The notes beneath the pieces are model-generated. The model worked only from the letters and a program-made list of their open reading frames with translations, searched no databases and was not told where the DNA came from. DNA of 64,000 bases from Lucinisca nassula (taxonomy: Eukaryota > Mollusca > Bivalvia > Lucinida > Lucinidae), in the NCBI GenBank assembly GCA_963580285.1, contig OY757023.1, positions 85,399,108 through 85,463,107 on the forward strand, read 5' to 3'. Positions 1 to 64,000 of this stretch are shown piece by piece. Position 1 is the first letter of the stretch. Each line of letters starts with the position of its first letter. The position numbers were made by a program, and so were the translations under genes.

Positions 1-118
1 GAAGGTCTAAGCCTGCCAGGGGCAAACTGGTGCGAGTTGAACCGTCTATGCTTATAAACCCTATTGGTTAAATTGGACAACAGGGCTTGAGATGTCATTT
101 CATCTCAATGTCAGGTAA
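1..118 (+). repeat. SINE-A fragment (window edge)
   Basis: Middle part of the commonest SINE in the window, here called SINE-A. It carries the landmarks ctaagcctgcc, gcttataaaccctattgg and gagatgtcatttcatctcaa in the usual order. The 5' part lies outside the window, and the 3' tail is replaced at about 119 by a palindromic MITE. Confidence 0.75.
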
Positions 119-334
119 AACCCCTAAAGGGGTACATTGGCAAACCGTGCAGGCCCAGATCAGACGCCGCAGAACGCAGCGTCTGATCAGGGCCTCCACT
201 ATTTGCTGTTAACAAAAATACCCGTCAAAAAAAATAGAATAAAAACAAAAATATACGCCTGACACCCCTTATATGACAAATGGACTTGTCCAACATATAG
301 CAATGGACGAGTCCACTAGTATGCAATGGGTTAA
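119..334. mobile_element. piggyBac-like MITE (family D), partial
   Basis: A hairpin core (aggcccagatcagacgcc with its inverted partner) is followed by an AT-rich half ending in GGGTTAA. Complete copies of this family start TTAACCC and end GGGTTAA, which is the TTAA target plus CCC terminus expected of piggyBac-type elements. The left terminus is missing here. No coding capacity. Confidence 0.6.
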
Positions 335-835
335 CAGATTAACTAAACATGATTTTGCGTTTTTCTTTTTCAGAGCACCAGATGACAGACAAATCTACCA
401 GAACATCAATTCTGTCAAAGAGAAGAAAGCTTCGAAATGACCTTGACTGAGTCTCAGATATATCATGTTGCCATTATAAATGTCTGTAGTTGCCTAGCAA
501 CAGTAATTTATCATTGTTAGCATAGAAACAGTTGCTAAGTAATGGACTGCCCAGCAGTATTAACAAAACAATAAATCTTATTGGAAACAGTTTCAGACAT
601 AACATTAACGATTCTGTGAAGAAGCTCGATAACTCGGCTTAAGAGAGGGAAAACTGTGGTAGTATTGAGGACCATCATAAAGAGGTGCTTCCAATGGGCA
701 CCAAAAATCTACATTTAGACAATAAAGAAAACTACACAAAAAAAAACCTCTTCTGAACACTATCAGTTATTTTTCTATATAATGGATACATTTCTAGAAG
801 ATATCTTTCAACCGTATTATATTTAAGGGGTGGAT
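335..835. other. Gene-poor unique stretch
   Basis: No credible ORF or recognised repeat. It is AT-rich with scattered stops and holds one X-box-like palindrome, listed separately. Confidence 0.5.
489..501. promoter_or_regulatory. X-box-like RFX palindrome 1
   Basis: GTTGCCTAGCAAC is an intact inverted repeat fitting the RFX X-box pattern GTNRCC(0-3)RGYAAC. A second such site lies about 650 bp downstream. The match is directly visible; any regulatory role is inference, because no gene start is visible nearby. Confidence 0.3.
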
Positions 836-965
836 ACACGGTCAGGAGAGATAACTCCTGCAAAAGTAATTTATGTCTCTCATGTCAATGGGGGTCAACT
901 TTTAAAGGAAAGAATTTGCTCCTGAGGAGCAAATTCTTTCCTTAAAGAGTAGGCCCCTTTTGTAG
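836..965. repeat. Palindromic repeat (family F)
   Basis: The core hairpin aaagaatttgctcctgagg and its inverted partner is flanked by sequence about sheets of gggtcaactttt. The same core recurs at 10850-10990, and a flank fragment recurs at 11250-11312, so this is a dispersed MITE-like family without coding capacity. Confidence 0.6.
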
Positions 966-1145
966 TGGGACAGGCCTTACAGAAAAGTGAACAGAAAGTC
1001 CTTAAATATGTCATGGCAGAAAAACCTTCCGGGTGCATTCAGTCCCCTTAAACTGTTTTATATTGAACATGAACTATTTTTAAATCTATGAAATGTAGAA
1101 TTATGTAACATGTGTCCCACTTGGAAGATAGTCTACTTACTGATG

Positions 1146-1158
1146 GTTGCTTGGCAAC
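1146..1158. promoter_or_regulatory. X-box-like RFX palindrome 2
   Basis: GTTGCTTGGCAAC has the same palindromic X-box form as the site at 489-501. The following bases (agtaa) are also shared, so the two could be parts of one old duplicated sequence instead of independent binding sites. Confidence 0.3.
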
Positions 1159-1289
1159 AGTAACTAAGCTTCAGTTGCCACAAGAAACTGCTTTTTTAGG
1201 CCAGTGACTTTTTAAACTGCATATGAAAGGTGCGTTAGTGGGCCAGATTTCAGTTTTTTAAAACTGGCAAGTTAATCAATGGGGGGCAT

Positions 1290-3398
1290 TTTTTAGCTCA
1301 GCGTCACGTAGTGACGAGGTGAGCTTTTCGGATCACTTTTTGTCTGTCGTGCATCCGTGTGTGCGTGGGTAAACAATTTCTTCAAACGACATCTTCTCCT
1401 AAACCACTGATTGGATTTTGACAAAACTTCACAGGAATGATCCTTAGGTGGTCCCCTTTCAAAGTTGTTCAAATGGTTCCTGTCTGTTGCACATCTAGGC
1501 CAGAGGAGCCAAAAATAGATTTTTTCACTGAAAACTTAAAAAAATCTTCTTCTCTGAAACCACAAGGCCCAGGTCTTTGATATTTGGTATAAAGCTTCAT
1601 TTAGTGGACCCTCACCAAGATTGTTCAAATTATAGTGCTGGGGCAAAAAATGCCCCCGCCCCAGGGCCCTTTGGTTTTACATAGGCTTATATAGGGAAAA
1701 TCTTTAAAAATCTTCTCTGAAACCGCAAGGCCCAGAACTTTGATATTTGGTATGAAGCTTCATCTAATGGACCTCTACCAAGATTGTTCAAATTAAAGCC
1801 CTTGGGCCAAAAATGCCCCTGCTCCGGGGCCCTTTGGTTTTACATAGACTTATATAGGAAATATTCTTCCAAAATCTTCTTCTCTGAAACCACAAGGCCT
1901 ACGTCTTTGATATTTGGTATGAAGCTTCATCTAATGGACTTCTACCAAAATTGTTCAAATTATAGCCCTTGGGCCAAAAATGCCCCCCCCCCCCCCCCCC
2001 CTCTGGGGCCCTTTGGTTTTACTTAGACTTATATAGGGAAAATCTTTAAAAATCTTCTTCTCTGAAACCACAAGGCCTAGGTCTTTGATATTTGGTATGA
2101 AGCTTCATCTAAACTACCAAGAATATTCAAATTTTAGTGCTGGGGCCAAAAATGCCCCCACCCGGGGGCCCTTTGGTTATACATATAGGGATAATGTTTA
2201 AAAATCTTCTTCTCTGAAACCCCAATGCCCAGGGCTTTGATATTTGGTATGAAGCTTCATCTAATGGACCTCTACAAATCTTGTTCAAATAATAGCCCTG
2301 GAGCCACAAATGCCCCCACCCCGGGGCCCTTTGGTTTTACATAGACTTATATAGCCCTGGGGCCATTTGGTTTTGCATAGGCTTTTGTAGGGAATATCTT
2401 TAAAAAAATCTTCTTCTCTGAAACCGCAAGGCCCAGGTCTTTGATATTTGGTGTGTAGCTTCAACTAGGGGACCGCAAGGCCCAGAACTTTGATATTTGG
2501 TATGAAGCTTCATCTAATGGACCTCTACCAAGATTGTTCAAATTATAACCCTGGGGCCAAAAATGCCCCCGCTCCGAGGCCGTTTGGTTTTACAGAGACT
2601 TATATAGGGACAATCTTTAAAAATCTTCTTCTCTGAAACCACAAGGCCTAGGTCTTTGATATTTGATGTGAAATTTCATCTAGTGGACCTCTACCAAGAT
2701 TGTTCAAATTATAGCCCAGAAACCAAAAATGACCCCGCTCCAGGGCCCTTTGGTTTTACATAGACTTATATAGGGAAACTCTTCTTCTCTGAAACCACAA
2801 GGCCTAGGTCTTTGATATTTGGTGTGAAATTTCATCTAGTGGACCTGTATCAAGATTGTGCAAATTATAGCCCTGGGACCAAAACTGTCACCGCCCCCAA
2901 ACCCTTTGGTTTTTACATAGACTTAAAAAGGGAAATCTTTAAAAATCTTCTTCTCTGAAACTGCAAGGCCCAGGTCTTTGATATTTGGTATGGAGTTTCA
3001 TCTAGTGAACCTCTACCAAGCTTGTTCAAATTATAGCCCTGGAGCCACAAATGCCCCAACCCCGGGGCCCTTTGGTTTTACATAGACTTATATAGCCCTG
3101 GGGCCATTTGGTTTTGCATACGCTTATGTAGGGAATATCTTTAAAAAAATCTTCTTCTTTGAAACCGCAAGGCCCCGGTTTTTTATATTTGGTGTGTAGC
3201 TTCAACTAGTGGACCTTTGCCAAGATTGTTCAAATTATAGCCTTTGTTGATGTTTGGTATGAAGCTTCACCTTTTAAGACCTCCCTCAACATTATGCACA
3301 TTAAAGCCCTGGGGCCAATAATGATCCTCCCTGGGGCCAACTTGTTACACTATGGATCAGGTGAGCGATCCAGGGCCATCATGGCCCTCTTGTTTATC
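1290..3398 (+). mobile_element. Helitron-like nonautonomous element with tandem core (H1)
   Basis: Starts TTTTTAGCTCAGCGTCACG with a small inverted repeat, then a short unique leader. About a dozen tandem units of roughly 150-175 bp follow, each with tttgatatttggtatgaagc and the ggggccaaaaatgccc hairpin segment. It ends ggtgagcgatccagggcc with a GGGCCATCATGGCCC hairpin and CTCTTG. Ends like these, with a tandem core and no TIRs, fit nonautonomous Helitron/Helentron elements (HINE type) of molluscs. No Rep/helicase gene is present. Some units are truncated or fused. Confidence 0.7.
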
Positions 3399-3730
3399 AG
3401 ATAATATTAAAGCCATTTTTTCTTGATTATTGAGGACTATCATTTCATTACATAATATTATGTGTGACTCAGAGCTGACTGAAGAGAAGACCTCTGTCTT
3501 CAACAGGTAAGGGGCCTCCTTGGGGCAAATATACACATTTTGTTATCTGATATTCATTTCCTTCACAATGCATGTTTTTGAATTCGCTCTGACCAGACAT
3601 GTTTTCAAGCTCGCTAGAACGTCGTGTGATTTTGAGCTCATTATAATCATCTAGACATTTTTTGTGTTTGTGTAATGATTGTGAGCTTGCTATAACTGTC
3701 TAAACATTTTTTATGCTCATGAGAACTTTT
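3399..3730. other. No gene seen
   Basis: AT-rich sequence with a few short repeats of the type gagctcgctataa and attttttgtg. No coding or recognised mobile sequence. Confidence 0.5.
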
Positions 3731-4039
3731 GCCGGCCTCAGTAGCTCAGTCGGATGCACGTCTGACTGTGATCAGGAGGACACGGGTTCGATACCTGCCA
3801 GGGTCGTCAATATTCTTTCGTTGAGATTGATCATGAAATCTTTTCTACAGTCATTCTTTCCTTTCCGCTTGTTCAAGAAGGGCAGTTGTCAGTTTCTGGC
3901 GATAGAATGTGCACTGTACTGGTTAACTGCTTACATATAAGCCTGCCCAGGATAAGTGTGGATAGGTAAACTGACTGGCTCAAAAATGACCTTAAATAGT
4001 GTTGACTGGGCCGTTAAATGCCAATACAAACAAACAAAC
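3731..4039 (+). mobile_element. tRNA-derived SINE (SINE-B), complete
   Basis: Begins with a tRNA-like head: an A-box-like stretch (tagctcagtcggatgcacg) and a B box (GGTTCGATACC). These form an internal RNA polymerase III promoter, not a functional tRNA. The body (gttcaagaagggcagttgtc, agcctgcccaggataagtg) leads to a tail agtgttgactgggccgttaa followed by CAAA repeats. The tail resembles that of SINE-A. Confidence 0.85.
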
Positions 4040-4122
4040 TCTTCAAACTTGTAAACATTGTAAATCCTGATCAGATGGCAGAATCCATCTGATCGGGATC
4101 TACAGTGTTTGCAAAGGTGTGG
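4040..4122. repeat. Palindromic core (family E)
   Basis: Imperfect inverted repeat around cctgatcagatggcagaatc. It is one of many hairpins built from the GTAGATC..GATC core that also forms the centre of the piggyBac-like family D. Confidence 0.6.
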
Positions 4123-4159
4123 GTTGTCATGCTCGGCAGGATAAGGGTTAATAAACACG

Positions 4160-4320
4160 AGTGGTTAAAACAGTAACTCTGCCGGCAAGAAAATTTATGC
4201 AAAACAGTTGTATTTTTGCTGAAACAAATGTGAGAAGCTTTTGCAGTGCAAAAGCTACTCACATTTTTATCAGCAAAAATATGACTTTTCTGCCATAATG
4301 AATGGTTGAGGTTTTAACCT
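4160..4320. repeat. Palindromic MITE (family G), partial
   Basis: The core hairpin tttttgctgaaacaaatgtg..cacatttttatcagc around gcttttgcagtgcaaaagc is shared with copies at 8704, 11455, 11711 and 32978. The outer inverted ends are too diverged here to place exactly. Confidence 0.55.
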
Positions 4321-4374
4321 GACATTAACTTATGCCTTTGTTGGGTCTTGGTGACTCCTTGCCCTTGTACATTG

Positions 4375-4656
4375 CATTACAAAAACACGCCTATACAAAT
4401 ACATGGCCAATTTTGGGGCCAAAAATTATTAGAAATTTTAAGTTGAAAAATTGCGATATTTTCCTTATTTCTGCTCAAAACATAGATTGCGGGGACTCGA
4501 TAGAACCGCCTTGATGAGGCGGTTCTATCGAGTACCCACAATCTATGTTTGTGAGTAGAAATAATAAAAATAATGTATACCCCCTTAAACCCCAGTTTTA
4601 CTTTATAAAAGTGGGGTATGAGGGGGTTAAAATTATATAGGCGTGTTCTCGTAATG
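4375..4656. mobile_element. Palindromic MITE (family C)
   Basis: Terminal inverted repeats cattac[a/g]aaaacacgcc flank two halves. An inner hairpin (tagaaccgcc..ggcggttcta) is bracketed by the inverted pair atagattgtgg/ccacaatctat, and a separate AAACCCCA/TGGGGTTT arm lies on one side. About fifteen copies or fragments occur in this window. No ORF. Confidence 0.75.
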
Positions 4657-4699
4657 GTAATTAGGATTCTTTTAGTTGAGAGTTTATAACATCATCACA

Positions 4700-4926
4700 T
4701 TAACCCATTTGGTACCGGAAACCCCTAAATGGGTAGTTGGCAAACAGGGCAGGCCCAGATCAGACGACGCAGAACGCTGCATCTGATCAGGGCTTACACT
4801 GTTTGCAAAATTTTCAGCCAATTTCCAAAGAGTTTTTGAAGAAACACAACCTGACACCCCTAAATTTTGAAATTGACTCCAGCTATATATAAGATGGAAG
4901 ATTCCATTTGGTACAAAAAGGGTTAA
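4700..4926. mobile_element. piggyBac-like MITE (family D), complete
   Basis: Starts TTAACCCATTTGGTACC and ends GGTACAAAAAGGGTTAA, giving inverted ends bordered by TTAA. The left third holds the gcaaac..gtttgc hairpin with a GATCAGAC..TGATC stem. This is the best-preserved family D copy for defining the ends. Confidence 0.75.
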
Positions 4927-5161
4927 GATAACACATCCGTGTAACATAGTGCATTCTTTCATACCTTCAAAACAGTTAATTTTCTGATGAAAATTAGTAA
5001 TACATGTAATTGTCTACGCCCATGTAATTGTCTACGCCCATTGGCCTAGACTATCTAATGATGGCTTTTGCTCGGGAAGCATTTAAAAGAAAAGGTCACA
5101 CTTTCACGTAAAATTCACATTAGTATATCAATTCTTATGAACTTTTTTTTCCAAAACACTA

Positions 5162-6750
5162 TTAATTATAGCCCCGCTTTGAAAAAGTGGGGCTATATTG
5201 GATTTGCCATGTCCTTCTGTCATTCCGTGATTCCGTTAATTTGTGTTGGCTCCATAACTTTGTATCTGCTTAACATATTTTCATGAAACTTCACACAAAG
5301 GTTAAACACCATAAGACAATGTGCAGAGCGAAGGAATTATAACTGTGGATTGCCTACTTTTGGAGTTATTGCCCTTTGAACATTTTCCGTAATTCCGTAA
5401 TTCCGTGATTCCGTTAATTTGTGTTGGCTCCATAACTTTGTATCTGCTTAACATATTTTCATGAAACTTCACACAAATGTTAAACACCATAAGACAATGT
5501 GCAGAGCGAAGGAATTATAACTGTGGATTGCCTACTTTTGGAGTTATTGCCCTTTGAACATTGAAAAATGGCAATTTTAATTGTGTCCGCTTCATAACTC
5601 GAAAACCGTTTGAGATATTTTTAGGAAACTTCACACAAATGTTAAGCACTATGAGACGATGTGCAGAGCGCAGAAACCATAACTCTGCATTGCTTATTTT
5701 TGGAGTTATTGCCCTTTGAACATTGAAAAATGGCAATTTTAACAGTGTCCGCTTCATAACTCGAAAACCGTTTGAGATAATTTCATGAAACTTCACACAA
5801 ATGTTAAGCACTATGAGACAATGTGCAGAGCGCAAGAACCATAACTCTGGTTTTCGTATTTTCTGTGTGTCTGTCTGTGTGTCTGTCTGTGTCTGTTAAC
5901 AATTTTCGTGTCCGCTCCATAACTTTAAAACCCATTCACATATTTTCATGAAACTTCACACAAACATTAAACACCATGAGATGGTGTGCAGAGTGCAGGA
6001 ACCATAACTCTGGATTGCCTAATTTTTGAGTTATTTCCCTTTGAATATTGAAAAATATCAATTTTAGCCGTCTTTGCTCGATAACTCAAAAACCGTTTGA
6101 GATAATTTTATGAAACTTCACACAAATGTAAAGCACCATATTACGTGTGCAGAGCGCAGGAACCCAAACTCTGGATTGTCTACTTTTTCAGTTATAGGCT
6201 TTTGAATATTAAAAAATGGCAATTTTAACTATGTCCGCTCCATAACCGTTTCTGATATTTTCATGAAACTTCAAATAAATGAAAAGCACCTTGAGATGAT
6301 GTGCAGAGTGCAGGAACCATAACTCTGGTTTGCCTACTTTAGGAGTTATTGCCCTTTGAACATTTAAAAAGGCAATTTTGACTGTGTCGGCTCCATAACT
6401 CACAAACCATTTGAGATATTTTCATGACACTTCACACAAGTGTAAAGCACCATGAGACAATGTGCAGAGCGCAGGAACCCTGACTCTGATTTGCCTACTT
6501 TAGGAGTTATTACCCTTTGAACATTGAAAAATGGAAGATGAAATTTAGTATAAACATGGACATTCTGGTAATGTATCATGCTCATTGAAATGAGGGACAA
6601 GGGCTCACAACTCTTAGAGTTTTTCCAGATAATGTAAAATTTTCAACAGTTATTTCTTGTTCATAACTGTTTTCTCTGCAGCTTAAATAACTTTCTTCTC
6701 TGACAGCGCTGAAGCGGGGCTATAGTCAGATCCTCTGACAGCTCTAGTTA
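5162..6750. mobile_element. Tandem-cored element with GCCCCGC ends (H7)
   Basis: Bounded on the left by a hairpin tatagccccgctttgaaaa..gtggggctata and on the right by gctgaagcggggctatag then ctctgacagctctagtt. Between them lie about eight tandem units of roughly 155-180 bp, each with catgaaacttcacacaaatg and gagttattgccctttgaac. A (TGTC)n run interrupts them near 5870. The short ORFs inside are by-products of the tandem units. Confidence 0.65.
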
Positions 6751-6859
6751 TAACATGGTTATAGCACTCTAATATAACCTACTTGTAACACTGTTAGTTA
6801 TAACATAGTTTTGGATAAGACGGCTCCCAAATATGTTTAGATTATATACATAATGTTAA

Positions 6860-8670
6860 CAAGTCTGTGCAGTGAGAACACCACTAAACCCCACTTAAAT
6901 AGAGAAAACTGGGGTTTACGGGTATATATACTTTTTAGCTCACCTGAGCCGAAGGCTCCGGCGGCAGCTATTGTGATAACTCACCGTCCATCGTTGTCAT
7001 CATCCGTTCGTCCATCCACAATTTCTTTCAACAACATCTCCTAAACCACTGATTGGATTTTGACTAAACTTCACAGGAATGATCCTTAATTGATCCTCTT
7101 TCAAAGTTGTTCAAATAGTTCCAGTCCATTGCATATCTAGGTCACAGGAGCTAAAAATAGATTTTCTAACTGAAAAGTTAAAAAATCTTCTCTGAAACTG
7201 CAAGGCCCAGCTCTTTGATATTTGGTATGAAGCTTCATCTAGTGGACCTCTACCAAGATTGTTCAAATTATAGCCCTGGGGCCAAAAATGCCCGGGGCAC
7301 CAGGGCCTACAGGTTTCACATAGGCTTTTAGGGGAAAACCTTTTAAAAGTCTTCTTTTCTGAAACCATCTGATATTTGGTATGAAGCTTCATCTAGTGGA
7401 CCTCTACCAAGATTGTTCAAATTATAGCCCTGGGGCCAAAAATGCCCGGGGCACTAGTGCCTACTGGTTTTACGTAAGCTTTTAGGGAAAAAACTTCAGA
7501 AGTCTTCTTATCTGAAACCAGAAGGCCCAGATCTTTGATATTTGGTATGAAGCTTCATCTAGTGGACCTCTACTAAGATTTTTCAAATTATAGCCCAGGG
7601 GCCAAAAATGTCCCTGCACGAGGGCCTTCTTGTTTTACGTAGGCTTTTAAGGGAAAAACCTTTAAAAGTCTTCTTATCTGAAACCAGAAGGCCCAGGTCT
7701 TTGATATTTGGTATGAAGCTTTATCTAATGGACCTCTACTAAGATTGTTCAAATTATAGCCCTGGGGCCAAAAATGCCCCCACACGGGGGCCTACTGGTT
7801 TTACATAGGTAAAACCTTTAAAAAATCTGCTTGTCTGAAACCAGAAGGCCCAGGTCTCTGATATTTGGTAGGAAGCTTCATCTTGTGGACCTCTATCAAG
7901 ATTGTTCAGCTTATAGCCCTGGCCACCTGGTTTTACATGGCATATATAGGAAAAACCTTCAAAAATCTTCTTGTCTGAAACCAGAAGGTCCAGGTCTTTG
8001 ATATTTGGTATGAAGCTTCATCTAGTGGACCTCTACCATGATTGTTCAAATTATAGCCCTGATGCCAAAATTTGCCCCGCCCCAGGGCCAACTGGTTTTA
8101 CATAGAGAAAAAATTTGAAAATCTTCTTGTCTGAAACCAAAATGTCCAGGTCTTAGATATTTGGTATGAAGCTTCGTCTAGGAACCCCTACCACTACTGT
8201 TCAAATCATAGCCCAGGGGCCAAATTCACCACACCACGGGGCCCCACTGGTCTTACAAAGACTTATATAGGGAAAACTTTTATAAATCTTCTTGTGTGAA
8301 ACCAGAAGGCCCAGACCTTTGATATTTGATATTAAGTTTCATTTTAGTGGACCTCTACCAAAATTGTTCAAATGATGGACATGGGGCCAAAAATTGCCCT
8401 GCCCCGGGACCCACATGTAAATCTCTTAGCTCAGATGAGGGATATAGGGAGGACCATCATGGTCCTCTTGTTTCTTATTTCTGCTCCAAGAATAGGTTGT
8501 TGGTACTTGTTAGATCCACCTCGATTAGGCAGTTGTAATGAGCACCCACAATCTATGTTTGCAGTATAAATAAAAAAAAAATCTTGAATTTTCATCAGAA
8601 AAATAGCTATTTGGAGATGTGAAAAAAAAATGCCTTTTGTCTCATGGGTATATTATCAGAATGGAAAAAT
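6860..8670. mobile_element. MITE family C copy split by element H2
   Basis: The left piece (6860-6931) carries the aaaccccac..tggggttt arm. The right piece (8471-8670) carries cttatttctgctc, the guarded hairpin and cacccacaatctatgtttg. The two join in the correct order once 6932-8470 is removed, so H2 inserted into a pre-existing family C MITE. Confidence 0.65.
6932..8470 (+). mobile_element. Helitron-like nonautonomous element (H2)
   Basis: Starts TTTTAGCTCACCTGAGCC and ends with an AGGACCATCATGGTCCT hairpin and CTTG. The core is about eight tandem units related to those of H1 (tttgatatttggtatgaagc, ccagggcctac). The insertion site in the family C MITE shows no target-site duplication, as expected for rolling-circle transposition. 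Confidence 0.7.
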
Positions 8671-8703
8671 GAGCATAATTTATAATTTTTTGTTTGTATA
8701 TAG

Positions 8704-8956
8704 AACAGGGGCTAGTTGTTCAAAACTAACGACGTCGTTAGTTAACGTATTGTTAAAACTTTGATCATTAAATATGGTAAATATCTTGAAATTTTTGCCG
8801 AAAAAATGTGAGCAGCTTTTGCGGACGCAAAAGCTGCTCACATTTTTTCGGCAAAAATACCAAGATTTACAATATTGTACTTGCTAGAAGAGTTAACAAT
8901 ATGACCACTAACGAGCTCGTTAAGCTAACGATGCTTTGAACAACTGGCCCCAGTTC
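8704..8956. mobile_element. Palindromic MITE (family G), complete
   Basis: Outer inverted ends ggggc.agttgttcaaa / tttgaacaactggcccc bracket a second inverted pair (aacgacgtcgttag / taacgagctcgtta). The central hairpin is aaaatgtgagcagcttttgc with its mirror image. Non-coding. Confidence 0.75.
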
Positions 8957-9131
8957 TTTAGCACAGTTTGTGCTTTTGATCCCAACAATAGTGTATTTGG
9001 TTTCCTAACATATTTGGATTCAAATACTTTTATGAGAAGGGGGTGTGGGGTGGGAGGCTTAGCGATGATTCTTATATCAAGCCTTTTAAATCAAAGACTC
9101 AGATTGACTGATCTGAGTGGGCAATCATGAA

Positions 9132-9482
9132 TATAGTAGAACTTCAATGGCTTGAACACCGATGGCTCGTTTACCATGGCTGAGTCGAACTCCCTCTTGA
9201 GCCCCTAGGGAAATCCTCTTCACAAGCAATAGTGGGGGGTAATTAAGAAGATTTTAGTCTTTTATCCTGCAAATGTATGCTTTGTGTACTCATTAGAATC
9301 GCCTCGGTGAGGCGATTCTAATGAGTACACACAGCATACATTTTCGATACAGAACATCTAAAAGATGTTCAAAAGTACCTCGCTATGCCTCCTGGCAGAA
9401 CCCTCAGTGGCTCGAACTACCCCTGTCTCGAACAGATTTTCGAGGTCCCAAAGGGGTTCGAGCCATCGAAGTTCGACTGTAT
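9132..9482. mobile_element. pogo-like MITE (family P)
   Basis: The ends TAgtagaacttcaatggc and gccatcgaagttcgactgTA are inverted repeats with TA borders, resembling pogo/Tigger termini (CAGTNGAACYTCGATGGCTCG). The centre is a hairpin tgtactcattagaatcgcc with its inverse. Further copies are at 28138, 29857 (half) and 61455 (half). Confidence 0.7.
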
Positions 9483-9640
9483 ATATATATACTGATCATG
9501 TGCAATGGTATAAATGTTTCATATTTAACTATGAAATTCCATTAATTTATCATGTTTTGTTAAACAGTCATTTGTGTGTAAATAGTGTTGTCAGCTACAT
9601 GAATGAGTGTACTTAGTGTATATTTCAGCAATTTTAATAT

Positions 9641-9880
9641 ATGAGCCCCGCCAAGCGAATTTGTGTCTTCGAGCATTCCGTCATGACAAATTTTAACTGC
9701 ACATGCCAAGCCATTCAGAGGGGCCAGGGATATGGCTTCCTGTATGAAGGTTCCTCTTGATTCACTGCTTATATGAGCGAGAAGCGAAGGTTCTGGCGAG
9801 ACTGCGCGGATGCGCAGGCTCGCCTGAACCTTCACTGTTCGCATAGGCGATAAGTACCAAAATTGCTTGACGGGGCCCAT
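9641..9880. mobile_element. 240-bp palindromic MITE (family R), copy 1
   Basis: Ends ATGAGCCCCGCCAAGCGAA and TTGCTTGACGGGGCCCAT are inverted repeats. An inner hairpin gaaggttctggcgagactgc / gcgcaggctcgcctgaacct forms the centre. Copy 2 at 25664-25903 is exactly the same length. Confidence 0.75.
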
Positions 9881-9913
9881 TTAATCTTTTTATCTCTGTA
9901 GATTGATACAAGT

Positions 9914-10214
9914 GGGCCCCCGCCCATCGGGGCTTGAAGAAATAGATGGGCTGCATGATGCTTCCACGCAGAGCTGAAACCAACCGCACACGAGTACTGG
10001 TGAACTGCTTAGAGGATCTAAGCCTGCCCAAGTAAAGCGGTGCGAGTCGGCCCGTCCATGCTTATAAACCCTATTGGTTTCATTGGGTGACAGGGCTTGA
10101 GATGTCATTTCATCTCAATGTCGGGTAAAAGTCCCACAAAATTGGAAGCAACGTCTCCAAAATGACCTTTACAGTGTTGACTGGGACATTAAACCTCAAA
10201 TCAAACAAACAAAA
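9914..10214 (+). mobile_element. SINE-A, full length with 14-bp target duplication
   Basis: Runs from the gcccatcggggcttgaagaa head through tgctgaaac, ggatctaagcctgcccaa and gagatgtcatttcatctcaa to the tail gacattaaacctcaaatc plus CAAA repeats. It is flanked by the direct repeat AGATTGATACAAGT at 9900-9913 and 10215-10228, the signature of target-primed reverse transcription. No clear tRNA A/B boxes are seen in this head, so its promoter origin is uncertain. Confidence 0.85.
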
Positions 10215-10343
10215 AGATTGATACAAGTACATATGCAAACAGTGTAGATACAGATAAGTTTGCTCATAACAAGCCGTCTTATCCGGATCTACACTATTTG
10301 ATAGTCTGTTACCGTAATTTACCTAAGTATTGGGACAGATAGG

Positions 10344-10422
10344 CCTAAGCAAATAGTGCAGACCCAGATCAGACTGCTCCTGAAGGAGCAGTCTGATCTG
10401 GGTCTACACTGTTTGCCATTCT
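10344..10422. repeat. Perfect hairpin (family E)
   Basis: gcagacccagatcagactgc meets its reverse complement around ctcctgaaggag. About 35-bp arms, near perfect. Confidence 0.7.
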
Positions 10423-10639
10423 GTCCACACCTTTTGGACTGCTTGCTGGATCATGAAACAAATTTGTTAAAATTTTAGGAGAATAACAGCAAGTCCTCAA
10501 AGTGTCCGACTTTTTAGGATTTTTATGGTAACCCTTAACCCTTACCCTGCTGAATATTTAATTTAGCCACACCCATTTCTGATTTTTAACCAATCAGAAT
10601 TCTTGATGTTATTCATTTTTCTATATCCATAAACTGAAT

Positions 10640-10716
10640 GTCAAATAGTGTAGATCCTGATCAGATGGCTTCTTCAGAAGCCATCTGATCTGGATCTACA
10701 CTGTTTGCAAAAATAG
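10640..10716. repeat. Perfect hairpin (family E)
   Basis: gtgtagatcctgatcagatg and its reverse complement flank cttcttcagaag. The same version occurs twice in tandem at 24530-24645. Confidence 0.7.
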
Positions 10717-10849
10717 GGGTTTTCGCCAACAGCAGGCTAAAGGTTAAGGGGAATGGGAACACCTGGCAGATTTTTCTGCCATTTTTAAAGGGAGACAACT
10801 TTCGCAACTTCCTGTTCGGTTTTCTGTAAGCCCTGTCACATTGAAAAAG

Positions 10850-10990
10850 GGGTCTACTCTTAAAGGAAAGAATTTGCTCCTCAGGAGCAAATTCTTTCCT
10901 TTAAGAGTTGACCCCTATTGACATGGGAGACAAAACACTTTTGAAGGAGTTGCATCCCCTGAGGGTGTACCCATTCCCCTTAAGCTGCCA
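10850..10990. repeat. Palindromic repeat (family F)
   Basis: A perfect hairpin ggaaagaatttgctcctcag with its inverse, flanked by ggggtctactctt / agagttgacccc. A related outer flank (catgggagacaaaacac) is seen inverted at 11250-11312. Confidence 0.65.
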
Positions 10991-11309
10991 AGAAAACTGC
11001 ATCTTTAAGTGTTGTCTGTTTATATCTGATGAATATTTTTGCAAACTTTTGAAAAAAAAAAAAATTTTGCATACAGGCAAACAGTGTAGACCCCGATTAT
11101 TCTGCTCTCTGAGCTGGGTCCACACTGTTTGCAATGTGGACCCTGAGCAGACTGCTCCTAGTTTGATCTGGGTTCACACTCTTTGGAACAATGACTTTTA
11201 AAGTAACCGAGAGACAACAAAGCAGACAACAATTGTTGAGATTGATGTCTTAAGGGGAAGGGGTGCCCCTTCAGGGGTGGCAACTCCTTCAAAATTGTTT
11301 TTGTCTCCC

Positions 11310-11440
11310 ATGTCAGGAAATCTTTTCTGTGGTTGTATTCTCTCCCTTCTGCTGATTAAAGAAGGGAAGTTAACAGTTTCTGGTGAAAGAATGTACTTAC
11401 GTACATGAATAAGTCTGCCCAGGAAAAGTGTGGTCTAAAT
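11310..11440 (+). mobile_element. SINE-B internal fragment
   Basis: Matches the SINE-B body (aaatcttttctgtggttg, gaagggaagttaacagtttc, agtctgcccaggaaaagtg) but lacks both the tRNA-like head and the 3' tail. Confidence 0.65.
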
Positions 11441-11454
11441 TTTGATTTTGGGGA

Positions 11455-11710
11455 TCTAGGCTCAGTTGTTCAAAGCATTGTTAGCTTAACATGCTCGTTA
11501 GTGATGAAGTTGTCAACTGTTCTAGCCAGTACAATCTAGAATACTCTGGTATTTTTGCTGAAAAATGTGAATACACTTTTTTTTTTTGCTGAGAAAATGT
11601 GAGTAGCTTTTGCATTTGCAAAAGCTACTCAAATTTTTTCAGAAAAAAATATTAGTGTACATGTTATTTTTTGTGATCAAAGTTTTAACAATATGTTAAC
11701 TAAGAACATT
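11455..11710. mobile_element. Palindromic MITE (family G)
   Basis: Left end ggctcagttgttcaaagc, central hairpin aaaatgtgagtagcttttgc with its mirror, and internal reverse ends of the attgttagcttaac type. It lies directly before a second copy of the same family. Confidence 0.65.
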
Positions 11711-12275
11711 TGGGCCCAGTTGTTCAAAGTATTGTTCACTTAACAAGCTCGTTAGTGATCAAATTGTCAACTGTTCTAGTAAGTACAATATCCAGTACGG
11801 TGGTATTTTTGCTGAAAAAATGTGAGCAGCTTTTGCATTTGCAAAAGCTACTCACATTTTTCCAGCAAAAATATCTGTGTATTTGCCATATTAAATGATT
11901 AAAGTTATAATGATACATTAATTAAGGCGACCCCCTCCCATCGGGGCTTGAAGAAATAGATGGGCTGCATGATGCTTCCACGCAGAGCTGAAACCGACCT
12001 GCACACGAGTACAGGTAAACCGCTTAAGGGATCTAAGCATGCCCAGGCAAATCGGTGCGCATCTGACCGTCCATGCTTATAAACCATATTGGTTTCATTG
12101 GGCAGTAGGGCTTAAGATGTCATTTCATGTCAATGTCGAGTAAAAGTCCCACAAAATTGGAAGCAACGTCTCCAAAATGACTTTTCCAGTGTTGACCGGG
12201 ACGTTAAACCTCAAATCAAACAAACAAACAAACATTAATTAAGGACATTATTAGTTTTGAAGAACTGGCCCCTCA
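11711..12275. mobile_element. MITE family G copy split by SINE-A
   Basis: Left end gggcccagttgttcaaagt and the central hairpin lie at 11711-11915. The right end, agttttgaagaactggcccc, lies at about 12250-12275. The interruption is the SINE-A at 11928-12231. Confidence 0.7.
11928..12231 (+). mobile_element. SINE-A with 13-bp target duplication
   Basis: Full-length SINE-A ending in a CAAA run. It is flanked by ACATTAATTAAGG at 11915-11927 and 12232-12244, so it inserted into a standing family G MITE. Confidence 0.85.
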
Positions 12276-12343
12276 AGTTTTGAACAATTGGACTCTGAAA
12301 GCAAATAAGATGCTCCCTCTCTAGATGTTCATGTAGGTGGTAT

Positions 12344-12643
12344 TTTTTTGTTTGTATTGCAGTTTAATGGCCCAGTCAACACTGTTTTAGGTTATTTTAT
12401 TAGCCAGTCAGTTTACCTATCCACACTTTTCCTGGCAGGCTTATACGTAAGCTGTTAACCAGTACAATGCACATTCTTTCGCAAGAAACTGACAACTGCC
12501 CTTCTTGAATCAGTGGAAGGGAGAGAATGACTGTAGAAAAGATTTCACGATAAATCTCCATGAAAGTATGTTGCTGACCCCAGCAGGTATCGAACCTGCG
12601 TCCTCCTGATCACCAGTCAAACGCGTATCGGATTCAGCTACCA
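12344..12643 (-). mobile_element. SINE-B (tRNA-derived) with 14-bp target duplication
   Basis: The tRNA-like head lies at the right end: on the minus strand a B box GGTTCGATACC is followed by the body and the tail ..ttaacactg.. with AC-rich repeats. It is flanked by CATGTAGGTGGTAT at 12330-12343 and 12644-12657. Confidence 0.85.
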
Positions 12644-12894
12644 CATGTAGGTGGTATAACTGTGTCAAATCATTTTTATTTTCAAGGCTAATCTGTAATT
12701 GTAATCTTAGGTGGCATAACAAAAATGAACACATCTTTTTAGGTTGATTCTCTGTCAGTCAACCCAAAGTTACACAGCACAATAGTTTTTCATTGTGGAT
12801 GTTTATGTACCTATCACTGATTTGTATGAAATCTAGGAAATGGTTATTTATAGAAAATAGCCTTGCTGTTTTATCACTGTGAGGCCAGGGTTTT

Positions 12895-12968
12895 TGAACA
12901 CAGTGTAGACCCAGATCTGATACCTTGGAAGGCAGCATCTGATCAGGATCTGCACTGTTTGTGAGCCT
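12895..12968. repeat. Hairpin (family E), diverged
   Basis: acagtgtagacccagatctg pairs with cagcatctgatcaggatctg..actgtttg. Several mismatches, so an older copy. Confidence 0.5.
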
Positions 12969-13042
12969 ACACTCGTAGACAGACAACCCATCAGTGCTGT
13001 CAGAGCTTTGGTTAGAATAAGTTTTGTCTTCAAATTCATCAA

Positions 13043-14980
13043 CAGTAAAATTCCTATATTAAGACCACCTTTGGGACTGTTCAAAAGTGGTCTTAAAGAC
13101 CACTTTTGAACAGTCCAAAAGGTGGTCTCTGACCAGAGGACACTGAATGCAGAGAACATGAAGAACGAATAACTGAAACTTTCTAAATAAGCTTTTTAGC
13201 TCAACTGAGCACGAAGTGCTCATGGTGAGCTATTGTGATCGGTCAATGTCCGTCGTGCGTCGTGTGTTGTGCAGCGCCAACAATTTGCTTTAAATGCTAA
13301 CTCCTCCTAAACCCTTGCTTAGGTGACCCTCTACTAAAACAGCTAAAATGGTATTGCTCTGATGAGCAAAATGGCCGTCATAGCTAAAAACAGAAAAACA
13401 TCGTAAATTTGCTTCAAACACAAACTCCTCCTCAACCCTTGGGCCAATTTGATTCAAACTGCACAGGAATGTTGCCCAAATGACTCCCTACCAAAATAGC
13501 TAAAATCGTTGTGCTCTGACAAACAAGATGGCCACCAGAGGTAAAAATAGAAACAATCTTTAAGCGACAATTCCTCCTGTACCCTTGGGCCAATTTTATT
13601 CAAACTTCATAGGAATGTTGCTTAGGTGACCATCTACCAAAATAGCTGAAAAGATTTTGCTCTGACAAGCAAAATGGCCGCCATAGCTAAAAATAGAAAA
13701 ACATCGTAAATTTGCTTCATACACGAACTCCTCCTTTACCCTTGGGCCAATTCGATTCAAACTTCACAGGAATGTTATGTAGGTAATTCCCTAAAGAAAT
13801 AGCTAAAATCATTCCGCTCTGACTAACAAGATGGCCACCAGAGGTAAAAATAGAAAAAATCTTCAAACGACTACTCCTCCTTTACCCTTGGGCCAATTTC
13901 ATTCAAACTTCATAGGAGTGTTGCTTAGATGACCCACTACCAAAATGGCTAAAACGTTTTCACTCTGACTAGCAAAATGGCTGCCATAGCTAAAAACAGA
14001 AAAACTTTGTAAATTTACGTCAAAAAGCAAACTCCTCCTCAACCTTTGGGCCAATTTGATTCAAACTTCACAGGAATGTTAGTTAGGTGACTCCCTACCA
14101 AAATAGCTAAAATCGTTCAATGCGGCGAACAAGATGGCCACCAGAGTTAAAAATAGAAAAAAACTTCAAACGACAACTCCTCCTTACCCTTTGGGTCAAT
14201 ATGATTCAAACTTCACAGGACTATTATGTGGTTGACTTCCTACCAAAATAGCTAAAATTGTTCCGCTCTGACTAACAAGATGGCCGCCAGAGCTAAAAAT
14301 AGAAAAATTATTCAAACGACAATTCCTCCTTACCCCTTGGGCCAATTTGATTCAAACTTCACAGGAATATTATGTCGTTGACCCTCTACCATATAAGCTA
14401 AAATGATCCCGCTTCGATGAACAAAATGGCCACCAGAGCTAAAAATAGAAAAACATTGTAAATTTGCTTCAAACTTCACAGGAATGTTGCCCAAATGACT
14501 CCCTACCAAAATAGTTAAAATCATTCCACTCTGATAAACAAGATGGCCACCAGGGCTAAAAATAGAATAAGTCTTCAAACGACAACTCCTCCTGTATCCT
14601 TGGGCCAATTACATTCAAACTTCATAGGAATGTTGCTTAGATTACTCTCTACCAAAATAGCTAAAATGGTCTCGCTCCGATGAACAATATGGCCGCCAGA
14701 GCTAAAAATAGAAAAACATTGTAAATTTGCTTCAAATGCGAACTCTTCCTAAACCCTTGGGTCAATTTGATTCAAACTTCAAAGGAATGTTGCCTAGGTG
14801 ACACCCTACCAAAATAGCTAAGATCGTTCCACTCTGATCAACAAGATGGCCACCAGAGCTAAAAATAGAATGTACTAGAGACAGTGACATTCAGGTGAGC
14901 GAATCAGGGCCCTCTGGGCCCTCTTGTTAAATCAGAATTACTCTCAATTGTTAGTGGTCTTAATAGCGGAATTTTACTGT
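13043..14980. mobile_element. pogo-like MITE (family Q) split by element H3
   Basis: The left end (13043 on) reads cagtaaaattcctatattaa with a hairpin of aagaccacttttgaacagtc. The right end at about 14945-14978 reads ggtcttaatagcggaatttt and ACTG. Together these are the inverted ends seen in intact form at 19572-19770. The 1.74-kb H3 element lies between. Confidence 0.6.
13189..14928 (+). mobile_element. Helitron-like element with higher-order tandem core (H3)
   Basis: Starts TTTTTAGCTCAACTGAGC and ends gcgaatcagggccctctggg plus CCCTCTTG. The core holds about eleven units of roughly 150 bp with ggccaatttgattcaaactt and caagatggccaccag. Two unit types mostly alternate: one with 'gccatagc..cgtaaatttgctt', one with 'ccagag..cttcaaacgac'. 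The repeat is therefore a dimer of about 300 bp. One unit near 14460 has lost about 35 bp between cttcaaac repeats. Non-coding. Confidence 0.7.
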
Positions 14981-15126
14981 GTGTTAGTTAAGTGCTATGG
15001 TAAAGTGCTAGAACCAAACTTTATTCTAGTTCTTGAGAAATTTTTTATGGAACGGTCTCCGTTGTGGAGAAGTGTCTGTTCATAGCTACTGTGCTCTTAC
15101 ATGAATACCTATGTGCATAGCTGTTT

Positions 15127-15425
15127 TACCGCCCCCGCCCATAGGGGCTCGAAGAAATATATGGGCTGCACAATGCTTCCACGCAGAGCTGAATCCGGCC
15201 CACACACTAACCGCTTAGAGGATCTATGACCTGTCCAGGAACCGCGGTGCGAGGCGGACCATCCATGTTATTAAACCCTATCGGTTTCATTGGGGGACAG
15301 GCCTTGAGATGTCATTTCATCTCAATGTCGGGTAAAAGTCCCACAAAATTGTAAGCAACGTCTTCAAAATGACCTTTACAGTGTTGACGGGGACGTTAAA
15401 CCTCAAATCAAACAAACAAAAAAAA
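15127..15425 (+). mobile_element. SINE-A with 12-bp target duplication
   Basis: Full-length SINE-A with head gcccataggggctcgaagaa and tail gacggggacgttaaacctca plus CAAA/A run. Flanked by GCATAGCTGTTT at 15115-15126 and 15426-15437. It sits at the left edge of repeat M. Confidence 0.85.
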
Positions 15426-15431
15426 GCATAG

Positions 15432-15930
15432 CTGTTTGAAGCCATTGTCAAATGGACAAAAAGCTGTGCTCAAACAGTAAAAACCATGTTCAAATCATGA
15501 AATTGCGTGCTGTTTGAACACGGAGTTTGAGCTTTTGATATCACAAGAGAGGCCTTGCTTTGTTACCTTACGTTGTTCCACGTTACATTATCGCCCTGAA
15601 CGTAGTGTTTTAGGGTTCTATGATGACATCAGATGGTTACTGCATAACAATGTCATTGTAAACAACATTCTGAACTGGACGCCATGTTGATTCGCCGGTC
15701 GCATTTGAAGAGTTTATATGGATTTTATATGGAGCTTTTGGGCGTTTTCGTCAAAATTTGCTGTCGGAATAGTAAGTTATGCAAGAACAACGATCATCCA
15801 AGGTTATTTCATTGCATTAACATTTGCCGGATCCCTCGGAAGATATTTGAACATTCGGCCTAGCGGCCTCATGTTCAAACAGCTTCCTCGGGACCCGGCA
15901 AATGTTAATGCATGAATAACCATGGTTGAT
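15432..15930 (+). repeat. Dispersed repeat M, copy 1
   Basis: About 500 bp shared with 34391-34830 (for example ttgagcttttgatatcacaa, ttgctgtcggaatagtaag). The 3' end is a 100-bp palindrome at 15813-15912 (tgcattaacatttgccgg with its inverse). No ORF beyond 65 codons and no recognised ends, so its class is unknown. Confidence 0.6.
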
Positions 15931-15996
15931 CCCTATAGTATAAGCTGACAGTATGGATAACCTATATTTATCATGGGTATTCAGACAAGATAGGCT

Positions 15997-16068
15997 ATAG
16001 CAAACAGTGTAGACCCAGATGAGATGCCACAGAATGTGGTGTCTCATCAGGGTCTATGCTGTTCCAGC
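15997..16068. repeat. Hairpin (family E)
   Basis: agtgtagacccagatgagat with its inverse around gccacagaatgtggtg. Belongs to the GATGAGAC-stem subtype also seen at 33408. Confidence 0.6.
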
Positions 16069-16125
16069 TAGCTTTAGACACAGCACATGGCAGTAAATTG
16101 GACTTGTTAAATTTTTTTTACAAGT

Positions 16126-16341
16126 ACACCACCTCATTATAACAAGGTTTGTTATAATACCGTTTGGGATATAACATGGTTTCAAGACAGATCCCCGAAA
16201 TATATAGATTATATAGAAAAATGACCATAAATGGTCATTTTTCTATATAATCTATACATTTATGTTTGGATATAACACGGTTGTTTAACTAACACGGTTT
16301 CTGCTTCGGACCCCATTTATAGTTTTATAAAGAGGTGGTGT
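16126..16341. mobile_element. Palindromic MITE with TA duplication
   Basis: Inverted ends TAcaccacctcattataac and ataaagaggtggtgTA carry TA borders as in Tc1/mariner-type elements. The centre is a nearly perfect 55-bp AT-rich palindrome (agattatatagaaaaatgac..). A related decayed fragment lies at about 6735-6850. Confidence 0.7.
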
Positions 16342-16483
16342 ATGGTAAGAAGTTGAGTCGTCCAGATACTTAGGGTAAATACGCTAAAACCCTGGTCCTT
16401 ATACAGTCTTACCAGAATGTTCACTGACTGGTTCCTGTACAGTCCTTTCATTATTAGTTTTCACAGACAGGTTCCTATAATAA

Positions 16484-16695
16484 TATATGAGCCAGCACAG
16501 GACAAAACCTACAATAAGACGTGTGCCCAATGAAGACTCAGATCAGCCTGCCCATCCGTGCAGTCTGATCAGAGTCTTCGTTGTGCACTCTAAGGATAGC
16601 AAAGGGCCCAATACTCCTTCATGCAGCAAAAGAAGTCACTGGTTAGATGGGCGCACATGTCTTATTGTATGTTTTGTCATGCACTGGCTCATATA
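16484..16695. mobile_element. Palindromic MITE (family S), copy 1
   Basis: Inverted ends of about 40 bp (tatatgagccagcacaggac / tgcactggctcatata) surround a second hairpin gaagactcagatcagcctgc with its inverse. The inner core recurs at 61829-62041 beneath different outer ends. Confidence 0.75.
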
Positions 16696-16956
16696 GTCTC
16701 ACCTGATTTTTCACTGACTTGTCCATATATCCACTGTATTATACATCTGGACAAAAGTTAAGTATCACATATCTGCTTTCTTTGTGCATCTGAGGCCAGT
16801 TATTTAAAGCAGCATTAGCTTTCAGAAAGCAATATTGATTGAAATGTTAATTCCTTCGAGATGTACAGTAAAATCTGTTGTGAGCGGCCACTTCTATTAA
16901 GCAAGCAACCTGTGTTAAACAAGCCTACCGGCATGATCCTAAGTATGATCCTAACC

Positions 16957-18428
16957 ACAAGGCCCGGGTCTTTGATATTTGGTGTGAAGCTTCATATAGT
17001 GGACCTCTATCAAGAGTATTTAAATTAAAGCCCTAGGGCCAAAAATGCCCCTGCCCTGGGCCCTTTGCTTTAACATAGGCTTATGTAGGGAATATCTTTA
17101 AAAATCTTCTTTCTGAAACCTTGGCAAGGCCCAGGTCTTTGATATTTGGTGTGTAGCTTCATCTAGTGGACTTCAGCCAAGATTGTTCAAATTATAGCTC
17201 TTGGGCCAAAACTGCCCATACCCCAGGGTCCTTTGGTTTTACATTGACCTATATAGAGAAAATCTTTAAAAATCATCTTCTCTGAAGCCGCAAGTCCCAG
17301 GTATTTGATATTTGGGGTGAAGCTTCATCTAGTGGACCTCTATCAAGATTGTTCAGATTGTAGCTATAGGGCAAAAAATGCCCCCACCCTGGAGCCCCTT
17401 TGGTTTAACATAGACTTATATAGGGAAAATTTTAAAAATCTCATTCTCTGTAACTGGCAGTCCCAGGTCTTTGATATTTGGTGTGAAGCTTCATCTAAAG
17501 GACCTGTATCAAGATTGTTCAAATTATTCAAAAAATGCCCCCGCCATTGGGCCCTTTGGTTTTACGTAGACTTATATAGGGAAAATCTTTAAAAATGTTC
17601 TTGTCTGAAACCAGAAGGCTCTGGTATGAAGCTTTGTCTAGTGGACATCTCTATCAAGCTTGTTAAAATTATAGCCCTGGGGCCAAAAAAGCCCCTTTCA
17701 CCAGGGCCCACTGGTTTTACATTGACTTTTTAGGGAAAATCTTTACGTATCTTCTTGTCTGAAACCAGAGGGCTCAGCTCTTTGATATTTGGTATGATGC
17801 TTTGTCTAGTGGACCTCTGCCAAGATTGGTCAAGCTGTAGCCCTGGGGCCAAAAATGGCTCAGCCCCGGGGCCCACTGGTTTTACATAGACTTACATTGG
17901 GAAAAACCTTTGAAAAAATTTCTTGTTTGAAACCAGAATGCTCAGGTCTTTGATATTTGGTATGAAGCTTTGTCTAGGCGACCTCTACCAAGTTGTTCAA
18001 ATTATAGCCCTGGGTCCAAAAATGGGCCCACCCTGGTGCCCACTGGTTTTCCATAGACTTACATTGGGAAAACCTTTGAAAATCTTCTTGTCTGAAACCA
18101 GAAGGCCTAGGTCTTTGAAATTTGGTATGGAGCTTTGTCTTGTGGATTTCTACCAAGATTCTTCAAATTATAGCCCTGGGGCCAAAAATGGCCCGACCCC
18201 AGGACCTGCAGGTATTATATATACTTATAGAAGGAAAACCTTTAAAAATATTTTTGTCTGAAACCAGAAGGCTCCGGGTCTTTGATATTTGGTATGAAGC
18301 TTCACCTTTTAGACCACTACCAAGGTTATTCATATTATAGCCCTGGGACCAATAATGACGCTCCTCGGGGCCCACTTGTTACCCTATGGATCAGGTGAGC
18401 AATCCAGGGCCATCATGGCCTTCTTATT
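16957..18428 (+). mobile_element. Helitron-like element, 5' truncated (H4)
   Basis: About nine tandem units of the H1/H2 type (caaggcccgggtctttgat, tatttggtatgaagcttc). It ends with ggatcaggtgagcaatccag and the GGGCCATCATGGCC hairpin. The TTTTAGCTCACC start is absent. Confidence 0.65.
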
Positions 18429-18469
18429 CTATTTTGATGGAAAATTCTGTTAGCATGATGGAAAATTCT

Positions 18470-18645
18470 GTTAGCAAACAGAGCAGGCCCTGATCAGATC
18501 TAGTGGACCTCTGCCAAGATTGATCAAGCTGTAGCCCTGGGGCCAAAAATGGCTCAGCCCCGGGGCCCACTGGTTTTACCGTTCTGCAGGGTCTGATCTG
18601 AGCCTTCATTGTTTGCCAAGGTACCCCTTTAGGGGTGTTCCGCAT
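18470..18645. repeat. Family D/E hairpin with 81-bp foreign loop
   Basis: The outer arms are gcaaacagagcaggccctga and ctgatctgagccttcattg..tttgcc, from the common palindromic core. The loop (18499-18579) is not MITE sequence. It matches 17805-17885 of the neighbouring H4 array at 80 of 81 positions by eye. Confidence 0.7.
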
Positions 18646-18908
18646 GCAAAAGGTGAATTTCAATATTATTAGCTTTTGTCATTCAATTGTGCTCTTTGTA
18701 GAATATAAACAGTAGTTGATGTATATTGTACATTGTAATTTGTCTTATATAGAGGTACTTGTTACTAATAAATAAAATTGTAGAGTATTTTGTTACAAAA
18801 AGGAGAAAAAAAAACTGTTTTCTGCATGTTAAATGTAGAATAATTGTTTGTTGAATAAAACAGATCTGTGTTAAGGAAGAACTTCACTTTATTTATTCTT
18901 CCTCCTAT

Positions 18909-19215
18909 CAAATTCGCCCTCGCCCATCAGGGCTTGAAGAAATAGATGGGCTGCATGATGCTTCCGTGCAGAGCTGACACCGACTGCACAAGAGTACTGG
19001 CAAACCGCTTAGAGGATCTAAGCCTGCCCAGGCAAAGCGGTGCCAGTCGGACCTTCCATGCTTATAAACCCTATTGGCTTCATGTGGCAACAGGGCTTGA
19101 GTGGTCATTTCATCTCAGTGTCGGGTTAAAGTATTACAAAATTGGAAGCAACGTCTACAAAATGACCTATACAGTGTTTACGGGGACATTAAACTTCAAA
19201 TCAAACAAAAACAAA
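18909..19215 (+). mobile_element. SINE-A, full length
   Basis: Head ctcgcccatcagggcttgaa, then the standard landmarks, then tail acattaaacttcaaatcaaa with CAAAAA repeats. No convincing target duplication by eye. Confidence 0.75.
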
Positions 19216-19571
19216 ATGTAAAAAGAAATAATCTTTAACATTGGTCTTCTGTGGAGGCAAAATATTCCATACCTGGGGCATTAAATTTCATATGCATTAA
19301 TTTATTATTTTTGGTTGATGCCACGTAAACCCCTGAGGGTTATTTTGGCCCTAGGTCACTTGGATTGCAGGTCCATTGATATTTCAAGGGACAACTTCGC
19401 TAAAATAGCTGGACCAATTTCAATTTATTTTCAACCTCCTGGCAAATGGGTCCATTTGGTGCAGGTCACATGACCAAGATGGCCACCATGTCTAAATACC
19501 ATGGTATAAACTTTAAAAAAATCATCTCCAGAAGGTTTGGGCCAATTTTCATAAACGGTCTAGTGTCTGAG

Positions 19572-19770
19572 TACAGTGAAATTCCGCTAATAAGACCACC
19601 TAAAATTAAGACAAATTATACTTTTAAAAGCATATTTAGAAAGTTTCAGGTATATTTTCTTTGTGTTTCCTACGTCAAGGGTGCTCTAGTGGACGACCAC
19701 CTTTGGTACTTTTCAAGACCACTTTTGAACAGACTAAAAGATGGTCTTAATATAGGAATTTTTATGTATT
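19572..19770. mobile_element. pogo-like MITE (family Q)
   Basis: Left end TAcagtgaaattccgctaat and right end gatggtcttaatataggaat are inverted repeats. The inner part gaccacctttggtac / caagaccacttttgaac pairs. TA borders and the CAGTGAAA start suggest a pogo/Tc1-type origin. Confidence 0.65.
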
Positions 19771-20017
19771 AGCAAGCTTGCTCAAATGATGACATTAGTC
19801 GACCTTGTCCTATCTTATGGCCAAGGAATATTTGGTCACTTGGGCTTTTCAATCTGAAAAAGTAAAACAATGCATTGTTTCAAAAACTGTTGTGCTTATG
19901 AAATGAGAGACTGTACTGTATGAAAGTACATGTATGTGAATGCTAAGTGCCACAGCCATCCAGATGCTGTGACTTTGGCCCCAGTGCCAATCAAATTTTC
20001 AAAGTACAAGTTCTCTC

Positions 20018-20395
20018 ATCACGAAAAACGCCTATATAATTTTGACCCCCTAGTAAAACTGGGTTTCTTGAAGAACATGATGCTTCCATGCAGAGCTGAA
20101 ACCGGCCACACATGAGTACTGGTAAACCGCTTAGGGTTCTAAGCCTGCCCAGGCAAAATGATGCGGATCCCTACATATTAACCCTTTTGGTTTGTTTGGG
20201 CGGTAGGGATTGAGATGTCATTTCATCTCAGTGTCGGGTATAAGTCCCACAAAATTGGAAGCAACGTCTCCAAAATGACCTAAATGGTGTTGACGGGGAC
20301 GTAAAACCCTCATTGAAACAAACAAACAAAACTGGGGTTTGTAGGGGGTAAAGCTTGTTTTTCTTATTTCTGCTATAAAATAGAGGCAGTTTCCA
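20018..20395. mobile_element. MITE family C fragment split by SINE-A
   Basis: The left part reads catcacgaaaaacgcctata and aaaactggg. The right part resumes at 20331 with aactggggtttgtagggg and cttatttctgct. The interruption is a 5'-truncated SINE-A, flanked by the near-duplicate AAACTGGG(G)TTT. Confidence 0.6.
20068..20330 (+). mobile_element. SINE-A, 5' truncated
   Basis: Begins at catgatgcttccatgcagag, about 40 bp into the SINE-A consensus, and runs to the CAAA tail. Some substitutions (ttgtttgggcggtaggg) suggest an older copy. Confidence 0.7.
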
Positions 20396-20429
20396 AAAAT
20401 ACATGTTTTTCCCCCACTTTTTCACATAT

Positions 20430-21763
20430 AAATGTCTATGCGACTATATTTGACCTTGGCATAAAATAGATCAAGGCCATCAAGGGGTCATAAATTGAGG
20501 AAACTATAATAGGCAAAAGTCCCCAATGCTGCATACTATGTTTCATACAAACCGGCCCATTGGCTGCGGAGAAGTTTTCTTAAGTGTTTTACCCTATATG
20601 GGCCTCATGGCCATATTGGTCATGTGATCAAACTCATATCAATAAGTTTTCATTTTCTTGTTTCTGAAGCTTTTAGATAAAATTTGGTCACAGATGGCCC
20701 AGAGGCTCAAGTGGAAAATAAGTTTTAATCTTCATATCGAAAATCCTTAGGCCAAGGTCAAGAAATGACATTGTCCTTGAATACTCATGTAGTTTCATTT
20801 AGCTAACTGCATTAACCAATTTTCAGATTTAATTAGAGACTTCAATATTTTCCGAAATACACATTTGTTTTTCTTTTTCCCATACAAAAGTCTATGAGAC
20901 CAAATTTGACATTGGCATCAAATAGGTCAAGGTCATCCGAAGGTCGTCATTTTAACAGACTATGATGAGCCCGGGTCCCCTATGCTACATACTAAGTTTC
21001 ATGACAATCGGCCCTCTGTTTCGGGAGAGGATATTTGGAGGATTTTACCTTATTTTACCTTATATGGGCATGGTGGACATCTTGGTAATATGACCAAACT
21101 CACTTTAATTAATTCTCATTTCCTTGTTCCAATAAGCTTTTATATGAAATTGGTTCAAAATGGCTTAGTGCATTCTGAGGAAAATAAGTTTTAATTCTCA
21201 TATCTGAATTACCTTGGGCCAAGGCCATATAATGACCTTGACCTTGATTACTGATCAAGTCCCATTCACTCATTTCTGCATCTACCATGTTTTAGATCAC
21301 ATGCTGCAATAGTTTCCGATTTGACTTTTGACAAAAGTCTATGTGACTAGATTTAACCTTGGCGTAAATAGGCCAATGTCATCCGAGGGTCATCGTTTGA
21401 ACAATCTATGATGGGCCCGAGTCCCCAATGCTACACACCAAGTTTCATGGCAATCGACCCACTGGTTCTGGAGGAGATTGTTTTGAAGGGCTTTTACCTC
21501 ATATGGGCATGGCGGCCACTTGGTCATGTGACCTGAACCCCGGGAACAAAGTTTCGCTTCCCCTTCTCATGGATGCTCTACATGATATTTGACTTCAATC
21601 GGCCCAGTGGTTTAGGAGGAGAAGATGTTTGAAAATGTTGAGAGACAGACGACAGACAAACAGACGACAGACAATGGAGCCTTGCCATACTATAATGTGT
21701 AAGCTCTCCTATGAGTCTTCGGCAGCATTCAAGAGATCGATCGGGACCTCATGGTTCTCTTGT
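20430..21763 (+). mobile_element. Helitron-like tandem element, partial (H5)
   Basis: Several long units share agtttcatgacaatcggccc, aaggtcatccgaagg and tgaccttg phrases. A CAGACGA-rich stretch (21640-21675) follows, then a terminal hairpin gggacctcatggttctcttg. This matches the 3' architecture of H1-H4, but the 5' start is not visible. Confidence 0.55.
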
Positions 21764-21773
21764 CTTGTTTCAG

Positions 21774-21886
21774 TTCTGCGTGAGAGTTTGACATTTGTTT
21801 CTGGTTTTATAGCTAAGTCTACGAGTATGTTACCTGCTGTTAAAAGAGTGTTACAATATACACAGAACTTCATCCATCACGTTTAG
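21774..21886 (+). CDS. Possible terminal coding exon of unknown gene
   Basis: A strong 3' splice-site-like run (pyrimidine-rich tract ending in CAG at 21771-21773) precedes an open frame of 37 codons ending in TAG at 21884-21886. A polyadenylation-type AATAAA follows at 21986-21991. The peptide (starting VLRESLTFVSG) has balanced composition but I do not recognise it. The pyrimidine tract belongs in part to the 3' end of element H5, so this could be an exonised transposon edge. No upstream exon was identified, so the gene assignment is weak. Confidence 0.2.
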
Positions 21887-22159
21887 AAACATAACCGAAC
21901 CTGTATAACCAAACCTCAGTTTCTGGATTATTTCAAACAAATTCGATCTGCTTTCATCATCATATATTATCAAATTTGACCATTGAATAAACAGATATTA
22001 AATCTGTATGCTTCAATTAGCTATGGACATTCTTTCTTTCTTTCTTTCTTAAAAAGCTTATCGTACTATAGAGAATACAACATTCTAACACAGCGCGCCT
22101 ATATAGGCAATGCAAAATAACTGTGTTTTATTCTGCAACAAATCACAGCTCGGAAGAGC

Positions 22160-22320
22160 GTGACGTGTGACGTCATTAAAAACTGCAAATTTATGACGTC
22201 ATTAGTCGATTTACTTGATGTTAGACGGTGTAACGTCATTTTCTCGCATCGAAAACGTTAGAAAAGGATATAAATGCATGTGTTTCAGTCGATAATTTTA
22301 GCGGGATTTCTTCTAACAAT
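22160..22320 (+). promoter_or_regulatory. Promoter-like CRE plus TATA cluster 1
   Basis: Two perfect cAMP-response-element palindromes (TGACGTCA at 22168-22175 and 22194-22201), a half site near 22232 and a TATAAAT box at 22269-22275 lie upstream of an ATG in good context (aacaATGG) at 22319. Spacing fits a polymerase II core promoter. No experiment supports activity. Confidence 0.4.
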
Positions 22321-22393
22321 GGCGAAAAGTTGTGAGATTTTGAAGGAAACAACAACATTATTGCCGATTTTCAGCGTGTTAGAATCGAAATAG
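22319..22393 (+). CDS. Short ORF behind promoter-like cluster 1
   Basis: ATGGCG opens a 24-codon frame (MAKSCEILKE...) that ends in TAG at 22391-22393, inside the left arm of the hairpin at 22387. The hairpin may have truncated a longer frame. Alternatively the whole block is the 5' end of an unidentified mobile element. The peptide is not recognised. Confidence 0.2.
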   Translation: MAKSCEILKETTTLLPIFSVLESK

Positions 22394-22557
22394 ATCAGCT
22401 CTAGCCAGTGATTTGTTGGGTAATAAATCACAGTTTGTCGGTCAGTTGTAAGTAGACAAATCACGCGCGCTACGCGCTCGTGATTTGTCTACTTTACAAC
22501 TGACCTCCAAACTGTGATTTATTACACAACAAATCACAGTTAGAGCTGATCTATTTC
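22387..22557. repeat. 171-bp near-perfect hairpin
   Basis: gaaatagatcagctcta at the left pairs with tagagctgatctatttc at the right. The arms continue through gtgatttgttgggtaataaa and gacaaatcacg to a CG-rich loop (cgcgcgctacgcgc). Fully non-coding and able to extrude as a cruciform. Confidence 0.75.
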
Positions 22558-22665
22558 TTAAATACAACAAGTTGAGTGAAATGTCCATGGAGACAATTCA
22601 GTTCAATTTAAAAGAAACGAAAGTGAGCCTTGTCAGGAGAAAACGTGAACATAGGCTTTTGACCG

Positions 22666-22800
22666 AGTCATACATGATGTGATGGGTGGATAGAAACTCA
22701 GTCCCGAGAGTTACTGTTCGGCATCACGAAGCTTGCCGAGTGACGCCGGGCAGTGATCCCGAGAGACTGATTTTTCTATCTACCACTCACACCCATGTAA
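22666..22800. repeat. Inverted repeat around GCCGAGTG
   Basis: gggtggatagaaactcagtc..ctcggg-type arms at the left pair with cccgagagactgatttttct..accactcac at the right, over about 50 bp each. It sits between the two CRE/TATA clusters. Confidence 0.5.
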
Positions 22801-22904
22801 GATTATTTATCTTGCATAATCTTTATTTCTGAGAGTGGATTTATTTCATAATTCTGTCACTTCGATTGTTCACGTCTGCCATAATTTGATTATAATAACG
22901 CGGC

Positions 22905-22985
22905 GTTTGTGACGTCACTCTTCGTGCAGTGACATCAGATTTAACAACGGCGTACGTGACGTCCTATATAACCAGGGCACATCAA
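22905..22985 (+). promoter_or_regulatory. Promoter-like CRE plus TATA cluster 2
   Basis: TGACGTCA at 22910-22917, a TGACATCA-like site near 22930, GTGACGTC near 22966 and a TATATAA box at 22975-22981 follow each other within 75 bp. The arrangement repeats that of cluster 1 about 740 bp upstream. No ORF of note follows. Confidence 0.35.
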
Positions 22986-23157
22986 AACTCGTGCAAGTTC
23001 CCGAGTTTTATCCCATCCATGTGCAGTATAACCTGGGTAGGATAAGATTTTCTATCACATGGTTGAGCCGAGGATTTCCTTCTCTGGAGAGAAAGAAAAA
23101 ACAGTTTGCTTAGCTTTAGAGGCTAGCAATGGGGTGGTTGGGCGAGGCAAAGGTGTC

Positions 23158-23458
23158 GTGTTTGTTTGATTTAAGGTTTAACGTCCCCGTCAACACTGTA
23201 AAGGTCATTTTGGAGACTTTCTTCCAATTGTGTGGGACTTTTACCCGACATTGAGATGAAATAACATCTCAAGCCCTGTCGCCCAATGAAACCAATAGAG
23301 TTTATTAGCATGGACGGTCCGCCTCACACCGCGGTTCCTGGACAGGCTTAGATCCTCTAAGCAGTTTACCAGTACTAGTGTGCGGGCTGGATTCAGCTCT
23401 GCGTGGAAGCACCATGCAGCCCATATATTTCTTCAAGCCCCTATGGACGGGGGCCTCG
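23158..23458 (-). mobile_element. SINE-A, full length
   Basis: On the plus strand it reads from the tail (gtttgatttaaggtttaacg) to the head (tatttcttcaagcccctatg). It contains the standard body and an internal ATG-free frame. No clear target duplication. Confidence 0.75.
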
Positions 23459-23497
23459 CTTGCAACAGGTAAGGGTACAGCGAGAGTGCTGTTATAC

Positions 23498-23764
23498 ACG
23501 CCTATACAAATACATTGTAAATTTTACCGCCGAAGAAACGAAAACTTTCAGATGAAAGATTGTGATATTTTTTATTTCTGCTCAAAATATAGATTGTGGG
23601 TACACGTTAGAACCGCCTCGATGAGGCGGTTCTATCGAGTACCCACAATCTATATTTTAGAGCATAAATACGAAAAATAAGGTATACCCCTGTAAACCCC
23701 AGTTTTACTGTATAAAAGTGGGGTTCGAGGGGGATCAGAATTATATAGGCGTGTTTTCGCGATG
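23498..23764. mobile_element. Palindromic MITE (family C), complete
   Basis: acacgcctatacaaatacat at the left, the guarded hairpin (agaaccgcctcgatgaggcg) in the centre and tataggcgtgttttcgcgat at the right. Confidence 0.75.
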
Positions 23765-24005
23765 TTTACACTTCCAGTCATTTCCCTCTTTTTCCTCTGT
23801 CCCTCATTTTCAGCTCCTCTACTATCTCTTCTGTCTCTTTTCTCCCTTTCTCTTGGAGATGACACAAAATGACCCACAAGGGTTGACATGTCGTTAAACC
23901 CAAAGCGGCAATCAATCAAACTCAAGGCTACCGAGAGGCTTGGAATATTATAGTACAGAAACTAATTTAGATGTATTGTGACTATCCCAGCAGCGAATAG
24001 GCACT

Positions 24006-24323
24006 TTTGTTTGTGTGTTTGTAATGGAGTTTAACGGCCCAATCAACACTTTTAGGTCATTTTGAGCCGGTCAGTTTAACTATCCACACTTTTCCTGGGC
24101 AGGCTTATACGTAGGCGGTTAAACAGTACAGTGCACTTTCTTTCGCCAGAAACTGACACCTGCCCTTCTTGAACCAGTGGAAGGGAGAGAATGACCGTAG
24201 AAAAGATTTCATGATCAATCTCCACGAAAGAATGTTGCGGGCCCCGGCAGGTATCGAACCTGGACCCGCGTCCTCCTGATCAACAGTCAGACGCGCATCC
24301 GACTGAGCAACCAGGGCCGGCAA
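24006..24323 (-). mobile_element. SINE-B with 12-bp target duplication
   Basis: Full-length tRNA-derived SINE; on the minus strand the head reads ggttgctcagtcggatgcgc and then a B box. The flanks are CGAATAGGCACT (23994-24005) and CGGATAGGCACT (24324-24335), with one mismatch. Confidence 0.8.
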
Positions 24324-24529
24324 CGGATAGGCACTACAAGTGCGCCAATCAGACAGGTAATTCTGCAATTTTCTTTTCCACCTGCTGCTAAAACAAGTTT
24401 ATCTCATGACGTGGCTCATACATCGAAACGTAACAGATTTTAAATATTATCCTGCTGAATAAATGATAATAACCACACCCATTTCTGACGCCACTAATCA
24501 ACGTATTCGTTCAATACACAAAGTGCATG

Positions 24530-24645
24530 ACAAACAGTGTAGATCCTGATCAGATGGCTTCCAAGCCATCTGATCAACAGTGTAGATCCTGATCAGATGG
24601 CTTCTTCAGAAGCCATCTGATCAGGATCTACACTGTTTGCAAAGG
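24530..24645. repeat. Double hairpin (family E)
   Basis: A shortened copy (gatggcttccaagccatc) is followed immediately by a complete copy (gatggcttcttcagaagcca). This is a tandem duplication of a hairpin with the first copy lacking its distal arm. Confidence 0.65.
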
Positions 24646-24781
24646 TAGGGGTTGTCGTGTTCAGTGGAAGAAGGGTCAAGAATTGACTAAACCTTCATTA
24701 AATTACATTTTCTCCACTATTATCAAGAAAAATTATTAAGGCCAGGAGTGGTGTTCCGCTGATGAAGTAGGATCATTTATC

Positions 24782-25179
24782 CCATTGTATGCTGGGAACC
24801 CTTTAAATGGGAACCTTGGCAAGCAGTGCAGGCCCAGATCAGACATCGCAGAATGCGGCGTCTGATCAGTGCCTGCACTATTTGCTAACAGACTTTTCCG
24901 TCAAAAATAGAATAAAAACGAAAACGTAGGCGTGAAACCCTTATATGAATGAGTGAGTGAGTTTTACGTCCCACCAACAGCTATGTTCATACGGAGACGG
25001 GACCTCCGTTTAAAGATTCATTCGAAAGTTTGGCGAGGCCCGGGTTCGATCCTGCTATCCCTGGTTTGCAAGGCGAGTAGCGTAACCACTTCACCACAGA
25101 TGCTTCTAAACCCTTATATGACAAATAGACTTGCCCAAGATATAGAAATGGAAGGGTCCACTGGTATAAAATGGGTTAA
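24782..25179. mobile_element. piggyBac-like MITE (family D) split by SINE-D
   Basis: The left part has aatgggaaccttggcaagca and the GATCAGAC hairpin. The right part ends ataaaatgggttaa. The two halves join at the sequence duplicated by the SINE insertion. Confidence 0.7.
24949..25107 (-). mobile_element. tRNA-derived SINE (SINE-D) with 14-bp target duplication
   Basis: On the minus strand an A-box-like tgtggtgaagtggttacgc and a B-box-like ggatcgaaccc are followed by a short body. The tail has ACTC repeats. It is flanked by AAACCCTTATATGA at 24935-24948 and 25108-25121. Confidence 0.85.
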
Positions 25180-25388
25180 CTAGCAGCTTATAATTGGATA
25201 ACAGACCAGAAAAAGTTACATTAGCTGAAATGCATATTCTACTTTTTGTCCATAATCAGTTGGTCTTAGATCTACTAAACGTGCAATTTTCTCCACTGTG
25301 GTATATTTTCATACACGTTATATCAAGGTTAATTTAATGAAATCAAGAAAAATATGCATTTCAACCAATGTAACCCCCAATTATAAAC

Positions 25389-25595
25389 ATGTAGTTAGAG
25401 GATCGAAGCCTAACCAGGCAAAGCGGTGCGAGTCGGACGTCCATGCTTGCAAACCCTTTTGGTTTCATTGGGCGACAGGGCTTGAGATGTCATTTCATCT
25501 CCATGTCGGGTAAAAGTCCCACAAATTGGAAACAACGTCTCCAAAATGACCTATACAGTGTGGACGGGGACGTTAAACCTTGAATCAAACAAAAA
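25389..25595 (+). mobile_element. SINE-A, 5' truncated
   Basis: Starts at gttagaggatcgaagcctaa and runs to the gacggggacgttaaacc tail and CAAAAA. Confidence 0.7.
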
Positions 25596-25663
25596 CAACA
25601 GAGACGATTTATGGCCTTAGAAATGTGGTACTAAGAGGAATTTTTAGTGACTGTGAAAATAAT

Positions 25664-25903
25664 ATGAGCCCCGCCAAGCGAATTTGGGTCTTCGAGCATT
25701 CCGTCATGACAAGTTTTAACTGCGCACGCCCAGCCATTCAGAAGGGCAAGGGATATGGCTTTTTGTCTGAAGGTTCCCCTTGATTCACTGCTTGTATGAG
25801 CGAGCAGCGAAGGTTCTGGCGAGACTGCGCGGATGCGCAGGCTCGCCTGAACCTTCGCTGCTCGCATAGCCGATAAGTACCAAAATCGCTTGACGGGGCC
25901 CAT
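25664..25903. mobile_element. 240-bp palindromic MITE (family R), copy 2
   Basis: The same ends and hairpin as 9641-9880, with identical length and few substitutions by eye. The shared length suggests recent copies of one defined element. Confidence 0.75.
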
Positions 25904-26052
25904 ATGGCAATTAAGCGTCATGCTTAAATTCATAGCAAACTTATCCAGCCATTTATTTAAAAGTTTGTATTAAAGTCTGTGCAAGACTGACATTTAATAT
26001 GCACTTTTTGAAAAAAATCATTAAAACTGACAATACACCTTGTTGTCTATCG

Positions 26053-26281
26053 CTAACCCATTTAGTACCAGCAACCCCAAAACGGGTACCCTGGCAAACA
26101 GTGCAGGCCCAGATCAGACGCCGCGATCTGCGGCGTCTGATCAGGGCCTCCACTGTTTGCTGAAAGTTCAGCCATTTTGCAAATAAATTTGGAAGAAAAC
26201 ACAACCTGACACCTCTAAATTTTGAAGTCGACTCCTGCTATGTATAAAGAGAAAGATTCCATTTGGTTCAAAAAGGGTTAA
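26053..26281. mobile_element. piggyBac-like MITE (family D), complete
   Basis: ctaacccatttagtaccagc at the left, an agacgccg..cggcgtct hairpin, and tccatttggttcaaaaaggg then TTAA at the right. The left TTAA has become CTAA. Confidence 0.7.
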
Positions 26282-26292
26282 AATATTAGCTG

Positions 26293-26319
26293 GACAGACA
26301 GACAGACAGACAGACAGCA
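26293..26319. repeat. (CAGA)n microsatellite
   Basis: Six to seven uninterrupted GACA/CAGA units directly after a family D MITE. Confidence 0.9.
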
Positions 26320-26693
26320 AGACCAGTTATCGATTATTTCTTAACTAGGTTAACCGTCAACTGAAGGAGGTGACATTTAACTGTTATTTCTTTTCGTTTT
26401 TCGGAGAAAATAAAGATTACTAAGTGATGGCAAATGATTCACACTAAATGTCAAAGCTATTTTGTGATTGGTGCCTTAATAGCTAATAACTGGCTGATAG
26501 TCTTAAGATAATAGATTTTAAAGCTAACTCGTACAGACGCATACTGAGAGACTCAGCATATCGACAGAAGCCAAAATGCGTTTATGGCAAGACTGACCAG
26601 GCCAAATCTTATGGGAGACGGCTTGAGGTGGGCGGTTGCTTGAAGACTCGGCTGTTGACCCACCGGTATTTGTCAGTGCCGGGGTGGTGGTGA

Positions 26694-26993
26694 TTTGTTT
26701 GTTTGATTTGAGGTTTAATGCCCCGTCAACACTGTAAAGGTCATTTTGAAGACGTTGCTTCCAATTTTGTGGGACTTTTACCCGACATTGGGATGAAATG
26801 ACATCTCAAGCCCTGTCGCCCAGTGAAACCAATAGGGGTTATTAGCATGGACGGTCCGCCTCCCACCGCGGTTCCTGGACAGGCTAAGATCCTCTAAGCT
26901 GTTTACCAGTACTAGTGTGCGGGTCGGATTCAGCTCTGCGTGGAAGCATCATGCAGCCCATATATTTCTCCAAGCCCCTATGGACGGGGGCGA
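26694..26993 (-). mobile_element. SINE-A with 13-bp target duplication
   Basis: Full-length, tail at the left (gatttgaggtttaatgcccc) and head at the right (ctatggacgggggcg). Flanked by GGGGTGGTGGTGA at 26681-26693 and 26994-27006. Confidence 0.85.
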
Positions 26994-27072
26994 GGGGTGG
27001 TGGTGACGGTGTGTGTTGGTGGGGGTGGGGGATGATGGTCTCACGTAATACTGTTAAACCGTTTAGAGGGTC

Positions 27073-27366
27073 TGATTTTGTTTGTTAGATTTGATGTTCA
27101 AAGCTACATGTATATAGTCATTTTGGAGACGTTGCGTCCAATTTTGTGGGACTTTTACCCGACATTGAGATTAAATGACATCCCAGATCCTGTCGCCCAA
27201 TGTAACCAATAGGGTTTGTAAGCATGGACGGTCCGACTCACACCGCCTTGCTTGGGCAGGCTTAGATCCTCTAAGCGGTTTACTAGTACTCGTGTAGGTT
27301 GGATTCAGCTGTGTGTGGAAGCATTATACAGTAAATTTATTTCTTCAAGCCCCGATGTGCGGGAAC
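27073..27366 (-). mobile_element. SINE-A, diverged
   Basis: The standard landmarks are present but the tail is altered (gatttgatgttcaaagctac), and there are several substitutions in the body. Older than its neighbour. Confidence 0.65.
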
Positions 27367-27684
27367 AGTAAAGTTAACTGACCAGGACCGGCCCGACATG
27401 ACCTTAGCTATTGACTGGACATGAAAACAACACAAAACAGCAACTGTCCAGGCCGCTCGAAGTACGTTTGAGTTCTCCTTTTCTTTAGCCCGGTTAAACC
27501 ATGTAACCTCGCCTTATATAACGAAAGGATAAATGGATTGGGGGTGGGGATACCAAAAATGACTACCGGCATTGGACGTTTAAAACATTTAGGTTTTAAA
27601 TTTCATATTTTGGCATTGATGATATTATTTAAATTTTACTATGTAAATATTTAGTGAGCAGCGAATTCTCAACTTCGTCAGTTA

Positions 27685-28013
27685 CATGATGTAGGTACTC
27701 ATTAGAAACGCCTCATCGAGGCTTGAAGTGATAGATGGGCTGCATGATGCTTCCACGCAGAGCTGAAACCGACCCGCACACGAGTACTGGTAAACCGCTT
27801 AGAGGATCAAAGCCTGCCCAGGCAAAGCGGTGCGCGTCGGACCGTCCATGCTTATAAACCCTATTGGTCTCAATGAGCGGGCTTGAGATGGGGCTTGAGA
27901 TGTCATTTCATCTCAATGTCGGGTAAAAGTCCCACAAAACCGAAAGCAACGTCTCTAATATGACCTTTACAGTGTTGACGGGGACGTTAAACATCAAATC
28001 AAACAAATCAAAC
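27685..28013 (+). mobile_element. SINE-A fused to half of a family C hairpin
   Basis: gtactcattagaaacgcctc (family C hairpin arm) runs directly into tcgaggcttgaagtgatag, the SINE-A head. The junction lies in the shared letters atcg[a/g]ggcttgaag. The remaining SINE is full length and ends in CAAAT repeats. Confidence 0.65.
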
Positions 28014-28137
28014 AAATAACTGAGAATAGCTAAGATTTGTTGGAGCGTTTTTAAGCTACAAGCAGTTTGAAACGGGTAAATGAGAGCTATCAAGTAACTT
28101 ATCACCAAACACGCAAAATGAACAAATTGTCAGTGTA

Positions 28138-28476
28138 ATACAGTAGAACTTCGATGGCTCGAACACCGATGGCTCGTTTACTATGGCTGAGTCGAACCCG
28201 TTCTTGGGTCCCTAGGGAATTTCTCTATTTAAGAAGTAGTGAAGTAGCAATTAGTGTATTTTCGTCTTTTATCTTTCGAATGTATGCTGTGTGTACTCTT
28301 TGAGGCGATTCTAATGAGCACACACAACATACATTTATACTCAAGAACACCGAAATGAAGTCCAAAAATAACCTCGTTATGTTCCCTGACAGCAACACTC
28401 AACGGCTCGAACTGCCCCTTTCTCGAACGGGTTTTAGTGGTCCAAAAGGCGTTCGAGACATTCAAGTTCGACTGTA
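28138..28476. mobile_element. pogo-like MITE (family P), complete
   Basis: TAcagtagaacttcgatggc at the left and acattcaagttcgactgTA at the right. The central hairpin is partly eroded. Confidence 0.7.
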
Positions 28477-28509
28477 GATTTAAACGTTGTCCTGACAGAC
28501 AGCTTCTAC

Positions 28510-28580
28510 ATTTGCAAACAGTGTAGATCCAGATCAGTGGGCTTCTAGCCATCTGATCTGGACCTCAACTGTTTGGCAAG
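28510..28580. repeat. Hairpin (family E), diverged
   Basis: gcaaacagtgtagatccaga with its inverse; the loop is shortened (gcttctagcc). Confidence 0.5.
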
Positions 28581-28632
28581 CAAAAGTACATTACATCAAG
28601 TAATTTTATTGGTTGAAATATATGGTCGAACA

Positions 28633-28937
28633 TCCCCCCCCCCCTCCCCCCAATCGGGACTTGAAGATATAGATGGGTTGCATGATGCTTCCACGCAGAG
28701 CTAAACCGACCGCACACGAGTACTGGTAAACCGCGTAGAGAATCTAAGCCTACCCAGGCAAAGCGGTGCAAGGCGGACCGTGCAAGCTTATAAATCCTAT
28801 TGGTTTCATTGTGTGACAGGGCTTGAGATGTCATTGTATCTCAATGTCGGGTAAAAGTCCCACAAAATTGGAAGCAACGTCTCCAAAATGACCTTTACAG
28901 TGTTGACGGAGACGTTAATCCTCAAACCAAACAAAAC
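28633..28937 (+). mobile_element. SINE-A after C-run
   Basis: A run of C nucleotides replaces the usual gcccgcccat start. The remainder is full length, ending ctcaaaccaaacaaaac. Confidence 0.7.
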
Positions 28938-29403
28938 ATGTAGTCGGGAATTGGTGTTGCTTAATTTATTCAGCAGGCCAAGCGTTAAGACGTTATTTCC
29001 ATATGAGGCACACAGAACACGATTTCCCTAATAGCTTGTGGTTAGACCATTTACATTTTTAGGGGTGTCCATTTTATTTTATTTGTAAATTTTACAAAAA
29101 TCCAATATTTCAACTCTTATTTTGTGCGGTGTCTGATTTGAGTCTATACAGTTTTGTCATCAGTATACACAGTTGTTAATCCCAACTTTAAGGGAAAAAA
29201 ATGGTATACAAGGGTTTATCTAAATAATTACTTCTTGCACTCCAGATAAGGAATGCCGTGGTTTTAGCCTGGGCTAGAAACTCTGTTCTTACCCCGGTGT
29301 TCGTACCCAGGCAAGCTACATAAGTATAGTGCGCAAAAAATAAAATGTTACATAAAGTAAAATGAAAATTTTCGGTCGTGATGTGCAAGAAAAAGAATAT
29401 AAT
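28938..29403. other. No gene seen
   Basis: AT-rich sequence with no recognised repeat. The longest open frame (66 codons, minus strand at 29188-29388) has no supporting feature. Confidence 0.5.
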
Positions 29404-29533
29404 ATTGGGTTCTGTTGTAGATGGACGTTTCCAGCCCTCGGGATGACTGTGCTGAGCGGAACCTCGGCGTAGCCTCGGTTCCGCTCAGCACGGTCATCCC
29501 GTGGGCTGCTCCATCAACAACAGAACCCCATAT
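29404..29533. repeat. 130-bp hairpin
   Basis: gggttctgttgtagatgg at the left pairs with ccatcaacaacagaacccc at the right. The stem continues through cgggatgactgtgctgagcg and its inverse to a short loop cggcgtagcc. This family occurs once in the window. Confidence 0.7.
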
Positions 29534-29553
29534 TAGTTTCCTATATTCGCCTC

Positions 29554-29836
29554 CATCACGAAAACACGCCTATGTAATTTTGACCCCCTTGCACCCAAGT
29601 TTATATAGTAAAACTGGGGTTTACAGGGGTATACCTTATGTTTCTAATCCCTGCTCTAAAATATAGATTGTGGGTACTCGTTAGAACCACCTCAAAGAGG
29701 CAGTTCTAACGAGTATCCACAATCTATATTTTGAGGAGAATTAAGAAAAATATTATAATTTTTCGTCTAAAAATTTTCGTGTTTTTTTTCGGCAGTTAAG
29801 TTTATAATGTATTTGTATATGCGTGTTTTCGTAATG
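29554..29836. mobile_element. Palindromic MITE (family C), inverted orientation
   Basis: Here the AAACTGGGGTTT arm precedes the guarded hairpin, opposite to the copy at 4375. Ends catcacgaaaacacgcctat and atgcgtgttttcgtaatg. Confidence 0.75.
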
Positions 29837-29856
29837 TAGAACATAGCCTTTGGGTT

Positions 29857-29975
29857 CTCTTCTGAACCACGAGTAACGGGGGGGATTCCCCCAGGGACTC
29901 AAGAACGAGCTCGAACCACCCATGGTAAACGAGCCAGCGATGTTCGAGCCATTGAAGATTCAGAGATTATAGAGT
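29857..29975. mobile_element. pogo-like MITE (family P), right half
   Basis: Contains the gaacgagctcgaaccac..gtaaacgagccagcgatgtt end region. The left half is missing. Confidence 0.55.
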
Positions 29976-30239
29976 TTAGAGTTTTATTAATGTCTAATAC
30001 CCCTAACCGGGTTCACGTTTTAACATTCAAGAAAACAGAATAACATTAAACATTCCGAGGAAAATTAAAAAGGTAGATACAACTACCTGTCCACCTCCGC
30101 TAATGAAGGCACTCTATCATACCTCACACCCCCAATGGGAAATGGAGCCATGACAGAGTGTCACCCCAATTGATGTAGATATTCACTGTATACGGTCACT
30201 GATGATGCATTCATGTGGACAGACACATTAGGATAACGG

Positions 30240-30311
30240 GGTCGTGTTGTTTGTGCGTGCGTACGTGCCTGTGTGCGTGCGTGCATACGTGTGTGTGTGA
30301 GCGTGCGTGTG
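30240..30311. repeat. GTGC/GTGT microsatellite
   Basis: Alternating purine-pyrimidine run (gtgcgtgcgtacgtgc..) of about 70 bp next to a SINE-D tail. Confidence 0.8.
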
Positions 30312-30862
30312 CGTTTGAGTTTTAGTCACACCAACGACGAAGGCCATATGGGACCTCGGTTAAAGACTCTACAAAATAGAAGTAAAACAAAGATCAGGAA
30401 TTGATACAATTAACTTACTCCACCCATAAAATACACCAAAGGGAAAGAAATACAAACATTAAGCGACCAGACCATAATGGAAACCTAAACAAAGGAAGGC
30501 CATAAGGACAGTTACTTTCCCACAAAATGGCCATATGGCCATCCAAAATTAAAATACACAAGTGATACACACAGTAAGTAACAAACAACAACATAAATAA
30601 ATCGCCACAGAAGAGCCGCCTTGGAACGGTCAGTGGAAGATTTCCACTGGGGGGCTTAAATCGATTTTACATGGCCACAATCCTCGTCCTTACTTCCCCC
30701 GTGATTTAGACAAATAATTTGTTCAGTCCGCATGAAGGCCTCCTAACTCATCAGTGCAACATCTCCGTGAACACAAAAATCAAAAGTCTGGAGAAGCCCG
30801 GAACAGATCCCACTACCCCTAGTTTGTGAGACGAGTTGCTTATCCAACTGCCGTGTTTCAAA
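30312..30862 (-). mobile_element. SINE-D copy split by a Naiad tail
   Basis: The left part (30312-30376) has the tail and gacctcggttaaagactc. The right part (30785-30862) has agaagcccggaacagatccc and gagacgagttgc. The two parts are the halves of one SINE-D seen whole at 38885. Confidence 0.65.
30377..30784 (-). mobile_element. Naiad 3'-tail fragment
   Basis: About 408 bp nearly identical to 53478-53884 within the tail of the Naiad element. It is 5' truncated and ends at the same 3' terminus (minus strand ..gttttacttcta). CAAAA on both sides may be a short target duplication. Inserted in a SINE-D. Confidence 0.7.
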
Positions 30863-30889
30863 ATGGTGTTTTCATTTCTTTAGAGCTAG

Positions 30890-31078
30890 CATTTTTTCGA
30901 TGAACAAATTTGATATTTTTCTTTTTTCTAGTCCAAATACAGATTGTGGCTGCTCGTTAGAACCGCCTCGTTGAGGCGGTTCTAACGAGTACCAACAATC
31001 TATGTTTTTAAGCATAAATAAAGAAAATAATAATCCCGCAAACCCCACTTTTCTCTATATAAAATGGGTAGTGGGTGT
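30890..31078. mobile_element. MITE family C, partial
   Basis: Guarded hairpin (ttagaaccgcctcgttgagg) and one AAACCCCAC arm are present; both terminal repeats are missing. Confidence 0.6.
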
Positions 31079-31186
31079 TCAATACAGACTTATTAACCTG
31101 ATGAAATATTGAAAAATACAGAATACCGCGTTGTATCATTTTAATTTAGGGAAACTAATGCATCCCGTACACTCGCCGTGCCGATA

Positions 31187-31285
31187 ACATTTCATCTCAA
31201 TGTCAGACAAAAGTCCCACAAAATTGAAAGCAACGTCTTCAAAATGACCTAAATTGTGATGATGGGGACGTTAAACCTCGGTTCC
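31187..31285 (+). mobile_element. SINE-A 3' end
   Basis: catttcatctcaatgtcaga to gatggggacgttaaacctcg, i.e. the last 100 bp of SINE-A. A 5'-truncated insertion. Confidence 0.65.
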
Positions 31286-31339
31286 AGCAAAACATTCACA
31301 CCGTCTGCTTTCAAAGGAGACAACCCTCACCCATCGACC

Positions 31340-31615
31340 CCATCGCGTCCTCCCCCCCCCCCCCCCCACCACCCCATACCCACGCGGAACTTTCGATTTC
31401 CAAAACCGACCCCTACAGAAAACAGGGGTAAGTCTTCAAGTAAAGAATTTCTTTCCTTTTAGATGTGATCTCTTTTGATAAGGGAAAGGAAACAAAAACA
31501 TCTAAATGTTTATGAGTTGACTTCGCTGAAGATATGCCTATTATTTTTTATTTTTTTTTTAATGTTTGTTTGTTTTTTTTTTTTTTGTTGTTGTTTTTTT
31601 TTTTTTTTTTTTTTT
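31340..31615. repeat. Low-complexity C-run and T-run block
   Basis: Poly-C near 31352-31367 and nearly pure T from about 31547 to 31615. The sequence between (31380-31545) holds nothing recognised. Confidence 0.75.
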
Positions 31616-31898
31616 TAACCATTTTCGTTCTGAATGGAATCTTCCATTTATATCCAGCAGGAGTCCATTTCGAAATTTAGCGGTACCATGCTTTCATCAC
31701 GAGAACACGCCTATATAATTCTGACTCCACTTTTAATAGTAAAACAGGTTTACAGGGGTAAGTAACCCTTATCTTTCTGATTTCTGCTCTAAACCATAGA
31801 TTGTGGGTACCCGTTAGAACCGCCTCGATGAGGCGGTTCTTTCGGCGATAAAATTTACAATGTATTTGTATAGGCGGGTTCTCTTAATCATCAGAAAA

Positions 31899-31932
<34 letters not shown>

Positions 31933-32035
31933 AAATAGTGAAGACCCTGATCATATGCCGCGTTATGCCTCATCTGAACTGGGCCTGCACTGTTTGCCAA
32001 TGACCCGTTTAATTATGTCCCCTTACATAATTGGT
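31616..32035. mobile_element. piggyBac-like MITE (family D) split by a family C MITE
   Basis: The left part (gaatggaatcttccatttat, 31616-31690) and the right part (gcaaatagtgaagaccctga to ccaatgacccgttt, 31930-32025) are the two halves of a family D copy in reverse orientation. A family C MITE and a T-run sit between. Confidence 0.6.
31695..31889. mobile_element. MITE family C, internally deleted
   Basis: catcacgagaacacgcctat at the left and gtataggcgggttctc at the right. The region after the guarded hairpin lacks the second atctatattt arm. Confidence 0.6.
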
Positions 32036-32239
32036 TGACATACCATCTACTGTAACGCCACACGTAGTTTTAATTGCTGAATCTGACGTCGAGGCGTCAT
32101 TATTTCCTGTTTTTCTATATATTGCTATTTGTAATTGACACAGACTTCCTGCGAAAGATGTTAGCAGACAAAATTAAGCTTAGAAATGGGAAGTAGAAAT
32201 AAGAGCAAGCTTCCACACAATAATAATGAGTCCACAAAA

Positions 32240-32525
32240 CATTACGCAAACATGCCTATACAAATATACATGTATTACCACCTTTATCGGCGAAACAATG
32301 AAAATTTTAATTTGACAAATTGTGATATTTTTCTTATTTCTGCTCAAAATATAGATTGTGGGCACTCGTTAGAACCGCCTCATCGAGGCGGTTCTAACGA
32401 GTACCTACAATCTATATTTTAGAGCAGAAATCAGAAAAATAAGGTATACCCCCGGAAACCCCAGTTTTACTGTATAAAACTGGGGTTCAAGGGGGTCGAA
32501 ATGATATAGGCGTGTTTTCGTGATG
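32240..32525. mobile_element. Palindromic MITE (family C), complete
   Basis: cattacgcaaacatgcctat to gatataggcgtgttttcg with an intact guarded hairpin and AAACCCCAG/CTGGGGTT arm. Confidence 0.75.
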
Positions 32526-32612
32526 TTTTGCTCAAAAGATAGATTTCGGGTACACGTTAGAATCGCCTCAATGAGGCGGTTTTAACGAGCACCCGAAATC
32601 TATGTTTGAAGG
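32526..32612. repeat. Second family C hairpin in tandem
   Basis: A lone guarded hairpin (gatttcgggtacacgttaga with its inverse) directly abuts the previous MITE. A subfamily with cgggt/acccg instead of tgggt/accca. Confidence 0.6.
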
Positions 32613-32977
32613 CGAAATAAACTTTATCAGCAAAATGCCTGTTTTGGAGTCAAAAGGCAGTTCATAGCTTATCGTTACGTCCGTTTTCCCCGTTATGCGC
32701 TGCTAGCGTAAATCGGTCATGACAAGAACAAGTGTCTTCGGACAAAGATCATATATGCTAAGTGAATACTCAGATCAGTTTGAATGTTTACTCATACATA
32801 AAAAAGGACTCCCATATAGCATCCAACGAAACCATAGATCCACTTGTAGGCTGCCAAATATTTTTTTTAGAAAACCGTCATTGTTGGATGTTATTTCACA
32901 GACTGTTTACCCTGATATCTTTTCTTTTGGATTTTAACGGTCCAGCCAACGCTACATATATTTAGATCATATCGAGC

Positions 32978-33226
32978 TGGGGCCAGTTGTTCAAAAGTAA
33001 TGACGTCGTTAGTTAACGCATCGTTAAAACTTTGATCATTTATTATGGCAAATATGCCAATATTTTTGAAAAAAAAAATGTGAGCAGCTTTTGCATTCAC
33101 AAAGACTGCTTACATGTTTTCAGCAAAAATACCAAAATTTCAAATATTAAACTTACTAGAACAGTTAACAATATGACCACTAACGAGCTCACTAAGCTAA
33201 CGGTGCTTTGAACAACAGGCCCCAGG
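32978..33226. mobile_element. Palindromic MITE (family G)
   Basis: ggccagttgttcaaaagtaa at the left and ctttgaacaacaggccccag at the right, with a damaged central hairpin (aaaatgtgagcagcttttgc / acaaagactgcttacatg). Confidence 0.7.
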
Positions 33227-33616
33227 TAGGGCTGGCTAATCGGAGCTGAAAAGATAATCGATTATCATTCCTGTCATTGCGATCGATAATCGATTAGTAA
33301 TCACTGAAGATTTTGTCATAAGTTTACCTGTCTGGCTTTTTGTCTGAGCATGACTCTTACCATATGTTGTACTTTGCCATATGAATTTGAACAGACATAC
33401 CTGAGCAAAAAGTGTAGACCCAGATGAGACGCCGCAGAACGCGGCGTCTCATCTGGGTCTGCACTGTTTGCCACTCGTACAGCTATTTTAGGCACAACTT
33501 TGGGTAGGAAATGGTTCTTATCAAATAATCGATTGCCAGAAAATCAGTAATGATAATCATTTTTGTGGAATTTATCGATTGAATAACCGATTTCTCGATT
33601 AATCCTGCCAGCCTTA
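33227..33616. mobile_element. hAT-like MITE with 8-bp target duplication
   Basis: Ends TAGGGCTGGC and GCCAGCCTTA are inverted repeats, with further inverted tracts (ataatcgattatcattcc / aatgataatcatttttgtgg). The flanking GCCCCAGG at 33219-33226 and 33617-33624 is an exact 8-bp direct repeat, the length made by hAT transposases. A family E hairpin lies inside. Confidence 0.8.
33408..33474. repeat. Hairpin (family E) inside hAT-like MITE
   Basis: gtgtagacccagatgagacg with its perfect inverse around cagaacg. Confidence 0.65.
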
Positions 33617-33855
33617 GCCCCAGGTCAATGTACCTAAGCACACTTTTCCTGCAACTGGTCAGTCTTCCACCAGAAACTGACAACTGCCGTTCTTAAGTAG
33701 CGGAAGGGAGAGAATGACCGTAGAAAAGAGTTCATGATCAATGTTCACCAAAGAATGTTACCGACCCGTCAGGTATCGAACCCGCTACCTCCTGCTCATC
33801 AATCAGTCGCGCATCCGACTAAGCTACCGAGGCCGATTGACACAACGCGTTTACA

Positions 33856-34107
33856 ATTACGAGAATACGCCTATACAAATGCATTGTAAACTTTACCGCA
33901 GAAAAACGAAAATATCAAGATGAAAAATGGTGATGTTTTTCTTATTTCTGCTGTGGGTACTCGTTTAACCGCCTCATCAAGGGTGTTCTAACGAGTACCC
34001 ACAATCTATATTTTAAAGCAGAAATAAGAAAAATAAGTTTTACACTTGTAAACCCCAGTTTTACTGTATAAAAGTGGGGTTAGTTATATAGACGTGTTTT
34101 CGAGGTG
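33856..34107. mobile_element. Palindromic MITE (family C), damaged
   Basis: ttacgagaatacgcctatac to tatatagacgtgttttcga. The left atagattgtgg arm is deleted while its partner ccacaatctat remains. Confidence 0.65.
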
Positions 34108-34260
34108 CAATTAGGGTAAGGTATTATATATAGAACGACAGACGCGCATTGTTCTGTAAGGTATAGAACGACAGACGTGCGTCTGACTGGGCTACCGAGG
34201 CCGGTTGACAAGAACGACAAACGCGTATCCGACTGGGCGACAATTAGGTAAGGTAAAGAA
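34108..34260 (-). repeat. SINE-B head fragments in tandem
   Basis: Three short pieces of the minus-strand SINE-B head (agaacgacagacg[c/t]gc, tccgactgggc, accgaggccggttgacaa) are repeated between two copies of caattagg[g]taaggta (about 34111 and 34241). The pattern suggests repeated template switching during insertion. Confidence 0.5.
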
Positions 34261-34269
34261 CCACAAGTT

Positions 34270-34345
34270 TATTGAAGCTTTGATAGCTCAGTGGTTCAGC
34301 GTCCGCTTCGGGGTCGGTAGATCCGCGCCAACCAAAGACGTAAAC
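34270..34345 (+). repeat. tRNA-like SINE head fragment
   Basis: tttgatagctcagtggttca..ggtagatcc gives A- and B-box-like blocks without a cloverleaf or a tail. A SINE remnant, not a tRNA gene. Confidence 0.4.
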
Positions 34346-34390
34346 ATGGTACTATGAGCGATTACAGCTTCTTGCATAAATGTCTATGCC

Positions 34391-34830
34391 CATGCCTGTT
34401 TGAAACCATTGTCAAATGGACTTAAAGCCGTGCTCAAACAGCCAAAACCATGTTCAAATCATGAAATTCGCGTGCTGTTTGAACATAGATTTTGAGCTTT
34501 TGATATCACAAGACGGGCCTTGCTTTGTTTACGTTACGTTGAGCGACGTAACGTTATCGCCCTGAACGTAGCGTTTTAGAGTTCTATGGTGACGTCACGG
34601 CATGACAACGTCATTGTAATCAACATTCTGAACTGGCCGCCATTTTGGTTTGCCAATCACATTTGAAGAGTTTTTATGGAATTTATATGGAGCTTTTTGG
34701 CGTTTTCTTCAAAATTTGCTGTCGGATTCGTAAGTTATGCAAGAACAACGATCATCAACGGCCTCATGTTCAAACAGCTTCCTCGGGATCCGGCAAATGT
34801 TAATGCATGAAAAACCATGGTTGATCCCTA
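34391..34830 (+). repeat. Dispersed repeat M, copy 2
   Basis: Closely follows copy 1 (15432-15930) but lacks the left arm of the terminal palindrome: tcatcaacggcctcatgttc joins sequence before the arm directly to the right arm. Confidence 0.6.
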
Positions 34831-36298
34831 TAATCTTAAAGCAAGAACTGCTTATTGTTATGTGGGCAATAAGGCGCCTTGCACCCTTAATTAAATTTAT
34901 GTCACATTAAGGCAAGATAATTGTTTCCAGCGTCCAAATATAGGCTAGACATATTATTTGCCTCGCTGAACTGCCAAATTAACTTGACTGCACTTGTCCA
35001 AAATTTTCAGAGAAAAGAAATCGTTTCCGAAGAATACTGTTCGGCGTTAACCATTCATGTACATGTGCCTGCAACTTTATGACGTTTCACAGACGTTGCT
35101 AGGTTGCCTACACGTCGTGGGTTCGCTGGAGGTGACGAACTCACGACAACATTGGGGTTTACGGGGGTATTCATACTTTTCCTTGTTTTTGCTCAAACGT
35201 TGCGCGCACACAATCTATCGTCGGGTGCCCTAAGTTCGTTACCGCCTTAACTCCCTGACGTCATCATTTTCTGTGCTCCTCGCGCTGACCTCGTTCTCAC
35301 GTGATTTTCATATGCGGTTATTTTTAGCTGTTGACTGGAAGTTTTCCTGGACAAAGTTTTGTCAAGAATGGCTTTCATACAAATGAGTTAACATCCATAT
35401 TTTATTTTTCTTATGTAAGAAAGCCATTTTCACTATTCCCAAATTCGTCATCTGGAAAAATACTAATAAAAAATATTTTTCAATCCGGTGTGCCACACCG
35501 ACCTGTCGTCTGTTTTGTTTAACATCTATGGGTTAAGGTCACATGACCTGTCAAATAAAATCAGGCCAAGATAAATAAATTTATCGTTTCCGAAATTCTT
35601 TTGGTTCTTAGAGTACAGAGGGACGGTTTGTGGAAAGAGTAAACATGTAAACACTGGGTGCATCTCAAATACTGCACTGATATCTCAGTTGTTAGGCGTC
35701 ACATAGTGTTCCTGTGTCCTCATTGCATAGTCGCCCCATATAAGGAATAAATCTGTTAACTAATACAAGTTATGTTTCCAAGTTGTTTTTTACTGTCTTT
35801 AATGTTGAAAAAGTAAAACTTTCTGTTTTAGCATTTTTTTTTAAGTCAAGACTTCATACTGATAAGTATGGGGTTTAAATTTTGATCTGGTCATCTATTC
35901 AAATACTGAGTATAAATACCGAAAACCTAAGAATTACATACTGTAGCCTAGCAGTTGAGCACAAAAAATGATGACGTCATGGGGTCACGAACTTAGGACC
36001 AGAAAATGTTGCAGAGGCCATATTTGTTTACATTTGAAACTGTTGTTATATAATTGTACGGGGAACGAAAATAGGGGAATTGCTTTGTTACTCAGAAATA
36101 CGATATGATAAGCTAGTGAGGCGAGTGAATTGATTTGATTTGTACTGCTTTATATTATTATGTGTAGACCACTTTGGCTTAGTGTAACGAACTTTGGGCA
36201 CTCTAGGATATATTTGAACTAGAAATAAGAAAAATATTAAACAACGCTTAACTTGTAGTTCTAGATATATAGAGACGCCATGTTGCACACGAGTGTTC
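34831..36298. other. Unique stretch, no gene recognised
   Basis: No repeat family from this window recurs here. There are several open frames of 60-70 codons without splice-site or composition support. The region 35150-35235 contains a decayed family C arm (ttggggtttacgggggtat). Otherwise I see nothing in it. Confidence 0.5.
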
Positions 36299-36597
36299 AT
36301 TGTTTGATTTGAGGTTTAACGTCCCCGTCAACACTGTATAGATCATTTCGGAGACGTTGCTTCCAATTTTATGAGACTTTTACCCGACATTGAGATGAAA
36401 TGACATCTCAAGCCCTGTCGCCCAATGCAACCAGTAGGGTTTATAAGCATGGACGGTCCGACTCGCACCGCTTTGCCTGGCCAAGCTTAGATCTTCTAAG
36501 CGGTTTACCAGTACTCGTGTGCAGTAGGTTTCAGTTCTGCGTTGAAGCATCATGCAGCCCATCTCTTTCTTCAAGCCACGATGGGCGGAGCCACGGG
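36299..36597 (-). mobile_element. SINE-A, full length
   Basis: Tail gtttgatttgaggtttaacg at the left, head cttcaagccacgatgggcgg at the right. Confidence 0.8.
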
Positions 36598-36609
36598 TGT
36601 GCTCATTAC

Positions 36610-36822
36610 TAAAACAACACTCCTATACAAATACATTGTAAATCTGGCCGCCGAAAAGATGAAAAATTATTATATCAAGGCGGTTCTAACGAGTACTCAA
36701 AATCTCTGTTTTAGAGCAGAAATAAGAAAAATAAGGTTGACCCGGGCCCTGTAATTCCCCAGTTTTACTATATCAAAGTAGGTTCACGGTGGTCAGAATC
36801 GTATAGGCGTGTTTTTGTGATG
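36610..36822. mobile_element. MITE family C, hairpin arm lost
   Basis: acactcctatacaaatacat to tataggcgtgtttttgtgat. The left half of the central hairpin is deleted (atcaaggcggttctaacgag). Confidence 0.65.
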
Positions 36823-36950
36823 TCTTGTAATGTTACAGTAGTAAAAGTATGCCTTTTTGTTGTTTGCTCGCAGTTCTGATAATTTCCTTGCCTTTTCTCA
36901 CGACCCGCAAACTGTAATTTTGTGAGTTTTTCCGCCATACATCACGTTAA

Positions 36951-37231
36951 CATCACGAAAACACGCCTATATAATTTTGACCCCCTCGAACCCCACTTTT
37001 ATACAGTAAAACTGGGGTTTACAGGGGTAAACCTATTTTTCTTATTTCTGCTCTAAAATATAAATTGTGGGTACTCGTTAGAACCGCCTCGATGAGGCGG
37101 TTCTAACGAGTACCCACAATCTATATTTTGAGCAGAAATAAGAAAAATATCGCATTTTTTTTCATCTTGAAATTTTCATTTTTTCGGCGACAAAGGTTAA
37201 AATGTATTGGTATAGGCATGTTTTCGTAATG
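36951..37231. mobile_element. Palindromic MITE (family C), complete
   Basis: catcacgaaaacacgcctat to tataggcatgttttcgtaat with both arms intact; inverted orientation like 29554. Confidence 0.75.
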
Positions 37232-37408
37232 AAGTCCGTGCAATGAGCATGACCAGCATGCAGAGATATGATTAGTCAAAGGTGCTAATACCTAATGAAC
37301 ACACATGTGGTGAAGGACAGACAGGCAGACAGACAGATAAACATAAGATTGACAACCATGCTGTGCCCAGTTTACTACATCCCTAGATACTTTGTCACTA
37401 CCCAAACT

Positions 37409-37706
37409 TTTTCTCATCTGGGCTTGAAGAAATAGAGTGGCTGCATGATGCTTCCACGCAGAGCTGAAACCGACCCGCACACGAGTATCGGTAAACCGCT
37501 TAGAGGATCTAAGCCTGCCCAGGCAAAGCGGTGCGAGAGTCGGACCGTCCATGCTGATAAACCTATTGGTTTCATTGGGCGGCAGGGCTTGAGATGTCAT
37601 TTCATCTCAATGTCGGGTAAAAGTCCCACAAAATTGGACGCAACGTCTCCAAAATGACCTTTACAGTGTTTGCGGGAACGTTAAACCACAAATCAAACAA
37701 ACAAAA
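37409..37706 (+). mobile_element. SINE-A, full length
   Basis: catctgggcttgaagaaata through to gcgggaacgttaaaccacaa and CAAAC repeats. Confidence 0.75.
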
Positions 37707-38650
37707 CCAACCACACTTTTCTGCAAGTTTCATATAGAACTGATCTAAATGAAAGATAAGTTGAATAATAATAAGTAATTCTTCCATCAGTGGCACATAA
37801 CACTAAGATAATCCCATTGAGCCAGTTTTTGAACTTGTTTAGGATTCTGTCCATGTCCATCTTATTTGTAAGTTTCATGATGATCCGATCAAATTTAATG
37901 CATTTATGCTGATCATGTCGAAAATTGGGGTTTTCTGCTATAGTGAATGCAATATTCCAGCTTATATATAGTAGTTTTAGAACTAATCCGAGCTGTTATC
38001 CCCAACTTACTTTTATGTAATTTTTAGTAAAACCAGTTCAAAATTAAAAGACTTATGCTGATTACAAGGTTAAAAATAGGCATTTTCAGCAAAAGAAGGG
38101 ACACAACTCTAAGACCAATAAGCCGACAAAGCTTGTTTTTTTTTTTTTTTTTTTTTGTTTTTTTTCTCATCCGAGCTTTTATGCCGGGCCAACTTACATG
38201 TAAGTTTCATAAAGATTCGATCCGAAAACTTACTTATGGTGATGACAAGGTAAAAAATATGCATTGCCAGCAATCAAGGGGACAATAGTCTCCTCACCAG
38301 TCTTTAAACTCATCCGAGCTGTTATCCCTAGCCTACTTATATGTAAGTTTCAGAAAGATCCGATTGAAATTGAAGGCGCAACGGTAATCAGAAGCATTTT
38401 CCCAGTGTAAGTCTATGGGGCCTTGTGGCTGCCATTGCAGCCAAAGTTTCCATCATTTTCAATAAAAAAAGTTTATGTCATGAATCCCCAAGTAGAGGCA
38501 TGCTAAAGGTGAGAAATGGTTGAGATCAGCATGCAGGCTACAAATATATAACTGGTCAAAAGTGTCGACGGACTGACGGGCGACGGACGGACGGACGGGC
38601 AGACGACGGATAAACTACAATCCTATAAGCTCCTCCGTGTGGGCTAAAAA
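37707..38650 (+). repeat. Tandem-cored element, partial (H6)
   Basis: About four long units share gtttcat[a/g]aagatccgat, gagctgttatcccta and gtcaaaatt phrases. They are followed by a (GACG)n-rich stretch (38568-38610) and tcctataagctcctccgtg. This resembles the Helitron-like H5 layout, but neither terminus is clear. Confidence 0.5.
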
Positions 38651-38685
38651 TGTCTTTTTTTTTTCAAACGACGTCTGCTCTTAAA

Positions 38686-38825
38686 GAAAGGACTTTTCTC
38701 CAAAGGACGGTACCAAACAGGCACAAATCGCTAGGGCAACATCAAATCAACGTCGGTGATAAACGTTGTGACGTTGAATCGAGGTTGATGTGACGTCACA
38801 ATTACGCCATGTCCTGCTGGGGTTG
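38686..38825. repeat. CCCAG-type palindromic repeat (family J)
   Basis: Holds catcaaatcaacgtcggtga..aacgttgtgacgttgaatcg and ends cgccatgtcctgctggggtt, the inverse of the CCCAGCAGG end seen at 63036. Confidence 0.55.
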
Positions 38826-38884
38826 ACCGTTTTTTCTTTTAATCGTGATCGGCACACGTATTTGATATTGTACTTTTTCTTGGC

Positions 38885-39045
38885 TTTAGACGCCTCCGAG
38901 GTGTAGTGGTTAATACTCTACTCGCCTCATAAACCAGGGGTCGAGGGTGCGGTTCCGGGCTTCTCGGGACTTTGGGATGAGTCTTAACCGAAGTCCCGTC
39001 TTCGTATGACTTTAGCCGATGGTCGGACAAAACTCAAACACAATT
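38885..39045 (+). mobile_element. SINE-D, complete
   Basis: Head gaggtgtagtggttaatact (A box) and gggtgcggttccgggctt (B-box region), then agtcccgtcttcgtatgact and a tail with AACTCAAAC. Confidence 0.65.
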
Positions 39046-39736
39046 TTGGATATCTTCGAATTTTACCGTTATGCGACATTGCATGTGTTTATGTCTTGCC
39101 CTAATAACGTAACGTGGTAAAAGTGTTACGCACTCGTACATATCCTGACGAAATGCATATTTTGAGGAGTGAGGCTAAAACTCCTAGTATTGACTCGAAA
39201 TATAACTAAATCACCATGGATTGTGAAATATTCGTCACGAGCTCATACGGCGAATGACGTAAGAACTTGAGCGTCTCCGTCATATGAACGAGTTTAGAAT
39301 ATTTCATAATATTTTTATTATAACAGTCTACTAAAGAGCATCGTTGTCTGGCATAGAAATCTGAACGTAAACTGTCCAGAGTATTCCTACACACGTTGAA
39401 AAACCACGACCAATGGCGCTAAAGCGAAAATGACGTTAACGAGTGAGCCATTTCAACAAACAAATAAATACTGAATGACACAAAAATAGGGAGGACCAAA
39501 CATGTAATGTTAATTTAACAATAAGCAAAAATAAAAAAAAAAATAAAATAAATAAAATAAATAAATAAATAAATATAAAAAAAAAAAAAAAAAAAAAACA
39601 TAAATGTTAACAATATACCACAGGCAATTCGAATCATTTTGAAAATCAAGGTATTAACTATTAACAGAAGCCTCTAGTAATTCTGTAACAGAGAATACTA
39701 TAACTGGAAGCGACTAAATATGGCTGTTTAGATAAC

Positions 39737-39792
<56 letters not shown>

Positions 39793-40668
39793 GTCTTTCA
39801 AAACGCAGTGAGACTTGAATGCACTTTTAATTTTGGACTAGTCCGCGTTTTAGGTAAATCGCTTATTTATAATTTTAAAATCCTGTGAAAAAAGAAATCC
39901 GAAACCTGCTTCCCCTAAAACATGGAATAGTCTTAGCACGCTTAAACGTTGAACTCTCAAAGGTCGTTGATAAACTATATCATGTCAACGCATTACTTTA
40001 TAAAATAAGCATATCTGAACAAATAGAAACTGTTTTTCACGTACAACAAAATGTTTACGGCAGTTTCTTAAGGTTCCTCAATACAGTTACTTAGCTATAT
40101 TTTAGGTACTGAAAAACTCATATTTGCAAATAATTACCCAAAAAGATTTTTCATCAGATGGTAGTCCATGTAAATGTAAGAATATGGAAGCCAAAGATTT
40201 TTATTCGAAAGTCACCATTTTAGTAATTTATTGCATTTTTCCTTGGTTTTGCAAAAAACTGATATCTCAATCCACAGAACCACAATGTGTAAAATACTAT
40301 CATAGAACTGTGGCTCAAGGTTGCCTTTAGGTACTGCTACAGAGGAATTTCAAGTAAAATACCTAAATAGTACTGAAAAATGAATGATTCCCAAAATTTA
40401 AAAAAATGTAATTATCTCATCTGGTACTATTTTAAATTCAGTGTATGGTAGCCAAAAATGACCAATTTTACCAATTTGGCAACAAGCTCATTGATTGGGT
40501 TGAGGTGTTGAAATCTCTTGCATTTAGCTTGAAAAATGATTGCCCTTCTTTGGTGCTTTCAGTTATTCATTTTATATATTTCAGTCATGCAATTTATAAC
40601 AATTCATGCAATCACTCCATCAAAGTTTCACTGTGTTACTGATTGTGTTTACAGGATGGGTGATTTGG
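39046..40668. other. AT-rich unique DNA with simple repeats
   Basis: Contains A-rich/AAAT repeats at 39533-39598 and (TTA)n at about 39738-39791. The remainder is AT-rich unique sequence with open frames of up to 69 codons and no splice or family support. Confidence 0.55.
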
Positions 40669-40899
40669 TTTAAACATATTTATTCATAATACATGCATAA
40701 TACAAACATACAATATGTATTAATGTTCATTACAATATACAGTATATGAAGGGATCCAGAAAGAAGTCGATCGACTTATATGAATCTGTTTCCCGAAAAT
40801 TACATAACCATTGCAATAAACCGGTGAGAACATACATTAAGATAACATCAGTTTAAATCAAGTATGTAGATATGCACAATGTGATAGAACATTGACTTA

Positions 40900-40901
<2 letters not shown>

Positions 40902-40957
<56 letters not shown>

Positions 40958-40960
40958 AAG
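40902..40960. repeat. (AG)n microsatellite in LINE 3' region
   Basis: About 25 AG units with a few A insertions; on the LINE strand it is a CT run about 30 bp after the stop codon. Confidence 0.9.
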
Positions 40961-40989
40961 ATGGAAAGAGAAAGACTTCGTATGTATCC

Positions 40990-43900
40990 TCATGTTTTGA
41001 AACGTTTACTCTCAAGTATATACTTCTGAACTGCTAGGAATATTTGGGTATTGACATGATTGTCTAAACTATTATCTCGGTGATAAATAAGAATAGATTT
41101 TAGGTTGGGAGTACAAATTGGACTTAGACTATTCAATAAAACAATTCTTTCAATATCAAACCGTTGGCATTCCAAGAAAAAATGTTTGGTTGTTTCGATG
41201 GCTCCGCATATGCAATGTGGGTCATCAATAATATTTTTTGAAAAAAGATGATGTTTTAAAATGCTACAATTAGTTCTTAGTCTAGTATGCTGTATTTGTA
41301 AACCCCTTTGGCCCGTGTGGTAATACTTTGGCGGTTTATTTTTATTTTTACTGAGATTTGATTTCAGGCTTGAAACTGATGTCGATTCTCTGACGTCAGA
41401 AGATGTACCATTCCACAATCTTATAGTTGCTGGAATAAAGGAATTGTAATATAGCTGCGTTCTGGCCATGGGGGGCCTTATATTATGGGAGTCCCGTAGA
41501 TTATAGGGTGTTGTATCGTCAAAAATGGGAGGAATTAGTGAGCTTAAATAGTTAGGGGACAGACCAGTTGACATTTTATAAAATAAACAAAGCTTATGAT
41601 TTTGCCGTCGCTCTTCTAAAGTTTCCCATCCCGTTTCCTTATACAATAATTCCACCGATACTAATTTGGTAGTTCCTGTAACAATTCTTGCGGCTTCAAG
41701 TTGGACTTTTTCGAGGGCATTCTTTTCGTATTGTGCACAATTATCCCACACTACATCGGCATATTCCAAGACAGGCCGTATAAAAGATACGTAAATAGTT
41801 TCTAAGGATCGACTATCAAGAATAAATTTCAATTTCCGCATGATATTAATTCTAGCCCAGGCCTTAGAGGTAATATAATCTATATGTTCATGCCATGTTC
41901 CATTGTTAGAAAGAAATATACCTAAATGTTTATGGTTATTTACTTCATTAATTGGTTCGTTATTCACAATAAGTTGGGGATGAATTGGTCTGTTAGTTTT
42001 CCTTGAAATGAGGAGAGCTTCTGACTTGGACGGATTGAATTTGACTAACCATCGTTCCGCCCATCGATGGATGGCTTCCAAATCAAAGTTTAGTTGCCTA
42101 GCGGCCTCATTAGGGTCGTTCACTATCAAATATAAGCTGGTGTCATCAGCAAAAAGACGAACATTAGAATTAATCTCTAGAACTATGTCATTAATATATA
42201 TCAAGAACAAGAGAGGCCCCAAAATTGAGCCTTGAGGTACACCAGCTTCTATAGAGACCCAATCGGAACAAGCACCCGGGATAACTACCCTTTGTTTCCT
42301 ATTCGATAAATAACTTACCAACCATTGTAAAAGTGTTGTATCTATCCCTGATTGTTTAAGTTTATAAAGAAGGCCCCTGTGCCATACCCGGTCGAAAGCC
42401 TTGCTTACGTCACAGAAAATTGCCCTTACTTCTTTTCCATCATCCAAAGCCTTACAAAAGGTGTTGTAGATATCAACTAGTTGGTTTACGGTGGAGTCAC
42501 CAGGAACAAAACCAGATTGTAGCGAAGTTATTGCGTGTTGGTCAAGAAAGAAATTAAACATATGCTTGTGGACAATTTTTTCCATTATTTTGCCTACGGT
42601 ACTTAACAATGAAATGGGCCTGTAGTTAGAAACCATGGAAGGGTCGTCCTTCTTATGCAGGGGCGTAACATTCGCCTCTTTCCAAAGGTCTGGAAAGATG
42701 CCATTGGACATAGAAGAATTAAACAGGTCGCAAAGCGGTTTAGATAAGGGAGTAGCTAGTTCTTTCAAAATCTTATTATTTACATTGTCTGGTCCTGTGG
42801 ATTTACCTAATTCTAAGCTTTTAAGGATGCCTTGGACCTCACTTGGGGTAAATTGTATGTTATGCAGAGAAGGTGCATATCGATCCGTGGGGTCTGGAAG
42901 AATAGAAAATCGATCATCCAGTAAAGTTTGTTTAGCGAAATAGTTATTAAGTAGATCCGCTTTCTCCACACTATCCGAAATATATGTGGAATTATGATAC
43001 AGAGGAGGGATTGTATAACTTTGGGTCGGTTTGATAAAAGATTTTAAGGTTTTCCAATAGTCCTTACTTGTTAAGGTATTAGATTTTAGTTTCAAGGCAA
43101 GTGAGTCGATATAATTTTGTTTAGACTTTCGAAGAAGACAAATTACCTCATTTCTAAGTATCTTAAAATTATTGTAGGTATCTATATTATTATCTCGTTT
43201 ATATTTTTTGTATAATCTATTTCTTTTACGCATCTGTTTACGTATGTTATTATTCATCCATGGTAAATCACGGGGTCTAACAGTTATAGTTTTTGATGGG
43301 ATATGATTAGCAACTAAGCTTAGCAGCTTTTGAGTAAAATTTGTTGCATAAACGTTCACATTTTCATTACAAATAGAAGTCCAATCGAAGTCGGATACTT
43401 CCTGACGAAGATCGTCATAGTTACCGCTTTCGTACAGCCAAATTTGCCGGGTAAACGGTTTAATAATTTGTCTCTTAAATTTAAATATACAAAATATTGG
43501 GCAATGGTACCTAATGTCTTGCATCAAAAATGGCTCCCCCACCCCAGAGACCGCAACTGAATGCATGTTACTGACAAGTATCAAATCAATGATAGAAGCC
43601 AAGAATTCGGTATAGTTTGTTGGTTCATCTATGAGTTGGGTTAGATTGTATTGTTTACAAATATCTGATATTTTCCTTTCCGACTGTCTATTCAGCATGT
43701 TTATATTAAAATCACCTAATATAGTTATATCTGAAATACCAGTGTCTAGTGCCAACCCAATTGAATCGTCTATGTTTGCAAGGACTAACGGAGTTGAATT
43801 AGGCGGTCTATAAAAGGTTCCTACTAAGATATTTCTATTTTTGATTTTTAACTCAATCCAAAGACATTCAATGTTTATTAATTCTAAGTCAGCTCTTCTT

Positions 43901-44340
43901 TTACAAGGTATGCCATTTTTTACATATACAACAATGCCACCGTGACTATCGCCTACTCGGTCTCGTCTAAAAGGTGTTTGAAAATCATCAAAAAGCAAGT
44001 CCTCAGTAGGAACAGAATCATTTAACCAGGTTTCTGTAAGGGAAATAACGTCGAAATGTCTAAACTCTGGTTCAATAATGCCGACTTTGTTCAATAAACT
44101 TTGAACATTATAATGAACTACAGAAAAATTGCCTTGGAATGCAGGAAAAGAAGACGATGTATCACTTTCTTGATCATGCTCTGGTCCGGGATTCTTTTCG
44201 ATATCGCCGGCTTGCTCAAGTAAAATAGCCAAGAATGTAAGGAATTCAAAATTAGTGAAGTGCTTAAAGCCCTTACATCTACTCATTCTCGTAATATACA
44301 GACCGATTCGCGCCCGATAAGTGTTAATGTCTACTGACAT
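40990..44340 (-). CDS. LINE ORF2: 2A peptide, AP endonuclease, reverse transcriptase
   Basis: 1116 residues, intact. Residues 33-43 are hydrophobic, followed by a 2A-like motif at 45-53 (GDIEKNPGP). An exonuclease-endonuclease-phosphatase fold domain spans about 72-295: HYNVQSLL, catalytic Glu in LTETWL (101-106), TFYRPP (175-180), GDFN (209-212) and RYHCPI (277-282), where many relatives have SDH. This enzyme nicks target DNA. The reverse transcriptase spans about 505-790, with FCDVSKAFD (642-650), GVPQGSILGP (700-709) and FADD (730-733) supplying the catalytic aspartates. A C-terminal CxC..H..C cluster (CICGAIETTKHFFLEC) may bind nucleic acid. Clade assignment to CR1/L2 versus Jockey is tentative. 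Confidence 0.92.
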   Translation of the reverse strand: MSVDINTYRARIGLYITRMSRCKGFKHFTNFEFLTFLAILLEQAGDIEKNPGPEHDQESDTSSSFPAFQGNFSVVHYNVQSLLNKVGIIEPEFRHFDVISLTETWLNDSVPTEDLLFDDFQTPFRRDRVGDSHGGIVVYVKNGIPCKRRADLELINIECLWIELKIKNRNILVGTFYRPPNSTPLVLANIDDSIGLALDTGISDITILGDFNINMLNRQSERKISDICKQYNLTQLIDEPTNYTEFLASIIDLILVSNMHSVAVSGVGEPFLMQDIRYHCPIFCIFKFKRQIIKPFTRQIWLYESGNYDDLRQEVSDFDWTSICNENVNVYATNFTQKLLSLVANHIPSKTITVRPRDLPWMNNNIRKQMRKRNRLYKKYKRDNNIDTYNNFKILRNEVICLLRKSKQNYIDSLALKLKSNTLTSKDYWKTLKSFIKPTQSYTIPPLYHNSTYISDSVEKADLLNNYFAKQTLLDDRFSILPDPTDRYAPSLHNIQFTPSEVQGILKSLELGKSTGPDNVNNKILKELATPLSKPLCDLFNSSMSNGIFPDLWKEANVTPLHKKDDPSMVSNYRPISLLSTVGKIMEKIVHKHMFNFFLDQHAITSLQSGFVPGDSTVNQLVDIYNTFCKALDDGKEVRAIFCDVSKAFDRVWHRGLLYKLKQSGIDTTLLQWLVSYLSNRKQRVVIPGACSDWVSIEAGVPQGSILGPLLFLIYINDIVLEINSNVRLFADDTSLYLIVNDPNEAARQLNFDLEAIHRWAERWLVKFNPSKSEALLISRKTNRPIHPQLIVNNEPINEVNNHKHLGIFLSNNGTWHEHIDYITSKAWARINIMRKLKFILDSRSLETIYVSFIRPVLEYADVVWDNCAQYEKNALEKVQLEAARIVTGTTKLVSVELLYKETGWETLEERRQNHKLCLFYKMSTGLSPNYLSSLIPPIFDDTTPYNLRDSHNIRPPMARTQLYYNSFIPATIRLWNGTSSDVRESTSVSSLKSNLSKNKNKPPKYYHTGQRGLQIQHTRLRTNCSILKHHLFSKNIIDDPHCICGAIETTKHFFLECQRFDIERIVLLNSLSPICTPNLKSILIYHRDNSLDNHVNTQIFLAVQKYILESKRFKT
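44182..44208 (-). other. 2A-like ribosome-skipping motif
   Basis: Encodes G-D-I-E-K-N-P-G-P, an exact match to the D-V/I-E-x-N-P-G-P consensus. In known 2A peptides the ribosome skips the bond between the final Gly and Pro, which would release an N-terminal peptide of 52 residues here. That peptide's hydrophobic stretch (FLTFLAILL) could act as a signal sequence. Skipping is inferred from the motif only. Confidence 0.88.
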
Positions 44341-44651
44341 TCAGGTAATACAGTCAACAAGTGCATAAAGAAATTTGTCGGACGCGAACTGTCTCTGAAT
44401 ACCCATAATATTCCATTTTCGAGCAGATGTATCAACAAGAGGACATCGACTAAGTAAAGAATTAGAAAAGCAATATAGGATAGATCGAGAAGAGAAATAT
44501 AATAGATGTAGAAAAGGAGACATAATGCGCAAAGCTGACACTATGTTCGAAGCAACAAACTATGTGATGAAAAGAGTTCCTGAGTGAAAACTCTATTTGG
44601 TCATACCTTTACCAAACGAGGAAAAGAACCGAACAGAAACACAACGCTCAG

Positions 44652-44735
44652 ACAGCGCCACATCAACGTATCGTCGATGCAACGTTGCACCGACGTTGAT
44701 GTGTCGCTGCCCAAACGCCATGTGTCAATCGGGAA
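44652..44735. repeat. CCCAG-type palindromic repeat (family J), fragment
   Basis: acatcaacgtatcgtcgatg..caccgacgttgatgtg inverted pair followed by gcccaaacgccatgtg. Confidence 0.5.
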
Positions 44736-45401
44736 AGTTATCTAGTTCTAAACATTAGTTAGTCTTTACTGCTATTAATAATAAGTACATAACAAAAAGT
44801 ATGAAGTGCATATTGCATAACTGTTTTGTATAAACACACATGAATGCAATCTTTAGCTGGTTCAGAGTCAACTAACTGTACACAAACAGACCAAAACTTA
44901 TAATAAAAATAGTAGGAAAAAATGAGAAAATAAGATCAAACAAAGAGAATCACATAAATTCAGTAATGATCAGACTGATCAGTCGTAATTTATTGCCATG
45001 GTCAAGTGACAATAATAACACTGAAATCTGGGAGCAGCTACATGTATAATAAATATGATTTTCATTAATACGAAAATACTCCTTATGTTGATGCAGAAAT
45101 GTTCATGAATGGGACAATTTAGTGGGTCACCCTTTAACACGAGGGTCGACAAAAGAAGTCCTGACACAGGAAAACCTGATATCGGTACATGTATTTACCA
45201 ATGGACAAGACACGTGACAGAACGACTCGGACTGCGAACATGTAAATGTGCACTCTTGCCATTCACAAATGGGCGATGGAAAAAAGGAAAACATCGGATC
45301 TTTATGCGAGAGCTTTAAAATTGAGTCTGACTTGTTTTTGTGTTTTTTTTTTTTTTTTTTCATGTAAGTAACATAGCACAATAATTTGTGCTATAAAGTC
45401 G
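44736..45401. other. No gene seen
   Basis: AT-rich, non-repetitive apart from a T-run at about 45343-45360. Open frames up to 84 codons have no further support. Confidence 0.5.
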
Positions 45402-45690
45402 TTACGAAGAGACGCCTATATAATTTAGACACCCTCAAACCCCACGTTTTTACAGTATTTACAGTAAGACCTGGGTTAACAGGGTTAAACATTATCTTCC
45501 TTATATCCATAACAAAACACGGACCACTGGTACCCAGAAGAACTCCCTCGCCGAGGTGGTTCTGTTAAGTACGGATAGTCCTTGATTCGAGCAGGAAAAA
45601 AAATCTTTTCTTCTTAGAATTTCCATTATCATTATTATTATTATTGCCAGAAAATTACAATGTATTAATACTGGCGTCTTTTCGTAATGG
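45402..45690. mobile_element. MITE family C, highly diverged
   Basis: cgttacgaagagacgcctat to ggcgtcttttcgtaatg. The central hairpin is degraded (agaactccctcgccgaggtg) and an ATT microsatellite has grown near 45632. Confidence 0.6.
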
Positions 45691-47394
45691 GATAGTGTTG
45701 GTCAGGTGCTCCTAAGACAGGTTTCTACCCTACTAGACATATGCGGATTAAATAGTTTCCAGTTGAGTAGATCACGTGCAGCTCATGACAGACCCGATTA
45801 CCTCGAGGACAGCAAATACACATCTGTATAGTTCAATACATATGATTCAAACGACACGTGAAAAGGGATATATAAAACAATGTAAGTGATAGTTTACATT
45901 TCTAAAACATCAATTAGTGTTTCTCTGACCTTTAATTTGGTGATTTGGTACTTGATAAATCAAAAAACAAAAAATTGAAATCAAGAGAAGCCAACAGTCT
46001 ATCCCCATATTTGAACTGAAGGACTGAAAGCAGCCTGTTCAGCACCAGAAACTTTGTGCAAGTGCCAATAACTGCAATGGTATAGAATTGATTTTTTACC
46101 CATTGGTTTGTTGCATTGGTTCACATGAGCCACCATAAACAAATCAGTGATTTTTTGACAGGTGAACTTCTGGACAAAACAAAGGTTATATTTATCTAAT
46201 CTATGAAATGATCTGTTGTGTCACCTACTTACCAATGTGTAGGCTGGTTAAAACTCACAGAAGCCCAATGCATGTAATATGTTTTGATGGGAAAAGCTTG
46301 AAAATTTTATTTTTTTTTCAATGTGTTTACTTGAAGCTGGACCGAACAACACAATCCGGACAATGTTACACATAAAAAATAATTCGGAAGATGAATGCAA
46401 ACTTTTCATAAAGTAACAAACAAATTATGTTAGAAAGTACCTGAAATTAGTTGCAAGACAGTTTCAAATATGAATATTACGTTCTAAATGAAAAACAATG
46501 GTGTACCATTGTTATTTTTGGGAAATTAGTTCCAAGGCGTATGAATACAATTTTAGTTGGCAAGATGGATATCTCCTCAAGTTGACAGCCACAATATATT
46601 ATCAGTGATGACAGGCTTCCTAGATAGGCGATGTCATAATGCTGTATTCAGGGAGAAGGCTACATAGCTGGATTTTCAAGGTATATTCATTGGTGATGGG
46701 CAAAATTAAATGTGGAATGCATAAATGATGAGCATTCTGAGCATTCAGATTTACCGCAAAAAAAGAAGATGGCGGCGCCCATGAAGAAAAACATGTCAAA
46801 GTTTTTTTTTCTGGTTTTCAATTTAGGTAGGCTTTTTGATAGAAAGCTTGGTCCGAGTCGCTAGTATTTGATGTGAACTATTTATCTGCAGCTGTTTTAG
46901 TAACTTGTAAAAAGGCTAGAAAGCAGTTTCATTTTTTCCTGGAAAAAGTGAAAAATACAGAATTGCATTTATTTTCAAAGGCACAGAGATGTAGCTAATG
47001 CAAGAAAGTACTTGCTGTAATAACCGTTGGTATCTCCAGACCTTTTTCTTCTAGGACAGGCACTTTAAAAGGAAATTACGATCATATTTTGGGAAAAAAT
47101 AACATGCAAATCTCACACCTATATTTTTCTTGTGCAAATGTATTGAGGAACCTTAAGAAATGAATTTTGCCTTCAATTTCCTGTGTCTGGCAACTTATAA
47201 AAATTCTATTTTCCGATTTTATATCGGCCCCTTTCTATGTCTAAGATAATTACACTACGCGAAATCGTGTGTTCAGAGCACATTATTCACTATATTCACA
47301 TTCAGATTTCAATCAAAGCACTCTCGGTTGTCTCTGAGCGTAGGCTGGAAAATTGTCCTGAACGATGACTTAAACCTCCAATGTTCCTGTATTG
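45691..47394. other. Long unique AT-rich stretch
   Basis: No repeat family from the rest of the window and no ORF above about 50 codons. One point of note is aagATGGCGGCGCCCATGAAG at 46766, which opens a 31-codon frame followed by TTTAG|GTAGGC, a donor-like site. A first exon cannot be excluded, but nothing else supports it. Confidence 0.45.
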
Positions 47395-47770
47395 TAAGCA
47401 AACTGTGTAGACCCTGATCAACGGCCTCCGCCCATCGGGGCTTGCAGAAATTGATGGGCTGCATGATGCTTCCACGCAGAGCTGAAGCCGATCGCATATG
47501 AGTATCGGTATAAACCGCTTAGAGAATCTAAGCCTGCCCAGGAAAAGCGGTGCGAGTCGGACCGTCCATGCTTATACACCCTATTGGTTCCATTGGGCGA
47601 CAGGGCGTGAGATGTCATTTCATCTCAATGTCGGGTAAAAGACCCACACAATTGAAACCAACGTCTCAGAATGACCTATACAGTGTTGACGGGGACGTTA
47701 AACCTCAAATCAAACTCAGGCGACGCGTTTTGCGGCGTCTGATCTGAGTCTACGCTGTTTGAAGCAAAGG
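47395..47770. repeat. Family E hairpin split by SINE-A
   Basis: The left arm gcaaactgtgtagaccctga is at 47397-47420. The right arm gcgtctgatctgagtctacg..ctgtttg is at 47730-47762. A SINE-A fills the loop position. Confidence 0.6.
47427..47716 (+). mobile_element. SINE-A inserted in hairpin
   Basis: cgcccatcggggcttgcaga to gacggggacgttaaacctca, with the tail cut short at AAATCAAAC. Confidence 0.8.
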
Positions 47771-47981
47771 TTTTGCGGCGTCCGAACTGGGTCTACATTG
47801 TTCAAGTCCAGACTCTCTCTCTGTTTAACCCTCTCACGGAACACTCTGACGTCACAATGATAAGATTACAGCGGCTATTGTCTATAAATAACCCTTACTT
47901 GGAGTGACAGTCAACTGGACTTCAGCGCTGAAGAATTCCTGTGCTTAGTAGCTTTAGGCTGATTGACAAACAATCGACCTT

Positions 47982-48256
47982 TAAAATGAGGTTTTACGTT
48001 CCCACTACACTATTTAGGTCCTTTTGGAGACTTGCTTCCAATTTTGTGGGACTTTTATCCTAAACGACACCTCAAGCCTTACCGCCCAAACAAGTCAACA
48101 GGATTCATATGCAGGGACAGTCCTACTCGCACCATTTTGGCTGAGCAAGCTAAGACCTTCAAAGCGGTTTACCAGTACTCATGTGCGGTCGGTTTCAGCT
48201 CTGCGCGGAAGCACCATGCCGCCCAATCTATTTCTCCAAGTCCCGATGGGCGGCGG
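47982..48256 (-). mobile_element. SINE-A, diverged
   Basis: Tail at the left (gaggttttacgttcccacta), head at the right (tctccaagtcccgatgggcg). Lacks about 20 bp of the body at the gagatgaaatg region. Confidence 0.7.
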
Positions 48257-48531
48257 ATTTAAACACACTATGCATATGCGTAATTTTCCTTTCCAATGAC
48301 AGATTCATTCATAGCTATCACACGAGTTTTCAACTTGATCCAGACTTTCACCGCCACGGAAATATGTGTCCGCACAAGATGTAGTCTTATATTCAGTTTT
48401 AGGCACAGTTCCACTCAAGTGATACTAGTGAACATTTTCTCGCGCATGTTTGAATACATGTATTCGTTTAAGTTAAAAAATATCATGAATGATCAGACGA
48501 CCCATGATATTTGAAAAAAAATGAGAACATC

Positions 48532-48797
48532 ACGTGAAAAAGTCCGTGAAATAAAGACCCCACTTTATATAGAGAAAACTGGGGTTTAGGGGGTAAACAT
48601 TATTTTCCTTATTTCTGCTCAAAGACATAGGTTGTGGGTACTCGTTAGAACCGCCTCAATGAGGCGGTTCTAACGAGCACCCAAAACCTATGTTTGGCGT
48701 GTAAATAAGAAAATTATTTCAAATTTTCATTAGAAAATTACCTTTTTTGAGGTTTGAAAAATGCTCTATATCACACGGATGTGTTATCGTTATGCAG
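48532..48797. mobile_element. MITE family C (second subfamily)
   Basis: gaccccactttatatagaga, guarded hairpin ttagaaccgcctcaatgagg with caaaacctatgtttggcg, and ends near ggatgtgttatcgttatg. It matches the host of H2 (6860-8670) better than the other copies. Confidence 0.65.
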
Positions 48798-49118
48798 GCC
48801 ATTGATTAGATACCCTGCGTTTGAAAAAGAAGACGAACCCGGAAATTTATGAGGAATTGTGTGAAATTTACGGAACGACTGTTACAATTGGGTGGCTGAT
48901 CATAATGGAGGTTGGGTAGCACCTGAGTGGACGACCTGTGATCGCTACTGATGGCGTCACTAGTGAAAATATATGGAAACTTGTAAAGCAGGAAAGGCAA
49001 ATGGCTAGAAGAATTTTTACCATTTAACATGAACGGCTGGGCATGAGGAAGCTTTCAATGCATTGGGTGCTAAAATGTCTTAGTAAAGAACAACAAACTG
49101 TCCGAGCGTCCATGTCTG

Positions 49119-49458
49119 AGCGTGATAGCTCAGTGGTTAGTGCACTTGCCTCTGATGCTAGAGGCCCCCGGTTCTATCCCCGGCGGCGGTGATAATTTCG
49201 GTGTCAGAACACGCTTCATTGGCATCATTTGCAGGGATGCCATGTCATACAGTGCGCCGTCCTTCGGATTGGGACCTTAACTGGAGGCCCCTGTGCAGGA
49301 AACAAGCAATCCCCTGTGCAGGTTAAAGAACCCTACCGTACCTGCATGATTACTGTGTAGGCTGTCATCCTGCAAAACTGGATTGTTTGTAATATACAAC
49401 GTTTGTTTCCCCTCCTGGGGTTAAGGCGACAAAGAAAGAAAGAAAGAAAGAAAGAAAG
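49119..49458 (+). mobile_element. tRNA-derived SINE (SINE-V) in mariner remnant
   Basis: Head gatagctcagtggttagtgc (A box) and cggttctatccccgg (B box), conserved body gatgccatgtcatacagtgc, ggaggcccctgtgcagg and a (GAAA)n tail. It interrupts the transposase remnant just after the KEQQ block. Confidence 0.8.
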
Positions 49459-49676
49459 TTTACCTCTTGGCCAGACTGCTAATGGGGATAATTAGGCTAT
49501 TTTGCACCAATTACGTCCAGCTATAGTAGTGAAAAGGCTTGGAAAAATACAAAAGGTGTACTGTTGCAACATGACAATGCTATAGACCATACTTGCAAAG
49601 TTTCTATGGACGCAATGAAGCGGAACGGTTACCCCTCCACCCTTTTCTTCTGGTCTGGCACCGAGTGATTACTTTT

Positions 49677-49810
49677 GTTTGTTTGATTTGAGGTTTATCG
49701 TCCTCTGTTTGATTTGAGCTTTACCTGTTTTTTTTTTGTGTGGTCGGTTTCAGCTCTGCATGGAATCATGATGCAGCCCAATCTATTTCTCCTAGCCTCG
49801 ATGGGCGGGT
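49677..49810 (-). mobile_element. SINE-A, internally deleted, 12-bp duplication
   Basis: Only the tail and head remain (gatttgaggtttatcgtcct joined to gtcggtttcagctctgcatg); the middle is replaced by a T-run. Flanked by GTGATTACTTTT at 49665-49676 and 49811-49822, so it moved as a short version or lost its middle later. Confidence 0.8.
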
Positions 49811-50208
49811 GTGATTACTTTTTCCGAACTTGAAGAAAGAATTGCGTGGACATCACTTCCGGTCAGATGAAGAGCTTGCTCGAGATGGTGGATTGACCCT
49901 AAAGACCCTGAAATCTACACTAAATGGACTTTCACCCTTGGAACATCGATAAAGCATGTGCTTATTGCTACGGTGTGACTATATGAAAAAAGAAGAAGTC
50001 AAGCATGACTCATAGAAGGTAAAGCCAGATACTTATTGAACGCCCCTCGTATAAAAATGAAATGGTTATAGGACTTATATTGGTGAAATATTGCCCCTTT
50101 TTCGAGATAAACAAGGTAACCATCAAGAACGTGTCACCCTTGTCAGCGCAATAAGTCTATAACGGAACCTGTTATTGTGAGTTTGCGTTTTGTTTTGGTT
50201 GCGGTAAA

Positions 50209-51203
50209 CACAGGAGCTCGGTTGTAATTGTATGAGCTACATAAACTTTAGATTTCCCCACCCACATATTTCACACATTAAGTTCGATAAAATCCATTAT
50301 AATCGTTGTTATAACTGTTTTATCAGCTCATTTTTACCTTTGTCCTATGTCTGCAGGGATGAATGTCAAAGAGTGCACCGTCGCCATCTTTTTCGCAACG
50401 TTTCCAGCCGCTCAGGTGCGTCACAAATTTCTTGGTACCCGGTCAACCTTACACCGCTTATGACTTCGGGTACCAGCAGGTAGTACGTGTTACCGTTAAA
50501 GCCTTGATACCTTTCTTTCTTTCTTTCTTTCTTTCTACTTATACTGCGATCGGTCACATTTGAGCATTACTCGCAGGTGTACATTACATACACACCAGGT
50601 TTGCAGGATGAAAGCCTACACAGTAATCATGTAATTACGGTAGGGGTCTTTAACCTGCATAGGGGGTGACTCTCCCTGCACAGGGGGCCTCCAGTTAACG
50701 TTCCGATCCGAAGGACGGTGCACTCATTGACATTCATCCCTGCAGACATAATGTATATTTCTTTCTAGATCTTGTCAAATCAATTGAATTCAATTATCTA
50801 TCGGTCATGGCGACTTTTGAATTTTTGAATTTGAATTTTTACCGCGATACGAACTACCTGCTGGTACCCGAAGTCATAAGCGGTGTAAGGGCGACCGGGT
50901 ACCAAGAAATTTGTGACGCACCTGAGCGGCTGGAAACGTTGCGAAAAAGATGGCGAGTGTCTTTCCTTGTGTTTTTTCTACTATATGGCGCATTGTTGAT
51001 AAATGTTAAACATTGAGTTAGACATCAGCTGTAGTGATTGTGTAACAGATTTTATGTTCGCTCATAGGACAAAGGTAAAAATGAGCTGATAAAACAGTTA
51101 TAACAACGATTATAATGGATTTTATCGAACTTAATGTGTGAAATATGTGGGTGGGGAAATCTAAAGTTTATGTAGCTCATACAATTACAACCGAGCTCCT
51201 GTG
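50209..51203. repeat. Long inverted repeat, about 245 bp per arm
   Basis: 50209-50349 is the exact reverse complement of 51063-51203 (141 bp). 50381-50484 pairs with 50853-50956 (104 bp, two mismatches by eye). The arms are separated by different spacers: 31 bp of SINE-V-like sequence on the left, 106 bp on the right. The centre holds a minus-strand SINE-V. No TIR family or transposase recognised. Confidence 0.75.
50512..50757 (-). mobile_element. SINE-V 3' portion
   Basis: On the minus strand it reads gcagggatgaatgtcaatga, the gcaccgtccttcgg block, ggaggccccctgtgcaggga and then a (GAAA)n tail. It lacks the tRNA-like head. It sits in the centre of the long inverted repeat. Confidence 0.7.
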
Positions 51204-51418
51204 GAGGTAAAGGGTAAAATTGTTGTAGACAGCGGTTTTTTCCTTCCTAAGCAACATTATGACAGGGCTGTAATTTCTTGTCAGCCATGGCATTATTTCA
51301 TATCCAAGAATTGTTATGTTTACAAAAGGGTTGCCAAGGTGGACAGCAAATCCATACAAATGAACACATATAGTCCTAACATGTCTGAGTATCACTTTAT
51401 ACTGAGACACATATCAGA

Positions 51419-51601
51419 CTTAGCCCATTTGTACCGAAAGGAATCTTCCCCCATTATATACAGCAGCAGTCCATCTCACAATATACAGTAGTCAGGTTCA
51501 GTAATTTCTAGAATCTTATTTAGAAAATGGCTTTCAGCAAACAGTGAAGGCCCTGATCAGACGCCGCGTAGTACCTGCATAGTTTGCCAATGACCCGTTT
51601 T

Positions 51602-51605
<4 letters not shown>
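51419..51605. mobile_element. piggyBac-like MITE (family D), inverted
   Basis: agcccatttgtaccgaaagg at the left and gtttgccaatgacccgtttt at the right in reverse order to 4700. The core hairpin is short. Confidence 0.6.
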
Positions 51606-51656
<51 letters not shown>

Positions 51657-51657
51657 T
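51600..51657. repeat. (TG)n(CG)n(TG)n dinucleotide tract
   Basis: About 12 TG, 8 CG and 9 TG units in one uninterrupted alternating purine-pyrimidine run of 58 bp, expanding out of the end of a family D MITE. Confidence 0.9.
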
Positions 51658-52059
51658 CCATAAAATGGGTGTAAAAATGGGTATGGCCCGGAACAACTAA
51701 ATTTACAGGACCACTTATGGAGTCTTGGAGATTCAGTTCAGTCCAACTCAGTTCTGTCCATTCGGTGAACATAGATTTCGTATTACAGCTAAAAACGGCT
51801 CATGCAACGAACAAAGATTCTGAACTGACCGAATGTTTGCGATAGTCTTCCAGGTTAGCGCTTTTCGGTGAACTAGCTTATATTCATCTGCAAACAATAA
51901 AACAATCATTCGAGTATCAGACAATTTTAAACAGATTAATGCCCTCATGTATTCATATTTAAGGGCAATCTGTAGACCTAGGGTCCATTTTTTGTTGTTG
52001 TTTGTTTGTTTGTTTGTTTGTTTTTGAAAATAAGGAAGTCGCTGCATTGAAGGTAACAT

Positions 52060-52205
52060 GCCTCCGTGTTCTAGTTGTAAAGAGTGCATAGGTCTCACCA
52101 CCGTGTGTTCGCGCCTCGCTCGGGTCAGATTTGAGACGCCAAGTTCTGCAACGGAAGGGTACTGGTGGTTTTTCTCCGGGTAATCTGGTTTCGCCCCCCT
52201 CCCGA
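52060..52205. repeat. Dispersed fragment family T
   Basis: gttcgcgcctcgctcgggtc..gagacgccaagttctgcaac recurs in variant form at 59805-59890 and 59985-60075. No ends or function recognised. It creates the largest open frame outside the retroelements (minus strand, 153 codons), which I regard as chance. Confidence 0.45.
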
Positions 52206-52269
52206 TCATAACGATTAGCTCGATATCAGTTACATGGTCTTGAAAGGGTCGTAACGCCAGAACGGTTCA

Positions 52270-52440
52270 ACTCATATACAGTGAAATTCCGCTATTAAGG
52301 CCACCTAAAATTAAGAAACATGCTTTTAAAAGCATATTTAGAGGGTTTCAGTTACATTTTCTTTGTATTTTCTACAGCAAGTGCCTTCTAATGAGAGACG
52401 GCCTTTGGGAATGTTCAAAAGTGGTCTTGAAGACCACCTT
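52270..52440. mobile_element. pogo-like MITE (family Q), left part
   Basis: TAcagtgaaattccgctatta, then ggaatgttcaaaagtggtct with its inner inverse. The right end is not found. Confidence 0.6.
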
Positions 52441-53471
52441 TAAGGATATTCTGCGACCAACATGGCAAAAAATAACAGGGCAAAGTTTACTCAAGACAAA
52501 ACCACTTAAATATCTGAATTACTTTTACGAGAGAAATGTAAAATCAATATTGCAATATACGCTCGTTTGTTTTAGACTTAGAACCAAATTGTTTATGAAT
52601 AATAAAAAATATATTGCCACTTGTGTATGAGTAATTGCACAGGGAAGGTGCACCGGGACATTTTTTTTCATAAAACAGCTCCAAAAGCGAATAATTAATT
52701 TTCGTTCACGTGGTGTGTAGAAAAGTTCGAAACAAAATTCATCATGGCCGAACATCTGGGGATGTGTTTACAAGCAAGTTCATACGTTCGTATTGACGTA
52801 ACAATGACGGGATCGCCAAGGTACTTGATATAATCTGAAACCCCAAACATACATCTTTAAAACCGCACCTTTCTATTTTCACATAGGAACTATCAAATAC
52901 TAACATTTAGACAATACATTTGTTGTGTTACTTTGTATAAAGTTTTTCGGCAAGGAGCCGAACAACACCCTGGCTAAAACATTAGATTAATATGCCAAGG
53001 CACTTTTTTATCAGCGAAAGATCGTATTATTTTTCGTATTATTTACATTATTGTAATAAATTTATGTACGTTATGAAATCTTCTTTTAGGATTCCAGGGG
53101 ATGTCACCGCCAAAGAAAAACTATACACATTTATTCAATAAATACTTTTGAAACTACTTTTCATGCGCGATTGTCTGAAGGGAGAGCACTGTTATAGAAA
53201 TGCTGGTTTCCGGATGGAGCCGAGTACTTCAATTTTTAAACAAGTTTGGCTTTTACAAGAATTTTGTCATCGCTCAAAACGAGAGAAATGTATCGAGGAT
53301 TGTGGTTCAGTGTAGCCTACATTTACTTTGGCAGCATTTTCAAGCTTAATTTATGTCCAGACCAGCTCATTCCTGCTCACGAACACTTAGAAACGGCACA
53401 GACCGGTCGTTAGAGAAGAGTAATGTTGTAAACGCCCAAAGACGTAGTCAAAGAATCTTGAACCAGATATG
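52441..53471. other. No gene seen
   Basis: AT-rich, unique in the window. Open frames of 76-79 codons have no support. Confidence 0.5.
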
Positions 53472-54036
53472 AAAAGTAGAAGTAAAACAAAGATCAGGAA
53501 TTGATACAATTAACTTACTCCACCCATAAAAGACTCCAAAGGGAAAGAAATACAAACATTAAGCGACCAGACCATAATGGAAACCTAAACAAAGGAAGGC
53601 CATAAGGACAGTTACTTTCCCACAAAATGGCCATATGGCCATCCAAAACCAAAAGACACAAGTGATACACACAGTAAGTAACAAACAACAACATAAATAA
53701 ATCGCCACAGAAGAGCCGCCTTGGAACGGTCAGTGGAAGATTTCCACTGGGGGGCTTAAATCGATTTTACGTGGCCACAATCCTCGCCCTTACTTCCGTC
53801 GCGATTTAGACAAATAATTTGTTCAGTCCGCATGAAGGCCTCCTAACTCATCAGTGCAACATCTCCGTGAACACAAAAATCAAAGAACCACAGAGGTGAG
53901 ACAACGGTGAGGACTCGACAGCAAGAAACCACTGAAATGCTGGAGCAAAAGAAAACCAACAGTTAGACTCCGATGAGCCCGACCAGAGACAGAGCATCAG
54001 GCACCAACCGACATTATCTCTCTAATTTTCAATAAG
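53472..54036 (-). mobile_element. Naiad 3' tail, long copy
   Basis: A 5'-truncated insertion that starts (minus strand) five bases after the position of the Naiad stop codon and runs about 560 bp to the common 3' terminus gttttacttctactttt. It preserves the 302-bp segment (53603-53904) missing from the coding copy. That segment contains a perfect 8-bp-stem hairpin at 53731-53749. Confidence 0.7.
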
Positions 54037-54784
54037 TCTCGTGTAAGTCGTTGGTTACAAATGTAAACATTAGACACGTGTGAGAAGTATACTTCACCAC
54101 CTAGTTTTACAAAATAGTTACACAGCGTAAACGTGATTGTATTGCATTTTTTAGATATAAATGATATGTTTTGACAAAATTATATAAAGTTAATGGAGAT
54201 TTTCGGCGAAAGAAAATTTAATAACTACTTTAAAATCACAGTAGCTAGTGTTAAAGATTGGTCTTAATTTGTTCCCTTTCTTTTTTTCTACCTGTAAACA
54301 TTACACAGGTGTGTTCAGTCAGCCACAAAAATGAACTTATCTGCATATTTATTCCAATGAATGCAAGTTTGTCTCTCCATACACAGAAAGGACTCCTTTT
54401 ATTGTGCCAAGAAATGTGTAAAATAAAAAGACAGGATTTTTTTCCTGAACACAAAACATGCCTTGGTTGAAAACAGTTTATTTAATTTCGTGCAGCTAAT
54501 CAAAATTTAGATTCCTGGTGCACATGTAACTACTCAGTGATTTCTTTTTGTCATTGTTACTTGTGGGAATTTTCCAGTTTTGATACACAAAGTTTGGCAT
54601 TTTTCAGGTGAGTGAAGAAAAAAACTCTGAACAATATTTTACTTTTCTAACAGGTATTTAAATAACTTTAAGAAATCAAGTTTATGTTCCAATTATATTA
54701 GTTGGCTAAAACAAAAGTGTTGCATTCAATTTCTTGCATATTCAGAGCCACTGTCATTTTTGCCCATTTGTCCAGACGGCCATG
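54037..54784. other. No gene seen
   Basis: AT-rich, non-repetitive in this window. No credible coding sequence. Confidence 0.5.
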
Positions 54785-54840
54785 TTGAATGTCCTTAAAC
54801 AGTCCCAAAAGTGGGTTAATAAAGGAATTGTACTGTATCA
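54785..54840. repeat. pogo-like family Q end fragment
   Basis: ttaaacagtcccaaaagtgg, then ttaataaaggaattgtactg: an inverted family Q right end only. Confidence 0.45.
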
Positions 54841-54926
54841 GATATATATATATATACTCATATTACTCTGCCTGGGCAAGCTAAGTGTTTTCTCAGTTTT
54901 CAAGTATCGTGTCAATCATAGTAACA

Positions 54927-55128
54927 TATACAGACCAGCTACCGGTAATAACCCATATTTTATTTTTCTCCGCGGTAATAGGCTTTTTTTTTTCTCGGAG
55001 AACAAGCGAGAAATTTCTCCGAGAAGAAAAAGAAAATCGCGTTTCCAAGCGGTTAATTTCTCCGCGAACGCCGCGAAATTTCTCCACGAACATCGCTTTT
55101 TCTCGGAGAAAGCCAATTAGTATAGGTG
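54927..55128. repeat. TCTCCGCG-rich palindromic element (family I), copy 1
   Basis: Starts tacagaccagctaccggtaa and taacccat. It then alternates ttctccg[c/a]g with its inverse (ctcggagaa, gcgagaaatt) many times over 170 bp. A reversed relative lies at 60700-60968. Confidence 0.55.
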
Positions 55129-55685
55129 AAGTCGTTCACGGTGTTTCTCTGCGAAATCTGCGTGTACGTACATGTATATTTGTTCATGTGCATGTATTTT
55201 TTTCATGCATTACAATTTGGTACACAAAGTTTGAAGCATATGACGAAATGTATGTTCTTTGTATAAAGATTGACAACTCCAGCGATCGTAAAGTATGATT
55301 TTGATCCGGTTGGAATCATAATTAATGATTTGCATCTTATGAACTTTACAACGCAGTATTAACATGATGACTGTTTTCTGTGTTCCTTTTTTTACTGTTG
55401 TGTAAACGCTTCATAAATTGAAAACTGTTGATTTTTCTATCGGTTCACTGGGAGTACTTTATTTTTTTCTAAAGTAAATACTTTAGAAAAATCAAACTCA
55501 ATGTATATAATAACGGGGTTCCTGCTTGTACATGTATATGTGGGCGCTAATCTCACTCTACATTGTGTTGATCGTTTTTCTTACACTGCGAGTAATTAAA
55601 CATCACTGATGCTTACACTTAAGCTCACGTGGAGGCCCGCTTGTGTTTCTTGCCTTTACAATTCAATTTTGCTCAAACATGTACA
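55129..55685. other. No gene seen
   Basis: Unique AT-rich DNA with one small hairpin (taaagtaaatactttag near 55465). Nothing else recognised. Confidence 0.5.
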
Positions 55686-55907
55686 TTAACCCATTTCAGA
55701 CTGGAAACCCCTAAACGGATACCGTGGCAAACAGTGCAGGCCCATATCAGACGCCACAGAACGCGGCGTCTGATCAGGGCCTACACTGTTTGCAAAATGT
55801 TCGGCCATTTTCCTATTAAAGAAAACACAACCTGAAACCCCTAAGTTTTGAAATGGACTCATGCTATATATAAGGAGGAAGATTCCATTTGGTACAAAAA
55901 GGGTTAA
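55686..55907. mobile_element. piggyBac-like MITE (family D), complete
   Basis: TTAACCCATTTCAGACTGG at the left, agacgccacagaacgcggcg hairpin, and GGTACAAAAAGGGTTAA at the right. Confidence 0.75.
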
Positions 55908-56242
55908 TAAGGGGAAATTGCGCGGCAAGCATTCCAAGGCTGCATATAAAAAGTAGAAGTAAAACAAAGATCAGGAATTGATACAATTAACTTACTCCAC
56001 CCATAAAAGACACCAAAGGGAAAGAAATACAAACATTAAGCGACCAGACCATAATGGAAACCTAAACAAAGGAAGGCCATAATAGCAGTAAGACAGGAAG
56101 TTAATAACGGTGAGGACTCGACAGCAAGAAACCACTGAAATGCTGGAGCAAAAGAAAACCAACAGTTAGACTCCGATGAGCCCGACCAGAGACAGAGCAT
56201 CAGGCACCAACCAGCATTATCTCTCTAATTTTCAATAAGCCT

Positions 56243-59200
56243 TTACGTTAGAGCCGTCATAGAATCTGAGACCTGACCAACCGGCGTGCAATTAAAGAGG
56301 GAAGCAAAGTTGCTAACCGTGATTGGGTTAACTACCATGCATGCAGTCTGTCGTATAATATCCATGTTGTACCCAATCTTTTTATATCGAAGAATGATTT
56401 TACGAAATTGGGTGCTGAAGTCATTGCGGTTATATATTTTTCTGAATTTATATACTAAGTCACCATAAAATTCGGGTTCCGATAGACCTTGTTGCAGAAG
56501 AGATTTAAGTCCAATATTGAATTTTGAAATTAAATCAGAATGGCGTCTATAAAATTTTGAAAAGGCTTTGCGTAGTTTATGGTACCGATAACCCTGATTA
56601 AGGAGTTTGGCCGTTAATAATTTATTACGAGTGTTGAAGTCAGTTACATGACTACACACTCTAGCAAATCGAATTAATTGCGAAATATAAACGCCATAGG
56701 ATGTCGCACGAGGAACATCACCATCCAAAAAAGGAAAATTTACAATCTCAAAATCAAAGTCATCGCGTTTATCATAAATTTTGCACGAAACAAATCCATC
56801 TACAATAGATAGATGTAAATCCAAAAACGGGGCCTCGGTATCAGAAGAATTTGCTTTATTTAACTGAAGTTCTAGGGGGTAAATCTGAATGATCAAACCA
56901 TCAAAATATGTATTATCAATATTTAATAAATCATCTAAATATCTAGAAGTAGAGCTAAAAGCTTCAATAATTTCAGATTGGTTATCAATGGAAAGCGACA
57001 AAATGAAGTCTCTTTCATAACAATACAAGAACAGATCAGCCACAAGAGGTGCGCAATTAGTACCCATCGGAATACCCACAATTTGTCTAAATAACTTAGT
57101 ACCGAATCTAATATAAATATTGTCAAGTAGAAAGGTGAGGACATCACACACTTTCTGACATGACCAAAGTGTATAATTCTTATGCTCTTTAGAAGTGAAA
57201 AATGCATTTCTGACATTACATGCAAGATAGAGAGAATCTTCTCTGTGAAAAGCCCATTCAATTAAATCATTAAGCTTTTCTTTTATACGATTATGAGGAA
57301 GTGTAGTGTAAAGAGTGGAAAAATCGTAGGTAGACAGACTAGAAGCACGAAAATGTCTAGATTTCAATTTATTTAAAACCTCATTCGAATTTTTTATAGA
57401 CCAAAACAGATTTCTTCCTGATCTTTCAAAGACTTTATCACAATATTTAATTACATGCGTTTTAATAGCAGTAAGACAGGAAGTTAATAATTTAGAAAGT
57501 TCAGTGGTAGTGCAAGAGCTAGAATTTGCAATAAACCGTGCTTTGTAAGGTTTTTTATGAAGTTTTGGTAACCAGTATAGCGTAGGAAGCTTGTCTTGGC
57601 CTTCGTTAACACACACAGCAAACTTGGTGGCTGAAAGACAAACATGTTTATCTACTATAGCTCTCTCTTCAGCTAAAGGCTGAAGTTCATAGGCCTTAGT
57701 ACCACCAAGCTCCTGCTTAAGCGTGTTAACATAGTGGAGCAGTCACACAACGACGACGTTGTTAGCGGCCTTGTCTGCAGGGGCCAAAACAAACTTCTTA
57801 TGAAATTCTTGAATACCTAGTTTAAGATGACGTAAAGACGTCTTGGGCTTAGGAGGTAATAAGTTAGTATTTTGAGAATAGAAAGAAATGCGTTTATTCA
57901 CTAGTTTTAAAATGCTAAGTTTCCAGTCCTTAAGGGCTTTTTGCTCAACATACTCTCGCTTACACCATCGATTACCGAATTCATTCAATGAAGCAGCGAT
58001 TTCATCTCTACATTTACTGAAATCAATTTTAGAAGGAAACCGATATTTCGGTCCTTTAGAAATTATATTCCTTATCCTAGAATCAGGAATAATTTTCAAA
58101 TTGCCAGTAATTACATGACCAGCAGCAGGATAGCAATACTTTGAGTTTTTACAATCACATGAATCAGGAGTATTGGTATCAATATCAAGATCTGAAACAA
58201 GTTTATTGAAATTAAAAATGATAGATCTAACAGGTTTGTTATATTTATAGCAAATTATAGGTGTTTCAGTATTTTGAAAATAAGCAGGAATGGAAGAAAT
58301 TACCGATCTCTCACGGAAGATACCGGGCAAATCTATAAAATCCATACCCTTATTAGTGAAGGATATTTTGAAGAAATGGCGTTTATGATTAATTTCAGAA
58401 TCAATGTAAGGACGGAGAGTATGCTGAGTATAGCCTCTAGTTAAGAGAGAGCGGCATCATATAACTGATGAGAACTATCGTAGAATTTATTCGCCTCGGT
58501 GTCCAGAAGACGTAAAACAGAAACGGGTAATGAACTTAAAAATGAAAGCATAGAGTGGCGTCCATGATTTAATAATATAATTGACAGTCACTTCAGTCTA
58601 GTATGGTTTCGTTTAAACGCACGTGATTTACGTTTAAAGTTACCATTTTTCCTGGTGCCGTGAGATCTAGTTCTGCGTTTTCGACATTCCAGGAGTGAGA
58701 AAATATCAAAGTCCGGCATTCTGGAAATATTACCCTCATGATAAATGTTGTCATTAAATCCCAGTGGAAAAGGGGTCTGTAAAAACTTAATCCATTTCAG
58801 TTCAGCTTCATGTCTTTTGATTATTTTGAATCTAGATGTAGAATTTGCATCGTAGTAAAGTTTTTCCACTGGTTGTATAACAATGTTATTTACAGAATGA
58901 CCTGTACGTCGAAAGTGACGGTACAAGAAAGTGTCAATTTTCTTAGGCTTACTCATTCAACGATAATGCTCGTTCAATCTAGTTTTAAGCATGCTGTTAG
59001 TTTGACCGACGTACTGCATATAACAGTTTGCAGCACGTCAAGTGATTAGATAAATTAAATCTGTAGACTGGCATGTCAAATCAGACATGTTAACTACAGA
59101 GAAGCGTCTACCGTTTACAGATGAAGTAACGGTAGACGCAGTGCTTAAATGCGAACAACATCTGCACCTCTTGGCATTGCACTTAGAAATACTAGGGTAC

Positions 59201-59469
59201 ATTCCACTTCTTTTCCACGGATTAGTATATTTTCGAAGGATGGGCGATTTGAGAGGAGATAGTCTTATACGAAGACTACTCCCAAAAACATTGGTATTGC
59301 CTGCTCCTTTGAGATTAACTGAAGTTACAGAAGACAAATTTAAGGGTCTAACCAATACCGAAGGCAACATAGTATTAAAGTTCTTAATAGAATGGGGAAT
59401 CCGTACAGAAGAAGCAGAGTGTAACCTCAGGGGTGATAATGATATTTTAAATGTATTTGTAATACTCAT
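56243..59469 (-). CDS. Naiad GIY-YIG endonuclease/reverse transcriptase with four in-frame UGAs
   Basis: Start chosen at the ATG at 59469; an upstream TGA at 59638 limits the frame. Order on the minus strand: a basic leader; a Cys cluster (KCNAKRCRCC, about 59157-59128); GIY-YIG core (IYLIT at 59055-59041, YVGQT at 59013-58999, later HFRRTGHS); a basic linker; CDC motif (58159-58151) followed by GHVITGNLKI; PADKAANNVVVV; and a reverse transcriptase with LPKLHKKPYKARFI, DFSTLY, GIPMGTNCAP and YLDD (56941-56930). It ends in TAA. The frame contains UGA at 59038, 58957, 58588 and 57743 (lowest coordinate of each). A 1-nt deletion near 58444 shifts the frame. Apart from these it is open. The enzyme would nick target DNA and prime reverse transcription. 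Either a selenoprotein or an early-decaying copy. Confidence 0.8.
57743..57745 (-). other. In-frame UGA 4 (reverse transcriptase N-terminal block)
   Basis: Follows ADKAANNVVVV and precedes LLHYVNTLKQEL. In Naiad proteins as I recall them, this position after VVV is commonly Cys. Confidence 0.5.
58588..58590 (-). other. In-frame UGA 3
   Basis: Between NHTRLK and LSIILLNHGRH in the basic linker. The frame stays open on both sides. Confidence 0.4.
58957..58959 (-). other. In-frame UGA 2
   Basis: Between LNEHYR and MSKPKKIDTF within the endonuclease. I cannot say from memory whether relatives have Cys at this site. Confidence 0.4.
59038..59040 (-). other. In-frame UGA 1 (endonuclease Cys position)
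   Basis: Follows IYLIT and precedes RAANCYMQYVGQT. In GIY-YIG domains of Penelope-like elements the residue after this strand is normally the first Cys of the zinc-binding set, so Sec is a plausible reading. The spacing to the next Cys (four residues) is wider than the usual CxxC. Confidence 0.55.
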
Positions 59470-59711
59470 TTTGGTTAATAAGGTTGTGATACCGTCAAAA
59501 CTAAAGCGATGTTCATACTGGTTATTAAGTAGATAAATAAAACAGCATTTAAAATTACTGAAGAAGATTCCTTCGAATAGAAGGAAGGTACAACAAAAGC
59601 CCACAAAACATCCTAGTCTACTTGAAGTACAGGGATGTCAAACAAGCAGCTGTTATACAACGAGGAACGAACATCGGTTTAATAATGACCTTCAACAGGT
59701 ATCTAAAGGAT

Positions 59712-59777
59712 CTAAGTTTCAAAATGGACTCCTGTATATATAAGGAGGAAGATTCCATTTGGTACAAAAAGGGTTAA
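59712..59777. repeat. piggyBac-like MITE (family D), right end only
   Basis: tcaaaatggactcctgtata, gaagattccatttggtacaa and GGGTTAA. Confidence 0.6.
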
Positions 59778-60097
59778 TCATCGGGTCATTAGGTCTTTCC
59801 GCTGTGGTTTGCGCCTTGCTCAGGCCACAAATGAGACGCCAATATCTGCTACAGAATGTGGTCTTGCTCCGGTTTTAGCTCAACTCTGATTAGCGGTCCG
59901 CTCGAAATAAGAGAAATAATCTTGAGAGTGCCGTAAATCCACTAAACATCCCGAGGATAATGGGCATCCTTAAAGCGCTGACACTCATTAGGACTCTCAC
60001 TGCTGTGGTTCGCACCTCGTTCGGTTCAAATTCTGCAACGTTGCGAGTTGAGCGCGTTCGGCTCGAAATAAATGAATTTGTCCTGACATCATTAAAA
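59778..60097. other. Family T fragments, no gene
   Basis: Two variant copies of family T (gcgccttgctcaggccac; cgcacctcgttcggttcaaa) separated by unique sequence. Confidence 0.4.
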
Positions 60098-60205
60098 CAC
60101 ACCTGGGCAGGCTTAGATCCTGTAAGCGGTTCACCAGTACTCGCATGCGGGTCGGTTTCAGCTATGCATGGAAGCATCATGCAGCCCATCTATTTCACCA
60201 AGCTG
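60098..60205 (-). mobile_element. SINE-A head fragment
   Basis: acctgggcaggcttagatcc to catctatttcaccaagctga; the 3' two thirds are absent. Confidence 0.65.
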
Positions 60206-60261
60206 AGCTTTTGGTAAATGTCACACATCATTATGGTGTTAATAACCTACATGTACGACTC

Positions 60262-60522
60262 ATAATCAGAACTCGCCCATTCAAATATATTGTAAAATTT
60301 TACCACTAAAAACGGAACATTTTTGGATAAAAATTCTGGCATTTTTTCATATTTCTGCTCAAGATTTTAGGTACACATCAAAACGACTCGGCGAGGCGGT
60401 TCTAACGAGTACCCACAATCTATGTGAGCAGAAATTAGATAAATAACGTATACCCTGTAAACCCCAGTTAAAAGTGGGGTTTAAGCGGGTAACAAATAAA
60501 TAGGCGTATTTTCATGATGTGA
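60262..60522. mobile_element. MITE family C, diverged
   Basis: tcgcccattcaaatatattg to ataggcgtattttcatgatg. The guarded hairpin has lost pairing (cgactcggcgaggcggttct). Confidence 0.6.
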
Positions 60523-60699
60523 ATAAAAGTTGTCATGAGACTTTAAAAAAAGGATTATACAAAGGAGAAATAAATTACTAAAATGAAATTGTGCAACATG
60601 AAAGAATATTTGATTATGATTTAACAATGAATACCATTTGCCTTCGTTTACAAAAAAAAAAAAAAAAAAAAAACGCCAAACAAACGAAGAAATAATAAT

Positions 60700-60968
60700 G
60701 AGCCGAAAATTTCACGTAAGCCCAGTTGTATTTTTTTCTCCGCGAAACGCAGGTAATTTCATTTTCAATGAGAGCAATCGGTCAAATATTCGCCGAGAAT
60801 CTCCGAGAATTTTCTCCGCGAAACCGGGAGAAATTTCAGCGAGAAATTTCTCGCTCACTTTATCTTTTCTCGCTGTTTTGCGGAGAAAATAGCCGATTTC
60901 GCGTTAGGTGGTTTCTCCGCGAAACAAAAAAAAATGGGTTATTACCGGTAGCTGGTCTGTACATTGGA
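60700..60968. repeat. TCTCCGCG-rich palindromic element (family I), copy 2
   Basis: Reverse orientation to copy 1: it ends aaatgggttattaccggtag and ctggtctgtaca. The middle alternates tttctccgcgaaa and gagaaatttc. An A-run of about 25 bp precedes it at 60649-60672. Confidence 0.55.
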
Positions 60969-61021
60969 ATCAAAAGGGATTGTAAAGAAACCAATCCAAA
61001 CAACAACCTACACAATGTGCT

Positions 61022-61165
61022 TCCCGGGTGGAATATTGTGTAGGTAAGGTACACAGTATGTTACAAGGTACTATATTGTGTGAGTAGCATATAGTGTATG
61101 TAGCGTACACGATATACTCCTCGAGTGAACACATTGTGTAGGGAGCACAATGTGGCTCTACAGTA
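61022..61165. repeat. Imperfect short repeats of TATTGTGTAG
   Basis: Variants of atattgtgtaggtaaggtac and agtgtatgtagcgtacac repeat about six times over 140 bp. Low complexity, no function seen. Confidence 0.45.
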
Positions 61166-61237
61166 CACACAAAATACCCTTATTTTATAGATTATCGGCA
61201 AGATACCCATATATCATTCCTATTCTGCATCCTGGGC

Positions 61238-61440
61238 TAGAGGTTATAAAACTTTTTTTTTCATGCTCAAATCAACTGAGCATGAAATTGGTAATGTTTA
61301 TAACTTTTAAAATACTATCATATCAGGCAATTTGCTCAGATCAGCACAGAATGTCATTTATCCTGTTCATAAATTTTAAAATTTATGATCAGGATAAATC
61401 TGACGCTCAAGTGAGTTGAGCATGAAAAAAGTTTATTTAC
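61238..61440. mobile_element. Palindromic MITE with CATGCTCAA arms
   Basis: ttataaaactttttttttca and tgctcaaatcaactgagc at the left pair with gagttgagcatgaaaaaagt at the right. The second hairpin is cataaattttaaaatttatg. One copy in the window. Confidence 0.6.
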
Positions 61441-61454
61441 CGCGGGGCCAGACC

Positions 61455-61553
61455 TGGCACTAAGAGTAAACATCACTGACTCGAATTACTCCTGTCTCGA
61501 ACAAGTTTTCATGGACCCAAAGGGTTTTCGCGTCGCTGAAGTTTGACTGTAGT
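61455..61553. mobile_element. pogo-like MITE (family P), right end
   Basis: ctcgaattactcctgtctcg to cgctgaagtttgactgTA. Confidence 0.6.
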
Positions 61554-61828
61554 TGGCCATGCAGAGCATATATGCTCCGAAAACGCCCGTTTTTCTTGAC
61601 GCGATTATGATAAAGTGCTGCAGACATTGTCACGTTCTATTATGCAGCATTCAGTATTTATTACGGCATTATGACAAACCCATAGCTAGATTAATATCCA
61701 GGAAGAGACGTTATTGGCAAGACAAGGATAATGTTTTAACTCGTTCCTTGACAAATGGACAAAAGCATCGAATATATTAATACGGTAGTCATAAAACTAT
61801 GGTAACAGAAAATGAAGTAACATATCAG

Positions 61829-62041
61829 CCGGGGCACAGCATTTCCTACAATTTACATGTGCGCCCAGCGAAGACTCAGATCAGCCTGCGCATCCGCGCA
61901 GTCTGATCAGAGTCTTCGTTGTGCGCTCTAGGGACAGCTAAGGGTCCACTGTTCCCTCTGGTCAGACTGTATCGATGTGCAGGCTGATCTGATTCTCCGC
62001 TGGGCGCACATGTAAATTGTAGGAAATGCTGTGCCCTGGAT
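61829..62041. mobile_element. Palindromic MITE (family S core, different ends), copy 2
   Basis: Ends ccggggcacagcatttccta / aggaaatgctgtgccctgg, inner pair catgtgcgcccagcg / cgctgggcgcacatg. The core ctcagatcagcctgcgcatc is shared with 16484-16695, but the outer 25 bp of the two copies are unrelated. Confidence 0.7.
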
Positions 62042-62068
62042 CATATTCATATTCCGACCGAAGAGCCT

Positions 62069-62220
62069 TTTGTTTGTTTGTTTGATTTGAGGTTTAACAT
62101 CCTCATCAACACTGTATAGGTCATTTTGGATATATTGCTTCCAATTTTGTGGACTTTTACCCGACATTGAGATGAAATGACATCTCAAGCCCTGTCGCAC
62201 AATGAAACCACAAGTGTTTA
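62069..62220 (-). mobile_element. SINE-A, 5' truncated
   Basis: The tail (gatttgaggtttaacatcct) and half of the body up to gtcgcacaatgaaacca. Confidence 0.7.
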
Positions 62221-62289
62221 TATGCAAAAATATTTTTCGCGATTTTTTCACTTAATATGCCATAATTGATCATTCCCCACCCTTTTCAG

Positions 62290-63035
62290 GTAAAAGAATT
62301 AGCAGGATGGCAGGACAGCAGGATGGTACTATTAAGTTAACAGGATGGCAGGACAAGAGGACGAAACATTAAGTTAGCAGAATGGCAGGACATCAGGATG
62401 AAGCATAATTAGTTAGCAGGATGAAAATTGGTACTTTTGAGTACTACCTTTGAAAGGACGAACTGGGCCGCATTTGACTGCTACATTTTCACATAGTTTT
62501 TGTTGCCTTCCCGATAGTGGTGAAAATTGTGAAAGTCCGATCAACTTTTCATTATGTTGCATTTCCAGCAGGATGAAAATTGAGTTTTTACAGTCGTACG
62601 GTTTAAACGCTGATAGGGGCCAAATTTAATTTCCACTTTCTTACATAGATTTTAGTTGCCGACAACATGATGGTAAAAGTTTTGTGATTTGAAACAATTT
62701 TTCATCTGGATGCATTTATACCAGGCTGAAAATTGGGTTTTCGCGGCCGTACGCTTTCAAGATGGGAAGGGGCTAACTTTGATTTCTAGTGTCTTACTTA
62801 GTTTTAGGTGCCTATACCATGGTGGTAAATATTTTGAAATTCAGAACAATTTCTGATCCTGCTGTCATTCCATCCTGCTGAATTTATAGGTTCCAGCAGG
62901 ATGAAAATTGATACTTTTGAGTACTATCTTTGAAAGGACGAAATGGGCCGCATTTGACGGCACCTTTTCACATATTTTTGTTGCCTACCAGATAGTGATG
63001 AAAGTTTTGAAAGTCCGATCAACCTTTTCATTATC
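62290..63035. repeat. GCAGGATGAAAATTG tandem array
   Basis: A leader of short GCAGGATGGCAGGAC repeats is followed by four units of about 155 bp starting near 62418, 62569, 62730 and 62894. Units 1 and 4 are the most alike (ttttgagtactacctttgaa). Possibly the core of another Helitron-like element; no ends identified. Confidence 0.6.
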
Positions 63036-63330
63036 CCAGCAGGCACTCAACGTTGAATCAACGTTTAGTTTGTGTTGAAATTAGGTTGATTGGTTGATCA
63101 ACCTTATATCAACCTCTGTTCAACGGTGATTTATCAACACTGATTAAACGTTGGCAGTATAACGTTGAATCAAAGTTGATATGTTGTTGTATATAGACAA
63201 CTGATTCCGCAAAGTTGAACTTAAGTTGGTAAAACTCTGCTGATTAAACGTTGAAGTCCTTATTATTTCATCAACGTTGAAATTTGGCTGACAACCAACA
63301 TTTGGTTTTCACGACATCATAAACAACAAC
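63036..63330. repeat. CCCAG-type palindromic repeat (family J)
   Basis: Starts cccagcaggcactcaacgtt and is filled with forms of TCAACGTTGA (aacgttgaatcaacgtttag, atcaacgttgaaatttgg). Ends grade into an ATT/GTT microsatellite. Confidence 0.55.
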
Positions 63331-63414
63331 AACAGCAACGATATTATCATTATCATTATTATTGTTGTTGCTGCTGCTGCAGCTTAAAAACAACACTCGC
63401 AAATATGAAAGGGC

Positions 63415-63500
63415 CAATCACGTCGGGTTAACGTCGTATCAACGTCGTCGCATCGACGTTGATGCGACGTTAACCAAAACGTCATGTGCCCACTGGGATA
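63415..63500. repeat. CCCAG-type palindromic repeat (family J), short
   Basis: cgtcgggttaacgtcgtatc with its inverse across gacgttgatgcgacgttaac; it ends gtcatgtgcccactggg. Confidence 0.6.
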
Positions 63501-63621
63501 AAAATCCAGAAGGCGCACAGGTGCGGCAAACGATCAAGGTCTACGCTGTTTGCTTGTCAAATACCAATTATATATGGATCTGGCCAGATGAACTTTCCCA
63601 CGAAGCTCGCAGAAACAAAAA

Positions 63622-63643
63622 ATGGCGGCGCCGAACAGAAAAA
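63622..63643 (+). other. Possible first-exon start
   Basis: AAAATGGCGGCGCC resembles a YY1-type start element and opens MAAPNRK, immediately followed by AAAAAG|GTATTT, a donor-like site. It is followed by unique sequence to the window end, so the rest of the gene, if real, lies beyond. Weak. Confidence 0.2.
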
Positions 63644-63884
63644 GGTATTTAGAGTTTTATCCTAACGTACGTCGCTGGCATTGCCAGTGTTCGGCTTATC
63701 CTGCGTCTAAACGAATACTAGTTGATGAGATGGTGCTTATAAAAAAATGCAGGCTTTGTTAGATCTTATTTTCATATCTTTTGATCTTTTGGTTGTGACG
63801 TGACGCGCCGGGAAAATCATTATAGCGCATGCGTGCTCACAGAGCGTGTAAGTTTTTTCGTGAACTTGAGACAGAGAGTGAAAA

Positions 63885-63916
63885 AAAAAACAAAACAAAA
63901 AAAAAAAAAAAAAAAC
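63885..63916. repeat. Poly-A tract
   Basis: A-rich run with a few C, at aaaaaaaaaacaaaac; no element tail recognised before it. Confidence 0.8.
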
Positions 63917-64000
63917 AGAAAAATATTATTCATTGTGCGAGGTAAGATTTATTATTATCATTATTACTGCATGTATTTTCATAATAGCATGTGTTATTAC

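Follow-up and report, generated by a model that had tools for sequence, protein, structure and literature searches.

We report that a retroelement family in the lucinid clam Lucinisca nassula very probably encodes a selenoprotein of about 1,074 residues that joins an endonuclease and a reverse transcriptase in a single chain, into which four selenocysteines (Sec) would be inserted at in-frame UGA codons under the direction of one SECIS element at the end of the open reading frame (ORF). The copy described here lies on the minus strand of a 64,000-nucleotide stretch of DNA, hereafter the window, which was placed on contig G000:C17 of the 2.93-Gb genome. It appears to be a damaged member of a young and abundant family of Naiad-type Penelope-like retroelements (PLEs). 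We consider the Sec reading well supported because the UGA codons are conserved, relatives carry cysteine at three of the four sites, a SECIS-like hairpin is present, and the host genome encodes tRNA-Sec; both the decoding and the function of the hairpin are what we infer from these patterns in the sequence.

We searched the genome with the 3'-terminal 1.5 kb of the ORF and scored the best 40 of 4,014 candidates, 39 of which are other copies of the element, about 98-99% identical; these were taken with their flanks for codon counts. The alignment begins at 59711, and is thus full length, in 12 of the 39, the remaining copies being shorter matches, and the segment 56081-55944 is recovered as a separate match in most copies. 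A second sample comprised 18 copies (9 distinct sequences) picked by the endonuclease part. In the lines below, paired fractions refer to the first and second samples, in that order.

55944..59711, minus strand: copy of the apparent Naiad-type Penelope-like element; its 5' homology to full-length copies starts at 59711 and the common 3' tail extends to about 55944.
56243..59469, minus strand: ORF, from the ATG at 59469 to the TAA at 56243; 1,074 amino acids in open copies, broken in the window.
59071..59073, minus strand: candidate Sec site 1, residue 133; TGC (Cys) in the window, TGA in 17/17 and 17/18 copies, with one TGG.
59038..59040, minus strand: candidate Sec site 2, residue 144; TGA in 17/17 and 18/18; a conserved Cys of PLE endonucleases (L050, P0123).
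58957..58959, minus strand: nonsense TGA unique to the window copy, not a Sec site; AGA (Arg) in 17/17 and 18/18.
58588..58590, minus strand: candidate Sec site 3, residue 294; TGA in 21/22 (one TAA) and 18/18; Asp or Gln in relatives.
57743..57745, minus strand: candidate Sec site 4, residue 575; TGA in 39/39; Cys in many relatives.
56243..56245, minus strand: true stop codon UAA; TAA in 39/39 copies.

Across the 39 copies, the four family-wide sites (59073, 59040, 58590 and 57745) are TGA in 94 of 95 codons, the remaining one being TAA, and the 18 further copies show TGA in 53 of 54 codons at sites 1-3. Further in-frame stops in the 39 copies number 10 in 32,189 codons, each seen in a single copy (3 TGA, 5 TAA and 2 TAG), a distribution that speaks against the chance origin that the preliminary description had still entertained for the UGAs. 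Seven of the 12 full-length copies have no TAA or TAG through all four UGAs; L024, which is among these, has a fifth TGA, and six of the seven extend over 1,074 codons when read from the shared ATG.

The window copy itself is dead, since the TGA of site 1 is replaced by the Cys codon TGC, a former Arg codon now reads TGA, and an insertion of 2 nt disrupts the frame. All four minus-strand TGAs listed in the preliminary description (59040-59038, 58959-58957, 58590-58588 and 57745-57743) are present, and its core proposal that such codons are read as Sec is well supported for the three that are family-wide. The TGA at 58959 is ruled out as a Sec site, as all 35 other copies have AGA there, and the site at 59073 had been missed because the window copy has Cys at this position. 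Other stops or unrelated sense codons in the remaining copies had been named as the mark of ordinary nonsense mutation; such a codon is found at 58959 (AGA), and not at 59040, 58590 or 57745. It was also rightly noted that the final 1.5 kb is free of stops, the frame being open up to the TAA at 56245-56243, and that the TAA at 58443-58441 disappears upon a change of frame: this codon is in frame because of a private 2-nt insertion in the window copy, namely two extra nucleotides (CT) near 58451-58444 that are absent from 24/24 covering copies.

As the copies are about 98% alike, conservation among them is on its own weak evidence, and we therefore turn to more distant relatives. Among the best 120 proteins listed of 1,030 over the threshold, 39 cover site 575, with Cys in 28, Trp in 10 and Arg in one. 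Moreover, 19 of the 120 start directly behind this site, as gene finders do past a stop, and the Trp-bearing P0002, P0003, P0014 and P0016 form one sequence family with relatives of this type. Because other clusters of this family start just past the site, the Trp entries are probably UGA codons translated with table 4. Sites 133 and 144 are occupied by Cys in the distant relatives L050 and P0123 and by Trp in P0122; the corresponding Cys positions are presumably part of the metal-binding cluster of PLE endonucleases. L050 is one of five distant loci (L048-L052) recovered when genome contigs were searched with an alignment, and was the one used for the comparison. A single-protein query of genome contigs and viral contigs found no relative, and the alignment query found none in the viral contigs. 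Two close relatives, P0039 and P0048, come from MAG records of Ca. Thiodiazotropha, which we take to be lucinid clam symbionts.

Thus, a conserved in-frame UGA coincides with Cys in relatives at 133, 144 and 575, whereas at 294 the UGA is kept and the five aligned relatives have Asp (four) or Gln (one) and never Cys. The comparison with Cys-bearing proteins that had been proposed earlier therefore places Cys opposite the UGAs at 144 and 575, and also at 133, but not at 294. This difference raises the alternative that 133, 144 and 575 are Sec and the UGA at 294, which is located between the domains, is a true stop splitting the endonuclease part from the reverse-transcriptase part. We regard this as improbable, given that the frame continues past 294 without a gap, that in P0014 and other relatives this position is a sense codon within an uninterrupted frame, and that any SECIS would also act on this UGA.

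Diverged copies of 75-88% identity in the same genome retain TGA at 57745 in 3/3 cases; no diverged copies covering the other sites were found in the sequences examined. We further used as a genome query the distant relative P0122, an endonuclease and reverse transcriptase protein that spans from the endonuclease to site 575. Its best 73 matches of 24,430 candidates, a best-scoring list and not a random sample, have exactly four TGAs in 72 cases and three in one, with TAA or TAG in none; from their count and the span of the query, these TGAs are likely to be the same four sites. A similar query was made with P0008, in which site 575 is Cys; each of its 72 best matches, out of 134,738 candidates, contains exactly one TGA and is otherwise free of stops, again in a best-scoring rather than a random list. 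This figure of >130,000 candidate places stems from a loose first look and is not a count of copies.

These data bear on the possibility that the UGAs are ordinary nonsense codons of a dead source copy amplified in trans, the family then being non-autonomous. With copies about 98% alike any mutation of the source would look conserved, and the window copy does carry a private TGA (58959). Nevertheless, a nonsense origin fits poorly with the fixation of four UGAs and zero TAA or TAG, with the openness of the rest of the 1,074-codon frame in 7/12 full-length copies, with Cys at three of the sites in relatives, and with the persistence of TGA at 57745 in 3/3 of the 75-88% copies; we therefore hold it to be very unlikely.

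Examination of the 3' end of the ORF revealed a structure that might supply the signal for Sec insertion:

56186..56275, minus strand: SECIS-like hairpin across the stop codon; AUGA at 56260-56257, UAA-A at 56245-56242, UGAU at 56202-56199.

The hairpin consists of AUGA, twelve bases, AAA, a helix of eight pairs with one U-U mismatch, and UGAU, such that its cores, spacing and helices match the Rfam model SECIS_1. The match scores are below the model's cut-off of 35 bits both in the window (56270-56191, 22.5 bits, E 0.61) and in 10/10 other loci (22.3-27.9 bits). Every core is preserved in 48/52 segments (25 distinct sequences). The ORF ends within the hairpin, whose AUGA is still translated (Met-Thr) and whose AAA has its first bases in the stop codon UAA.

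The relatives offer a further view of this region, as 65 of 122 relative proteins end in a conserved C-terminal tail. The residue after the tail Met is Met, Thr or Ile, all with codons starting with A, in 64 of these 65, and the second residue is Ala, Val or Asp, with codons starting with G, in 65 of 65; as background, residues with ANN codons (M, T, I, N, K) follow any Met in 159 of 817 cases. This pattern is what selection on AUGA-N-GG would leave, among relatives that are mutually non-independent. Tests of the fold itself weigh against a SECIS. The stability of the hairpin shows no excess over shuffles (z 0.62 and 0.10). Pairing in 15 chosen sequences amounts to 94.9% of 236 cells, compared to 94.3% for shuffles (69/500 as high) and 29-48% for slid positions, and the covariation score, equaled in 38/500 shuffles, is hardly above them. 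A loose SECIS pattern occurs at five places on both strands of the window, including 56260, versus a mean of 1.35 in 20 shuffles; the pattern is thus unspecific by itself, and it is the position at the ORF end that is telling.

Other observations concern the same region. A subfamily (L038:4969-5070, L039, L040, L043, L044 and L021:469-570) has 12 extra nucleotides in the hairpin apex, which complete a stem of 8 bp capped by a GAGA loop and make the fold more stable (-29.9 compared to about -20 kcal/mol). A strong but short inverted repeat at 55796-55724, just past the element, was considered as a SECIS and rejected, as it has no AAR motif and is not part of the element as shared among copies; it gives a weak match to mir-1263 (29.4 bits, cut-off 95) and is probably another small repeat.

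With regard to the host, Rfam searches of the genome identified two strong tRNA-Sec genes (80 and 77.4 bits), both called tRNA-SeC(tca) by ARAGORN, and seven weaker matches barely above the cut-off (47.2-49.5 bits). Selenium-free readthrough, in which a near-cognate tRNA for Trp, Cys or Arg would decode the UGAs and yield little full-length protein, is likewise very unlikely, given that the Trp entries in 10/39 relatives covering site 575, which together with the one TGG at 59073 might favor it, are best explained as table-4 UGAs, that readthrough at four UGAs in succession would be very inefficient, and that the SECIS-like hairpin and the Cys-bearing relatives point to Sec instead.

We accordingly return to the four-Sec selenoprotein, for which the following course of events can be envisaged. 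The host tRNA-Sec would read the four UGAs, guided by a single SECIS hairpin. Situated where the ORF ends, this hairpin would have its 5' core within the last codons and an AAR motif made up of the stop UAA and one further A. If the UAA serves as the AAR motif, each ribosome completing the protein would have to open the same structure that had directed the recoding of its UGAs, and the hairpin would then refold. The resulting protein would carry Sec at 133 and 144 in place of the conserved endonuclease Cys, at 575 in place of a Cys that shortly precedes the reverse-transcriptase core, and at 294 where relatives have Asp or Gln.

The domains of this protein were assigned as follows:

58780..59184, minus strand: N-terminal GIY-YIG-like endonuclease region, LIYLIT-U-RAANCNMQYVGQT ... 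HF..TGH, from the alignment.
58151..58159, minus strand: CxC motif, Cys-Asp-Cys, between endonuclease and reverse transcriptase.
56930..57625, minus strand: reverse transcriptase core, with GIPMGTN at 57076-57056 and YLDD at 56941-56930; sub-threshold match to RVT_1.

The endonuclease-like region occupies about residues 96-230, upstream of the reverse transcriptase, and is assigned as such because the N-terminal region matches P0123 (E 1.5e-12), a protein with a Pfam GIY-YIG domain (4.1e-6). A direct Pfam search of the element protein recovered no GIY-YIG and only a sub-threshold RVT_1 (E 0.33), and one with the window frame recovered no family. A CxC motif in the linker is part of the definition of Naiads, and the family combines this motif with an endonuclease N-terminal to the reverse transcriptase and with tandem or partial-tandem copies with pseudo-LTRs, as expected of Naiads. 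Naiads are not known to carry a hammerhead ribozyme; the Rfam hits with E values of 10 or lower from the window and ten other loci included none, a search that a diverged one could escape. The AlphaFold model was too poor for use (mean pLDDT 50.9, pTM 0.31). We also observed that P0122, P0002 and P0007 have Trp in place of the first CxC cysteine, which is encoded by TGT in the present family; if this Trp is likewise UGA translated with table 4, other Naiads might have Sec there.

Naiads are said to have been described by Craig et al. in 2021, with those of spiders and clams reportedly having come independently to encode multi-Sec proteins. The present family resembles these in being a permuted Penelope-like element with an N-terminal endonuclease, CxC motif and C-terminal reverse transcriptase, in its tandem copies and in its several in-frame UGAs. 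It may differ in having one non-Cys Sec site and a stop-straddling SECIS; multi-Sec Naiads as such being already known, it is these two predicted features that are unusual here. The stop-spanning SECIS may already have been noted by Craig et al. The canonical Penelope/Poseidon element (P0123) shares the reverse transcriptase and the GIY-YIG endonuclease, but its endonuclease is C-terminal, and sites 133 and 144 are Cys where the present family would have Sec.

The closest parallel to the position of the hairpin is the fowlpox virus GPX4, whose SECIS lies within the coding sequence, while two reviews place all cellular counterparts in the 3' UTR (PMC6769590, PMC8310308). The fowlpox gene codes for a viral peroxidase with one UGA and a SECIS in frame; in the present element only the 5' arm of the hairpin is in frame and the stop codon is the apical motif. 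A literature search for SECIS elements overlapping an ORF gave nothing to the point beyond these fowlpox GPX4 reviews. A SECIS spanning a stop codon in a transposon would therefore be unusual.

Whether this is a non-viral selenoprotein gene that has both a SECIS across its stop, with UAA as the AAR motif, and new UGAs recruited at non-Cys positions seems to us evenly balanced. If it is, site 294, never Cys in aligned relatives, suggests that an existing SECIS permits the recruitment of UGAs at non-Cys positions. More generally, a transposon might depend on the selenium machinery of its host for a four-Sec protein, in which some of the Sec would occupy endonuclease positions held by Cys in relatives. 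A SECIS that truly overlaps the stop would provide a natural test case for termination versus UGA recoding, and the many copies might serve as a record both of the replacement of Sec by Cys, exemplified by the window copy, and of the gain of Sec at a non-Cys site.

Finally, we note some peculiarities of the insertions. In the 3' tail of the window copy, the 28 nucleotides at 56107-56080 are an exact duplicate of a piece of its own ORF (57490-57463), at a place where other copies have about 275 nucleotides of different sequence, which could reflect a template switch or filler repair. Near-identical sequences of about 75 bp (TTAACCCTTTTTGTACCAAATGG...) stand on either side of this copy, at about 59779-59711 and 55909-55840, and perhaps represent a target duplication or a repeat hosting the insertion. 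Head-to-tail copies about 4,158-4,163 bp apart are seen at several places (including L009, L021, L024 and L032), and arrays of up to four such copies have a near-constant spacing of about 4.16 kb, for example at G000:C3:59979089-59993251.
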